DNA of 64,000 nt from contig VXAZ01018985.1 in assembly GCA_013399875.1 (NCBI GenBank), positions 1,042,693-1,106,692 on the forward strand, in the 5' to 3' direction. Under the pieces are notes generated by a model. The model was not told the DNA's origin. It was given only the letters and a program-made list of their open reading frames with translations, and made no database searches. A program made the translations under genes and the position numbers. Source of the stretch: Gymnorhina tibicen (taxonomy: Eukaryota; Chordata; Aves; Passeriformes; Artamidae). Shown here one piece after another: positions 1 to 64,000 of the stretch. The first letter of the stretch is position 1, and every line of letters begins with the position of its first letter.

Positions 1-540
1 TCTCATGCAGCTATTGATCTGGTGATATTTCAAAGACTGGGGGCTTGTGTGGTGGGCTTCATCAGATTCTTTGAAGTTCTTCCCCTGCTTCATTTTAGTT
101 ATAAATTTTAATTTCCCAGTGTAGTATTGCTAACCTTAGAATATTCATTATTCTCTGCTCTGCTATTTTGGTACTTTACACATAAACTTAATTTCAAAAT
201 TAGGTTAAAAAGTAGTCCTTTCTATAAAGATAATCTTCTGCAGAGCTCTTTTATTTACTTGCTTGTTCGTTTGCTCAGGGGGCCATCTTTAGCTGGAGTT
301 GCCAAGCCCTCTTCTCTTGCAATTAAAAGGTATGTTTGGAGCAAAAGGAAAGTATGTAGTGGTTTGTTTATTCAGGAGAAAATGTTAAATTAATTTAACA
401 GATTATATTCTTGAAAAGGAACAGGGACAAAATTAGACCCTGAGCCAAAGTCTGCCTTGAGCTACATTTGCTTAAGTACTGCCAGAGTACTAGGAGTACT
501 CTCGTGCTAGGGAGCAGGTCCCTGAGAAAGGGAGGTTGAG
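1..540. other. Intergenic flank, nothing recognised
   Basis: AT-rich unique-looking sequence. Short open frames are present but show no splice sites, protein family or conserved motif that I recognise. No repeat family was identified here. Confidence 0.6.
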
Positions 541-779
541 GTGGGGCTGTGCTCCATCTCTGCAGGAACATGAGGGGACATGATAACCCTACTCTGATAG
601 CCAGGGAAACGGCCCTTTGGTCTGCTTTTCTGCCAGCCTCAACATCTGCCCTTGCTGAGGGGATGAGCTGGGCAATGTTCTCTGCACATGTGGCACCCCC
701 ATGGTGGGGAGGCTCCTGCCACGGTGCTCTGTGTCCAGCTAGCGAGGTGACCACAAGCGCCGGGCACCCGCACGGGAGG

Positions 780-1350
780 GGATGACAGAGGCGGTTCGCA
801 TGGCACGGGAGGGCCAGCACAGCTCCAGCACGGGTCCACCTGAGCCACCGGTGGTGAGGGCACGCAGAGGAGGTGGAAAGAAAGCGGAGGGACTTCTTCG
901 TGGAAAAACAGGAGAGGGTTTATTGGACAAGAACAGGCACAAAGAAGCAAGAAAATGACTGTGACGTGGGGGGTTTATACCTCTACAAAATGGGAGGGGA
1001 AGCACATAACAACCAATGGGATAACTGCAATGGGGCGGTACAGAGGTGGGGAATAGGGCACAGAACCAATGGTAACAGGGGTAGGCGGGGAGGGTTAACA
1101 TGGGCCAATGAGGGACCCAGGAAGGGAGAACTCTCTGGAAGGGAAACCAAATATAGGGGGAAAGGGGAGGAGATGGCAGTGGCCAATTGTGGGGATATGA
1201 TCTGCGTACCCTGCACAGCCCTCTGGGTACTCACCCTAACCTTAGGGCTCTTGGCTTTGTGGGTATTGCTGGCCGTGGCAGCGGCCATGGCACACTGCAA
1301 CAGGCTCTTAAGCTGTGAATGACTGTGGAGAACAGAGAGAGTATCCACAT
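780..1350 (-). mobile_element. Possible solo LTR (minus strand)
   Basis: Read on the minus strand, this GC-richer block has a TATAAA box at 979-974 followed 55 bases later by an AATAAA signal at 924-919. Several inverted CCAAT motifs (near 1013, 1066 and 1105 on the + strand as CCAAT) lie upstream of the TATA box. That order, CCAAT/TATA then polyadenylation signal within about 60 bases, is the U3-R layout of a retroviral-type LTR. No internal gag, pol or env-like frame adjoins it, so it would be solo. I could not fix the TG...CA ends or a target-site duplication, so the borders are approximate. An ordinary GC-rich stretch is the alternative. Confidence 0.35.
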
Positions 1351-4300
1351 TTGTGGCAACCGAGAGAGACCAGCTGAAATCACCAGTCTGATAAAATACA
1401 CCGTGGGTTTTGCACAGTCATCTTGCACCAAGTTGAAGGTTCATGCATCCCTTCTCCAGAGCTCCAAATACTCAAATTCTTCTCTTGGAGATACCTACAT
1501 GAACCAAGGGCTGGAAACAATAGGCTACCAGTTGTTGTGTGATTTAGTTTTAGCATCACGATTATGTACAATAAGGGCCCATTCTTGCTTGGTCTTGGGG
1601 TACCTCTGCAAGGCAGACAGATGTAACTGAGCTGGCACTGCAGTGAGGAGCACAGCAGCTTCCTGCTTCCGAGGGATGTAGCGCTATCCTGCCAAACAAA
1701 CAAGGACTGGTCTTGGAAAGGGCATGAGGTTAGCCAAGGGTAATAAAATCTTAGAGATTCCAATGGCACTTAGAGTAATTCTTTCCCTCTTTTAGAGGTA
1801 CAAACAACATACCCTGTATGTAGAACAATGACAACATGCCATCCTCACTTGCCTTCTCAACTCCAGATCTCCATGAATGCAGCAACAGGGGAGAGGTGCG
1901 GGTGGGGAAGAGTGCAGACAATTCGCATGAGTCTTTACTCTCTCTTCCAAAAAAACCCAAACCACAGTTAAAGGATTTAAATTATTGGGAGACATAGCTG
2001 CATATTTCAGGAAATTAGGATATTTCAGTCAATTAAAAAATAAAAAAAAGAAAGAAAATAAAAGATTTCCCAGTGTTCGTCATCTACTATGCATTGCTAT
2101 GATTCCGCTTTTCCCTTTTTTGGGTGGAATGAGATGAGAATAGGACATCTAATGTTTTTAGAGCTGGACATCCTAGAAGGGGAAACTGTTAACAGCAGCC
2201 AGTGCAAGGGGGGTAGTTCTCTGCTGCTCACTGAGAGAGAGCAACAGCTACTATTGAGGATGCTTGTGTTCAAGCTCTGTAATTCTATAATTTTAAAGGT
2301 TTGATCTTTTGATCCTCATTTCAATCCCTTCTTTACATGAGGCAAAACACTGAACAGCAGGTACAGAAGGTAGAATAAAAACCCAGGGAAAAAACAGAGA
2401 TATTATATAAAATATTTTTCTGGTCTACAGCCACTTGCAACTTGGGACCACCTTAGATAGAAGGGGTAATTAATATTAAACAGTATTTGATGGCTTTTTC
2501 TTCCTTTTTTGTCCAATAGGTCTCTCAATTGTAACAGCTTTCCAGACTCCTGCTGTCCTGTGACAAGGAGCTTTACAGCTTAATGGTGTACGGTGCTAAG
2601 AAGTACTTTCCACTACTTTAGCTATTTTGTTTCATGCCTTGTGATTTTTTGTGTTCTAAGAGAAAGTTATTATCTGCTTTTATTTTCTGCATCAACCGTG
2701 ATTTTATCAGTCTCTGCCATTAAGTTCCCTGCCCCCTTAATTTCTTTTCCCTGAGGGCCTGGAAAACAGAAGGGTATCAAATCCTCCCAGGTACATTTAA
2801 CAGAACACACAGTCACAAAGTGTCTCCCTGTAAAAGCAAAAGCAACAGCCTCAGTCTGCACTACAGAGTCTTTCTTGAAGGAAGAACATCTTTGTGCAGG
2901 GTAACACTCAAATTTGAGTTCTAAAAGCAGGACCTTGACCTTCTGCCAGTCTAGTTGAACCAGCTTTACAAGTATTATAAATCCTGGGCTGGTTCAAAGC
3001 TTTTGAACAACTACACTTTGTTTTGAATCACAAGCAGCAACAGAACCTTCGTGCTGCATTCCCATGACTCCTTTAGGGACAAATTTAAACTTTGGAGAAA
3101 TAAAATGTTATTTTCAAGTTTTTCAGATAAAGTATCTATATTAGGAAACTATTTTTTATATTAGCACCTAGTGCTTCTCCTCTGGCTTTTCTTTCTCTAG
3201 TATTAGTTGATCATATTTCTCATCAAACTGCAGCTGCTCTCCAGTATGGGTGGGGGGCTCTATTTCGCAGCTGTATTTAGGATATGCAGGAATTTGAAGG
3301 TATTAGGAAAGTCTGATGCTATTATGCAATGGTTCTGCTGCCCCACCTGCAGGCCTTGGGGCCTACCTTTAAACCTGCTTTGTCTGGACCAAAGAATTCT
3401 GCATTTTAGGGGCAGAGGTATGTTCAAACAGTGTCCTGACATGAGTGGAATTGAAGACTTGACAAGAGATTTTATTGCTCTTCGGTTTGGGCATAATTTT
3501 GCGTTGGAGAAAGTGAAAACACTTATCTTGCCTCTAACATATAAACCACAATATTTGGTTCGACTACAGGTGTTTTCCTGCATCACTTTGCACTCCCAGG
3601 TTACTCTGGTGACATATGCAGGTGCCTAAGATGGGTCTGGAAAAAGGGCTTGCGAAGGTGTTGTAAGATAAAACCAGTCCTTGCTTCCTTGCAGCAGCGC
3701 TTAGGCGTGAGACCACAGAGTGAAACACACTTTATCTCAGACATAGCTGAGAAGCTCAAGGACAGCTGGGAAACACTAAACAAATCAGCCTGCATGCCCA
3801 CACCTCATTCTAGTCAAATGGCCTTGAAACGTGTTTACAGACAAAAGAGCTGTGGATTGTGCTGTTTGGCTGTGCTGGGAATCACTGTAGGAATTCAGTG
3901 GAGAAAGCCTGGGTTAGTTTACTAGCTTCAGAAATACTAGCAAGTTATTTTGCTTTCTACGAAAATATTATTGTGCTAAGAGGCTTTTGATAGCGGGGCC
4001 TTTCTTATGCAACATTACATTTACTGCTGGTCTTATTGTGGTAACAAGCAAAGTACAAGGAATGAGCACATTGCAAAGCAAAGCTACAAACCCCTCTGAC
4101 TCTGGAACTGCTTGCAAAACAGGACTGATGACCGGATGAGGAATCTGATCACGGCCACAAGGGAGATAAAATGTATTTCGGATTCAGAGAGGGCTGTAGC
4201 AAGGTGCTCTCATTATTACCAGTCAGGTCTTCCTTTTTGCTAGGTGGGGAGAGGTGCCCGTGCTGCCCTCGGCTGAGCACACTGGCAGGAGGCTGCAGTG

Positions 4301-7300
4301 TGAGGAGCACTGGCGCTTCACCTGCCTGGTTCTGATAATTGCTCACAGGTGCACTTCCTGTGCTGGCTCAGAGTAAGGTGTCTAACAGGCAAGAAGGCTT
4401 GCAGAGTACAAACACCTAGCACCCCTTTGCCTGTCTTTGCAGGCAGCTCTCACCCAGATGATCCCTTAGACCTCCCTTGCTTATGCTGCTAATTAGGCTT
4501 CTAGTCCTGTAGCCAAGAACCTGTACAGCCTCTGCCAACAATCAATAAAATGAAAAGAAGCAGGCAGCCAGTATGCAGCCCATTAGATACCAGATCCTCA
4601 AGCCAGGGTGCTTTCCTGTATCAGCATACCATGAAACCTGAGAGGAATATCTGAAAAGGAATCACTGCCTCTAGGGTCTTACATATATGTGCAGTGTCCT
4701 TGGGACACAGCTTTCCAGAGTGGGAAGTGATCAGATTTTTAGCAGTGTTACCACAGAAACTAAGCAACATGGAGTGAGTCAGCTCTTACTATCCCTCAGA
4801 GCCATGCTTCTCCCGGCACAAGAGATTTCTGCGCAGCCGCAAGGAGAAAATGTGCCCGCTGTGACTGTGAGCTCTCTCCCAGACTTCCATGGTCTCAGTG
4901 TAAATCACTTTTATTCAGTAATTTAAACATCTCCACAGTGTACATGTTATCGTATTTACTGCTCTTTGCTTTTTTTAGTACGTGCACTTCAGGGATACTT
5001 TAACTGCATTCTGTTTATGTATAGGAATATTTCTGTGAACAATTTGGGTTTCTCATGGAGAATTCTCAAAGCATTTTCAGGACAGCCTTTGTATGGATTA
5101 TGAACCTACCTTGGCCTTGTACCCCAGCACTAAATATTCACAGGCCACCAAAAGCACAACAGGTCGCACTGATAGTTCGTGACACAATCAAAGGTGGTGC
5201 AACAACGGGGTGTATGCATCCCATATAATGTGTCCCACGTGGTCAGGTTTTCAGAAGGGACATCAAAACCTCTGGAAAGTCATTGAGTCTTCATGTCCCA
5301 GCCAAGGCACAGTTCTCTCCTTTGCTTTCCTATGTGCTGTGCAGGATGCAGTGCAAATTATGACCTGAAACAGATACTAGTCTGTTTTCTTAATCTTCTT
5401 TTTAATACATGCTATGCACAGCTCATCTTCCCAGGCACTTTCAGTCTTGTCTTCAGGGAGGAGAGTTAAACAAGTTTTGCTCTGTGAGGCAGTAGAAGGC
5501 TTCATTGCTTTCTGCTGAAAAGGACAGTGTACTCTTATCTCAGGGTAAGAGCAGGAAGGCTGGTTTGGTTACCATGCATCAGACAGAAGAGGTTATGGTG
5601 CTTTGGGCTCCCACACTGTGAGGACGAGCCCATGTGCTGGAGGTTCACATGACCCTGTACTCAACATCTACCTGCTCTGTGACATTCATTCTCCCTTGGA
5701 GAAAATACCTGAGAGATCTTGAGACACAAGCAGTGGCATTTAGTGCCCTAACACCATCACAGCATGTAGAGCTGCCACGCCCACAGCCATCTGCTGGCAG
5801 TGTGAAAGTGTCACAGCCTACCTGAGCAGTCAGGTGGGGTGGGGAGAGGAGAGCCCTTCAATTTGTCCCAAAAACTGATGTGAAGTTGCCTCTGCCATGT
5901 AGCCCACCAAGACTTGCTGAGCAATCCTGCAGCATGCAGAGCTCAGCGTAACACAGAGCCATCATTGCACCAAGCACACCCATGTCAGAAAACCCACAAT
6001 GCATCCCTAGGACACCAGTGAGAAGCTCTTCTGTAAAGGGTTTTTCTAGTGGAGGTGCTCCATTTCACGTCAGATAGTGTGAACCTGAAGGAAATAATTT
6101 TGCAAGTACATCCACCCAGGCATGCAAGGCAGCCTGGAATTCAGTAATATTCTTGCCCTTGCCAGAGAGGGTGAACTCTCCCTGTATGTGCCCAAGTATC
6201 TGACCTTTTCACAGTATTTTTGTGGGGAGACACACACAGCAGGAAAGATGGTGAGGGAGAATTCCTCTCTCCAGCACTTTGGGCAAGTGTGGTTCTGCAT
6301 TAGAGCTGCGACATTTTTGCTGTTAGTAAAGGAGGAAGGAAAATAAAGTGAGGCAGCCCTCGCAGCTGGTTCTCCTCTACCTTGGCTAATGTTTGCATGG
6401 GAGCAGTGAGAATTATTAACTGCCCCAGACAAGTTTTACTGCCTCAAGGTCACAGAGTAATGGTGCACTGAAAGACCACAGAAATGCAGCAAAACAAGTC
6501 TCTTGGTGCTGGGGAGACCAGAGCACCTTGTCCAGGAAAGGCAGAGCTCTGTGCACACCTGTAAAGCTGCATCGAGATTTGTTCCTGGGATCCTTCATCT
6601 GTGGTGCTGATACAGCACAAGGACACAAATGTTAGACCTCCTAAAACTAGCTTTTATTTATTTATTTATTATTTTAAATTTATTTTAATTTTTATCATTT
6701 ATTGCAATTCCAGGGCGAAAAATTAGCTCTAGATGTCTAACTTAAGTTATCACTTGCTAAATTTCTGACATCCTGGTCTAGTAGTCTTCACAGCCTTGTT
6801 TTCCTTATTGGACAGTATGCTCCCTGTTCTCTGGCTGGTACCCGTGTTGCTAGGATGATTAAACCCGGTGCTCCCCCATGAGCACCTGGCAGCTCCCTCA
6901 CTTGCAGTGTGATTAATGAAGCCTCTCCTCCTGGCTGAGAGCAAGACACTCACTCCCTTTCTCCATGCCCTTGAGCACGTGCAGAGCCTTTATCTGAAGT
7001 CAGTTTTTTCATGTAGTCCACAAAGCACAAGCAAGGCTTGTCCTCCCAGTGTGTGACTCACCTTCTGGCCCTATTTCTCACTCCCCAGGCCAGGTGAAGA
7101 TAAAGAGCATTTGGGGAGGAGGAAGGCAGATTCCACCTCCACAGCTCCAACTGCCCTCACCAATAATCAGATAGATGTTGCCCTCCCCTAAGGACATCCC
7201 CTCTCCTATCTCGCTTGATTATGAGTCAAACTCCACCTATTCCCCCCCTGCAGTGCTGGCATCCTATTTTCAGGACGGAGCTCTGCTGCTTTCAGCTGTG

Positions 7301-7487
7301 CCTGGTGCCTGAGGTCCTTGAGCCAAGGACAAGTCACAGCACTGCAAACACAGCTACTCTGCAGTGTCCTGTGCTCAAGGCTTCATTCCACAGATGTCAG
7401 AACAAGGTCACAGCACCTTCCTCCCCACTCACCTTCTTCCCTCTTTCCTTAGAACATGACCTGCTGCGTGGTATCCATATGCAGCAA
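1351..7487. other. Intergenic sequence, no gene seen
   Basis: No exon, RNA gene or long repeat could be supported. A TTTA-rich low-complexity patch lies at about 6653-6710. Open frames here are short, lack start context and do not resemble known proteins. Confidence 0.6.
6650..6710. repeat. TTTA-rich low-complexity tract
   Basis: Imperfect (TTTA)n and A/T runs. Simple sequence with no other signal. Confidence 0.7.
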
Positions 7488-7553
7488 CATCCATCCATCC
7501 ATCCATCCATCCATCCATCCATCCATCCATCCATCCATCCATCCATCCATCCA
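7488..7553. repeat. (ATCC)n microsatellite, about 16 units
   Basis: An uninterrupted tetranucleotide array of ATCC/TCCA runs for about 66 bases. A perfect array of this length is likely to vary in length between individuals. The Ile-His-Pro-Ser peptide it encodes in one frame is a by-product of the repeat, not a protein. Confidence 0.98.
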
Positions 7554-8269
7554 GAAAGTCCTCAGTCTTAGCATTTACAAACTTAAAGGTCAGTAGATCT
7601 CACTTGGCATGAGCAGGAAAAACACACACCAACCTCGTAGGAAGACAGGTGTGTTATTCTGTGTAAGTTTCCTTTGTGCAAAGTAAGCACGACCCTGAAT
7701 TTTCAAGGCTTGTGCTCACCTGCTTTTTTTGCTGCAAAGAAGCTGGAGCTGTTAAGGTGCTTCCAGCATGCAGTGCCCTCATATAATGTAATTAACATTT
7801 TGACCACTGGATGCTACCCTTGCTCCAAACATCTGCACAAGGGACTGCAGGGTGAAGACTTACTGGCAATGCAAGCTTGTAATTTTTTAACCTGGAACCT
7901 AGTTAAATGAGTCAGCGACCTGTGGATAGGTGTTTATTGCCTGCCCATCAACTGAAAATGAATAGTTAGGAAGTCGTTATGGGGATATAAAGGAATGTCT
8001 GCATCCAGCTACACACAAGCAGATGATTAAATTAATGCTAATGGACTGAGATTTTAGCAGTGAAGAAGCAAGTGATTTTTCAAACCCTTAGGCTTGGGAT
8101 TTTTAGCACATTGCCCAAGACAGACAAATGGTTTTGTATGTATTATACCAGTGGTGCCCAAAGGCCAGAAATTAACCACAACTTGACAGCTTATGCTGCA
8201 CTCTACTCACTATCCTACCTGCCCTAGAACAGTTAGTAAGCCTTATGTGTAAGCAGGCTCTTTTAACTT

Positions 8270-8306
8270 TATTATTATTATTATTATCATCATCATCATC
8301 ATCATA
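8270..8306. repeat. Compound (ATT)n(ATC)n microsatellite
   Basis: About six ATT units pass directly into about six ATC units. The change of unit suggests a point change in one unit that then spread by slippage. Confidence 0.95.
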
Positions 8307-11300
8307 GGCAAAGATTCTTGAACATATCCCATTCTCTACTTATTTTGCTCTCTACTACGTGCCTCCCCCCTGCCTTACTGCATGGCTCCCACGCACTTTG
8401 TCCACGCTGCTTTCACTGATGTGAAGCAAAGCCTTCCCATCAGAGGAGCACAGCTGCTCCGGTTGAGATATGCCCAGAGCAATTCATCATTTATTGATCG
8501 GTACCTCTGTGAAATACTTCCTTTGTGCATACTGTGTTGCAGGAGCTCCTGTTTTCATCTTTCCCAAAGGAGGAGGAAAGCCTTTTAAATATGCATGATA
8601 ATTTGTCCACCCTGGGCACCATGTGGGCAGCTTATATAACGTCCTACAGGTGGGCACAGCCTGCACCCTACATAAACTGAAAGAAATTCTGTACGTGGCT
8701 GCACACCAGTTGTGCACAAAGATGATTCTGCAGTTCTCAGTGTTTTCTTTTGATTCCTCACATATTGCAGGAAATATCCAGGAACAGTTCCCCAGCAAGG
8801 CAGTGTTTTCTTACAGTATAATTCTATCTGAAGACCCAGTAACTTATTTACACATTGCCTTATCATTCCACAGTTCCAGTATCTGCAGGCAGGCATCTAG
8901 AAGAACAGGTTTTGCACGCTTTTCTGAGATCCCCACCTGATCTCTGGGCCACTTTGCCATGTCTGAAGATACACCTGGCTTGAAATCAGAGGTAAAACTC
9001 CTGTTCAAGACATGAAAAGTATGAATCCTCACAGACAGTACTTAAATAGGAACAGCTAAAGGGTAATTCACATTGCCTATTTTAGCTGCTTAATGTTAAT
9101 GGTTAATACTCCTAGAGGGGTGAGCCAGCTGATACAGAAACCTAATCCAGGAAGAAATGAAACTCATGATGGAGATGCTGGCTTCTGGCCATTTGTGTGT
9201 TGAATGGCAAAGAGAGGGCTTAATCACTCTGCATACCAATGCAGCATAGAATTGTTAAAACCAAAACCAATCAAACAAAAAAAGCTTTCTCTTTTTGACT
9301 CAGTGTTATCACTTACAAAGTGGCCAGCCAAAAATTCTGAACCACTTTCTTTATCTCACCCTAATAAATTCTTATAGACTAGAAACTGAAAATAGTTTAT
9401 TTATCAAACTTCCTCTCTCTCCATTTTGTTCCTACCTTTTATCTGAAAGATTGCTAGTGGGCTGATGTGATATTTTAACATGGAAAATGTGGGAGCCTTT
9501 TAAACTGACATGTAAAGGTTCTTTCATATTTGAACCTCCTGATCTAACTCTGCTTGCTTGCTAGGACAGAGCAGTCTACAGCTGTTGCTTCACACTTCTC
9601 TGTTGTCATGATTTCTACAGCAGACTAAGGTGAGGGATAATAAATTAACGAAGTGTAGCTCCATGGTGCATGATCCTCAGTGCTTTAAATTAGAGCTGTC
9701 TCTGGTGGGCACAAGAGTGATTGGAGCAGAACTTTGCCCTGCAGGCATATTTTTCACCACCCCATCTGTTGCCCCAGATACTAGGTGTGGAAATGCCCAT
9801 TTTGCTAAATTTTCTTTCCTTTAAAAATGTTTTCCTTATCTTTTCTTTCTTGAGACTCTTCCAAATAACATAGGAAAACAACATTCAAACCAGGGCACCC
9901 TAGTGGAATGCATGCTACAAGCCAGAACAGCATAAAATATTCAAAGATGGAATACATGTTATTCAGGTCAAGTAAAGAGAGGGATTCCTGCAGTCAGGGA
10001 TCCTTTCAGTGGCTTGAACAAATTGTTACTCCTTAGTAATCATTTGACTAGGATGCCTTCTTCTTTTAGCTCTCTTCAACTGAAGAGCTGATGACCTGAC
10101 ATTTGGTCCCTGGAGCCTTTCCATGAGATTTGCCTTCATCCCGTGTCAATCCTCTTTCCAAGAGCTTGAAGAGGCAACTTTAGCTTCCTGTAACCCGGAG
10201 TAAGGAATGCAGGACACCCAGAATAGAATAGGTCAAGTTCAAAGCATGAGATTATCCAATCCCCCTGAATTTAATCAAGAGCTGGTTTCTTTGAAATTTG
10301 CCATGAATTAGTCAAAGTGAATTCTTAGCCAGATTTGCTCTGAGTTTTGGAGAGCAGTGTCCATCTGCAAGCCAGAGCAGCATCTACAACAGCTTTACCT
10401 CTAAGAGCTTTGCTTTCCCCTCTCCCTTTTTTCTCACTTCAGGACCATTGTTTCCTGCTATGAGCTAGAAAAACATCTGTTCTGGGTGAAGACGGAAACA
10501 TGGGACACAATTATTGTGAATTATTTACGTTTTACTAAATCCATTTGATTCTTCATTCTGGCAAATTCAGGGCCAACAGTCTATTTCGAGGTTACCTAAT
10601 TGTGAAAAATTCCCTCCATACATACTTTTGCCTTTTTTTCCCCACATATTCTGTATGTGAGATTGCAGCAGTGATAAGCCTCTTTGCCATACTTGGATCT
10701 TGCTTAGAGCAATCAATACGTGGGAGTTCAGAAAAGTTCAAGCTGCTTGTTTCCCACAGCAATTTACTGACTCATGGAGTGAAAGCTGCTAGATCAATAA
10801 ATATACATAGCCAGGTTGTTAGGCTTTGCACATAGAAATACAGGCCTCACTCCGTGAATGTCCAAAGCTGAATGATTGGATACACTTGCATTCATCATTT
10901 CATGTAACTTCTCAAATATTTATTCCTGAAATACTCCTGAGCTGTATTACTTTACAGCTAAAACTTTGCAGTTCCCTCCTGCCCCGTGAAAAAGCCAGCA
11001 TGTACCAAATACTGATCTTGACTTACACAGATGTGGGATCCCTGGAGGTCCTGAAAATTGAAGAGCAGCATCCAGGCTTCAGGTTGTACCAGCTGCTGAT
11101 GAGAAAGAGCTGTTAGTGGGTGTCTGTTGTTAGATCTTAGCAATGTGTTGAATGAAGATGGGGAAAAATGTCCCTCGTTTTCCTGATCTCCCATTCCATC
11201 ACAAACCATATGTCCACTGCTATGTCTAGAAAAGAAGAGCCCTGGACATTCAGTCATTTCGAGTCCAAATTCTCTGACAGTGGTTGCTTCAAACACTGCT

Positions 11301-12379
11301 GCTCTCTGGGAGGATCTGATGCCTGTAAATGTCTCTTTCCATCCTCAGAAGCAGATAAGTGATATCATATTCCTGCTGGTTCAGCAGGGAATTGCTGGCC
11401 TCCACAAGCAGGCAGTTCCCTCTTCCCAAGGCAGACACTGGGAAGTTACTCCACCAGTGAGGAGTCCTCTGAAACATCAGAATTAACCTCTGGGTCAGGA
11501 TTTCCCTGTCTGATTCTGCACACTCTAATTTTCCCTCACTTTAAACCTAACTTATGCTCCATCTCCAACATGTGACTGCCTACTTACCTCCAAATATCTA
11601 AGTAATATGACAAGCACTGAAAAGTTTGTATATTTAATATTGTAACTGGTCCATATGTCCCCTCTCCGGCTCTTGATGTGCCCATTGCCTTCTGCATTAC
11701 TGCTTCTTATCACTGCACATATTTATGCCTGTACATAGGATGAAATTAATAAAATGAAAGCAACTACATTAATCAGACTTTTTCTCTTTTCAGAGGCATC
11801 AGCATTTGTACAGAAGAATGAGGAAGGAGAGCTTGCTCCATATGCATTTTCATCCAGTGCTGCTGGATCCAGACCCAGCACTTGCAGAGCTATTCCTGGC
11901 AAGGGAACCTGCCAGGCTGCCCATCCACTTCAAGCCTACGTGAGATACCTGTCCTTACTTGACATTTAAGCCATGTTAACAGCATGATCCCCCCAAAGTG
12001 GAAGATGTGCTTAGTAGTGGGAGCAAAAGTAGCAATAACATGTATTTTGTGTGATTTTTCACCAAGGATGGACCTGTTCCTCTAGATGGATTACTTTATT
12101 TACAGGGATAACCCCCCCTGGGTTTTCATACTCCCTGCAAAGAGCAAGCAGTATGTTAAGAAACTCTTCTTCTATCTAAACCTGTCTTCTAATCCCCCAG
12201 ATGTATTATTAAAATTAAAATACACTTGCTTTCTTCTTTTATTGTGAAGTCATTCAACAATTAGCCTGCTGAAGACTTATGAAAATTTTAATTCATACTA
12301 ATGAGATACAGTTCTGACTGCTATCTGTCAAAGAGAGTAGGAGAAAGTGGAGAAAATTATATTTCTAAACAGGGATGGA

Positions 12380-12850
12380 AAAATGGAACCTCCTTGCCAG
12401 GACCCTGGGCAAATCCCCTTCAGGAGCATAGCTGGCTGTGTCCAAGGTCAACCAGCCTCCACTGATAAGGGCTGCTGTGAAGAAACACAGAAGCACAGGC
12501 CTGCCCTCCTGCCTCCTGGGAGCTGTTTGTAGCTGAGGCTTTGCCCCTGGCCCCACCCATGCTGCATTGCTGCTGTGCTGCAGTGATGTCTGTGCCCTGG
12601 CTGCTGCTGCTGTGGTTCTGACCCTGATTGGGCTCCTCCAGCTCAGCATCCTGCCTTGCCCTTGTACATGTCCTGTTGCTAAAGACTTGCTTGGTGACCA
12701 CCCATCTGTGTCTGATGCAGTTGCTGCCCTGGACCTGATCCTGCCCTGGTTTCTCAGCATCCTGGCCCCTTGTCCGTGAGGGCTCAACTTTGCTGGCTGT
12801 GCTGCCAGGGAGCAGCACTGTGCTCCTCACAGCACCCCAACTCATTTTTA
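12380..12850. other. C/T-rich, CTG/CCTG-rich block of unknown origin
   Basis: GC-richer than its surroundings, with many CTG, CCTG and CCCTGG motifs and few CpG dinucleotides, so it is not a CpG island. It could be an old LTR or a decayed minisatellite. No repeat family or protein was recognised. Confidence 0.35.
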
Positions 12851-13687
12851 GGCTTTCCAGAGAATGATTTAAACACATTCTCTAATATTGCCTTCAATTC
12901 AAAACCCAAGTGAAACTGAACATTAGAACTGCCCACATGCTGAAGCTGTTTCTGCTCAGCTCATTATTTCCAATGAATAATAGCAGATCTGTCAATATTT
13001 ATATTGCATCCTCAGTAGAAGTCAGCTTGTCTAAGCTGAAGTCAGTATCAACTCTACTGATTCATGCTGGTTGAAAAATCTGTTCACATTTTCTAAACGC
13101 TTCAGTTAAGTTAAAACCCTTGCACCTTTAGAACAAGAAATATCTTGTGTTAGTACCTCCGTGTTAATATTTTCCCATTATGTAGATCAGAGGCTGAAGG
13201 AACGACATTAGCACTTTCCTTCAGCACCATTTATAGCTTTTGACAGCTTTCTGACATTGATAAAGCGTGTTATGAAAAGCAGAGTCAGCAGGCTGAAGAC
13301 ACTGACTGGGTTATGTTTTCATTAAAAGCATTATTCAGCTGTCACACAATGTCACATGTAAATATCCTCATGATGTTCTAGCAAAGCAATGTCATAAAAG
13401 CAAAAGGTCTCTCTTTCCCCTGTTGCCTTTGCTGTAAGGATACCACACCAGTTGTAAGAGAAGGGAATGGGGGCCCTGAAGCTCAAATCCACCCCTCCTG
13501 GTTTGTAGGTGTTCCTGAGTTCCTGGGCACAGGACACATGAACTGTCAAGCTGTATGAGAGAGGTGTTGCCTTCCAGATGGATATCTCAAAATCTAAACA
13601 AATATTTAGAACCACTATTTTCACTCCATTTTTCATGTAAGCGCTGTCAGATTGATCTGTGTTATAAACTCATCTCTGAACTCAATT

Positions 13688-13750
13688 GTTATATACTCTG
13701 TGGAGATTATCATCTCTGGATTTAGTTGTGTTATACTCTGTGGAGATTAT
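13688..13750. repeat. Two-copy direct repeat, about 42-base period
   Basis: The motif ACTCTGTGGAGATTAT preceded by GTTAT occurs twice, 42 bases apart, the second copy lacking two bases. This is a small local duplication. Confidence 0.85.
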
Positions 13751-14106
13751 TCAGATATCTCCCATTGTGGTGTGCACCTCATGAGAAGCAAAGACACCTC
13801 TTTGCATACTGGACACATGCTAAAGCCGTGTCTTGTGGAGGTACACCCTGACTAGTTCAGGATCTGATTCTGTGTAGCTGTGCAAGCACAGGGCTCATCT
13901 GCAGTCTGTATTTCTGCTGCTCCGTGGCTAGATTGCAACCTGCAATTCAATCCCTCTCTGTACAGCTACATTACCGAAAATCCCAGGGTTAGGTACTGCA
14001 GAGCTGGCCTGGAGTAGCTGCAGAGATTGGCACAGCTGGTCCTTCTGCCTGCCTTGACACAGCCAGGTGATGGACAGCAATAGAGTTCCACAGCACCAGA
14101 GAACAG

Positions 14107-14503
14107 GATCACAGAATCATTTAGACTGGAAAAGACCCCTAACATCATCAAGCCCAGTCATTAACCTGACATCACCAAGTTGACCACTAAACCCTGTCCT
14201 CAAGTGCCACATCTTTTAAACACCTCCAGGGATAATGAATCAGTCACTTTCCTGGGCAGCCTGTTCCAATGCTTCATAACCCTTTCAGTGAAGAAAGTTT
14301 TCCTAATAACCAATCCAAACCTCTCCTGGTGCACCTTGAGGCCACTTCCTCTCATCCTGTCACACGTTACTTGGGACAAGACACTCACTACCACCTCCTT
14401 TCAGGCAGAGAGAGTAGAGAGTGATAAGATCCTTTCTGAGCCTCCTTTTCTCCAGGCTAAACAACCTCAGTTTCCCCAGCTGCTCCTCAAAAGAGCTTTG
14501 TGC
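14107..14503 (-). mobile_element. CR1 LINE, 3' fragment
   Basis: Read in reverse complement, this is the 3' end of an avian CR1 retrotransposon: the end of the ORF2 region and the 3' UTR, finishing with the ATCACAGAATCA-type terminus at the low-coordinate end. It is 5' truncated, as is normal for CR1. The remnant frames on the minus strand are broken, and no full-length ORF2 remains. Confidence 0.93.
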
Positions 14504-14522
14504 TTTAAAGCTTTGTGTAAGT

Positions 14523-14541
14523 GTATATATATATATATAAA
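14523..14541. repeat. (TA)n tract
   Basis: A short dinucleotide run just beyond the 5' side of the CR1 copy, passing into AT-rich sequence. Confidence 0.9.
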
Positions 14542-17500
14542 TAAAAATTAATAACAATAAACAAATATGTCTCTGTTTATTGCAGCATCACAACTAAAGA
14601 TGCAACGTGATTGACCGGGCCTGCAAAATGTGTTTCTGTTTGAATTTGGCATTGTTTTGCCAGTAGAGATAATAGCAATAAGCTTGTAGGAGTGATATAA
14701 AAATAGTAACTAATGGGTTTGGAAAATGAGTTCTGAGCACAAGACATCATTTTTGTGATGAGCTGGTCTGGCAGCTTGATGTGTAAGCATAATATTTGGT
14801 GTTTTTTCTCTAAGTCTCAATGTCCCCCAGTTCTTAATTATGTATGGCATTCACCTCATTTGTTTCCTCTTTTCTTTATGAAGTAGCATTAACTAAGCTG
14901 TTTTGACTCCAGTTTGCACATGATCTAGATGAGGACAGCACTATCATTAGAACTGCCCAGAAGGCAGAAAGGTGAGTCTGAGGGCATGAAGCTCCCTCAA
15001 GCTTCTTGATGGGAAAAGAAAGTCAAAAGAATCAGAATTATATCAAATGCCATTTTAAAAACCATTTTCATGATTTTGGAGACTTTATCTTGTCTTCAGC
15101 AGTGGCAATAAGGAGGTTGGAGTCTGGCCACTTACCACTGCTTACATGCCCAGCACACACACATTCATTAAGACTGTGAAAGGGCACACTCTTGCCAATT
15201 CCTTTTAGTATTTATAGTTCTGCTGACTGTAAAGAAGAAAAGACAAGGTGCATAAGGACAAGCCATATAAGAAGGTTTATGAGAAAGGAAGGCTGTTGGA
15301 GCTTTGTCTTTTTTTCTCTCTGACAATGCCACCTCAGAATGTCTTCCTCCAGGTGCTATCTTAAGGGTTGTTTTTGCTCTCTGGTCTGCTGTTCTCTCCT
15401 TTCCTCCTGTTCTGACAGGGGTGAGGGGTCCATAGGGTTTGCAGGCTGGGAGGCTGCCAGCAGTGCATGAAGAAGCAAGAAGGGAATTCACTGTCAGCAG
15501 ACCAGACTGCTGAGCTACAGCCCCTGTAAAAATGCGTTGCACAGCGCCTGGAGGTGCTCTGGGCGAAGCTCATAAACATCACATGGAGGGTTCTGGCATT
15601 TTCCCTGGCTTGATAAATAATTACATGCACCTTCCAAATGTTGTCCGAGGACAGTGAGACAGCGCAATGGCAGCAAGGTGGCAGCTGCTACGGAAATGGG
15701 TCTCTGGAAGAGTCACGCAGTTAAGGCAAGTAAAAGCCAAGGAAATCATCCATGTGTAAACTGACTTCCTAAACATCCACACCTTCTCTTACTGTGTGCA
15801 CTTTTGTGCAGAGAGATGGAGCATGTAAATAGGTGGGGTACTTATCATCAGCCAGTTTGAGAGGATTGTTGCTTTGTGGGTTTTTTTTGTGGGGGTGGGG
15901 GCAGGGCTGAGCAGAAGCAGTATACATCCTCTTTAAAAATGAAAGAAATGACCACTTAGAGACAGAGGAAGCTTTTATAAAAGCTCTGTCTTCCCCTGTC
16001 CTTATTTATTATTTAGTTCTTCAGCTGACATATTTAATACTGCAAGGCACTTGGAGACTCTAGTTTGAAAGAAACACTCTGCACAAAATCAAGCTTCCTC
16101 ACAGGAGAAGGATACCTCTTCAAATGTTAATTACTTGTTCACAATTAGACAAACCTCTTTTTTATTGCTCTGCTCAATAAGGAAAAAGAATGTGCAGCAT
16201 GCCTTTAATCTCTTCAAGATACATGCTATACTCCCCTCTCATTTTCTGTTTTGAGAACACTGAAAACTTCACACCAGTGACTTGAATCTGACTGTGTCTT
16301 GGTACACAGAAGGGAATTAGCTGTGTTATCTGTGGTATTTTCTCTTAACGCTGAAATTGGCTGGAGACACAGAGCCACATAGTGATTTACGTTATTAACC
16401 CTAAGGATAAACTGTATAAGAGCTGTAAAAGAAACTGTGGGCCTTGTCCTAGGCTGTTTTATGTTGACAGTAGTAGATAATACATTAAGTTGAATGCACA
16501 CTGAAGATACCATTATGTACCATAATCACAAGAGAAATAAAAATAGAGAGTTCAGTGTTCAGAGACAACAGCCACAAATACTAGTGTTTTACCCAGAAAA
16601 ACAGGGTCTGGCTCCAGGCTGAGCAAAAAAAACCACTTCACTTGCTTCTTTCCTTCATCAAACCAACATATTTCTCATAAAGCTCCTCTGAAGACCTCGA
16701 TTAAATGATTAATTATCACTAACCTGTGAATTGCAGGACATGCTGCCTTACAGCTTTAAAGCGTACACACTCTGGTCTGCCTTTGAACTACAGCACCTAG
16801 AGATCCCTGTGAGTGTAGGGGGGCTGTCATGCATTGATTTCTGGTTTTGAGTGGAAGGGAGTACATACAAATCCTTTCAGCAGAAGAAGGAAGAACAGGC
16901 CATCCGCTGAAACCTCCTCTTGTGTTTTGGATTCTCCCAGGGCTTTACAGAACAGATTAGGAGTTTGCCCTTGTAGCACCCCTTACTGCAGTGCAAAGTG
17001 AGTGTCATTAAGTGTAGCACGTCCCTGCTTTGAGCCAGAAGCTCAATGGACCCACCTGGAAGAGATTTAAAAGCACAAGGCTATGACCAAAATTCTGGGT
17101 TGCATTGTGGGGTCCTGCCCTGCAGTGGGGTAGGTACATCGACGTGCCTGGAATGACTTTCCCCTAAAGTCACAAAGGAAAGCCATCTTACCAAGTGCAC
17201 ACTAGGAACAGTCAACAGCCTCTGCTACCATGGAGGAAGCAGAATCTGTACTGAAACCAAGTCTAGCTATTAGTCAGATTCATATTAGAAACTCAGACTA
17301 TTTATTTCGTGAAGTAATGGGAATGAAGAATGTGTAATGAAAAATTACGATTTTCGGAGAGTAGGGGGAATTTCTCAGATACAGGAGTTTCACAGCTACT
17401 CACCCAGTTCACATTTATATATTGATCTGGAGAGCTGCTCCTGCTTCAGTGAGGACTGAGACTGAAATTCTCAAAGCACAAACTGAGCACAACCTGAGGT

Positions 17501-18838
17501 CAAGAAGGAGCTGAGAGATGCAAATTTGGAATGAAGGTGTAACCATCTATATGTGGCCCAGCTAGTGCTGTAGGAAGGCAGGGTACTGCTTTAAGAGGCA
17601 TAAATTCTCCTTTAGGTTAGTGGTCAGATAACTGCACATCCCTGCTTGCCATCAGCCAGCGGTGTGGCTTTATTGCAGCTTACAGGCACAAATCTCAGCG
17701 AATACATGGACAATCAAGAATGCCCTCATGCTTGCATTTAGCACATGCAGCAATGTATAATTCAGACACAAAACCTACAGGCTGTTGCAAATGAAACAAG
17801 TACAGTCATTCTCTCTTTGAAGGGAAAAAACTAAAACTGAAACCCATTTGGACTGGGGATTGACTGGTGTCTGACTTCACAGAACCACATCTGTGCCTCC
17901 TTGCTGCTGATGGGCAGAGAATTGGCTGCCTCATTTTTGAAAAGTTCTGGTGGAGGTTTAGGCTCGCTGAGAAATTTGATAATTTGTGCTATAATTTCTC
18001 ATTATAGCTATGGATAATTTGTGCTATAATTTCTCATTGTGCTATGCTCAATTTCTAATAATCTGTGCTGCTTTTAAACAAATAGATATGTTGTGGGAAA
18101 GGAAGGGAGGAGATGCTGTTGTGTGGCTGAAATTGTGTTGTGTTGTTGTGGCTGAAATTGAAAGCATGGTCTGTCTTCTTTGGGGAAATTTCAAAGCATG
18201 ATTTTTGCAAGGAGTTTCAAAGTGAGCTTTGTAAGATCAGGTAGGAACTATTTTAAGATGTAGCATAGTTGGCTTCACAACAATCTGGAGGAAAAACTAA
18301 TTTACGTGAGTTATATCTGATTTGTGCATCTCTTGTTGGAAACATTTCTAAGTGAGACTGGGATGGAACTGCCTAATCACTCTAATAATGGCAGCAGGGA
18401 GTAGACAGTGTTACTAGTAAAATATTAATGAGTTGAATGAAAGTTTAATCTCAGTGTTTATAGTCTAATTTGTTGCTCTTATTTGCCTTTGCATTGTCTA
18501 GCTCAGTGGAATGCCTTGTCAAGGAAAACAGCTATATACTTAGAAGCCTGAAACACAGATTATGTCTCTTCAAGAGGCTAGATGCTGTGTTATCGAGGAA
18601 TTATGAGCCTTGACTTCTTGTTTGCTAAATGGGTAAGGAAAAAATGTCTGAGGGAACTCAAAAGGCTGGAGTCCTACGGCTTCTCTTATGCAAGTGAGCA
18701 GGCTTTCCCATTAGTCTTCTTCCGCCTGTAAAATACATGAACAATTTGCAGCAATTTTAGCTAATTGGATCATTGCTTTTTTTCTCCCTTGTAACCTTGT
18801 AATTGCACTCCTACATATTTCTTCTGGCCCCAGTTCTG
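14542..18838. other. Intergenic sequence, no gene seen
   Basis: Nothing coding was found. The only structure seen is the small duplication at 17978-18038. Confidence 0.6.
17978..18038. repeat. Two-copy direct repeat, 35-base period
   Basis: An identical 26-base unit containing TTTGTGCTATAATTTCTC occurs at 17978-18003 and 18013-18038. Identity over the unit suggests a fairly recent duplication or continued gene conversion. Confidence 0.95.
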
Positions 18839-18840
18839 CC

Positions 18841-18991
18841 TTTTTTTTTTTTTTTTNNNNNNNNNNNNNNNNNNNNNNNNNNNNNNNNNNNNNNNNNNNN
18901 NNNNNNNNNNNNNNNNNNNNNNNNNNNNNNNNNNNNNNNNNNNNNNNNNNNNNNNCCCCCCCCCTTTCTTTTTTTTTTTTTTTTTTTTTGG
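18841..18991. other. Assembly gap (99 N) inside a homopolymer tract
   Basis: There are Ns at 18857-18955, preceded by T16 and followed by C9, then TTTC and a long T run. The flanks indicate a pyrimidine tract that could not be sequenced or assembled. The true length of the gap is unknown. Confidence 0.99.
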
Positions 18992-21768
18992 TCTGCTTCT
19001 AAAAATAATAAATAATACTTGTGTTTTGGTTTACCAGTAATAAAGTGGACCTGGTAGTACATAGTCATCTCACAAGAGCATACTGGAAGTTAACTACAAT
19101 TTAAACCTAGATCCTCTGGTTCTTAATTACCATGTAGTAACTGTACAGCACTGAAGCCTTAAAAATAATTTAGTAATGAGTTACTGAAGACATGACCTCA
19201 TTTAATTCCCAGTATCAATTTTAGAATGTGAAAATGTTCCATATCATCTCTTTTCTGAAATAGAATAATTGTGACTAACTAATTAGCAGCAATTAATTGA
19301 CATGGATTTAGTTTAGTTAAAGCTTTATCTACAGCATATTTACTACAGCAATAAAGCTTGCTGCAGATGATGACGCAAGGTAAAAAGAAAAGACTGTGCT
19401 GCCCAGTCAATATATTTATGTCGTAACTGGAAACAGCTAGAAGGCTTAAGAACATTTTATCACATCATTCCTGGAGCTATAATTGAGCAAATGCTATCAA
19501 AGATAGTTGTGGCACAACGTAAATAGGCAATGAGAAGTTAGAAACATTTCTTCTGCTCACAAGTGAAAGTAGCAGGGGTGGGGAGAGGGGGGAAAGAGAA
19601 ATACAAGGTACTCGTAGATACACATTTCCAGCATTAGTGCATCTGTGTGCACATCTATGCTCAATTTCTTGTATCTTATGCAAAATAAGATGTATTAGGA
19701 GATTTGGGGACTTAATTAAAATAAGCACGTAGGTACTCTTCCTTCACTGGGAAATAACGAAATAACCAAGAGACAGGCAAATTCAAAACGCATGAGGTGC
19801 TCTAGCCCTCCCTCTAGTGCCCCTATAGCAGATTTAACACGGGATCTGAATTATTTATTTATTTATTTAAAATGTTTACGTCCCACCCCGAGTGCTTTTA
19901 TCCACATTTACTAGCAGCTGTACACAGTGGGTGTCAAAAACTGCTATAGGTGGGAGGCACAAACTCCCAGCTAACAGTCTTTTGCATGCACCCACTCAGA
20001 TAAGTTACAGGAAACAAGCTCATGTAGGCAGTTGAAGCTTGGTCCTTTGATGGAAAGTTCAGTTCCTGTAAGGATTTTGGGATTTGGCCTAGGACAAACA
20101 ACAACATTGTGCTAGCTGACCACTGCACAATGCTCCTGGAGGCTTCTCTGTGCTGGTGTACTCAGCTGAAGACCTCCAAGTTCTTTTGGAGGTATCGCCA
20201 ACAGCCCTGGCCTCAATGTGTTCTCACTCAAATGCTTACAACTGCAGGGTGTTCAGCATTTAACCAATTCAGGATTGGTTTCAAAAGTGGACTTGGACTT
20301 GGAGACACTCAGGCATTTAAAGAGGTGGAAGGGCATCCACAGATATTTTCAGCAACATGCTGCACTTTGCTTGTGGTGAGGTGGGAGCCTATGGGATTTT
20401 AGAATCCCACTAGGCATCTGCTTATCTATCCCAGTGGGCACCCGGGTATGATCTTGACCTATAGACACTAAGAGGTGTGAACGATTTATTTTCCACAAAA
20501 GAGTTTTAGCAAGAAATACATCAGTCAAAACTATAAACTCTTTGGCTTGTGAGTCAGCTGATGCCGGCCTAAAAAGGCTCTTACATGTTCAGTGTCTCTT
20601 TTTGATGGTACAGTTAATTTGGTATAGGCAGATCTGATTTTAGGGACTTTTAATGCTTCCTTAGGTGGGACATATTGCATAGCATTTCTGACCCAATGTA
20701 TGCACCTCTGGCTGCCAGGACTTCGATGCAGTACATGCTTTCAGGGCTATGCTTGGTGCATCAGGCAATAATGTAGAGGGAGGGAGTGTGCTTGCTTGTC
20801 AGTTTTCCTTCCACTAATATCCCAGTGATATTCACCTGGCATATGGCAAATATAGGTTCATTACAGTTTTTATTTACCTGATATACTGGTGGTTCAGAAC
20901 AGGTATGTGTCCTCTGCTGGAGGGGTTCTGAATTTTTACTTTGCAAGACAGTGCCCAAGCCAGAGGTTGTGAGGAAGGGGGTACGAGGTGAGCCAGAGAA
21001 CGGTGTGCATTCCACTGTGCCCTCAGGGCTGCTGTGTGGGGAGGAAAAAACCCTCTCTGTGCTTAGCTACATCATAGTGAATATTTATAAATGTGCTTAG
21101 AGGAACACAACTGAGCAACGAGGCTCTTCTCTCACTAAAACTGAATGTCAGACTCTTTTGTGAACTTTTTTTATACGCACTGGAACCATTTCCATTTCTG
21201 AACCTGATCCTAACCCGTGGCAGAGTGCTTCCCCCTGAGCCTGGGACAGGTTTATGGGAGCTAAGAGCTTAATTCTCTGCCTAGAAGAGGTAATTGAACT
21301 GAGTTTTAGCTTAACAAAATCATTCTAGGCTTTGAAAGAAGCCAAGCCAAAGGTGCTCTTTTGCTGCATTTCAAAAAAAAATGTAAATAAATTAGTGTTC
21401 TTAAGTGTATATTTTTCAATGATCTTGGCAGTATTAGTTCTTTGAAACCTTGGCCTATATTCACTTCTGACTGCCTTGCCAGTTATTTTCAATAAACAGC
21501 TGATCTAGGGGGAATGTATTTTAGATCTGGGCTCTGATTCCACAGTGGGAGACCGAGTATGGCAGAGCACTGGGAAGGCTCCAGGGTCGTGAGTGGGAAA
21601 TGAAGTGTGACATACAGCCATAATGTGAGGTGCTTCTGTGTTTGCTGCTCTACTCATATTCTCTGGCAATAAACAGCCCTTGCACAGGACAGGCCCAGTA
21701 CCACTCAGGACAAAGTATTTTCAAGTCCTGTATTTAGATGGTTCAAAGTTCTGATAGGCTTGCCTTCT
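18992..21768. other. Intergenic sequence, no gene seen
   Basis: A short (ATTT)n patch lies at about 19852-19870. No exon, RNA gene or repeat family was recognised otherwise. Confidence 0.6.
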
Positions 21769-21869
21769 ATAGAATCACAGAATGGCTTGGGTTGGAAGGG
21801 ACCTTAAAGATCATCTAGTTCCAACCCCACTACCATGGACAAGGATACCTTCCACTAGACCAGGTTGCT
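21769..21869 (-). mobile_element. CR1 LINE, short 3' terminal fragment
   Basis: About 100 bases match the reverse complement of the avian CR1 3' end, starting with ATAGAATCACAGAATGG and continuing through the GGTTGGAAGGGACCTTAAAG block. The copy is heavily 5' truncated. Confidence 0.95.
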
Positions 21870-23726
21870 ATACATGTACGTGTTTGTTTTTATTTTTGTA
21901 ACTGATCAGAGGAAACAGGAAGTCACAGGCACTGAGCTCAGCACACCCCTAGTCCCATTGTCCGACGTTTCTGTCTTTTTTCATAGACACAACGAGACCT
22001 GCAGGACAGATTCAGTCTTTTCTTCTCAGTTCATATGTTTATGTTCTGTGATTATAATTGGAGCCCGTAGGCAACAGTTGTACAACTTTTAACAACTTTT
22101 TGGTAACTTTTTGGTTTGAGTAACAGATGCTTGTTACAACAATTCCATCTCCTTGCTAATCAGGGCAATGTGTGAAAAGGCAATACATCATTGTATTTGG
22201 AAATGATGGGTTTTGAGTGTCTGTCTTGCATCTAAGATTTTTCTGGGCGGGACAGCTGGGGACCTGGCTGGGATCTGATACCACATGTAGGCCCATTGCT
22301 ACTTTGAGAGGACCACAGCTGCTAGGGAAATTGAAGAGCAGAGTGGGAAGGGGGGATTTCTAAGCTTAGTCCTAGCAGGACTGGGAAGGGGGGATTTCTA
22401 AGCTTAGACACCAAGTTCAGCAAACTGGGAGCAAGACTGTGCATTCAGGCTACACTTGCATTGAACAGGGCTTTCCCCAGCTGGGTGGGTGGTGAGTGAA
22501 TCAGCAGTGCTCCACTCCACTCAGACTCGGGTGGGCTGGTGGGAGTGTCACTAGCAGAGGGGACTGAATCAGCTGTCCAGGTAGTAGTCCTTTCCTGATG
22601 GCTAGCTCTTGCTTTTTTGGATGTGCTAGTGAAATATCCCTTCCTCTACAAGAGGCAGTGAGATGCTGACAGCTTCACTGCCCTGCAACTTGGTTCTTGA
22701 CAGGCATTGCAGAGCCGCCAGGAGTGCTGCTAGTGAAAAGCACCTGCAAAGGAGGGCAAATTTTATTGCTACTGATATTCTTCCACTGCGATTACACATA
22801 ATGGATCGCATATCAGCTGGTCAGTGGGAAGGCTTGGGACTTAAAGCGGAGTACTGTGGGGAAAAAAAATCTTTTTTTTTAATATAAGAAGATGTACCCT
22901 CTCAAATATCTATTTGAATTTATTTTTTGAAACAGTCATAAAACATATCTGAGATATGTGGGATGAGTTTGTGTTGAGAGTCGTATATTTGGGAAAAAAT
23001 ATAAACATGCAGGGTTATATTCTGATTGACTTCCCATTTTTATGATACTGCTCTAACAACCTCCTGCTGCAACTATGCATATCCTATAAACTCACTTTCC
23101 TTTACCCTAGCAAAAGCTCACATTCCTCAGCTGCCTTGTAGACTGAAAACTACCTGGATTTGCTGCTGCTGTTTGTTATCGAAAGCAAGGACATCCTGAG
23201 TTGGCACCTCATGACTTTCTATTGTGCTCTGCTTTAGCATGTGACCGAGCATGCTGAACGCTGGGGACAATTTGGCTATTCACACAGCCCTGCCATGGAG
23301 GCCTTGCCGCTCGTTCTGCACAAACACTGATCTTTTCAAACAATCAAATCCATAGATGTCAAGGCCAGGGATTTGAAAAGGGTGAAGCAAAGGTACTATT
23401 TGCTAGCTTAATATTCTCGGTAAGGCAGCCTGCTAGTCGAAGTGCATAATGAAAATTTCTCTGCACTTAGTAATATTTTAACAGAAAGAGCTGTGATTGC
23501 AGCTAGGATTGCAGCTAGGACAGTTGTTGGTATTTTTTCAGCTGCTGAAATCTTTTTAAGGCAGCCACGACCATCAGCTTGCCTGGTGGAAATGCTAGTG
23601 AGTCTTGCAGGGCAATCTCTAAAGTGAAAATAAAATCACAGTTTAACTTCTGTAATGCAATACAATTTGTGTGGGTGGGCATATTTTGATGTACAAACAC
23701 AAAGAAGGTTCCACAGCAGCACAAAG
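21870..23726. other. Intergenic sequence, no gene seen
   Basis: It contains a 38-base tandem duplication at 22344-22407 and no supported gene. Confidence 0.6.
22344..22407. repeat. Two-copy direct repeat, 38-base period
   Basis: An identical 26-base unit containing GGGGGGATTTCTAAGCTTAG occurs at 22344-22369 and 22382-22407. Confidence 0.95.
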
Positions 23727-24181
23727 GTGCTGGAGTGTGTCCAGAGAAGGACAAAAACTAGTGAGGGGTCTGGAGCACAAGTCTTGTGAGGAGTGGCTGA
23801 GGAAGCTGGGGTTGTTTAGCCTGGAGAAAGGGAGCCTCCAGGGGTGATCTGATCACTGTCTACAACTGCCTGAAAGGAGGTTGTAGCCAGGTGGAGATCT
23901 GCCTCTTGTCCCAGGCAACCAGCAACAGGACAAGAGAACACAGCCTTAAGCTGTGCTAGGGGTGTTTTAGGTAGGACATTAGGAAGAACTTTTTCACTGA
24001 AAGGGTGATTAGACATGGTAATGGGCTGCCCAGGGAGGTGGTGGAGTCACTGTCCCTGGAGGTGTTTAAGGAAACACGGGATTTGGCACTTAGTGCCATG
24101 GTCTCGTTGACAAGCTGGTGTTTGGTCATAGGTTGGACTCGATGACCTCAGAGGTCTTTTCCAACCTAACTGATTCTGTGA
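23727..24181 (+). mobile_element. CR1 LINE, 3' fragment abutting the CpG island
   Basis: A sense-orientation CR1 tail runs through the TTTAGCCTGGAGAAAGGGAG block and GGTTGGACTCGATGACCTC, ending in CTAACTGATTCTGTGA. It is 5' truncated and carries no intact ORF2. Its 3' end lies directly beside the start of the CpG-dense sequence, about 300 bases upstream of the putative TPD52 first exon. Confidence 0.94.
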
Positions 24182-24413
24182 ACCGGATCTCTTCGGTGGT
24201 AGCTTCCTCCTGCCCGTCGCACCAGCTGCGGGCAGCAGGTTGTTCGTGCGTCTCCGCACCGAGCCGGTGCCACGCGGTGTCAGTGGCAGCACCGGCCTGG
24301 GGCACGCAGCTCCGAGGTGCAGCAGCACGGCAGAGCCAGGCGCTGCCCTGGAGCCAGGATGCAGTCGGTGCGGGGCTGACCGAGGGGCAGGCTCGGGGGC
24401 CGCTCACCTGTGC

Positions 24414-24431
24414 GGGGCGGGGCGGGGCGGG
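24414..24431 (+). promoter_or_regulatory. Overlapping GC boxes / G-quadruplex motif
   Basis: Four G runs (4, 4, 4 and 3 G) are separated by single C bases. This satisfies the usual G-quadruplex pattern and also provides repeated Sp1/KLF-type GGGCGG sites, about 60 bases before the three-N ambiguity. Confidence 0.85.
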
Positions 24432-24488
24432 CGGCGCTCGCTCACCTGGGCGGGACGCGCCGCTGAGTGACGGGCGGCGGCCCCGCCC

Positions 24489-24491
24489 NNN
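24489..24491. other. Three-N ambiguity at the putative start codon
   Basis: Three unresolved bases sit between a GC-rich run and GAGGGACCAAG. The missing sequence may be exactly three bases or a longer gap shown at token length. Confidence 0.99.
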
Positions 24492-24502
24492 GAGGGACCA
24501 AG
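24490..24502 (+). CDS. TPD52: TPD52 exon 1a (housekeeping first exon), putative
   Basis: The sequence GAGGGACCAAG is followed by a donor, AAG|GTAGGG, at 24503. Ending in phase 1, the last codons read Arg-Asp-Gln-G, and the split glycine codon is completed by GG at the start of exon 2 to give Arg-Asp-Gln-Gly-Leu-Leu-Arg. The common human TPD52 isoform starts with a very short first exon encoding MDRGEQ before Gly-Leu-Leu-Arg, so length, phase and the Gln-Gly junction all fit. The start codon would lie in the N bases; if exactly two of them were A and T, an ATG would stand at 24490-24492. Only four or five codons are visible, so homology alone is weak; the CpG island and donor carry the case. 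The true start may be further upstream if bases are missing. Confidence 0.55.
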
Positions 24503-27500
24503 GTAGGGCGAGGGGTGGCCGCTGCCGCTGCGCCCCGGGCGGGTGGAGGTGCTGGCGCGGCGGGGACGGCGGTGGCTTTCGCAGCCCTTCGCTGCTCGGC
24601 CCGGACCTGCCCTGCACTGCCCTGCCCAGCCCTGCCGGGCCGGGCAGCGCTGGGGCCGGGGGCGGTGCGGAAGGGGCTCTCCCCGGCCTCGGCAAAGGCT
24701 GCGCCGGCCGTCGGCTCGGGAAATGCGGAACCGGGGCCGGGCGGCGGAGCACGGGGCGGCTGCCGGGCCCCCCCAGCCGCGGATGCGCGGGCAGCGCATC
24801 CCGGCCTTCCCGTGGCGCTTCGCGGGCAGAATAAACTTTCTGCTTGCACCCTGCAGTAAAAGTAAAGCTCTTCTATTTTATGAGTGTGCAACTTTTGATT
24901 GACCAGCGCTGTTCGCAGGGTTTGTTCCCTTTTAATTCTCTCCAGCCCAGGGTTGCACCGCAGCTGGCAGCTGCGTTTGGGCAGCTGCCCCTCGGCCCCT
25001 GAGCGGCAGCAGGGCTGGCGCCTCTGTGGTTTCACTGGTGTGCATTTTGCCTGGGAAGACTGTTGTTCGAGCTGCCGTGGTTGCAACACTCTTCCTAAAA
25101 CTTCATGGTTTATTGAAACCCAGAAACCTTGGGACTGCTTGCCCAAGAGAGTAGATGTTGCCCTGATGAAAACTGAACCTGAATGCAGGCGAAGCACGTT
25201 CTCCTGCTGTATAAGCTTATCCCACAGAGGTGTATTACATTTATCCAACCCATTCATGGATCAGTTGGAGCCTTTTATACGTTGTGGTACTGAACTACAC
25301 GCCAGCTGCTTTCCCCTACACGAGGCAGGGCAGGCTGGGGTCACTAAGTTACCTGCAGTAAGCTGGCAGAGCTCCTTGGCCCAGCTCAGCGTCTGCGCCC
25401 TTGGGCTGATTTCATTCAGGGTTTTCCTGCTTGGCGTGCTTGGGATGGCAGGAAGCGTGCACTTGTGGCGGCTGGGGTGTTGGAGGTGCACGAGCTTTTG
25501 GGAACGTACCCCTGACTCTGCCACGGCCAAGCTCTGTGCTCTGCCAGGTGAGCTGGTCCAGGTGCTAGCCTTGATTTGCTCCCAGTTAAGCGTTTTGAGG
25601 CTTGTGTAGTATAGCTGTACAAATAACAATGACTTCTGAGTTTCTCTGTACTTAGAGAAAAGGTCAAGGTATCTTTGCCTGACCAGAAGGTAATCTGGTG
25701 AGGGGCTAAACCTCCTCAGAGAGGTTCCTTCAACCATTTTGAAGTCCTGTGTCTATTAAATTAAAAAAAAAGCAAACAAAACACAACAACAACAAAAGGA
25801 AAGAAAACAACCCCCAAACCCTATTCTTGGGTACTAACAAACAGTATTGTGCCAGAAAATAGCACAACTGTCAGTTTGATCAGAATTTTAATTCCAACTG
25901 CAGGAGCATTAAAACTGATTTCGATATTTGTCCCAAGGTTCTTGAGGCTCTTCTATAAAAAAGCAAAGGTCCTTACTGCAACTGCAGGGTCTTGAACAAC
26001 TTCTGATGGGAAGGGAGGGTAAAAATAACATGATCTTTTGAAAAACTTTAGTGACAGTCCTGAGACTTACTAGAGGTTTGTTTTGCTATTGTACTCATTT
26101 CTGTTATAAATGGCTTGTATAAAGAGGGTATTGCACCTCAGGATGTTTATCAGAATAGTGTACCTAGTGTGATGTAAGGGACTGTTACAGAGCAAACATG
26201 GGGCAACACCTTCTTCCTCTGCCTTCTTTTTGCTGTTATTATGCTGTTTTCTCTTCATGGTGAGGTGGAGATCTGCAGGTACAGTGGGAAAATCTAGCAT
26301 AGTCAACATACTTGTGCTTGTTAATTAATGGCTTCTAATACCCTGCCAGTTAGACTTCAAAGACCACCTTCCTTGGCAAACTGGAGTGCTTGCATTGGAA
26401 ACTCTGCTTGATGACACAATATTATTACTCACTAAAGCCAGTGTATGTGGTTAAAGTCCAGGCTGCCAGGTCCTGTCTTTGGGGCTGGCTTAGACATCCT
26501 GGACTGCCTCTTGTAATCAGAAATTAAGTTGTTTAAAATTGAGAGTCAGAGGTTGCACATTTTGTTGTTATGGTGACAGCTTTCTCAGATAGCAAAAGTT
26601 AGGCGGTAGGAAGAAAATCTAGATTATGTTTAAGACTGCAGCCAAACCAGACAAGGCTAATGCTCCAGGTGTAGAATGTGCTTAAGTCTCTCCTCTCTCT
26701 TGAGCAGTCAGGTTTGGCAGCAGTCCTTAAAAAGTTGTTCATAGCCTACCACCAGCAGCATCAGAACCAATGAGCAGCTTTTCACTTGAAATGTCTTTGT
26801 TTTCAGCAAAGACATATTTGGACTGGCTCTATGGCTTCATGTGATTCTCGGTGTACTCCAGTAGCTTTGGAAGTAGGGCTCCAAGCACTCGGAGCCTCTT
26901 GCTCTGTGATTACAGCACCAAAGCAGTAGTGTCAGCTCAAGCCAAATGGTTATAATATTATCCTGAGATGAGGAGTCCCTTGTTCTGTTGCTTTGCTTTA
27001 GCTTGTCATGAACAAAAATCTGATTCACTGTATGGACTTTGTTGCTGAATAGATTAATAACTGTAGTTGTGCTTTCACAAAGATGCTGCTGTCCCCTCTG
27101 CCTCCCTATCCCCCCCCCAAATCAAACCACAACCACACCTGATTATGCTTGCAAAAAGAGTCTCTCTCTGGCTTGCCACTCTTATTATTAGTGCTGGTAC
27201 AGTTTTCCAGTGGAAAAATAAGGATGAAGCTGCCCCTACAGTGGAAGCAGTGTTCTGAATGAGGAGACTGTGCCAGTGAGCAGTCTCACGAACACATGCA
27301 CCACAGCAGTTACCTAGTTATGATCCATCCATCTCTGATGTTGTCTTCAGGGCTTCCTCTTATGCTTCAGCAACACTTCACTTATGTAACCTGGTGTCTT
27401 TCAAAATCTTCAGGCTTTTGTGGTACTTAAAAGGAGTCCCAAAACACTACATGTGATTTCTTGAGAGACTGTGTAAGCCTTTCTTTTCCTAGAGCCTTGA

Positions 27501-30500
27501 CTTGCACTTTTGGGGCTCACAGAATGGACTTCAGTGTTGTTTTTTGTGCAGAAAGAACTTGTTGCTGCCAGTTGGACAACATTTCCCCATTGTCCCACTG
27601 GACAAAGCTGCACCTTTTCCTACTCCTTTGTTTGTTTTCTTATCACTAGGTACTTGCAGTACTGTAGGTATGATTTTTTTTTTTCACTTAATGTGCAATT
27701 GTGAAATCAAACACTTGTACGTAAATACAAGTGGACAGCTGTTGTGGGAACTGCAAAGGAAGAATGATTTCACTGAGCTGAGTGTCTGCAACAGTGACTT
27801 GAAGATGACAAAAATATCAGAAGACTTACATGAGTAGGTCCCTTGAACAGCAGCATGCTTTCATTTCTTTTGCATGAAAAACTGTATTGGTGGGGGAAGT
27901 CTTGTTCTGACTCGGGCTGAAGGTCCTGACTTGATGGGGTGGCATTACGTGAGCTATTTGATGGCGTTGCTGTCTTCCTCTCTCAGCCAGTGCATGAATG
28001 AGGTACGGAAATGCGGGGAATCAGTGCGCTGTGTTGGAGGGACGCTGGAGCAGCTGATGCACAACTGTTGGGTGGGCAGCTGGAGGCTGGAGCAGGGTCA
28101 GCTGTTCAGCCTTTCTGCAGTGCTTGAGCATTGAAGGGTAACTTGAACTCTTCATTCTTGCTCCCACCCACTTCAGTAGGATATGGAGGAGGGGGCCAGC
28201 CCAGTGGCCCAACTATGGAAAGAATCTGTTGCTTGTGGCATGCATGGATCTTTTTCCCTGTTCCCTACAATGAATGTTGTCACAAGCAGTCAGTACAGTC
28301 CTTCACTCAGCCAGAGTAAGGTCTGCTCTCAGACCTTTTGGCGCAGGGAAAGCTTAGCTAAGGATCTATGTCCTTTGATCCTCCAATGAGGCCAAGCTGT
28401 AACTGCTCGGGGCTTTTAAAATCCGACATGAAACTGATGCAATTCCTTTTTGTTCCAATTTCCCACACTTTGAGGCAGCCTGTGGGTTCCCCTTTCTCCC
28501 ACTGCAAATGCCCACCAAAGCAATGGGAGGCCTTGGAGGCTCAGGCTGATGTTGCTGGCCTAAAATAAAGCACTGCACCTTGGCTTTGCTGGTACAGCAA
28601 ATGTATGTGCTGGTACAGGCTGAGCAAGCGCCTTGGTCTGCTTGATCTGGGTGCTTTGTGGGTAAAGTGGGAACAGCTGGTTTTCATGGCTGAAAGTTGG
28701 CTGCCATATGTTAACACCTCTCCTGGCCTGGGCACGAGTGCTATTGAGTTGCTATGAGCTGTGCCTGGAGGCTGCAGAGCACAGCCCCTTCCGTCTGCAG
28801 GGGCTGTCAGTAACCACATACTGCACTACTCTGCCTTGGGAATGTTATCTCTATTCATTTTTGTCTCATTCACATCTCTATTCATGCTCCTGTCTATCTT
28901 GTATGTACATTTTTTTCCCCTTGTCTTCTACAGCTGCTGAATACAGTAGCCTTTGACTAACAACCTCTACTTTGTGAGCCAGCTGTCAGTATAGTCCCAG
29001 GAGGAGCTGGGTGATGAAGGAAGTGGGTTTTGGGGTTTCTGATGCTTTCTAGCATGTGCTGACCCTGCTGGGTAAGGACACCCCAAAAGCTGCTTTGGCT
29101 GACCTGAATGTTGTAAAGGCTGGGGAGGCTTCGTCCTCTTTCTTCACAACTATTTGCTCCTTAAACAGGAAGATGTCCTGGCAGTTTTTACTGGCAGGGA
29201 GTCCCTCAGCCAGTACAGAGAAGTCTTGCAGGAAGGCAAGGGACTAGATTTGCCGTGTAAAATCAGTGAGCTGTTTGTGGATTGCTGATTCCTGAGGATG
29301 CTGGACATTGCTGCAGGTAAGGGAGGATATGTGCTATATCTCTTCAGAAAGTGACGTTTCCATGGCAGCAGATACAGTGCAGAGAGTCTTCTTGAAAGCC
29401 AATGTTTTCTTGACTAATTTTCAAAGGGAAATAACCCAAACTCCTCCCTTCTTAATTTAATTGGAGGGAGCAACAGTGTCATTTGCTGAGCCTTGTGCAG
29501 CAGACACGTGGTGAGTGTGGGGTTTTTGTGCTTTTACAAGATGCTCGCCTCCAGGTAGGAGGATGATGACCCCGCTGTTGCCTCCACTGGAGTCTTTGTA
29601 ATATGGGCACTTCTGATTTGAGATTTGCTTTATGGAGGAAGGGAGGTGTTTACCCTTGTTCTTTTAATATCCTGCAGTGAGTAAGCAGAAAAATGTCAGA
29701 CAAAGGGTGATTGAAAGGGAGAGCAAGCATTAAGTGAGATTAAGCACTAAATTGAAATGCTCTTGTTCAGCCAACACTGTCACTCTGTGTCAGCTTCAAT
29801 TTAAGTCTCCAGAGGGACAGCTTTCTCTCCTGTTAAAGGTGGTGACTGTCTTCAAAATTGCTCATGTTTGGGTGTGTTAGCCAGAGTGATTGGGAACCTT
29901 CATTCAAAAACCTTGTATAGGACAGGCTTTCTACTGAAAGCCTTCTCTTTTGAAAAGGGCTGCAGTAACAGACCAGCTACCTAGAACCCTAGAACTTTCT
30001 AATGGGTTGATCTCCTGAAGGTTCAGTGTCACTCCTGCCATGTCCTCTTACTTGTCTTCTTTCTTTTCCTCTGCTCTGGTTAAGGGAGCAGAAGTGAAAG
30101 AATACGTAGCTGTGTGTTGGCTTTGGCCATTTGGCAGGGTGATAGCATGAGCTGGGCTAACTGGTCTCGAGTATCCTTGCCCTGCTATGAAAACACTTGT
30201 TTCTGGCAGAGGTGTAGATGGCTGTGTGGATTTTCTGCTAGTGCAAGTACAAGCGGTGGCGATCAGCTGCATGAGTCTGCAGCCACTTGTCCCGGGGCGG
30301 GGGGGGGGAGCAGCACAGCACAGCACTGGCTGCCAGCAAATGCTGGTGTGTGGAAAAATGCTCATTGTGCTGTTACTTGCTCCTGAGCAGAAAGGGGTGA
30401 ATTGATGCTATCTAGAGAGAAACCAGCACTACTATTGTGGTGTGAATGCTGTCACTGAAAGAGGCAGCTTTCCTGTTTTGCAAGCTGACTTCTCTATTCC

Positions 30501-33500
30501 AGTGTGACGGCAGAGCAATAAGTGTACTTGGATGGTGACTGACAGTGGAGTGGCCCAGCAAATGCTGCCTTGGCCAAGCCTGGAATGCTCCCTTTTCTGC
30601 AGAACTGAGGTCTATAGGAACGTGCTGTGCTACATGTGGTTTGGCGTGACGGGCTTCTGAACTGCCCCTCTCCTGCTTGTAGCCTCCCAGCAGAACAATA
30701 AATGTGTGCTGTGCTTGAAAACTTCATAGATAAAGAGGAAGGACACTTCGTATGAGTACATGGAAAGAAAACCTGTTTATTGTTAATGTAATTGAAATGT
30801 TAACAATCTAATTCAAGAATTAGTTTAGAAAAAGACTATTATGCAGATGAAGTCTTAGTAATAATAAAGGTAACATACAAACTTAGTTTCTACACCTTTT
30901 TCTTGGTGTCTTACTCATTCTTCCCCTGGCTTCTGAGGGTGTTAGTATCATTTTGGTGGTGGCAGGGGTATTAGAGCAAGTTGTCATATTGTGACTCCTT
31001 TTCTGGGAGGAATAGGATGTTGGTGGTTTCTTCCTCACTGTAGGATCCACTGGAATCCTTCTGTTATGTTTGCTTTTTACACATCTGTTGTTTCTTTCAT
31101 GGCTCTGCAAGCTCCGTGTTACATCCAAATCTATTACGTAAAGTGCCTGTTATATATGTTAGATATTATTCCTTTGCTCTCTGTTGTCTCTAAAATAGTT
31201 TTGTCCAACTGCACATCTCCACTGGTGACTGATGATTTTCTTACAGCCGTGGGATCTCCATTGTCAGCCCTGTGCCCTCTTACTTGTACCATGCCTGTAC
31301 TCTCACATCCTGTGTCTCTGCTCTGAGACACACCAAGTAAAACAAAGCCTCAGGCAAATGAAGAAGGGTTGAGACAGAGCAAGCCTGACAAGTCTCTAGT
31401 CCTGGGGCCTTGCAAGCTTGGCTCAAAGCTTATGTCCTGTCACTAGCAATGGCAGTGTTGTACTGTGGAGTAACAAAGAGGCTGGGGAGCACCTGCAGCT
31501 TGCTGGGGGTGGTGGGTGAGGCAAGCAGAGGCAGAACAGCAGGTATTTTTCCCGTTTTGCTTTCCCTTGTCTAGCAGCTAGAGGGAAGTGGTGCTTCATC
31601 AGAACCCCCTAACCCTTGGACAGAGATGAAAAGATGTGCCAAGGGAGGCAACCTGGGCTGGAGTTGGTGTTTTCAGATAGGTGCTCCTCCTGTGCTTCGC
31701 TAGGATTAGAGCCCATGCTTGGCAGTGATGTTGGTTCATGAAAAAAACCTCAAAAAGGTTGAAAACAAAGCTGTGTAAGTAGTGTTTCTTAACTGCTCTT
31801 TAGCCTGGCAAAGCTGTGTAGCATTGGGGATGTTGCTTGTGTCTGTTTTACGTTGTTTACTTTTTGCCTACAGTACTTTAATTAAACTACTAGCAGAGGT
31901 CCCAGGATGAGCAGGAAGTGATCCTACTCATCTCTCTGTCTGTTCTCTGCCTAAATGTGTATCACATCATGACATTAGAAAGTCCTAATTAATTTGATCA
32001 GGATAGCAGAATTTGAAAGAAACTCCCCTTATGCCTCCACTCAAAGTCATCTCTGTCTGATGTTCATTGCAGTGTTCTACAGCAATCCAGTCCCTGGAAA
32101 TAACACATAGTAGTGAACATTTCCAGCTGCTGCCAGGACAGGCTGCCTTTGAAGAAGGCCATTTCACTGAACTCGCATCTTCTGATACCCTGTAGTCTCT
32201 TTAGAGTGCATCAGAGTCCTAAAGTGTCCCTTGCTTTTCCTCACACAGGTTCCTGGGAATGGGGCTGTGCAAGGACTTGCCTATAAGCATCTTTAAAGAA
32301 GCTGTCTTTTAAGTGGGAACCAGTATTTCCTACTCAAAAGAAAGGTTGGGGTTATGAAATGGGCACAGCTCACACTGGCTGGAGTGCTCCTTTCTCTCTA
32401 ATGTCTGTATTGTTCTTCAGAAGAGAAATCCCGTCAGCACATCTCAAAAGTGTTTTGCCTCCGTCTGAGGAGTCTTGAGAAGCAGGCAGGAAGGCTGAAG
32501 GCAGAGCAGAAAGCCCCCAGATGAATCACTGTTTTTAACTTGCTGACTGCTCGGTGTGCTTTGATTACTGCTGGCAGAGGTTAGTTCTGTGCCTGCACGC
32601 AGACAGGCCTCAGTGTGCTTGAGTGGATCACACGCTGCTGTGCAGGCTGTTTCCATAGCACCAAAAAAATCTGCGCCAGGCAGTCCCTGAAGAGGCTTTG
32701 CTGAGTAGCTGACGTGCGTTCAGGGATGAGGAGCATCAGAAGTAGTACCAGCCTAGGCATGGGGTGGGAATGGAGCCTGATTTAAATATTGACTTTCCTG
32801 TTGCCAGATGTCACTGTCTTGGCAGAAGGAAAACAGGCTGTTTTACTGCAATGTGCTTTGCTTGGAGCTATGAGCTCTGAAAAGCACCATTCATGCTCTG
32901 TTTTGTCTCCTCAACAAGCTACTTGCAGTGTTGTGCTCCAAAACTGTTTTTTTAACAGGGGATTTGTTCTTGAGTAGAAGGAAAGACCCGAAATGACTTC
33001 TTGTCTTTCTCTTAAGACTGCTCTGGTGCCTGCGTGGCAGGTATGTTTTACCTTCTTGTGCTCTGAGTTGTGACAAGCCTTTGTGTCTGCTGCCTGGGCA
33101 GACTCTTCAGGTGCTGTGCAGCTCTGGTATCCCAACTATGTCATGTATGGGCCCTCAAGAAAGGGGTGGGTCCACCTGCTGTGTTCGGAGCATTGCCATG
33201 TGGCCTGTCACCACCCCTGGAGACACTTGAAGGAACAGGGAACAGAAGTTCCTGCAGAGGACCCCAAAGAGAACTGTCTGGACATCTGAAGAAGGTCACA
33301 ACCCCAGCTTGCTATTGTCTGAAATGGTAAACTGGTGGTGTGCTGTTGCTTGCCAAGCAAGCGTTCATCCCTGATCTTCTTGTTGAGCAAGACTGAGCAC
33401 ATTGTGGGTCTGGCTCCCTACGTCTTACAGGTCTCAGGCCACAGTTGGATCCCTGCACACTATCTTTTAACACCCGCTCCTGGTCCAGGGTGTGTGGGGA

Positions 33501-34746
33501 CCTCAGGCCCAAGCTTGGGCTGGGGGGACGCATCCCAAACCCAGATTAGGATGTATTGGGGGGATCCTGTGTGTCACAGAAGTTGTTTATGCAGTTTAAC
33601 TGCCAAAAACTCTACTCCACTTCTAGCTGGCTGCTACTGTCATATTATTTAAATGCAGTAATTTGGAAGGAGGGGAAGACTCTGAAATATTACTGTTATT
33701 TTCTCCAATAAAGCAGTCCTTAACTGGAGTAAAGGTGTGTTTTAGACACCCACTCTAAATCTCCTTGTCTGAAAACTCTGACGAAGGAATAAACAGTCGC
33801 TGCTACCATTTAAATAACTGTTTATAGCAATCAGTCTTAAAACTAACCTTCCCTAAAATACATTTGAATTTCTTAGTGCACTTCTAGTAAATGCTGAGGT
33901 ACAAGAGACACCTGTCTGTACTTTGTGAACTGCTATTTGAGTTTGTGTATCGATCTCATTAACACTTGATGTAGCAGAACTAGTGTGAACACTAAGCAGG
34001 TAGTAGTACACTTCTTTGGAAAAGTAAAATGCAGTGGCTGAATGTCTCTTTTTGAATATAGTCTTGGTTTTTAGTTGCAAACAAATCTTGCTTTCCTGCC
34101 CTTCAGGTTAATCTTTAAATACTCAGTCGACTTAGTTGTTTTTGATTTTCTGGAGGAATCTTTGATTATTGTAGGGGGAAGAATTCAGTTTTGGACTGTG
34201 GTGTCTCCAACAGTTGACTTTTTCCAAAGAAATCAGTCTACTGCAAGTGCATTCTTGATTACTCAGTTCCAGCAACCAGTGCTGCCGTTCAATATAAAGT
34301 TGTTTAACTATGTTTAATATCAAAGGAGGAAAAAGCCAGCAGCTCACCAGGCACCTAACAAGTGCCAGAGAGCTGCTGCATGTATTCCAGGACACGATTG
34401 CTGTGTGCAGGGCTGCACCAACTGCCCACTGATTGGGTTGGTTGGATAATACAGAGCACTTCTGTAAAGAGGCAGGAGTTTCATGGTTTTGCTCCTGTAT
34501 GTATGGGGGTACTTGTTCATGTTCAAATGTGGTTTTGAGGACTCGGTTTTAACAGTCCAGCAATCCTGCAGGAAAGGCGGTTGGTGCTCTCAGAGCACAG
34601 CTGCAATGGTAGGTGAGCCTTCTGCCTAATGTATCCCTCTTGGTGCATTGCTTAAAACACCAACATCTGAGCTGCAAGTTGTTTACACTCTTAAGTGTGT
34701 AATTTGTTCCCGTAAATTATTCTGGGTTAAGGCAACCTGTGGTGTC

Positions 34747-35492
34747 AGTACAGGCTGGGGAATGAAGGGGTTGAGAGCAGCCCTGTAGAGAAGGACTTAG
34801 GCTGGTGAATGAAAAGCTGGACAGGAGTCAACAGTGTGCACTTGCAGCCCAGAAGGCCGTAACACACCCTGGTCATCATCCAAAGCAATAGTTACCAGCA
34901 GGTCAAGGGAGGTGATTCTGCCCCTCTCCTTGGATCTCATGGGATCCCCCCAGAGTATTGTGTCCAGTTCTGTGTTCCCTAGAACATGGAAAACTTGAGC
35001 CTATTGAAGCAGGCTCAAAGGAGAGCCATGAAAATCATTGGAGGGATGGAACACCTATTGTATGAGGAAAGGCTGAGAGAGATGAAGTTGTTCAGCCTGG
35101 AGAAAAGAAGGCTCCAGGGATATCTTAGTGCAGCCTTTCAGTAGTTAAAGGGGGCTTATAATAAAGATGGAGACAGACTTTTTAGCAGGGCCTGTTCTGA
35201 TAGGACAAGGGGCAATGGTTTTAAGCTGAAGGAGGGTAGATTCAGACTAGATATAGAGAAATTTTTTACATTGAGGGTGGTGAAACACTGGAACAGGTTG
35301 CCCAGAGAGGTGGTGGATGCCTGATTCCTCAAAATATTGTTGGTTTTAGGTGGTCCACTGGACATTTGGAAGGTCCAATGGAAACATTGGACAGGGCTCT
35401 GAGCAGTCTGATCTAGTTGAAGATGTCCCTAGCAGGGGGACTGGAGCAAGATGACCTTTAAAGCTCCCTTCCAACCCAATCCATTCTATGGT
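34747..35492 (+). mobile_element. CR1 LINE, 3' fragment
   Basis: A sense-orientation CR1 copy. It covers part of the ORF2 C-terminal region (block around GGATCCCCCCAGAGTATTGT, then AGGCTCAAAGGAGAGCCATG) and the 3' UTR, ending CCAATCCATTCTATGG at about 35492. Frames are broken by stops and indels. It lies in TPD52 intron 1 in the same orientation as the gene. Confidence 0.93.
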
Positions 35493-38400
35493 AAAACACA
35501 GATACTGACCAAATCTTTAACTGAGAAAGGTTGAAGGTTACACCACCCTTAAAGGGTATTTGGGGCATGCTGCTTTGCTACCTTTTTGTGTGAATTGTAG
35601 ATGAACATGAGTACTATGGTTCATGAGCAGTGGTGAGCAGGGAGAATTAGTTTCTGCATATTTCTGAATGGTAGCAAGTGAAACCTGTTGGAGTTGATGC
35701 TTTGAAGCTGAGTGGTTTCGATTGGCTTCTGTGCCTGTCACTGTGCAGGTTTTTTGGCATGACAGATTTTTGGAGATTGTATAAGAAGGAAAACAACTTG
35801 AGTGTCAGTGGAATCAGCAGAGCTACCTGCTGAGTACTTCCTGCTGTGGTGAGGAAGTGTTTTTGGGATAAATGGCAAAAGGGAGAGCCTTACTGGAGTG
35901 AATGTACAGTCTTCTTTAATTCTGTTTTAGCACACTGATATGTGAAGACTTTAATATGCTTCTGTTTCTTATTTACAATTGAAGAGCAAACTTCACCTTG
36001 GTGAATCCCAGAAATGTACTTTCCTCCCATCCCCAATGAAGAGTATTTTCCTATTCAAAAGCATCTTTTGAGAAAGTGAAAATATGAGAAGAGGGATACA
36101 AAAGTCAAAGCAAGACCTCTGTGTGTTGTCGAGAGGAGCTGAGAAGACTTTTTAATATTTTTAGAAGGGAAAATGGATAAATTAAGGATAGAGCAAGTGT
36201 CAAATAAAATAACTTCTCTAGTCTTCCTGTTCCAAGGTAATGTTACTGGAGAGGCCTTGTTTCCCCTTTGTGCAAGGTGGTGCCAGCAGCATTTCTGAGG
36301 AATGTGATGGCTTCTTAGTAATCCTGTATCACAGCTCCCTGCTACAGGGCACACTTGTGGATTGACAACTGAGGACTAGCAGTATGCAAGGCAGTGCTTT
36401 GACTTCCACCTCTTCAATATCCTGATCCAGTTTTTATGAGAATGAGAAACTGTGGATTGCATTATTCATAGCTCTTGAAGCTCTGAGTTATTCTGAATGG
36501 TTTTTTGTGCTGATGGCCGAGCTGTGATGTCCAAACCTGATGCAACAATAACCTTCTGGGTACCAGCTAGAGCAGTCCTTAACTATAAAGTCTGAAAAGT
36601 CTACCAGGCTAATCTGTTAAACAGAATGGATCCATTAAACTAGAGCATGACCAGTACTCAGAATGGCTATGAATATATGTATTTTTTTGTTTGGTGTTTA
36701 CAGTTGTGTGGTGGATTAGCTTGTGCAATAGGGAGTGATGCTAAACTTAGACTTCACTTAGCAGTGTAAAGCTTTATTCTTGGAGTTCACACTGATGTTC
36801 TGTTCCAGGTCAAATGCTGGGAGGAGGCAACTTGTGGAACAGTGCAGTTCTGGAGCAGCTGCTCACTAAAATCAGTGGAGGCGTGCTTTCTTTACCAAAA
36901 AAAACCCAACCACAAACCCCAATATAAAAAACTCACAAACTACCAAAACCACATAAAACTAAAAAAAACCCCAATCACCCCCTCCCCTTTCTTTCCTTTC
37001 CTGCCTACTTTTAGAGATGAAGCTCAAAATCCTTCAAAATTTGGTCCTTCAAACCTTCACTTCTTTCTTCCCCCTGTAGTTTCCATCATGTCAACTGCAC
37101 CAGAATCAGGAAAAATGCCTGCCTTTGTGTTCATTGGATAGGTCTTTCCAGTTTTGTCCACTAACATGTATTTCAGTAAAATGAATGGTTGAACTCATTC
37201 TACTTACTTTGCTGCAAAATAGAAATGAGAATTCTGGATGCTTATCCAAGCATGCTGATATTTAGGAAAACTTCCCTTTTTGTGGAATGGACTGGGACAC
37301 AACTAGATTGTGCATGAATATATTAATATTGCTTGGAAATCTTGAGAGACTAGTATTTTCATGATCTGAATCTGCGTAGGTTGTTAAAAAGGAAATGCAG
37401 GTTGCCTGTAATGTCACCCAGTAGCAAAAAGTGGCATCTCATGTCCAAAGTCTGATCTGATGGAAGCGGGTATGCTCAAGTTTTCTAGGACCTGGAAGTC
37501 TTTTAAAGCTTTATATCTTTTTGTGGAATCATCACTGGACAAGCTTTCTTGACCCTTTTCTTTGCCACCTTCAGCTTTTGGAGTGATTAGTGTTTTATGA
37601 CTGTCTGTTGATTTATGTGACAGCAGTATCTCTCTAAGCTAACAGTTTCATTTAATTTACTGTCCTAGTGTGACTTGGAGTCGAGGCAAATGTCTCTTAA
37701 CAGGATATACTCAGCTCAAGCAGCATTAAAAGTCATTCAAGGACATATCAATCGGATAAAATCTCAGAGTACTTATTAATATAATGGCAACTTCAGTGAT
37801 CATAATACTCTAAAGGTAGATGCATTATCTGCATTATATTAGGAAAAAAAAGCTGGTCAGTGCAGTTGGTTTGTTAGTGAATTGCTGCTGGTTGCTGCAC
37901 GCACAGTTGCAGGATTCTGTCTCTTATCTCTTAAACGAGATTAAGAGCAGTGCAGAAGTATTCAAGCCCATGTCCCAAGTTTGTCCAATTTGCAACCCTG
38001 TCAGGACCTGTGTCCAAGGTGCTTTGAGTAGTGATAGCTATTGCTCCAAATCAGTTTGGAAGCACTGTAGGAATTGGTGCTGCCCAGCTGGATATGGAAT
38101 TTAGAAGTATGGGCAAGCAGCAGCCACACTCCATCTGGAACAGGACACTTCACAGAGTTGAATGGGTGACTGGTAAAGTGCTGAACTATAAAGGAGTAGA
38201 TAATGTATCTTGTTTGATGCTGCAGGAAAAACAAAACAACTTGTTCTGGGTTTTCAAGTGAGAGATTCCCAGTAATAGTGAACTGCTGCACAAGTACTTT
38301 ATACCAGCAGTCTGGTGGTGTGCCATTAACACTCCTTTGTTAGGTCTTACTTGCTTACCTTTAGGAGGATGCACTGAAACACTGCAGTGTGAGAAATGTA

Positions 38401-40086
38401 GATGAATAATAAGGGCTTGTCTTCATTATGGGCTTATCTGCTTGGAAAAACTGTAACTGGCTCAGTGTCTACTGTCGGGTTTTAGGTACCTTATGGGCAG
38501 GCTGGTTCTCTGAAGGGTTTGTAGCAAAATCCATTACTGGTCTAAAGGTGAGAACTGACTGGTTGAAGAAGGGGGATCAGGAGCAGATTCTTTTGACCTG
38601 AGACTTTTCCGGGGCATATATGTCTGTATATTTACCATACTGTATTTATCCTAGTGTACTTCTGCTGCTGACTAGGCAGAGTTTTACAGTTTCACAGATA
38701 TTTCACAGTATAATCTCAGATAAGCCAAGAGCAAAAATGTTAATAGGATTTCTATACAGCTTGCTATTTGCAGTTGCCTGTGTTTGAGAAATTGTACTTT
38801 AAGTTTTATGCAGTTACACTTGTTTGAGAGCAGAAGTCAAAATCGTAAACTTGCTTGGTCAAGTCCTGAGAAGGGAAAAAAACTGATGGTTTGCCATTAT
38901 TGCTAAGCAAAAAGCTGATCTTTACCATGAATAGCTGAGTAAGGTGCCAGGCTACGGCAGGAGTGCACCTTAACCATGCAACCAGTAACTTGTGTGTGGT
39001 AAAATTAGCAGTGCTTCTAGAAAATGTCACTCCTCTTGGTGTTATGTGTGCATTCTTTGTGGAAGCCCACCTGGAGATTACTATCCTCTGACTATTTTGG
39101 GGAGATTTGTGTGGTTGTGCTAAAAACTACTGTGCCCTGAGTGCAGAAGTGACTCTCCCAGTGCTTCTGAAGGGCAAGCTGATGTCTCTGGATGAACTGA
39201 CGTGTTTGGAAGCTTTTGTGTCAGCTTTTTTCTGGACTGAGGAGCTTTGCTAGGGGAACCTGAGAGCATGCTCTAGAGAAGAGTTGCTGAAGGAGTAAAG
39301 GAAACTGCACTGGAGTGGATGAAAAAAAAATTGAGGAGTTGGAGAAGGGAATTCAAAAACTTAACTTGTGCCTAGTGTTCTTGGGCTCATGCAACTGATA
39401 AAGGGTAAAAGGAGGACAGGTTCTTGCTGAAAGGCAGCTTTAGCTCAGTGACACCGGTAGCTTATTTGTCTACTTCAACTTTTTCTTTCTGTACAAGAGT
39501 GAACTCTTCCTGCTGCAGAGCCATACATTCACTTCCCTCCTGGAGAATGGGTGTCAGTGGGAAGTAGATGGCTTTTGTACTTGCTAAGAGCTGCTTCTGT
39601 GTCTGGAGTCACATGTCAGGCCCAAAAAGTTGCTTGCTCATTCATTTAGTGAGCAAAGTGTAAGTCTGTCCCTTTTGTGAAAATACAGGAGACTTTTTTC
39701 CCCTCCCAGAATCTGTCTCAACTGGTCAGCTACCTTTTTCCTGCAGCCTCTTAACAGAAACCAAAGTAGTCTCTATTGCTGCAAAGGCTTTTGCTTTGCC
39801 TGTCAGCCATCATAATACTCCTATACACTGGGGAGATGCATGGAAGTGAAAAGTCTCCTGTGAAGTCTCCGTCCATACCTCAGTTTAGAAAGTGTGGGAG
39901 AAAATTGAACTTTATTTTGTCAGTAGGTAGGTATTTGCAAATCTACTTCACAAGATGAAGGACAGGCCACAGACCTTCCCTAAGACAGGGTGCCAGGACC
40001 CCTTGTGTCTCTGAAGAAGAGAGGTCCCTGGAGGATCCTTGGAGAATCTGGGGGAGCAGCCTGTGACTTATTACAGCTGTTGTGCT

Positions 40087-40177
40087 AATCACAGGATGGT
40101 TGAAGTGGGAAGGACCTCTGGAGGTTCAGCCCCTCTGTTAGGGCAGGACCACCTGGAGCTGGTTGCCCAGGACCATA
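40087..40177 (-). mobile_element. Outer CR1 copy, 3' part (interrupted)
   Basis: The reverse-complement CR1 3' terminus begins at TCACAGGATGG and continues through GGTTGCCCAGGACCAT, where a second CR1 starts. The missing continuation (GTCCAGATGGCTTTTCAGTA) resumes at 41119, beyond the inner copy, so this element was split by a later insertion. Confidence 0.85.
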
Positions 40178-41113
40178 CCACAGAATGGTTTGAGTTGGAA
40201 GGGACCTTAGAGCTCATCCAGTTCCAACCCCCCAGGCATGGGCAGGGATGCCACCCACTAACTAGATCAGGTTGCTCAGGGCCCATCTAACCTGGCCTCG
40301 AACACTTCCAGGGATGGGGCTTCTACGACTTCTGGGTCACCTGTTTCAGTGCCTCACCACCCTCTGAGAAAAGAATTTCTTACTAATGTCTAATCTAAAT
40401 TTCTCCTCTTTTAGTTTGAAACTGTTCCCCCTTGTCCTGTCACTATCTACCCATGTAGAAAGTTGTTCTTCCTCTTTTTCAAGTCCCCTTCAGGTACTAA
40501 AGGATTTGCGGAAGGCTGCAATGAGGCCCCCCTGGAGTCTTCTTCAGGCTGAACCCCAGCGTTCTCAGCCTTTGTAGGATCTCTCATAGAGAGATCATCT
40601 TTGTAGCCCTTCTCTGGACCAGCTCTAGCAGGTTAATGTCCTTCTTTGCTGAGAACTCCAGAGCTGGATGCAGTGCTTTAGGTGATGTCTCACGAGGGCA
40701 GTGTAGAGGTGGAGAATCACCTCCTTTGGACCTGCTGGTCACTCTGCTTTCAACGCAGCCCAGGGTGCGTTTGGCTGTCTGGGCTTTAAGCGCACACTGG
40801 TGGCTCATGTCCAGCTTTTTATCCACCCAAGTCCTCCTCTGCAGGGCTGCTCTCAAGGACTCCTCCCAGCCTGTACTTGTATCTGGAACTGCCCTGACCC
40901 AGTACAGCACCTTGCACTTGGACCTGTTGAGCTTGATGAGGTTCTCATGGGCCCACTTCTCAAGTTTGTCCAGGTCCTTCTGGATTGCATCCTGTCCTTT
41001 TGTTGTGTCACCTGCACAGCTCAGCTTTGTGTCATCTACAAACTTGCTGAAGGTGCAGTTGATGCCATTATCTGTGTCATCGATAAAGGTATTAAAGACC
41101 ACTTGATATCCAT
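40178..41113 (-). mobile_element. Inner CR1 LINE, nested in an older CR1
   Basis: The reverse complement is an approximately 0.94-kb CR1 tail whose 3' terminus (CCACAGAATGGTTTGAGTTG) is at 40178. It covers the 3' UTR and the C-terminal part of the ORF2 reverse transcriptase. Its borders fall inside another CR1, as shown by the split outer copy on both sides. The 5' border is placed within about 41110-41118. As usual for CR1, no clear target-site duplication can be shown. Confidence 0.9.
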
Positions 41114-41147
41114 GGAACACGTCCAGATGGCTTTTCAGTATCTTCAA
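40584..41147 (-). pseudogene. CR1 ORF2 reverse-transcriptase remnant
   Basis: An open frame of 187 codons on the minus strand, unusual for a decayed CR1. It matches the C-terminal part of the CR1 reverse transcriptase. The active-site box appears as Phe-Val-Asp-Asp at 41042-41031 (family usually F/Y-x-D-D), followed by Thr-Lys-Leu, then the Asp-Lys-Leu-Glu-Lys-Trp segment and a Val-Gln-Arg-Arg-Ala-Thr-Lys-Met end. The N-terminal two thirds of the reverse transcriptase and the endonuclease domain are absent, so the fragment cannot act alone. The first dozen codons lie across the junction with the outer CR1 and are not native sequence. Confidence 0.85.
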
Positions 41148-41152
41148 GGTTG
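41114..41152 (-). mobile_element. Outer CR1 copy, resumed after the nested insertion
   Basis: The block GTCCAGATGGCTTTTCAGTA and the bases after it continue the CR1 segment broken at 40177. The copy loses similarity at about 41152. Confidence 0.7.
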
Positions 41153-44100
41153 GATTTTTTGAAGTACTTACCCTAAACCCACGTTGCTTGCATCAAACTG
41201 TGTGCTGCTTGGTTGCTTCTGTATTTCTGCCCTTTATAGTAAATGATGGAATTTCTGTGCTACACCAAATCCAGGCATGAACTTGGTAATTACATGGTGG
41301 GAGCTACTGTGTACCACAAGCACTGAAGATTTTGTCGGTATTATTAAGGTACTGCTAGGACTACAGATGGTGCTTTTCTGGGTGATTTTTTATTTTTAGA
41401 TATCATGATATGTGATTCAGCTTAATGTGTAATTGAATTTGCTTTGTTCTTAAAACCTCTGTGTTGATTTCGTGGTGGGACCTGGTACCATAGAGTGGGG
41501 ATGGCAGACTTTTCTGGAGCTGCTTTTCAGAAATGGAGGCTCTGGGATGCTGTGTTAAAAGAGGGAGGTGTGCTTTAAGAGTGCAGAAAAGCAGACTTGT
41601 CTTCTGAGGGAGGCTGGGAGTCACTCCAATCGGAGTCACTCAAGTAAAACTTAATTAGATAGTGAGGTTACATACTAAAACTTTGTTTGAAACAATCCTA
41701 TTTCTGCACTGCAGTCTTTTCTTCCTAGTCTTTTCCAGCTGTCATCTAGCTGCAGCTCAGCACTGTTTCTTCACATTTTTGACAGGGTCAGTCTCTTGCC
41801 TGAGGGATAGGAGTCTATAGAGAATGGCAGCATAACTGGGATAAGCGGCTGAAGTAAAATAAATAAATACATTCCTCTAAAATCTACCTGACAGTGTTTT
41901 GACTCCGTTAATCTCACTTGGAAGTGCTCCTCTGTGTTTGCAGGGTTTGATCTGACTTCTCCAAAGTCAGTGCAAACTCTGATCACTGGTTTTGGGATAC
42001 TACTCTGTCCTTTGGCCTGGACCCTTTCCATAGGTCAGAAAGCTTTTTACCTGTTACTGCTGGAGCTGACAAATGTGACTGCTTTGACCACTGTTTGAGA
42101 CACAAAATTTTGTTGTAAATCAGGGATTTCTGCCTAATCTTCTAAATGCTGAAACATTTATAAGGTACTAGAGAATGTGTGCAAATATAGAGAATTTTGT
42201 CTGATATGAATGGGTTAAGTATTTTAATGTAGTATCACCTTGTCTAGTGGCAGAATATGCTGGAGTGTGGATCTACTCCCTCACAAGAGCTCAGGAAATT
42301 AGTCTGAGTTTATAATTGGATTGAGAGAACTGCTGCCTTCGCCAAGACATGCGTCAGCTGTCTGAAATACTGTGGGCTGAGACTTTGGTTTAAGAGAAGA
42401 GCAATACTGGCAACTGCGTGATCCTTACCTGTAACATTTGGAAGTGTTTGTGTTGCAGGGAGGTACATCTTGGGAGAATACTGATAATTCTAAGAGGTGG
42501 TGGTTGTTGGTGGTGGTTTTTTCTTTGGGTTTTTTGTTTGTTTTAATAAGAGTAAGTGAAGGCAGCACTTAGGCTAAAGAAAATGCTAGAGAAGATATTT
42601 CTGTACAAAGAACCTTACTGAATCATGTAGTTGTATGAGGCAGAGCTTGTCCAGAGAAAGCATGTGGGGGAGGCTGAAGTACTGAGATTAATATTGTGGT
42701 GTTGAGTTGTACCCTGCTAGAAGACAGCAGATACTTAACCCCTTAAGCTACATTCTGCTGACCATTACTAACAGGGCTGCAGAAACCTGTGCCTGTACTG
42801 TTCAGGAATTGCTGTAGCTGTGCAGCTCCATTCGTGTCAGGCACAAATCTCAGGGGACTGAAAGAAGTGTCTGCTGTTAAAGGAAGGGGAGAGAGCACAG
42901 TGTGGGAATTAATATACAAATTTCAGGCTTCTTTAGTCTTTGGGCTTCTGTCCTATTGCTTCACAGCATCTTTTTCTCTTAATGCAGTTTTAAGGCATCA
43001 GGTGCTGAAAGGCTTTACTTGTTTGTAAACTGGCAAGACTTTGAAGATCAAATTGATGCTACAGAATCTAGATTGGCTTAAGATGCTTAAGTAGCTTTAT
43101 GGCTCTTAAAATGGCTTATGCCGTATAAAACTGTTGGAGTGGGGAGAGGAGCCTGACTGTTGTTGCCTGATTTGGATCTACCTGGGAAAGATGGTGGTGG
43201 TGGAAGACCACCTGGCTGGAAGTCTTTGCCCCAGACACACTTACTGGAAGGCTTCTTGTCAATCTTGCCTCTTAGCAGACTGAAGAAGATGAAATTCAAA
43301 CCAAGTATAGGCTGAGAAGGCAGTTGAATCTTAACAGGCAACCTTGAAATAAGAGACTGAATCTTTTTGCTATGCCCCCCAAGGAGCAAGTGCTTCTTGC
43401 ACCTCTTCTCCTTCTCTGACAGCAAAGTCTTCCCGTCATTTTTCCCCCATTTTCTTTTGCTTGCTTAAGTGCTGGAGTCATGATAGCCTTGCAAAAAGTA
43501 TGAGTTCTGGTGCACAAGTTTGGCAGCTCCGGGTATAGTTGGGACACAAACACAGGATGTTCAATGTGGTGAAGGTGCCTATGTAACAGCAGAACTCTGG
43601 GTAGATCTTGTGGATTGGTTATTTTGATAGCTTTGTCCAAATTATTGTTTAGATCATGTCTTAGGGTAGCTTCTGCACTCCTCCAATCCTGAGGCATGAG
43701 TGGTAGCCTTTCCTGAGTTTAACTGTTTGTATGAAGCACTACTGAATACATTGCTCAGTTTCTTCAAAGCCCAGAGGTAATATTCATTCATACTTGATCA
43801 GGGTTTGGTTTCTGTAGGGAAAGAGGGATCTAACGTTTCCACGTATGAACAAAGTATTGTTCTGCTAGACCTATATGTGGGAAAGGCAGCTTCTCTGCAA
43901 GGCTGCCGTAACATCTTATCCTTGCTTAGCTGCAATCAAGGTAGAAATGCTTTAATACTATATTGCCTTGCTTAAATTGTTGCTAGAGCCTTGGGTTAAG
44001 GTGGAAGCTGCAGACCTGGGTAGCAGGTGCTAGCTGAAGAAAGAACCACGCCTGAGACTAAGCAGGCAAATATCTGGTGAAAAGTGTTTGCTCAAATTAA

Positions 44101-47100
44101 ACAGCTTTTGTAGCTATGGAGGGAGTTCCTTTCCTTGTGATTCATGAGGTGCACAATCTGTACTGATTGTTAATGCTAAATAGTTACCTGGGAAAGCTTT
44201 AAGTACACTCTATAACCTCAATAGAGGAGATTACAAAATGATTAATGGTAGGAATTGTGATGGTAATGCTTTGCTGAGGCTTGCCGAGCCTTCCTGAGAC
44301 ACTTTGTGACATTCAGTTGAACTGGTCAGTAATTGGTTAAAGCGTCCTTGACAGAAGGTATCTATCTTTGTGCCAGTCTCTCAGACACCAGCTTCTAAAA
44401 TGGCATAGATGACTTCAGTACTAGCCTCTTCGTTATCCTCAGGTGTTCAGGGCTAATGAGTACTTGTTCTGGAATAGCAAAATCTTTGATTTTAATCTCT
44501 TGCATAGTAAGCAAAACCCCCCTGCTACTTGTCTCTGGAACAGCTCCTTCCTTAGGCTTCAAGATCTTTGCAGGTACTGCCTTGCAGCTGGTATCTGCAG
44601 TAACAACCAAGGTACACAGTAAAACTGAATTTGCAATGCAGGGCAAAGAACAGAGATACTCAGGGATGCACAGTAACTACTCTAAGCCATGTAACAGAAG
44701 CCTAAACTTAAGTTTCAGCTCTGAAATGTGTGTGTGTTGCCCTGGGAAGGCAGCGTCCATCTATTAGGGTATGGCTCCACAGCCTCAGTTCCACCTTCAG
44801 CCAGCTTCGTGTGCTCTGAATTACTGTGAAGGAGAGGAAGCCTGTACAGCAGGATATTTTGGTCATGGGAAGGCCCTTTAGAAAGGCCTCATAATGAGGC
44901 TGTTTTCATAGTGTAGAGAAATCTTGATTGCCGTGACTGTCAAGAGCTGCTAAACTGGTCAAAAAGCTTCATGCTGCAGAGCAAACCTTGCTTTTTCGTT
45001 CTGTGCAGCTGCTGTTTGCCATCCCCATCCTGCCTTGTTTCCTTGGACCATCACTTGAATTTGGAAAATCCCTTGGAGAGAGATTCATTCCTCCTCCAAA
45101 TGCACCACAGCTAGCAGAACCTATCTTCTTCAGATTGGCTTTAGGCAGTATAGGGGGAGTGCTGCCTTGCTCTGCCCTGAATCCCTGGATGTGCTACGGA
45201 ACTACTGGGGAAGAAGGAGATAAAATGGTTGTTATGGCTGGCAGGGGATCTCTCAAAACTAGAGATTGTCCTACCTGAAGTGGGTAAGTTAGGGATGACA
45301 GCCTAGAAGTTGTCCTACAGCAGATTTGGAAGGGTGGACTGCAGTTCTTTATCTTTACAGACGGATTGACTTGTACTTCAGTGTGAAGACCATCAAACTT
45401 CCCTAAGTGATGAGGAAGAAGCTTGTTCAGCAAAGCAGCTTCCTTCATCACCAGGTAGGATTTGTACCTGAGAACAAGTGAGGAGCAACACTTCTGTAAA
45501 CTGCAGCTGGTAAGAGAGCAGGAGGCTGACGTGTTCAGGTGATGTGTTTGGGAGGTGCTGTAGCAGCCCATCTGTATGGCCACTACAGTTGAGATTTATC
45601 TGACCAAAGAGAGTAAGTCGAAGTAAGGAGTGCTTGCATGGTGTCTCTCTCAGCAATGACCTTAGGACAGTAATATTTCTGTAATATTTCTGAAAACTAA
45701 AGATTGTCTTGGGTGACTTCTGGGCTTGTGCTCAGGCTATGTGTAAGCCAGAACAAAAGCAGAATTCAGCCTCTCAGGTGGAGGCTCAGATGTGTAATTC
45801 AGCAAATCTTCCCTGTAAGCCAAATATATGTTCCAGCAGTGGGTCATGTCCTGTATGTGTCTCTGACTACACTGAAGATGTGTTGAAGAGTTTGGCCCAT
45901 ACAGACTTCCGTCTGTAGGGTGGCAGGCCAGGTCAGTGGTTGAGACTGGCAGTCCAGATGTCTCTAGGGACACGAAACCAACTTTTGCACTATAAAGATG
46001 TAGGAAGAGTACCAGATTTTTTTGAATGGATGGTAAGGGGTAAAACTGAATGTAGGGAATTTCCTGTAGAAGACAAGAATTTAATGTTGGCTCCAGGAAA
46101 TGCCTAGGAAATGGTATTCTTGATTGTTAGAAGGCATTGATAGATTTTCCTAAGGGGTTCTTTTTCCTGTAATAGCTACTTGCAGTTGTAGCCAGCTAGC
46201 ACTGACCAGTGTTAAACTGAATGATTATCTAGGGTTGGGGAAAAAGTCCCGGGGTGTAGCCTCCCCTTCTCTCTCTCTTTCTGTGTCAGGAGAGTGATGG
46301 TAGAAAACAGCTCTTTCTCTGCCACATCTGATAACTTGTCATTTTGCCTAACCCAGTAGGCAACTGGCTGAGCCTTTTGCACAGAAGGCAGCCCCTGACT
46401 GCTGAGTTACACAAGGGAAGGCTGTGAAGCACAATCTGTAGGTATTCATATTAACAAACTTGGTTAATAGACTATCTTATTACTGTAGCTGTGTTACAGT
46501 TCTCTGCTGTCTCTGGATGCTTTAACTAGAATCTGTGACCAAAGCTTTGACCTTTGCCAGGTGAACTTTGTCATATTTCTGGCACACGTCACAGCCATGT
46601 GTCAGAAATGCAGAAGGGCATTCTATCTTCTTCCTTTCAGTGGGTTTGGAAAACAGCAGAGGCCTGTGTTTCAGGCTCCAGCACTCCTATTGTTATGAGC
46701 CTGCAGGTACTCTGCATCAGAAGCAAATGTAGGTCTGTAGCCTAAAGGAGCTGCTCTTTAATTAGCTGGAAGGTCTGTTCCTGTGCCCACTGACTGACTG
46801 CAGTGGAAATGGGAAGTTAAAATTCCAGAAGGGGTGTGCTTTCTTCTCATATGCCCAGGGAATACTTTGCTCGGACTTGACTTTGGTATGCTGCAAGGCT
46901 CCTTCACTTGTCTGGAATAATGTCTGATCAGCTCTGTCCTTACTGTGCAGGAAAAGATTAACTTTCATTTGATTATGCTCCTCTGTGTGCAGGCTGCAGT
47001 GAGGATCCCAGGTGAAGTTGTGGGGTTTGGGAGGAAATTGTTGCTGAGCTGTAAAGGTGATCTACATTGCTAGTAAGCTTGTGTTTTCAGTGAAAGAAGC

Positions 47101-48075
47101 TGACCTTGAAATAAAAAAAAAAAAAAAGGCAGTGAAGTGCTGCAAAGCTGTGCTGAGTGCCTCTTTTAGGTAGGAAACAGTTCTGCTTCCCAGGGTTGAA
47201 TCTTAAAGGCCTGGCATAAAGTCAGATGGCTTATGTAAGTTGATCTTTATGGTATATTTGTCAAAACATGAATACATTTCAGGCGATGCATTACCGGTTC
47301 CTGCCATTACTGGCTGCTCTAAACAATGCTGGTTTGAAGCACCAAGGACATAGGGCAGTGCACTTCAGAAATATTTAAACCCTCCCTCCAAACAAAAAGC
47401 TCAAAACCCCTCAGACCCAGATATGTTTAGCCTCATGAGCAAAAATCATAATGCGCATTAGAATATTCGTCAATAAACCTAGGTGGTGTTTATAGCCCAG
47501 CCTTCAGAGAGGAGTGCTGCTCTCTCCTATTCTGAACTTGCACTACGGTGTGATACCTGGGCAGCAGAGACTGCGTTCTCACTAGTGATTATTACACTGG
47601 TGGAAGCAGCTGGAGAAATAGGTATGCACGCAGAATTTTCCATTAATCAGAGGAAAAAGTCCAACACAGATGGTATATAGGATAGATTATGGCTAGTAAT
47701 CCTTTTGTGTCCTAGAAGATTAAGGATATCCTGGTGTAGCTGCAGTCAGCTGACCTTTTTTTATTTAAACGACTGAAAAGAGTTGATGCAGTTCTGCAGA
47801 GGACCAAGGCTCTTCCAGAAGCCGTAAGCAATGCACTGTGAATGTTTGTTAAAGGAACGGTCTGTTTAAGTCCAGCCTCAGTTATAAATTTACAGGAACG
47901 TAACTTTGTGCCATGTAAACAGCAGCAGCTACAAGATGGCCAAGAAATCACTTGCTAGGCTGCTCTATCATATGTAGTAGAGCTGAATTCTCTGAGGAGG
48001 CACAGTGAGTGTCATGTGAAGAAATGGAGGGTTTCTGAATCCTGCTGTCTGGGTCACCCCAGAAAGCAAAGATGA

Positions 48076-48096
48076 ATGCTTCGGTGGAAGAAGAGG
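48076..48096 (+). other. TPD52: Optional N-terminal extension of the PrLZ-type exon
   Basis: An ATG at 48076 is in frame with the coding exon and directly preceded by an in-frame TGA (48073-48075), so it is the earliest possible start. It would add seven residues (MLRWKKR). Its context is poor (T at -3), so the ATG at 48097 is preferred. Basic residues in the extension have no counterpart in the human isoform. Confidence 0.4.
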
Positions 48097-48247
48097 ATGG
48101 CTGCGCGCTCTGAACTGTCTGGCATGGATCTATATGAGGATTACAAATCGCCCTTCGATTTCAATGCTGGAGTGAACAGAAATTATCTTTACTTGTCGCC
48201 TAGCATAAACCTTTCTCCACCTGGATCACCTACACTGGCAAAGTCTG
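48097..48247 (+). CDS. TPD52: TPD52 exon 1b, PrLZ/PC-1-type N-terminus
   Basis: This exon encodes 50 residues plus one base and joins exon 2 through a shared glycine codon (G|GG) at donor TCTG|GTAACT. The protein contains MDLYEDYKSPFDF, then NAGVN, YLYLSPS and SPPGSPTL. These are the hallmarks of the N-terminal extension of human TPD52 isoform PrLZ (PC-1), known in man as a prostate-enriched, androgen-responsive form. Acidic and tyrosine-rich at first, it ends in proline-directed serine sites. Three ATGs are in frame: 48076 (weak context), 48097 (A at -3, G at +4, chosen) and 48124 (the Met of MDLYED, good context, nearest to the human start). No CpG island surrounds it, so a tissue-restricted internal promoter is likely. 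Treated as an internal cassette from the AG at 48061-48062 it would be 185 bases and would break the frame, which supports a first-exon role. Confidence 0.92.
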
Positions 48248-51200
48248 GTAACTTCCTTCTCTTCCTTTCTTAAGATCTCTACACGAAATGCTTAGCAATT
48301 AATATCTGTAAAACTTTTCAAATTAAAAATCTATAAAAGTTGGCCTGCTGTTAATTCTGGTAAGTGTATTAGCTTCAGCGTGTTGTGTAGGTAATACCTC
48401 ATGTGGTATGCATTTACCAGCTTTACATTATTTTTTATTTCTTTAGTAGAAAGGCAGTTTGAGGGAAAATGAAGTGGCAAAAATAATTAGGAACAAAAAG
48501 GCAACTTCTGCAAGATTGGAATAAGTTGCCTAGTTTGGCCGTTAGATTTCTTGAGGGGGGAGATAGAAATTGCATTTTTAGTAGGGCTTCAGAGCTCTGG
48601 ATAGTCTGAAATCTGCTTTTGCCTTAATACTGAAAATCTCACTGATTAACGAAAATGCCCTCTGAAACCTTTACTCCATTTTACCTAGCATTTAAAATGC
48701 TGCAAACCTTCCACCTGCAGATACTAACTGCACTGGGGCTGCCCTGTGCTGTGCTGCAGTGGCATCTGTCTACTGCTTAACCCTATGAGTTTCTAGCTGG
48801 TAACCTGTTGTACAGAACACCTATAGCTCTGCCTCCCAACACATCCTAGTCTGGTTTTACTGTCATTCCTTTCCATTCCTTGCTGCCAGATGTAATCTTC
48901 CAAAGTAATTTTAAATAAAGAAAGCTTAGACCTACTTCAGGTGTGGCAAAACAAAGTTACACAGGTGTTAGCTTTTTTTTGATGGGCTTGTTACTTAAAA
49001 TTTTAAAGAAACATGCATCCCTTGGGGAACCTCTTTGTGAACTGTAACAACCCTCTCTGTGAACTTGATGAACCATGGGTTACTGGGAAACAGTGGTCAG
49101 CTTTCACTTCTGCAATTACTGCATCTCCCAGCTCTTCTAAAGGAGAGGGGAAGCAGCTCTCTGTGTCAGGTGATGGTGCATCACCATTACCACCAGCCTT
49201 TGCTGGGCTTTATTTTCTTTTTCATTTGCTTTGAATGAATATCTAATTAGCATTTGGGAGAAGCCCAAGAATTTTCTCCCCCAGGTTGAAGAAATGTGTC
49301 TGACTTTGGCTTCTTCACTGAGATAAATGGGAAGCACTTAAATCTGATCTTTCTTATATACTGCAGAATAAATATGCTCTGTAGTACTGTGTGTTACTCA
49401 AATGTTGGTCTTACAACCTTGCAACAGCTTGTTCTCCTGAACTATAACAAGCACCTTTTTTCTTTAGCTTTGCCGACTGTACAGTGATAACCGCAATGCT
49501 CATTCTGAGTGTCGCATGCAGAACATGTTGGTGTAAAAGAAAGCTCTGTGGAGGTTAACCTGCTCCCACCCCAATCCAAAATGACAAGTACTTCCTTAAA
49601 CTGTTGCTGATCTCTGAATTCAGGTCAGGGAGGTAGGAACTTCTGGTCAAAATAGAGCATGAACTTGGACTGAAACTGGCCAAAGCAAACCCTGAATCAG
49701 AAAAACTGAGTGTTAATTGAATTACTCTAATGCTTTGCCTACCCTGGCAGAATAATAGGGACTTAAGTGCCATTTCCCTGATTGTGATCCATGGAGTCCT
49801 AATCAACTAACTTGCTCATGTCTTTATTTGGTTCATTTAAGTAGATCTAATAAACTGCTGGGATATTATGTTAATCTTAGAAATACAGACCTAAAAACTG
49901 ACCTTAAAGCTAGGTAAGTTTTCTCAATACTATCTAAGTCTTTACAGTTTTTCCCCCAAACATATTTTTTATTCTGTTTAAGAGACATGAAGTGTTCAGT
50001 TGAACTTGGTTATAACAGAGTACCAAATGACTCAATTTTAAGTCCTTCACAACTCTAATGATGCAAGAGAACTAAGATAATGAAAGGTAACAAGTTGAAA
50101 GCCATAATAATAATAATAATGTTACATAACAATATAAAATAATAATAGCAACAGTCCTGTTGGCAAAAAAAGACCACAAATGAGAAATACTCTCTTAGTA
50201 ATAGTTTGAGCCAAAGCATTTCCATCTGTTGGCTGACTGCTGATTTCCTGGTTTCTTGCCCCACACCCCATAGAAAGATCTAAGGTGGGCTGTGCAGGCC
50301 TCCTTATGAAGTCTTTTCAAAGCCAGGATCCTGCTGGCTGTCAGCCCTAGTTTATGGGATACATTTGTGTTGTAGCCATGCCACTGTGGAGGTCTGTGGG
50401 TTGCTAGCTGTGTAGACAACTGCTCCTTGGTCAGACAGCCCAGCACAACCTTGCCCATAGCATGGATGAACCCTGTGTCCTGCAGGTATTGAACTGAGGA
50501 ATGGGAGCAAAGCGAACAGAGAGGTGAATGGTGACAGGGAGAGAGAGCAGAGGTGCCAGAATGAAGATTCATGGGAAAGTGTTAGCATACTTCGTATGGA
50601 GCTCAAAAAAGTAATAAATGGGAGGGGCTCGGAAGGCGAGGAGAGGAAGGCATGGTCAGATGTGTAGGGTGAGGGATGGAACACTCTGAGTAGCAGTGAT
50701 TCCCTGTTTCCCTAAAAACTAGGAATGTGAAGGGGAGGAGAGATCATTCCCTTGCTTTTTAGCATTGTGCCTTAAATTCCATTTGGTAGGCATGAAGGAG
50801 AGCAATCTTACAAAATGAGTTTTCCAAAGAGAAGGTACATTCCCCAAACAGAAGCTGTTGCTGCAAGAGACAATCTGGCATGTTTTCCTACTGGTGGATT
50901 CACTTGATCTATTTTTGGTGATTTAATCCAGATGACTCCTCATGATCAGATTGAACAGACTTTCAGCTGGTTGTGCTAATGCTCTTGGAGTCAGCATGGT
51001 TTTGGTACTTGCAAACTTTCTGAAATGGCTTTGTGATGGCATGCAAGTGGTCCCCGAAGGGCTGCAGATGAGAGCAAGGTCAGGAGTCATAGGTAAACAT
51101 ACGGGGGGGGTTGTAGGATGTCGAGGAGAAATGCAGTTCAAATTGTTAGTTTTCCTTCAGGGTAGGTATATGTAATTAATAGGTTAAATAGCAATTTGAC

Positions 51201-53254
51201 AGAAAAGGTTGACATTCTTAACTGTTAAGGAAATATGTTGATGTATAAAACAAAAGTTATGTGATTGTGAGACATGAGTCATAATCCTTTGAGGTACTGT
51301 AGTGCTGTGCTTTGGTTTGGGCATTAAACTTTGAAGTTCTTGCTGCCCTTGATTTCTGACAGAAAATAGTGTATTGGGAAACCTACAGAACCTACATTAT
51401 GAATGTGTAGAAGGCACGTGTAAATCTCTGGGAAAACGTGGCACAGATCTCATGAATAAATGCAGAATGAGGTTTAATTTTCTTTCTGTAGGCTTCCTCC
51501 TCAGTGCACTCCGTGGTAACAGCATTTACAAGAGTTCTGTCTGTAGCAGTGTGCTTCTAGAGGGCAAGTATTCTGGGCACAAATACAGGCAGACAACATA
51601 CTGTTTTGGAAAGAATTTGAGGAACTGAGCTTTACCTGAGTTCAGTAATTTGATCAGGAACAAAGTTTCTTTTTTTTTTTTGGCTTGACAGCTGCTAGGA
51701 GATGTTTCATAGAATGCCTACAACTAATTACAGAGTCACGGAATCTTTTTTTCCCCTGGCTTTTCAGTTGATTGTGATGCAGCTGTTTGATATGAAACCT
51801 CACAGCAAAATCATAGTGGTGATTAATGAGTTTTTGATTCCCAGACCAAAGGATAGTATGGAGTGCCATCAGAAGCTGCTGAAATGAGAATGGAATGTTA
51901 TTGGTTAGACGGTTAATTACTATAGTGATTAATAGGAAATGGTACTTAATGTGTCTTCAACTTAGATGAATGATGTATTTATGTACATATATACACACAA
52001 ATGCATATATGTATGCAAACACACACTCTTCCTCACTCCTTATTAATAAACAACCCTGATTTCTTTCCTCTTGTATTTTAAGATTTTTATTTAACTTCTT
52101 TTTTTATTATCTATAAAGCTATTTTACCTCTTGCATAGAGAATTAGTTCTGGGAATCCAGAACCATTCCAGCATGCAGTCTCCCTGCAAACTGGTCTCTC
52201 TGCAGTTAGAACAGAATTCCTTGATTTTGGCAATCTTTAAGTGTCAGCTACAAAGATTCAAAATGGGAAGTCTTTTGTTGGAAATTTTGTTGCATTAAAA
52301 GGTGTTTAAAGTTGTCTTACTGCAAGCACTAAGGACTAAGAAAAGATGAATCATTAGAGTGCATCACAGTAATACAAATAATAATCATCCTCCTTCCTTT
52401 CCCTGAAGCTCTGAAAGCTAAAGTTGAGGAAGACCATAGGGATGTTTGTGGTTTATATAGGAATTTGGCAGAGTTTTGGTTTCTGGATTTGGAAGGGAAG
52501 GAGGCAGCAGCATGAGTGGATGCACATCCTTATCAGTCCCTTCTCAGCACTGCCCTGCTTTGAAGCAACAGCCTTTTGTTCCTGAGCTCTGTCTGTGGGC
52601 TTCCCATCTGTCTTAAGGTCCAGGTGTAAACCAGCAGCTTACTTCTAGTTCCATGATATCTGCAACCTTCTAGCCACAGTGGTCCCCGTTACTGGGGACA
52701 GAGAGGTCAAGCAGGGTACAGAGGAGGAGTTCATACTTGCAGTGCAGTGCAGTAGTTTTCTCCACTGTTGTTAATCTTGCTTGTGGCTGCACCCAGTGTG
52801 CTCAGAATGGACACTTTTAAATCTGATCCAGAGACTAGTAAGGGAGGGAGCCTCTGCAATGGCCTTAAGCATCTCCAGCGCTTCCAGAGTTTCTGTGCCA
52901 GATGAGTGAGACACCAGAGTGCGCACAGACTCCTGGGCAGGGTTGTGTAGGAAACACTGGTCGGGACATAGCATTCTTTTCCTTGGTTTCTCTCACAGAG
53001 TAGTGGGATGTGTTGTTCTCAACAGGTTTCCAGTCTCCTATTATAGCAGCAGTTGTCATTATATTGAGCTTTAATACAGCTTGATAGAACGAAATATAAA
53101 GTGCCTTTGGTTTCCTTCCTGTAGTTGGGGAGCATGACTTTGGTGTCCTCTCACCAGTTTTCTTTGTGCACTGGCACAAAAGAGCTGTGTGCTAATGTTA
53201 GCTGCTGTTTGGCAGATGTGATAATCTGACTTTTAATGTTTCATTCATCTCAAG
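48248..53254 (+). other. TPD52: TPD52 intron between exon 1b and exon 2
   Basis: About 5.0 kb, bounded by GTAACT and TCATCTCAAG. Apart from (TAA)n near 50103 and an AC/AT-rich patch near 51970-52030, nothing was recognised. Confidence 0.85.
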
Positions 53255-53370
53255 GGCTGCTGAGGAGTGACTCTATACCTGAGGTTGGAGAGGATGCTGC
53301 TGCTACAGTCGGTATGGCAGAAACACTCTCAGAAGAAGAACAGGATGAGCTAAGAAAAGAGCTTGCCAAG
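53255..53370 (+). CDS. TPD52: TPD52 exon 2
   Basis: 116 bases enter in phase 1 and leave at a codon end. After the shared glycine the product reads LLRSDSIPEVGEDAAATVG, then MAETLSEEEQDELRKELAK. It aligns closely with human TPD52 (LLRTD..., ETLSEEEQEELRRELAK) and is clearly closer to TPD52 than to TPD52L1 or TPD52L2. The end of the exon starts the coiled coil through which D52 proteins form homo- and heterodimers. The protein is a cytosolic adaptor linked to vesicle trafficking, lipid-droplet storage and secretion. Acceptor CTCAAG|GG and donor AAG|GTAATT are canonical. Confidence 0.97.
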
Positions 53371-55000
53371 GTAATTCTTTTGCAAATAGCTCTTAAACTT
53401 GTTTTGATAATGAAAATCTGGGATAATGTTATCTTTGAACATACAGTTAATGCTTTGCATAGTTATTCTGTGAGTCTAAAGCTGGCACTTCTGTGTATTG
53501 CACAGAAAGGAAGGAAGGGTGTCAAGGAGAAAAGAACAGCCCGTTCTAGTGATGGAAAATTAAGCTGGAAGTGCTGAATGTAGAGATCTTAAACCAAGAT
53601 AAATAAATACCTAACCCTTTTTTTTTCCTCGAGTGAGAAAGGGGTAAATAAGCAGTCAAAGAGAACATGGTTGGAAACCAAAACCCAATTATTGTTTCAA
53701 CTGGTGTGGAGTAGCTAATGCTGTTTCTTTCATGAGGAATGCTTTGTAGTAGTATCTGTGTAGGCACTGCATTGCTAATGTCTGTGTTACTATTCTTGTC
53801 CATAACAGAATATTTTTAAGAGTGAGAAAAAGTAGCATTCTTTGAAGGACAGATAGGCAAATATTCAAGCCTGATACATGCCAAAGTCAAGCTTTATTAA
53901 GCAGCCAGTCTTTTTTCTTTAGTAGCTCTATCGGACTTTAGGACCATTATGAAAGACACTAACTTAAGCCTAAGGCTGGCAAACAAAGGTTAGCTGTGAA
54001 ATAAGCACATTTAATGCATTCTTGTATTTGGCAGTCCTGAGTATCATTTCATGCTGAAGATAGTGAGAGTAGGCTGGTCCTGCTAGGATATGTCACACTG
54101 GACTTTGGACAGATATCCAGAACAAAGGTGCATTGAAGATACTGTAAGGAGTACAGTAAGGAGCTCTAGTCCTGTAAGGAGCTTAAATGAGTGGGCAGCC
54201 TGATGCTCTAAAGTAGGGTGATCTTGCTTGGATGAGGAAGTAGGATTGGAGGTACGCCCTTGCCTTTGTACATATGGCCTTAGTGCCTCTGTCACTTCTA
54301 TATAGCTCACAGAATGGCATTGGAGAACTGTGCTGACATCTCTGGTCATGTTTCCAGGAGGCACTTAAGTGACCACCCGAGTAAAGAAGGAAATATGCAA
54401 ACAATATGGTTTTCTAGTTACAGAGCAGGTGCTGTGTGTTTGTTGCGTATTTGTGTGGGTTTTGACTGCTCAGTCTGCCGCCATTTCCACACCTGCTCTG
54501 GGGAAGGCACTTCTGTGGCTGGATCCAGCCTACAGGTGCTGGCTTAAGGCACAAAAGGACCTTTCTGGTGAAGCAAGGAGACAAAATTTGTGTATGGATC
54601 AGACATGCTCTGAGCTTCCTGATGCTGGTCACACACTGGTATCTCTTCTGACGTGGAAGTAGAATACAGGCTTGGCGATTGTCCCAGGTTTGACTAATCT
54701 TCAACCTTTACATATCATAGGTATGATTTCTAACTATGCAGTCTTCTAGTTACCAACTTCCTTGTACATATTCCAGTAACAGAGCTAGCTGCAAGTAGAC
54801 TACTTTCTCACTAGCTCTTGTAGTCTTTATGTTGGATTTCTCTTTTAGTATTTAGGAATGACTGTGAGGCAGTGTTAAAAACCTCTGTTAGCTCTCCCAT
54901 TACTGATGTCTACTAAATGCTCTAAAGAAATACATAGTTAAATGGTTGGGTATATTCCTTGTTAACTTTTAACCACTTGTTAACAACTCTCCTGCCACAG
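53371..55000 (+). other. TPD52: TPD52 intron 2
   Basis: About 1.6 kb with a GTAATT donor and CCTGCCACAG acceptor. No repeat family or further exon was recognised. Confidence 0.9.
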
Positions 55001-55149
55001 GTGGAAGAGGAAATCCAGACGCTCTCACAAGTGCTAGCTGCCAAAGAGAAGCATCTAGCAGAAATCAAGAGAAAGCTGGGAATTAACTCACTACAGGAAC
55101 TAAAGCAGAACATTACCAAAGGCTGGCAAGATGTTACATCAACCACAGC
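55001..55149 (+). CDS. TPD52: TPD52 exon 3 (coiled-coil core)
   Basis: 149 bases enter in phase 0 and leave in phase 2. The product runs VEEEIQTLSQVLAAKEKHLA, EIKRKLGINSLQELKQNI, TKGWQDVTSTTA. This is almost identical to human TPD52 and is the most conserved part of the family. Heptad leucines and isoleucines continue the coiled coil begun in exon 2. The segment GINSLQELKQN separates TPD52 from its paralogues. The donor is GC|GTATGT, and the split alanine codon is finished by the first base of exon 4. Confidence 0.98.
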
Positions 55150-56025
55150 GTATGTACCAGCTCATGATGATTGTTTAGACTGTTGAAGTGAAAACTGTTT
55201 AGATCTTGTGTCATGTCTAAACACTCTGTTCTTGTGAAATGAGTATATATAACACAAAGTTTAATTGTATTAAAACTTCTCTGGGTAAATCAACAGGTTT
55301 TTTTTTAAGAAGAGCACTGATAGCCATATCTCATGTGAAAGAAGAATGATTGACCGAAATATGGGCTATTCTAACACACTTTTTTTTTGTCTGATAGATC
55401 TGAGATACCAAGGTGTCCTAAGTCCAACAGAATATCCTTCTTTTCCACCCTGAAAAATTGTTGTAAACTGAGCCCATGCAGGAAGAGTACGAAGTCACAG
55501 TTACTGTTCTTGCCAAACACAAGTGTTAGCTTAAGGTCTAGAGCAGGCTACCTTCTGCAATTCAGAATGTAACAGGATGTACCTCAAACTTTTTATGGTA
55601 CATTTTACTGACAGAACTGTGTGGTACAAGAATTTTGATACTTGGCACAAAAAAATTTACCTTTTTCAGTGTGTGTGCATAGTGTTGGTTTTTTGTGTTT
55701 TGTTTTCTTTTGTATTTTTTGAGTTGATTGGGGTGTTTTCTGTGTGAGTTTATTTTATATTTTACTAAATCTGGCAATAGCAGATAGCATCTCTTCTAAG
55801 GGTGGGGTATAGTAGGTGCATGTTGAACTGGGTCTGAAGTCAGAGGTGGCAGAGATGCTGTAGCCAGAAGGGACTGCAAAGGCTCAAAATAATGTCTTAA
55901 GCAGGTTTTCCTTTAGACCTCAAAGCTGAAGTGTACCTCTGCATTTGATACAAATATACACACACTAAAAGGTTCCTTCTGTGTTCTATTAAAATAACTA
56001 AAACGAAATATTTTTTTTAACACAG
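55150..56025 (+). other. TPD52: TPD52 intron 3
   Basis: About 0.88 kb. It has a T/G-rich patch near 55685-55760 and ends TTTTTTTTAACACAG. Confidence 0.92.
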
Positions 56026-56127
56026 ATACAAGAGAACATCAGAAACCCTGTCTCAGGCTGGTCAGAAGGCTTCTGCTGCTTTTTCTTCTGTTGGTTCAGT
56101 CATAACCAAGAAATTTGAAGATGTCAG
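56026..56127 (+). CDS. TPD52: TPD52 exon 4
   Basis: 102 bases. The first base completes the Ala codon, followed by YKRTSETLSQAGQKASAAFS, SVGSVITKKFEDV and AG of a split codon. Family comparison shows the conserved YKKTSETLSQAGQKASAAFSS block of TPD52 with conservative changes (Arg for Lys at the third residue, Phe for Leu in KKLEDV). The donor is CAG|GTAGGT. The two-base overhang AG is completed either by T of the cassette exon (serine) or by A of exon 6 (arginine), so both splice forms stay in frame. Confidence 0.97.
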
Positions 56128-59100
56128 GTAGGTTTCTTTACCTTTTCCCAAGTAATTGCATTTTTTATTTAAGCGGGTAATCACTGCAATAAATTCATGC
56201 TGTTAACATACCTAGTGCTTCTAAAAGCTAATCTATTCAGAGCCTTCAGCAACTGTTTCAGGGGAGGTAAGAGACTTGCTGTAGAATCTGCTTGTATGTC
56301 CTCACTGATGCTGAGCAGTTCTGTGGTGTGTATTTTACGTAGGTGAGAGAAGCAATGTGTGCTACTACCTCCCCTGCTGCTCTTACTTTTCTGGTGTGAT
56401 TGCAGGTGGCATTGTCTCTGCCTGCCTCTGTGGGATACACATAGCACTATCATTTCTACTCTTTGTCAGCTTGTGGAATATTATATATAAACAACTAGTA
56501 TCTTTAACTGTTTGTGTTTTGTGTTTTGTTGTTTGGCTTTTTTTTGGTTGTTGTTGTTGGTTTTGGTTTTTGTTTGATTGTTTGTTTGTTTGGGTTTTTG
56601 TTTTGTGTGTCAATTCCTTCCAGGTGTGTTTTATTTCTTTCTAAGCCGTTCTGCCTCATAGAAGTGGCTTGATTTTATTACATTTTTAAGAGACTATTGG
56701 CACTTTTTAATTCTTAACTATTGTTGGCATGCAACATATTTTGACTTTGTGCCAAATGACACAGCCCTTCATACACATTAGGTAAGTCTGCCAGTCATTT
56801 TTAGAACTATTTTGAGCTGCTTGCAACACTCCTGCTGGATGCAATACAATCAGATGCTTAGCTTACAATTCCTGATTATGTAATTGTTACTACTGGAACC
56901 TATACAATTATTCATCTCCACAGTTAATTTGTTGTTGTTAAACTTATTTTTCAATTATTGGGCAAATAAAAATTCACATGTTCTCACAGAATATTGCTGC
57001 TTTGGAAGCAGTGTAATAAAATCAGCCGTTCGAAAGTGCTGCCATTAACCTCTTGCTTTTTGAAGTCTAGTGAGAAAACACTTTGAGTACAGCTACACAG
57101 TTACATATTTTTCTTCAGATTTATCAGAACTTCCTTTCTCTCTTTTATGCTTACTCTGGCATTGTGCAGACTACAGGCATTTTCACATTCCTTTAGGTAA
57201 GGTGGGCACAAGAATTGCTTCTGAAACTAAGCACGTAGTCAGACTGTCTCCATTAAAATTTTTGATTAAAGTTTTGTCTGTAAAAGGTTTCTTCTTTTCT
57301 CCAGTGTTAGTTAATGTACAGCTGAAGCTCTTTTAATGTCAGGGAAGATGTTTCTTCATGTTTACCTGATAACTATCTCAGAACATGAAATCTTGAGTAT
57401 ACATAATAATTAATTAGTCTCTCTTCCTTGTAAGAAAGAAACCCACTAAAATGATTCTGCAGGGTTTTTTGTCAAGAGACAGAATATAGTGTTGAGGTCA
57501 ATGGCATGCAGGATTCCTCCTTCTTTGTCTGTACAATGTTTGTGCCGTGGTGGAGTAGAGATTTCCCCCTTTTTGTGTCTATTACAATGGCTGTTTAGCA
57601 TTGTGACTCTAACTAAATTACTAGAGTCTAAATGTAAAATAGTTTATACATTCTTTGCTCGTAGTTTGTCCGGTGAAACAGTCCTTGAGTTGATTACTTT
57701 AGCGGCACCAGTATATTAGTTACTTCATCTACATTACCTTTGATCTAAGCAAATACTCAGTGTTTTCAGCAGTTAATATTCCTGTGTAACAACTTCTGTC
57801 CATTGCCTCTCAGCCCATCTATGCACTCCTGAGTCTGACTTAGTCTTTTCTGTACTCCCCCACTAAGGAGCTAAAGACAGCAGTAGGATCTCTATAAAGA
57901 TGCTGGGATCTGGCTCCTAGAGTACTAACTGGGAGCTGTTTTCCCAGGGGAGGAGATGGGCAGAGGCACAGGATGCTATGAGAACTCAAACTCTGAAGTG
58001 GGCTTAGTTTGATCAGGTATGAGAATAGCAGCCAGTCTGAAATATGTCCCCTTTAGCATCAGTGAGACAATGGGAACCTGGAGGACTTCTCTGTTCCTTT
58101 TGTATGCAGAGCTCGGCTGCTCACTTAACAGGAGTCACTTTTCTACCTTAAGGCTATGGTGTTCCCCAATTAGTATTAGACTATTGCACTGGACAAGGAC
58201 AAGCACAGACTCAGAGCTGTCTTCTGCTTCAGGAATACCTTAAGAATGTCCTAATTGCTCCAATTAGTGGCTCTGTGGGTGTTGAGTACTTTTTATCAGA
58301 AACTGGGCCACTGGGAGGGAATGTAACAGTACCAGAGAAGTCTGCACTGTTGGTGTGCTTCTCAGGGAGAATCATGGCAGTGGAAATGCAAGATATTGTT
58401 ATAAATTCAGGAGTAGCTGGGTTTAGAAAACCAAGCAAAAGTGTGAAGAGTTAGTGCTGTTGAAGATCTTAGTTGCACTTGAAACAAGAGATTAAAAGCC
58501 TTTTAAGTTTTATTGTTTTTCATGAGAACCAAATTCACCTGGAATTTAGGCAGTGAATTCAGGTCCGAGGTTTATATGACTACTCAAGGGCAAGTCTGAG
58601 CTTCAGAAAGGTTTAGATGCCTAAATTCTGTCCTGGAAATGAGAGTTGATGGGCCTGGTACTTATTTGAACCAATACTGAATATGCAGGTGCATTTTTAT
58701 TCTTAAACTCTTACATTGGCTTCATTTTGGTTTCACTTTCCCTTGCATTGTTTTAGTTGAGGGACTTCTCAGCTGTAATGGTGTGATTTCTTCTGTGTTG
58801 GACTATTTCTACATATTCTATGCAGCAAACATCACATGCAGGTCTTCATTCGTGCACTGCAAAGTGATTTAATAGGGAGTTGCAAAGGGGAGTGAGGCAG
58901 CTGCTGGAGCTGTGATTTTGGAAACTACTGAAATGGAGAAGAAGGGAGGACTGGTAGTGCGATGTCAGTGTATTTTTGCTTCCTTTTTGTATTTGTTTCC
59001 TCTGCTCTTTGTTATGATGAAAATGAACTCTGTCCCTTCTTAGGTTTCTCTTAATACCTTTATTCTCTTTATAAGAATTTGTTGAAGTTTTGATGAGCTA

Positions 59101-61568
59101 ACCTTCCTTGTGTAGGCAACATCAGTATTCTGTGCAAAACAATAGTAGTACCAAGATGTAGCTTCTGAGCAGTCATGATTTTGCACTTGGCTCCTCCTGC
59201 ACTGCATCCATATAATGAAGCAAAGACCATCTTTGCCTTGCTCTGAGATTGCGGAATAACTTTCCTTGCTTGCTTTAGAAGTCTGATCTGTGATTATGGA
59301 TTCCTAAATACCATAATTTATCATCATATCAGCTGGAAATTTAACTACTAACAAAAGTAATTAGCTACTGTGTATGTTAAGCTGGGTTTTCTAGGCAGGG
59401 ACTCTGGCAGACCTCCTTGTGCCTTTTCAAAATGTGAGGCAATGGAGTAGCTTTAAAAAATTCTTGTATAAAGGATAAGGAAACTTTAATGCAATACAAA
59501 ACGTGGAAGACTGACGAGCAGCTTTGTGCTTTTTTTATTTACTGTCTTTTTTAAGCTAGGGATTTGCTTTGAGCATTGCAAAGAGGGCTTCTCTTTTTCA
59601 GACTGCCCAACTTGATGACCTGGTTGAATGAGTGCTTTAGTCTGGCATTCTGTTATTTGGGAAAAGAAATAACGAGGTCTCTTCTTCATAAAGCTGTTCA
59701 AGGCGTAATTGTGCCTCTTTGCATTACTTGAAGAACAGGTGATTTATGTTAAAAAAAAAATCAACCGCATTTATCGAATTCAGTTCTCTTGCAAACCAGA
59801 TCACTGTGTGATAAAACTATGTAATACCTTATGGTGTCATTTTGCAAAATGGATACTGAGTGTACACAGAAGTGTATTGTACAACAGCAAGTAAATTCTT
59901 AATGAACGCATGAATAGTTCTTCTATTAAATGATCTCTGAGATTAAATGAAACTTCTGTAGACACCTGTAAAAAGATCTGCAGTACACTATAGGTTGTTG
60001 TTTTTCAGTGTGAGCAGTTCTACAGTCTGTAAATACATGTATTTCATCCTCTTTAGCCTTAATCTTCTTGCAGGGAGAAACTTCTTGTAGTGTGAGGGGA
60101 ATTGGCTGAGCATTGACTGAAACTAGTTAGTGTCAGTGTAGTTCTGTAGTAAAACCTCCCATGTAGCAAGCCCAGAACTAGTAGTAATCCACATCATGGT
60201 GGGGAATATAAATTACAGTCCAGAAGACAATCAGCTTCTCTGTGTTCTGGAGAAGCCTGTGGAAGCCAGACCATCCATAATAATGAAACACAGGAGAAGT
60301 GGGATTGGGGAAATAGATGAAACATAGCTGTACATTGCTGACGTGTCAGGAAAGCATCTGGCCTTGTGTATCTGATTCCCAGTAGGCTGTAACTACAAAT
60401 CAGCCTACATTTGTGCATCTGCCTTAAGGGGTCCCAACCTTAAGGGAACTTTTTGTGTGTGTTGTTTCTTTTCTATAATGGTATTTTACTGATGAGCCCT
60501 CAGAAAGAATCTCTTAAAACTCATTCCACATAAACATAGAACTTTTTTTTTTTCTGTGAATGTATCTTCCATTGATTGTGCTGAGATGCTAATTGAAAGT
60601 TTGGAGGTATATCTTAAAAGAGAGTTGTTTCCCTTCCCTCTTCTCCTCCCCCAGCAACTGCCTAGAAAGTATTCTCTTAAAAGACATCATAAAGCCCAGA
60701 CAAATTTTGACATTCCATATATAGTTATGAAAAACTGAGATCATCACTTATAATAATTCTTTGTAATAATTACTTGTAGTAAGTTACTGTTGTGGTATTT
60801 GGTAAGAAACATTTAACATATAGGGCTTGTTTGTATTGACGAAAAACAGGGCTTTTCTATATGGAACTAAATTCGATGGCAGGTCTTGAGGTTATTTGGG
60901 AGCTCCTTAATCTATATCCAGTCACCTTCTAGGAGTAGATGTGTGTTCTTGCTAGACAAACAGTAACTGTATAGGAACACTGGCAGGTTATAGAAATCCT
61001 CCATGAATTTCAGAACACAGGACTAAGACTTATCCCTGCTGCCAGTATAAAGCTGACCTTGAATACTGACTGATGTGACTGCTTTTGTTGGATAATGTAT
61101 ATTGATGAGTAGATAATTTATATCGATGATGCATTCCACTGAAATGGAAGCCTTCTGGATGTAGGGATAATTCTTTCAGTAGGAAGATTAGTTGACTGAT
61201 CTCTCATGTGTTTGCTAGTTGCTATCGCCAAAACTGTAAATGCAGCATGACTCCTGTTGCTTGAGAAACTTAAGGAGTAAACAGACTGTTGCAGCTAAGC
61301 AGAACAAGTACTAACATGCATGGCACTTGAATCTTTCTAAAAGAGAAAAAGGTTGCTGCAGCTTGTGCTCTGATGTACTTGTGTGTGTGTGTGCATGGCT
61401 AAGCAATTTAAGAAAGCAAACCCAAGCAGTTACTATCTAAGACTGTGTAAGACTGTTTGGCTGTTCACCAAAGGTAGTTTACTGAAGTCAGCTCTCTAAG
61501 CCAATTTCTTCTCAATGTAATACTTAAACTAACTTTTCGCTTTCTTTTCTCTTAATGCTGGCATTTAG
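56128..61568 (+). other. TPD52: TPD52 intron 4
   Basis: About 5.4 kb. A striking T/G-rich GTTT/GTTG low-complexity stretch lies at 56508-56612. No exon or CR1 copy was found. Confidence 0.88.
56508..56612. repeat. GTTT/GTTG-rich low-complexity tract
   Basis: About 100 bases of T and G with very little A or C, about 380 bases downstream of exon 4. It resembles an intronic U/G-rich element; its function is unknown. Confidence 0.85.
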
Positions 61569-61610
61569 TATACGCTCCATACAACATTCAATTAGTATGC
61601 CTATTATGAG
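61569..61610 (+). CDS. TPD52: TPD52 cassette exon with 14-3-3-type motif
   Basis: A 42-base exon (14 codons, phase 2 on both sides) has a pyrimidine-rich acceptor ending GCATTTAG and donor GAG|GTAATG. With the bordering bases it adds SIRSIQHSISMPIMR to the protein between DV and NSPTFKSF. The same cassette, with the Arg-Ser-Ile-Gln-His-Ser-Ile-Ser-Met-Pro core, is known as an alternatively spliced exon of the paralogue TPD52L1 (D53), where it lies at a 14-3-3 binding site. As its length is a multiple of three and flanking exons join equally well without it, it is very likely optional. Inclusion would turn the junction arginine into serine and supply a regulated phosphoserine. Confidence 0.92.
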
Positions 61611-63014
61611 GTAATGTATGCATAATCCAGCTGTTTGGTTTATTTATTTGCATGTGTGGAATCAAGTCAAATTGAACTTAAGTCAACTAACATAGTTTAA
61701 AAATAAAAAACAAAAAACCCACTCAGCTTTGTAGTGGATTTCCTGTACTAACATATAGGATAAAATTTGTTTTATTTCTGCTTAACGGAGGTGGTTATCA
61801 AACATCTGGAACGTGACATTTCCCTACTGTTTGGAAAGCTGTAACAGCTTTTCCCTTTCTGTTAGAATGTAATGCTGCTGATTCCAAGTTTAAAAGGCAG
61901 TAGCTTGGCATATGTTTATGAAAATGAAAGTGAGTAAAAAACCCCCTGTGCTTTCACAAAAAGTCTCTTGGTGATCTGGGGTGCTTGCCTTTTCTCTCCC
62001 CTCGCTTGGCACTGTGTCCCTCCAGCTCCTGAGAGAGTCTGGTTTGATGCATGTGTCACTTTGTGCTTTCCCAAGGGAAGGAGTGCTGCTAAGTTTGGGT
62101 GACCCACACAAATGCCAAGCAAAGGGAGAAGGGAAGCTGTAGGCTTCTTTTGAAAAACACCCTTGTCTTTAATATTTATATAATACATTTTTGAGTCTAT
62201 GAATCCTTAGTCCCGGTCCACTGAAGACAATAATTTTCCGTCCTACATAAAGGCAGAAAAAGTGTACAAAGTGTTACACAAATTTGCACATGGCAGCGAC
62301 AGCTACTTGGAGCATTAAGCCACTCTTCTGACCCTAATGAATTATACACCAGCCCTCAGGACTGGAAATCCCAAGCTGTCCGGCTCTTTGTATGCAGAAC
62401 TTACCATTTGTAATTACAGCTGCCTTTGGCACTTAAAGGCACTTAAAGGCAAAGGGAAGTCTCACTTAAATTTAATATGGTAGCAGAAAATGCCACTGTG
62501 AACCATGTTTTATTAATTGAACATGTAGTAAAGTAAACTGAACTAGTTTTACTAGTAAAACTTTTTACTGGTTTCACTAGTAAAAAATGAAAAAACTTCA
62601 AGCTTTCTTCAGCAGTTATGTATTAGGCTAACCAGAAGTGATGACTTAAGATTTTCTGAACAAGTGCTTTAAGCCAGAAACATGTTTGAAATCACTGGGA
62701 ATAATAAGCTAAACCTAAAATACTTGCTAGTTCTCCCTTCCATGTTGATGAAGAATCCTGTCGCTGGACATGGCAATGTTTAGTTGCCAAAGATGAAAGT
62801 GAGCTTGCAATTTGAGTATGTTTGAATTTTAGTTTTGTAGTACTTGGGGGAATCCAGATGTAAACTATTTTTAGGCTATCTTTAAAACAGGGAAAGAGCC
62901 CCAAACAAATCTCGTGTTGCTGTTGGGAAAAAGCAACTGTCTGCTTGTTTTGTGATATTTATAGGTTAACTAGATATGGGTTTAATTCTGTGGTTCCTTT
63001 TTTTATTTTCCTAG
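61611..63014 (+). other. TPD52: TPD52 intron 5
   Basis: About 1.4 kb, ending TTTTATTTTCCTAG. It contains a 14-base perfect palindrome at 62547-62560. Confidence 0.9.
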
Positions 63015-63063
63015 AAATTCTCCTACTTTCAAATCCTTTGAGGAAAAAGTTGAAAACTTAAAG
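63015..63063 (+). CDS. TPD52: TPD52 exon 6
   Basis: 49 bases enter in phase 2 and end at a codon boundary. The product is NSPTFKSFEEKVENLK after the shared arginine. It is identical or nearly so to human TPD52 and distinct from the paralogues at EEKVENLK. The acceptor is TTCCTAG|A and the donor AAG|GTAAGA, close to consensus. The remaining C-terminal exon(s), 3' UTR and polyadenylation site must lie to the right of the window. Confidence 0.97.
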
Positions 63064-64000
63064 GTAAGAATTACTAAAACACCTTGGTGATTGTGGAGCT
63101 GTGGATGTGGAGAAAAGACTCAAGTGGATTCTGGGCTGCCTATTTTTTTAGTTACTGGTAAACTGTTGAAGAGGTGCTTAGATGAACATCTTTTTAAGTA
63201 CTGTGGAAATGGTTTCTCTGCCTAATGATTTGCAAATAAAATAAAGAGGTGCCTGCACCTCATACAGGAGGATGCCTTTAGATGAAATAATAGCCAGCTA
63301 ACCTGCACAAACAGCTAGTATTAGGTATCCAAAATAATTAATACCTAATAATAGGTATCCAAAATTGTCTAGGCTTTTATTTCATGCCTTTCTAGGGACT
63401 AATATCCTACACAGGAGAGAATAGCTTGGGATACATGTCTCATTTCTGGCATAAAAGACAAAAGGTCTTTGCACCTTAATTTAAACTTTACTCACAAAAG
63501 CCTCAAGTGCCAGAAGCAACCATTAATAACTTCTCCAGGTAAAAACTCACTTTAAAAATAACTAATATGTGTAATCGGAACCAGATTTGACTTCTCCTGG
63601 GCACACTGGGCTGGATGAGAAGAACGCAGTTGATAGCAAGGGGAACTAGGCCTTCTTTTGCAACTAATTGGCATTAACACCCCTGCAGTCCCACAGGGTG
63701 TATGCTGTAGAGGGAAGTGGAAAGGCAGACATGTTACCTGGAGAAAGTAAAATAGTTGCTCTGCTCCTCTAAAGATCTTAGAAATTGCTGTTGAGGCTCA
63801 AAACTGTCTGAAGTTCTTGAGAAATAGGGAAGCGAGTTTTGACTCTGAATCTCCCAAAGACTTAATGGCTTGAAAGGCTGCATACCTTTATCCATTTGTA
63901 TCTGAGGGTGTGTCAACCTTTGGACTCTGGAATCAGCCCTGGAATAAGGGCTGCTTCATGTATCTCAAAGTCAAAGGGAGACTGCTGTGTTAATCTGCTG
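63064..64000 (+). other. TPD52: Start of the next TPD52 intron, runs off the window
   Basis: No exon was found in the last 0.94 kb. A small direct repeat (GGTATCCAAAAT twice, near 63325 and 63353) is present. Confidence 0.85.

What the first reader, a model, noticed from the sequence alone, without database searches (positions are those of the whole stretch)
48097..48247. Avian counterpart of the PrLZ/PC-1 N-terminal exon of TPD52
The exon encodes the MDLYEDY...SPFDF...YLYLSPS...SPPGSPTL pattern of the human PrLZ isoform and splices in phase onto exon 2. PrLZ is usually discussed as a human prostate-specific, androgen-regulated form. Its presence with clear protein conservation in a bird implies that this second first exon arose before mammals and birds split and that the extension has a general function, not one particular to the prostate.
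Basis: partly seen in the sequence, partly recalled or inferred. Interest (0 to 1): 0.75.

Follow-up and report, generated by a model that had tools for sequence, protein, structure and literature searches.

The report
Bird copy of TPD52's PrLZ exon
A bird genome carries the alternative first exon of the TPD52 gene that is known in humans as the "prostate-specific" form PrLZ; the exon is shared by birds, reptiles and mammals and already sits in public databases, so its job is unlikely to be limited to the prostate.

Summary
Window 48097-48247 holds a coding first exon that splices in phase onto TPD52 exon 2 at 53255; with the later exons it gives a 227-aa TPD52. Its 41-aa core matches a human database protein at 33 of 41 residues, against 27 of 39 for exon 2 and 46 of 49 for exon 3. 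One copy was found in this genome. The probable canonical first exon lies 23.6 kb upstream, the promoter order of human. Proteins with the exon come from 19 named bird genera, crocodilians, turtles, squamates, marsupials and placentals. Two bird-like ones cross the exon 1-2 junction on contigs of 2461 and 1093 bases, too short for unspliced DNA. Origin before the mammal-bird split holds. "Not prostate-only" follows by inference: birds have no prostate. It is not new as sequence: NCBI predictions include it, Gallus among them. Most likely it is a disordered tail of conserved short motifs that replaces the short canonical N-terminus and carries the SPOP/ERK site mapped in human PrLZ. Bird tissue expression, dN/dS, and presence in fish or amphibians remain untested.

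The parts
24001..25500 (+). CpG-rich stretch: probable canonical TPD52 promoter
   Evidence: GC 0.53-0.70 in three 500-base steps; CpG observed/expected 0.79 at 24001-25000 and 0.69 at 24501-25500
24484..24502 (+). End of the probable canonical first exon (reads RPXRDQ+G), donor at 24503; start codon not found, probably lost in the 3-N gap 24489-24491
   Evidence: ostrich canonical N-terminus in P0137 is MEPGREQG
48072..48113 (+). 13-codon upstream frame overlapping ATGs 48076 and 48097, ending before 48124
48097..48247 (+).
48124..48247 (+). Conserved core MDLYEDYKSPFDF...PTLAKS; ATG with G at -3 and +4
48148..48162 (+). SPFDF motif
   Evidence: S, P and both F in 156 of 156, D in 155 of 156 retrieved proteins with the exon (the set was itself picked by SPF[DN]F and by similarity)
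48184..48201 (+). YLYLSP motif
   Evidence: YLYL and P in 156 of 156, S in 152 of 156
48220..48234 (+). PGSPT, equal to human PrLZ 38-PGSPT-42 (SPOP contact, ERK site Ser40)
   Evidence: that Ser in 155 of 156; mapping in PMC9345960, passages
53255..53370 (+). TPD52 exon 2 (GLLRSDSIPEVGED...)
55001..55149 (+). TPD52 exon 3 (coiled coil); its donor AGC|GTATGT is weak (6 of 9) and was chosen because it keeps the frame
56026..56127 (+). TPD52 exon 4
63015..63063 (+). TPD52 exon 5; last coding exon lies outside the window at G000:C2499:1106881

Best explanation
This is the bird orthologue of the alternative first exon of TPD52 that gives isoform 1 (PrLZ/PC-1). An internal promoter near 48 kb, downstream of the CpG-island promoter near 24.5 kb, starts a transcript whose first exon splices onto the shared exon 2. 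The resulting protein has the same coiled-coil body but replaces the short canonical N-terminus with about 40 mostly disordered residues that carry conserved short motifs (EDYxSPFDF, YLYLSP, SPPGSP). I propose that this tail sets the stability and partners of the isoform: its PGSP site is the one at which human PrLZ is bound by SPOP and protected by ERK. Shown: exon, open spliced frame, orthology, conservation, low model confidence (disorder) in the tail. Inferred: the promoter, use of this exon in this bird, start at 48124, and the SPOP/ERK switch outside human cells.
For: Exon and spliced frame. Proteins with the exon from 19 named bird genera and from crocodilians, turtles, squamates, marsupials and placentals. 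Identity to human 33/41 in the core versus 27/39 in exon 2. In 10 relatives whose database frame reads on into intron 1, the exon is 30-41 of 41 identical to the window, the 16-25 codons after the donor from 2 of 25 to 20 of 25. Spliced proteins on short contigs: 8 of 17 short-contig entries cross exon 1-2-3, two of them bird-like (P0018, P0152); 9 read into the intron. Promoter order as in human. Model confidence 39-59 per block of ten over residues 1-80 of P0002 against 74-94 over residues 91-190. SPOP binds human 30-SPSGNSSPPGSPT-42, and S40A or S40D abolish it (PMC9345960, passages). Exon choice matters for partners: canonical residues 1-6 bind S2P, PrLZ does not (PMC11615746, passages).
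Against: No RNA from this bird was examined. The ERK consensus PxSP is missing in 13 of 156 retrieved proteins: 11 carnivoran ones read SPSGSP, one crocodile lost the serine, one mole-rat the proline, so that switch is not universal. The most invariant residues (Y, SPF.F, G, YLYL) lie mainly before the SPOP peptide, so the main partner may be another, unknown one. All sequences were chosen by similarity, so conservation is an upper bound; in the exon-intron contrast the exon was aligned with gaps allowed and the intron without, which favours the exon. No androgen-response-like site lies near the exon (2 matches in 64 kb, 0.79 expected, nearest 53533-53547).
Confidence: 0.65

Rival explanations
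1. The tail is above all a docking motif for trafficking machinery: YLYL fits YxxPhi (adaptor mu subunits) and SPFDF an aromatic-acidic motif, so exon choice directs TPD52 to another vesicle class; the PGSP serine only tunes it.
For: YLYL is in 156 of 156 and SPF.F likewise (the latter partly by choice of the set), the PxSP site in 143 of 156; TPD52-like proteins act in trafficking (PMC12896813, passages). Motif classes are recalled, from no call.
Against: No partner of these residues appears in the passages read; YxxPhi motifs are usually read in membrane-protein tails (recalled).
Confidence: 0.25
2. The conserved DNA is a regulatory element (promoter or enhancer) that happens to be open; the peptide has no role of its own.
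For: First exons overlap promoters; the extension before MDLYEDY is poorly conserved. No codon-level test was possible.
Against: Conservation drops at the donor: with 10 relatives, exon 30-41 of 41 identical, intron 2-20 of up to 25; in all 120 proteins listed the exon joins a TPD52 body. Human PrLZ protein was studied directly (PMC9345960).
Confidence: 0.05
3. A steroid-driven, reproductive-tract isoform also in birds.
For: Human PrLZ promoter is androgen-induced (PMC6143958, passages), and the other human use seen, ER-positive breast tumours, is also steroid-driven (PMC5514065; PMC8608905).
Against: No prostate in birds (general knowledge); androgen-response-like sites at chance level and none near the exon. 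Expression in birds was not examined.
Confidence: 0.05

Closest known systems
Human TPD52 isoform 1 (PrLZ / PC-1)
   Same: Same exon junction, phase and core sequence (33/41); promoter downstream of the canonical one (human chr8:80993066 against 81083894, PMC6143958); PGSPT site identical
   Different: Residues before MDLYEDY unrelated; LAKS in place of LQKF; androgen control unknown; first exons 23.6 kb apart against about 91 kb in human
Predicted TPD52 isoforms of other birds (e.g. Lonchura striata P0002, Gallus gallus P0023)
   Same: Same exon, 39/41 and 37/41 identical in the core
   Different: Start codon annotated variously: at MLQWKKR (P0002), MAACSEF (P0006) or MDLYEDY (P0023)
Canonical TPD52 (isoform 3)
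   Same: Exons 2 onward
   Different: Begins at the CpG-island exon with a short N-terminus (residues 1-6 in human, PMC11615746)

Membership tests
TPD52 family (PF04201) | TPD52 domain after exon 1 | tested here: met
   P0002, the closest relative, hits PF04201 at 4.2e-52, residues 82-189; own genome exons at C2499 over cut-off. The window's own spliced protein was not scanned.
PrLZ / TPD52 isoform 1 | First exon with EDYxSPFDF...YLYLSP...SPPxSP | tested here: met
PrLZ / TPD52 isoform 1 | In-phase splice onto exon 2 (GLLR...) | tested here: met
   (sequence only); spliced short contigs in bird-like relatives
PrLZ / TPD52 isoform 1 | Own promoter downstream of the canonical promoter | tested here: inconclusive
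   Order of exons is as in human; no transcription start data; TATA-like sites at 47674 and 47883 only
PrLZ / TPD52 isoform 1 | Androgen-responsive, prostate expression | not testable with these tools
   No expression data; motif scan at chance level
PrLZ / TPD52 isoform 1 | SPOP binding and ERK phosphorylation at Ser40 | not testable with these tools
   Only the sequence of the site is conserved (PGSPT)

The most novel reading that the evidence does not exclude
TPD52 has had, at least since the amniote ancestor, a two-promoter switch that swaps a partner-binding short N-terminus for a phospho-regulated degron/docking tail; prostate cancer re-uses this general switch, and the invariant SPFDF/YLYLSP block binds a still unknown partner.
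Probability: 0.35. Interest if true: 0.45.

Novelty: already known. Interest (0 to 1): 0.22.

Why it matters
PrLZ is still described as a prostate-specific isoform in a 2026 review (PMC12896813, passages). That its exon is kept in animals with no prostate means the tail should be studied as a general part of TPD52, with bird or reptile cells as clean tests, and that the most conserved residues (SPFDF, YLYLSP) deserve a partner search beyond SPOP.

Tried and rejected
Chance open frame: rejected by E-values and conserved phase. Duplicate or retrocopy: no second copy of the exon was found in G000, and TPD52-domain hits fall at three gene places, two exon-type hits each (the tool scores only its best candidates). 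PrLZ-like exon in the two paralogues: the 89-aa query gave only an exon-2 match at C2468 (E 0.09) and none at C1051; loci L009-L012 were fetched around the paralogues but not analysed further. Androgen-response elements: chance level (the consensus was recalled). Solved structure: none related (best E 0.49). Structure model of P0002: mean pLDDT 66, pTM 0.26, used only as a sign of disorder; no fold search was run. Origin in fish or amphibians: the named hits listed by the three protein searches are all amniotes, but one search listed 120 of 2854 hits and the other two were limited by length, so this says nothing about absence. Avian D52 cloned earlier from quail neuroretina (recalled, not seen): the search found 0 papers. 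Papers joining PrLZ with chicken (1) or birds (2) were seen as listings only; by title none is about bird TPD52. What I say is not in print rests.

Full report
Observation. 48097-48247 translates without a stop to 50 residues plus one base, followed by a donor CTG|GTAACT (7 of 9 consensus positions; 4.1% of 3794 GT sites in the window reach that). Exon 2 begins at 53255 behind CTCAAG. Joined, the frame continues through 53255-53370, 55001-55149, 56026-56127 and 63015-63063, with AG and GT at the borders, and ends in a last exon outside the window (L008, G000:C2499:1106881), 227 aa in all. The donor of exon 3 is weak (6 of 9, reached by 17.3% of GT sites) and was chosen because it keeps the frame. 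The alternatively spliced piece seen in Gallus P0023 was not looked for between 56127 and 63015.

Start of the protein. Three in-frame ATGs are possible: 48076, 48097 and 48124. The last two have a purine at -3 and G at +4. A 13-codon upstream frame (48072-48113) overlaps the first two and ends before 48124. The mammalian counterpart of MDLYEDY is 48124. Residues before it vary: 8 of 9 shared with Lonchura, 5 of 9 with Coturnix, 0 of 5 aligned with human. I favour 48124, but this is inference; database bird proteins start at the counterpart of any of the three (P0002, P0006, P0023).

Genome setting. The genome (1.019 Gb in 2500 contigs, no relatives held) gave one match to the exon. The TPD52 domain rings at three places: C2499 (this gene), C1051 and C2468, two exon-type hits each. 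A CpG-rich stretch at 24.0-25.5 kb holds the end of the probable canonical first exon: frame RPXRDQ+G with donor AAG|GTAGGG at 24503, no start codon seen, beside a 3-N gap at 24489-24491; the ostrich canonical isoform starts MEPGREQG (P0137). So the PrLZ exon sits 23.6 kb downstream of the canonical one and 5.0 kb before exon 2. Human has the same order: canonical start at chr8:81083894 and PrLZ start at 80993066 (table in PMC6143958, passages; exon positions in PMC5514065, passages).

Relatives. One search found 2854 related proteins and listed 120; all 120 carry SPFDF. Searches, with other length windows, gave 28 and 22. Of 166 distinct proteins retrieved, 156 hold SPF[DN]F and 10 do not: P0136 to P0145, which have another N-terminus. 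Named bird genera with the exon: Lonchura, Cuculus, Opisthocomus, Aegotheles, Falco, Ammospiza, Strigops, Excalfactoria, Geospiza, Coturnix, Phalacrocorax, Anas, Calidris, Melanerpes, Anser, Gallus, Dromaius, Molothrus and Callipepla (19; the last only as an open frame that reads into the intron). Others include alligators, a gharial and a crocodile, turtles, geckos, lizards and a snake, marsupials, many placentals and human. These sets were selected by similarity, so they show presence, not frequency, and cannot show absence or broken copies in other birds.

Conservation. In the 156 proteins (several isoforms per species among them), Y6, S8, P9, F10, F12, G15, Y20, L21, Y22, L23 and P25 of the block never vary; the serine equal to human Ser40 is kept in 155, the PxSP pattern in 143. 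S, P and both F are partly fixed by how the set was picked. By exon, window against human P0162: 33/41 in the core of exon 1, 27/39 in exon 2, 46/49 in exon 3. Ten database frames that read on into intron 1 give a local control: exon 30 to 41 of 41 identical to the window; after the donor 13/25, 13/25, 13/23, 20/25, 4/20, 8/25, 4/25, 4/16, 2/25 and 4/25. The ten were found by exon similarity, and the exon was aligned with gaps allowed while the intron was not, so the contrast leans towards the exon; with the closest relative it is small (40/41 against 20/25). It points to constraint on the coding part but is not dN/dS, since no DNA of other birds was held.

Transcript evidence. Seventeen of the proteins lie on contigs of 950-4358 bases: 8 cross exon 1-2-3, 9 read into the intron (P0148, on 9445 bases, was left out and also reads into the intron). 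P0018 (2461 bases; identical to Gallus P0023 over the 162 residues compared) and P0152 (1093 bases; 169 of 173 identical to the window protein) are the bird-like ones. In the window exons 1-4 span 8.0 kb and exons 1-5 span 15.0 kb, so contigs this short must come from spliced RNA or from a retrocopy. No retrocopy was seen in this genome; the tool does not say what the source 'lgn' is. Transcripts of the window's own species were not available, and tissues are unknown.

Mechanism. P0002 modelled with 46 sequences has low confidence over residues 1-80 (39-59 per block of ten; 50-59 at residues 21-50, where the conserved block lies) and helices 84-121, 127-142, 145-180, 183-198 and 209-218; overall pLDDT 66, pTM 0.26. 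A disordered tail with invariant short motifs is best read as a binding and regulation element. In human cells SPOP binds PrLZ residues 1-46 through 30-42, and ERK phosphorylation of Ser40 blocks this (PMC9345960, passages); that paper calls the phospho-motif evolutionarily conserved, and the passages seen name no species. The window has the same PGSPT. Exon choice has consequences: canonical residues 1-6 bind S2P and TPD52 promotes ATF6 cleavage, PrLZ does not (PMC11615746, passages). I therefore propose a promoter switch between two N-termini, with stability control in the long one. Against it as the whole story: 13 of 156 lack PxSP, and the most invariant block lies mainly elsewhere, so a further partner is likely.

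Prostate. Human PrLZ is androgen-induced (PMC6143958, passages) and is called prostate-specific in a 2026 review (PMC12896813, passages), yet the same first exon is higher in ER-positive breast tumours (PMC5514065, passages; PMC8608905, passages), themselves steroid-driven. Birds have no prostate (general knowledge). In the window, androgen-response-like sites occur twice (0.79 expected; 31 of 100 shuffles reach two), none near the exon. No site-based claim for or against androgen control can be made.

Verdict. Correct finding, main inference supported, little novelty: NCBI-named predicted isoforms already include the exon in many birds and reptiles. I saw no paper on the bird exon in the searches named, in an open-licence library that lacks most subscription papers.

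Noticed in passing
window 63063 (exon 5 end) and G000:C2499:1127812 (L017): Conserved TPD52-MRPS28-type chimera: 19 of the 28 predicted proteins, from 14 amniote species, join TPD52 exon 5 (...VEN[LI]K) to six variable residues and [ED][ST]FASMLR with PF10246, skipping TPD52's last exon; 11 of the 19 start with the PrLZ exon, 8 with another N-terminus. In this genome the PF10246-type exon (VPSEKSESFASMLRR) lies on the same strand 22 kb downstream, behind TAG, in the same phase, so the same chimera is possible. The gene name MRPS28 is taken from PMC3041646, which lists a human TPD52-MRPS28 readthrough with very few reads (passage).
   Followed up: partly
24489-24491: A 3-N gap lies where the start codon of the probable canonical TPD52 first exon is expected, so automatic annotation may miss or truncate the canonical isoform here.
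   Followed up: partly
48072-48113: Short upstream frame (MNASVEEEDGCAL) overlapping two of three candidate start codons of the exon; could damp translation. Conservation not tested.
   Followed up: no
P0015, P0027 (Coturnix), P0017 (Melanerpes), P0134 (Phrynosoma), P0135 (Microtus): Some predicted isoforms insert extra residues between the PrLZ exon and exon 2, i.e. other acceptors or extra exons at this junction.
   Followed up: no
53533-53547: AGAACGGGCTGTTCT on the minus strand, one base off a perfect androgen/glucocorticoid response palindrome (consensus recalled), 163 bp behind exon 2; at chance level for the window.
   Followed up: no
P0038, P0049, P0050, P0056, P0064, P0071, P0074, P0084, P0088, P0095, P0110: These 11 proteins, all with carnivoran names, read SPSGSP and so lack the proline two before the Ser40 equivalent (PxSP), while keeping SP.
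   Followed up: no
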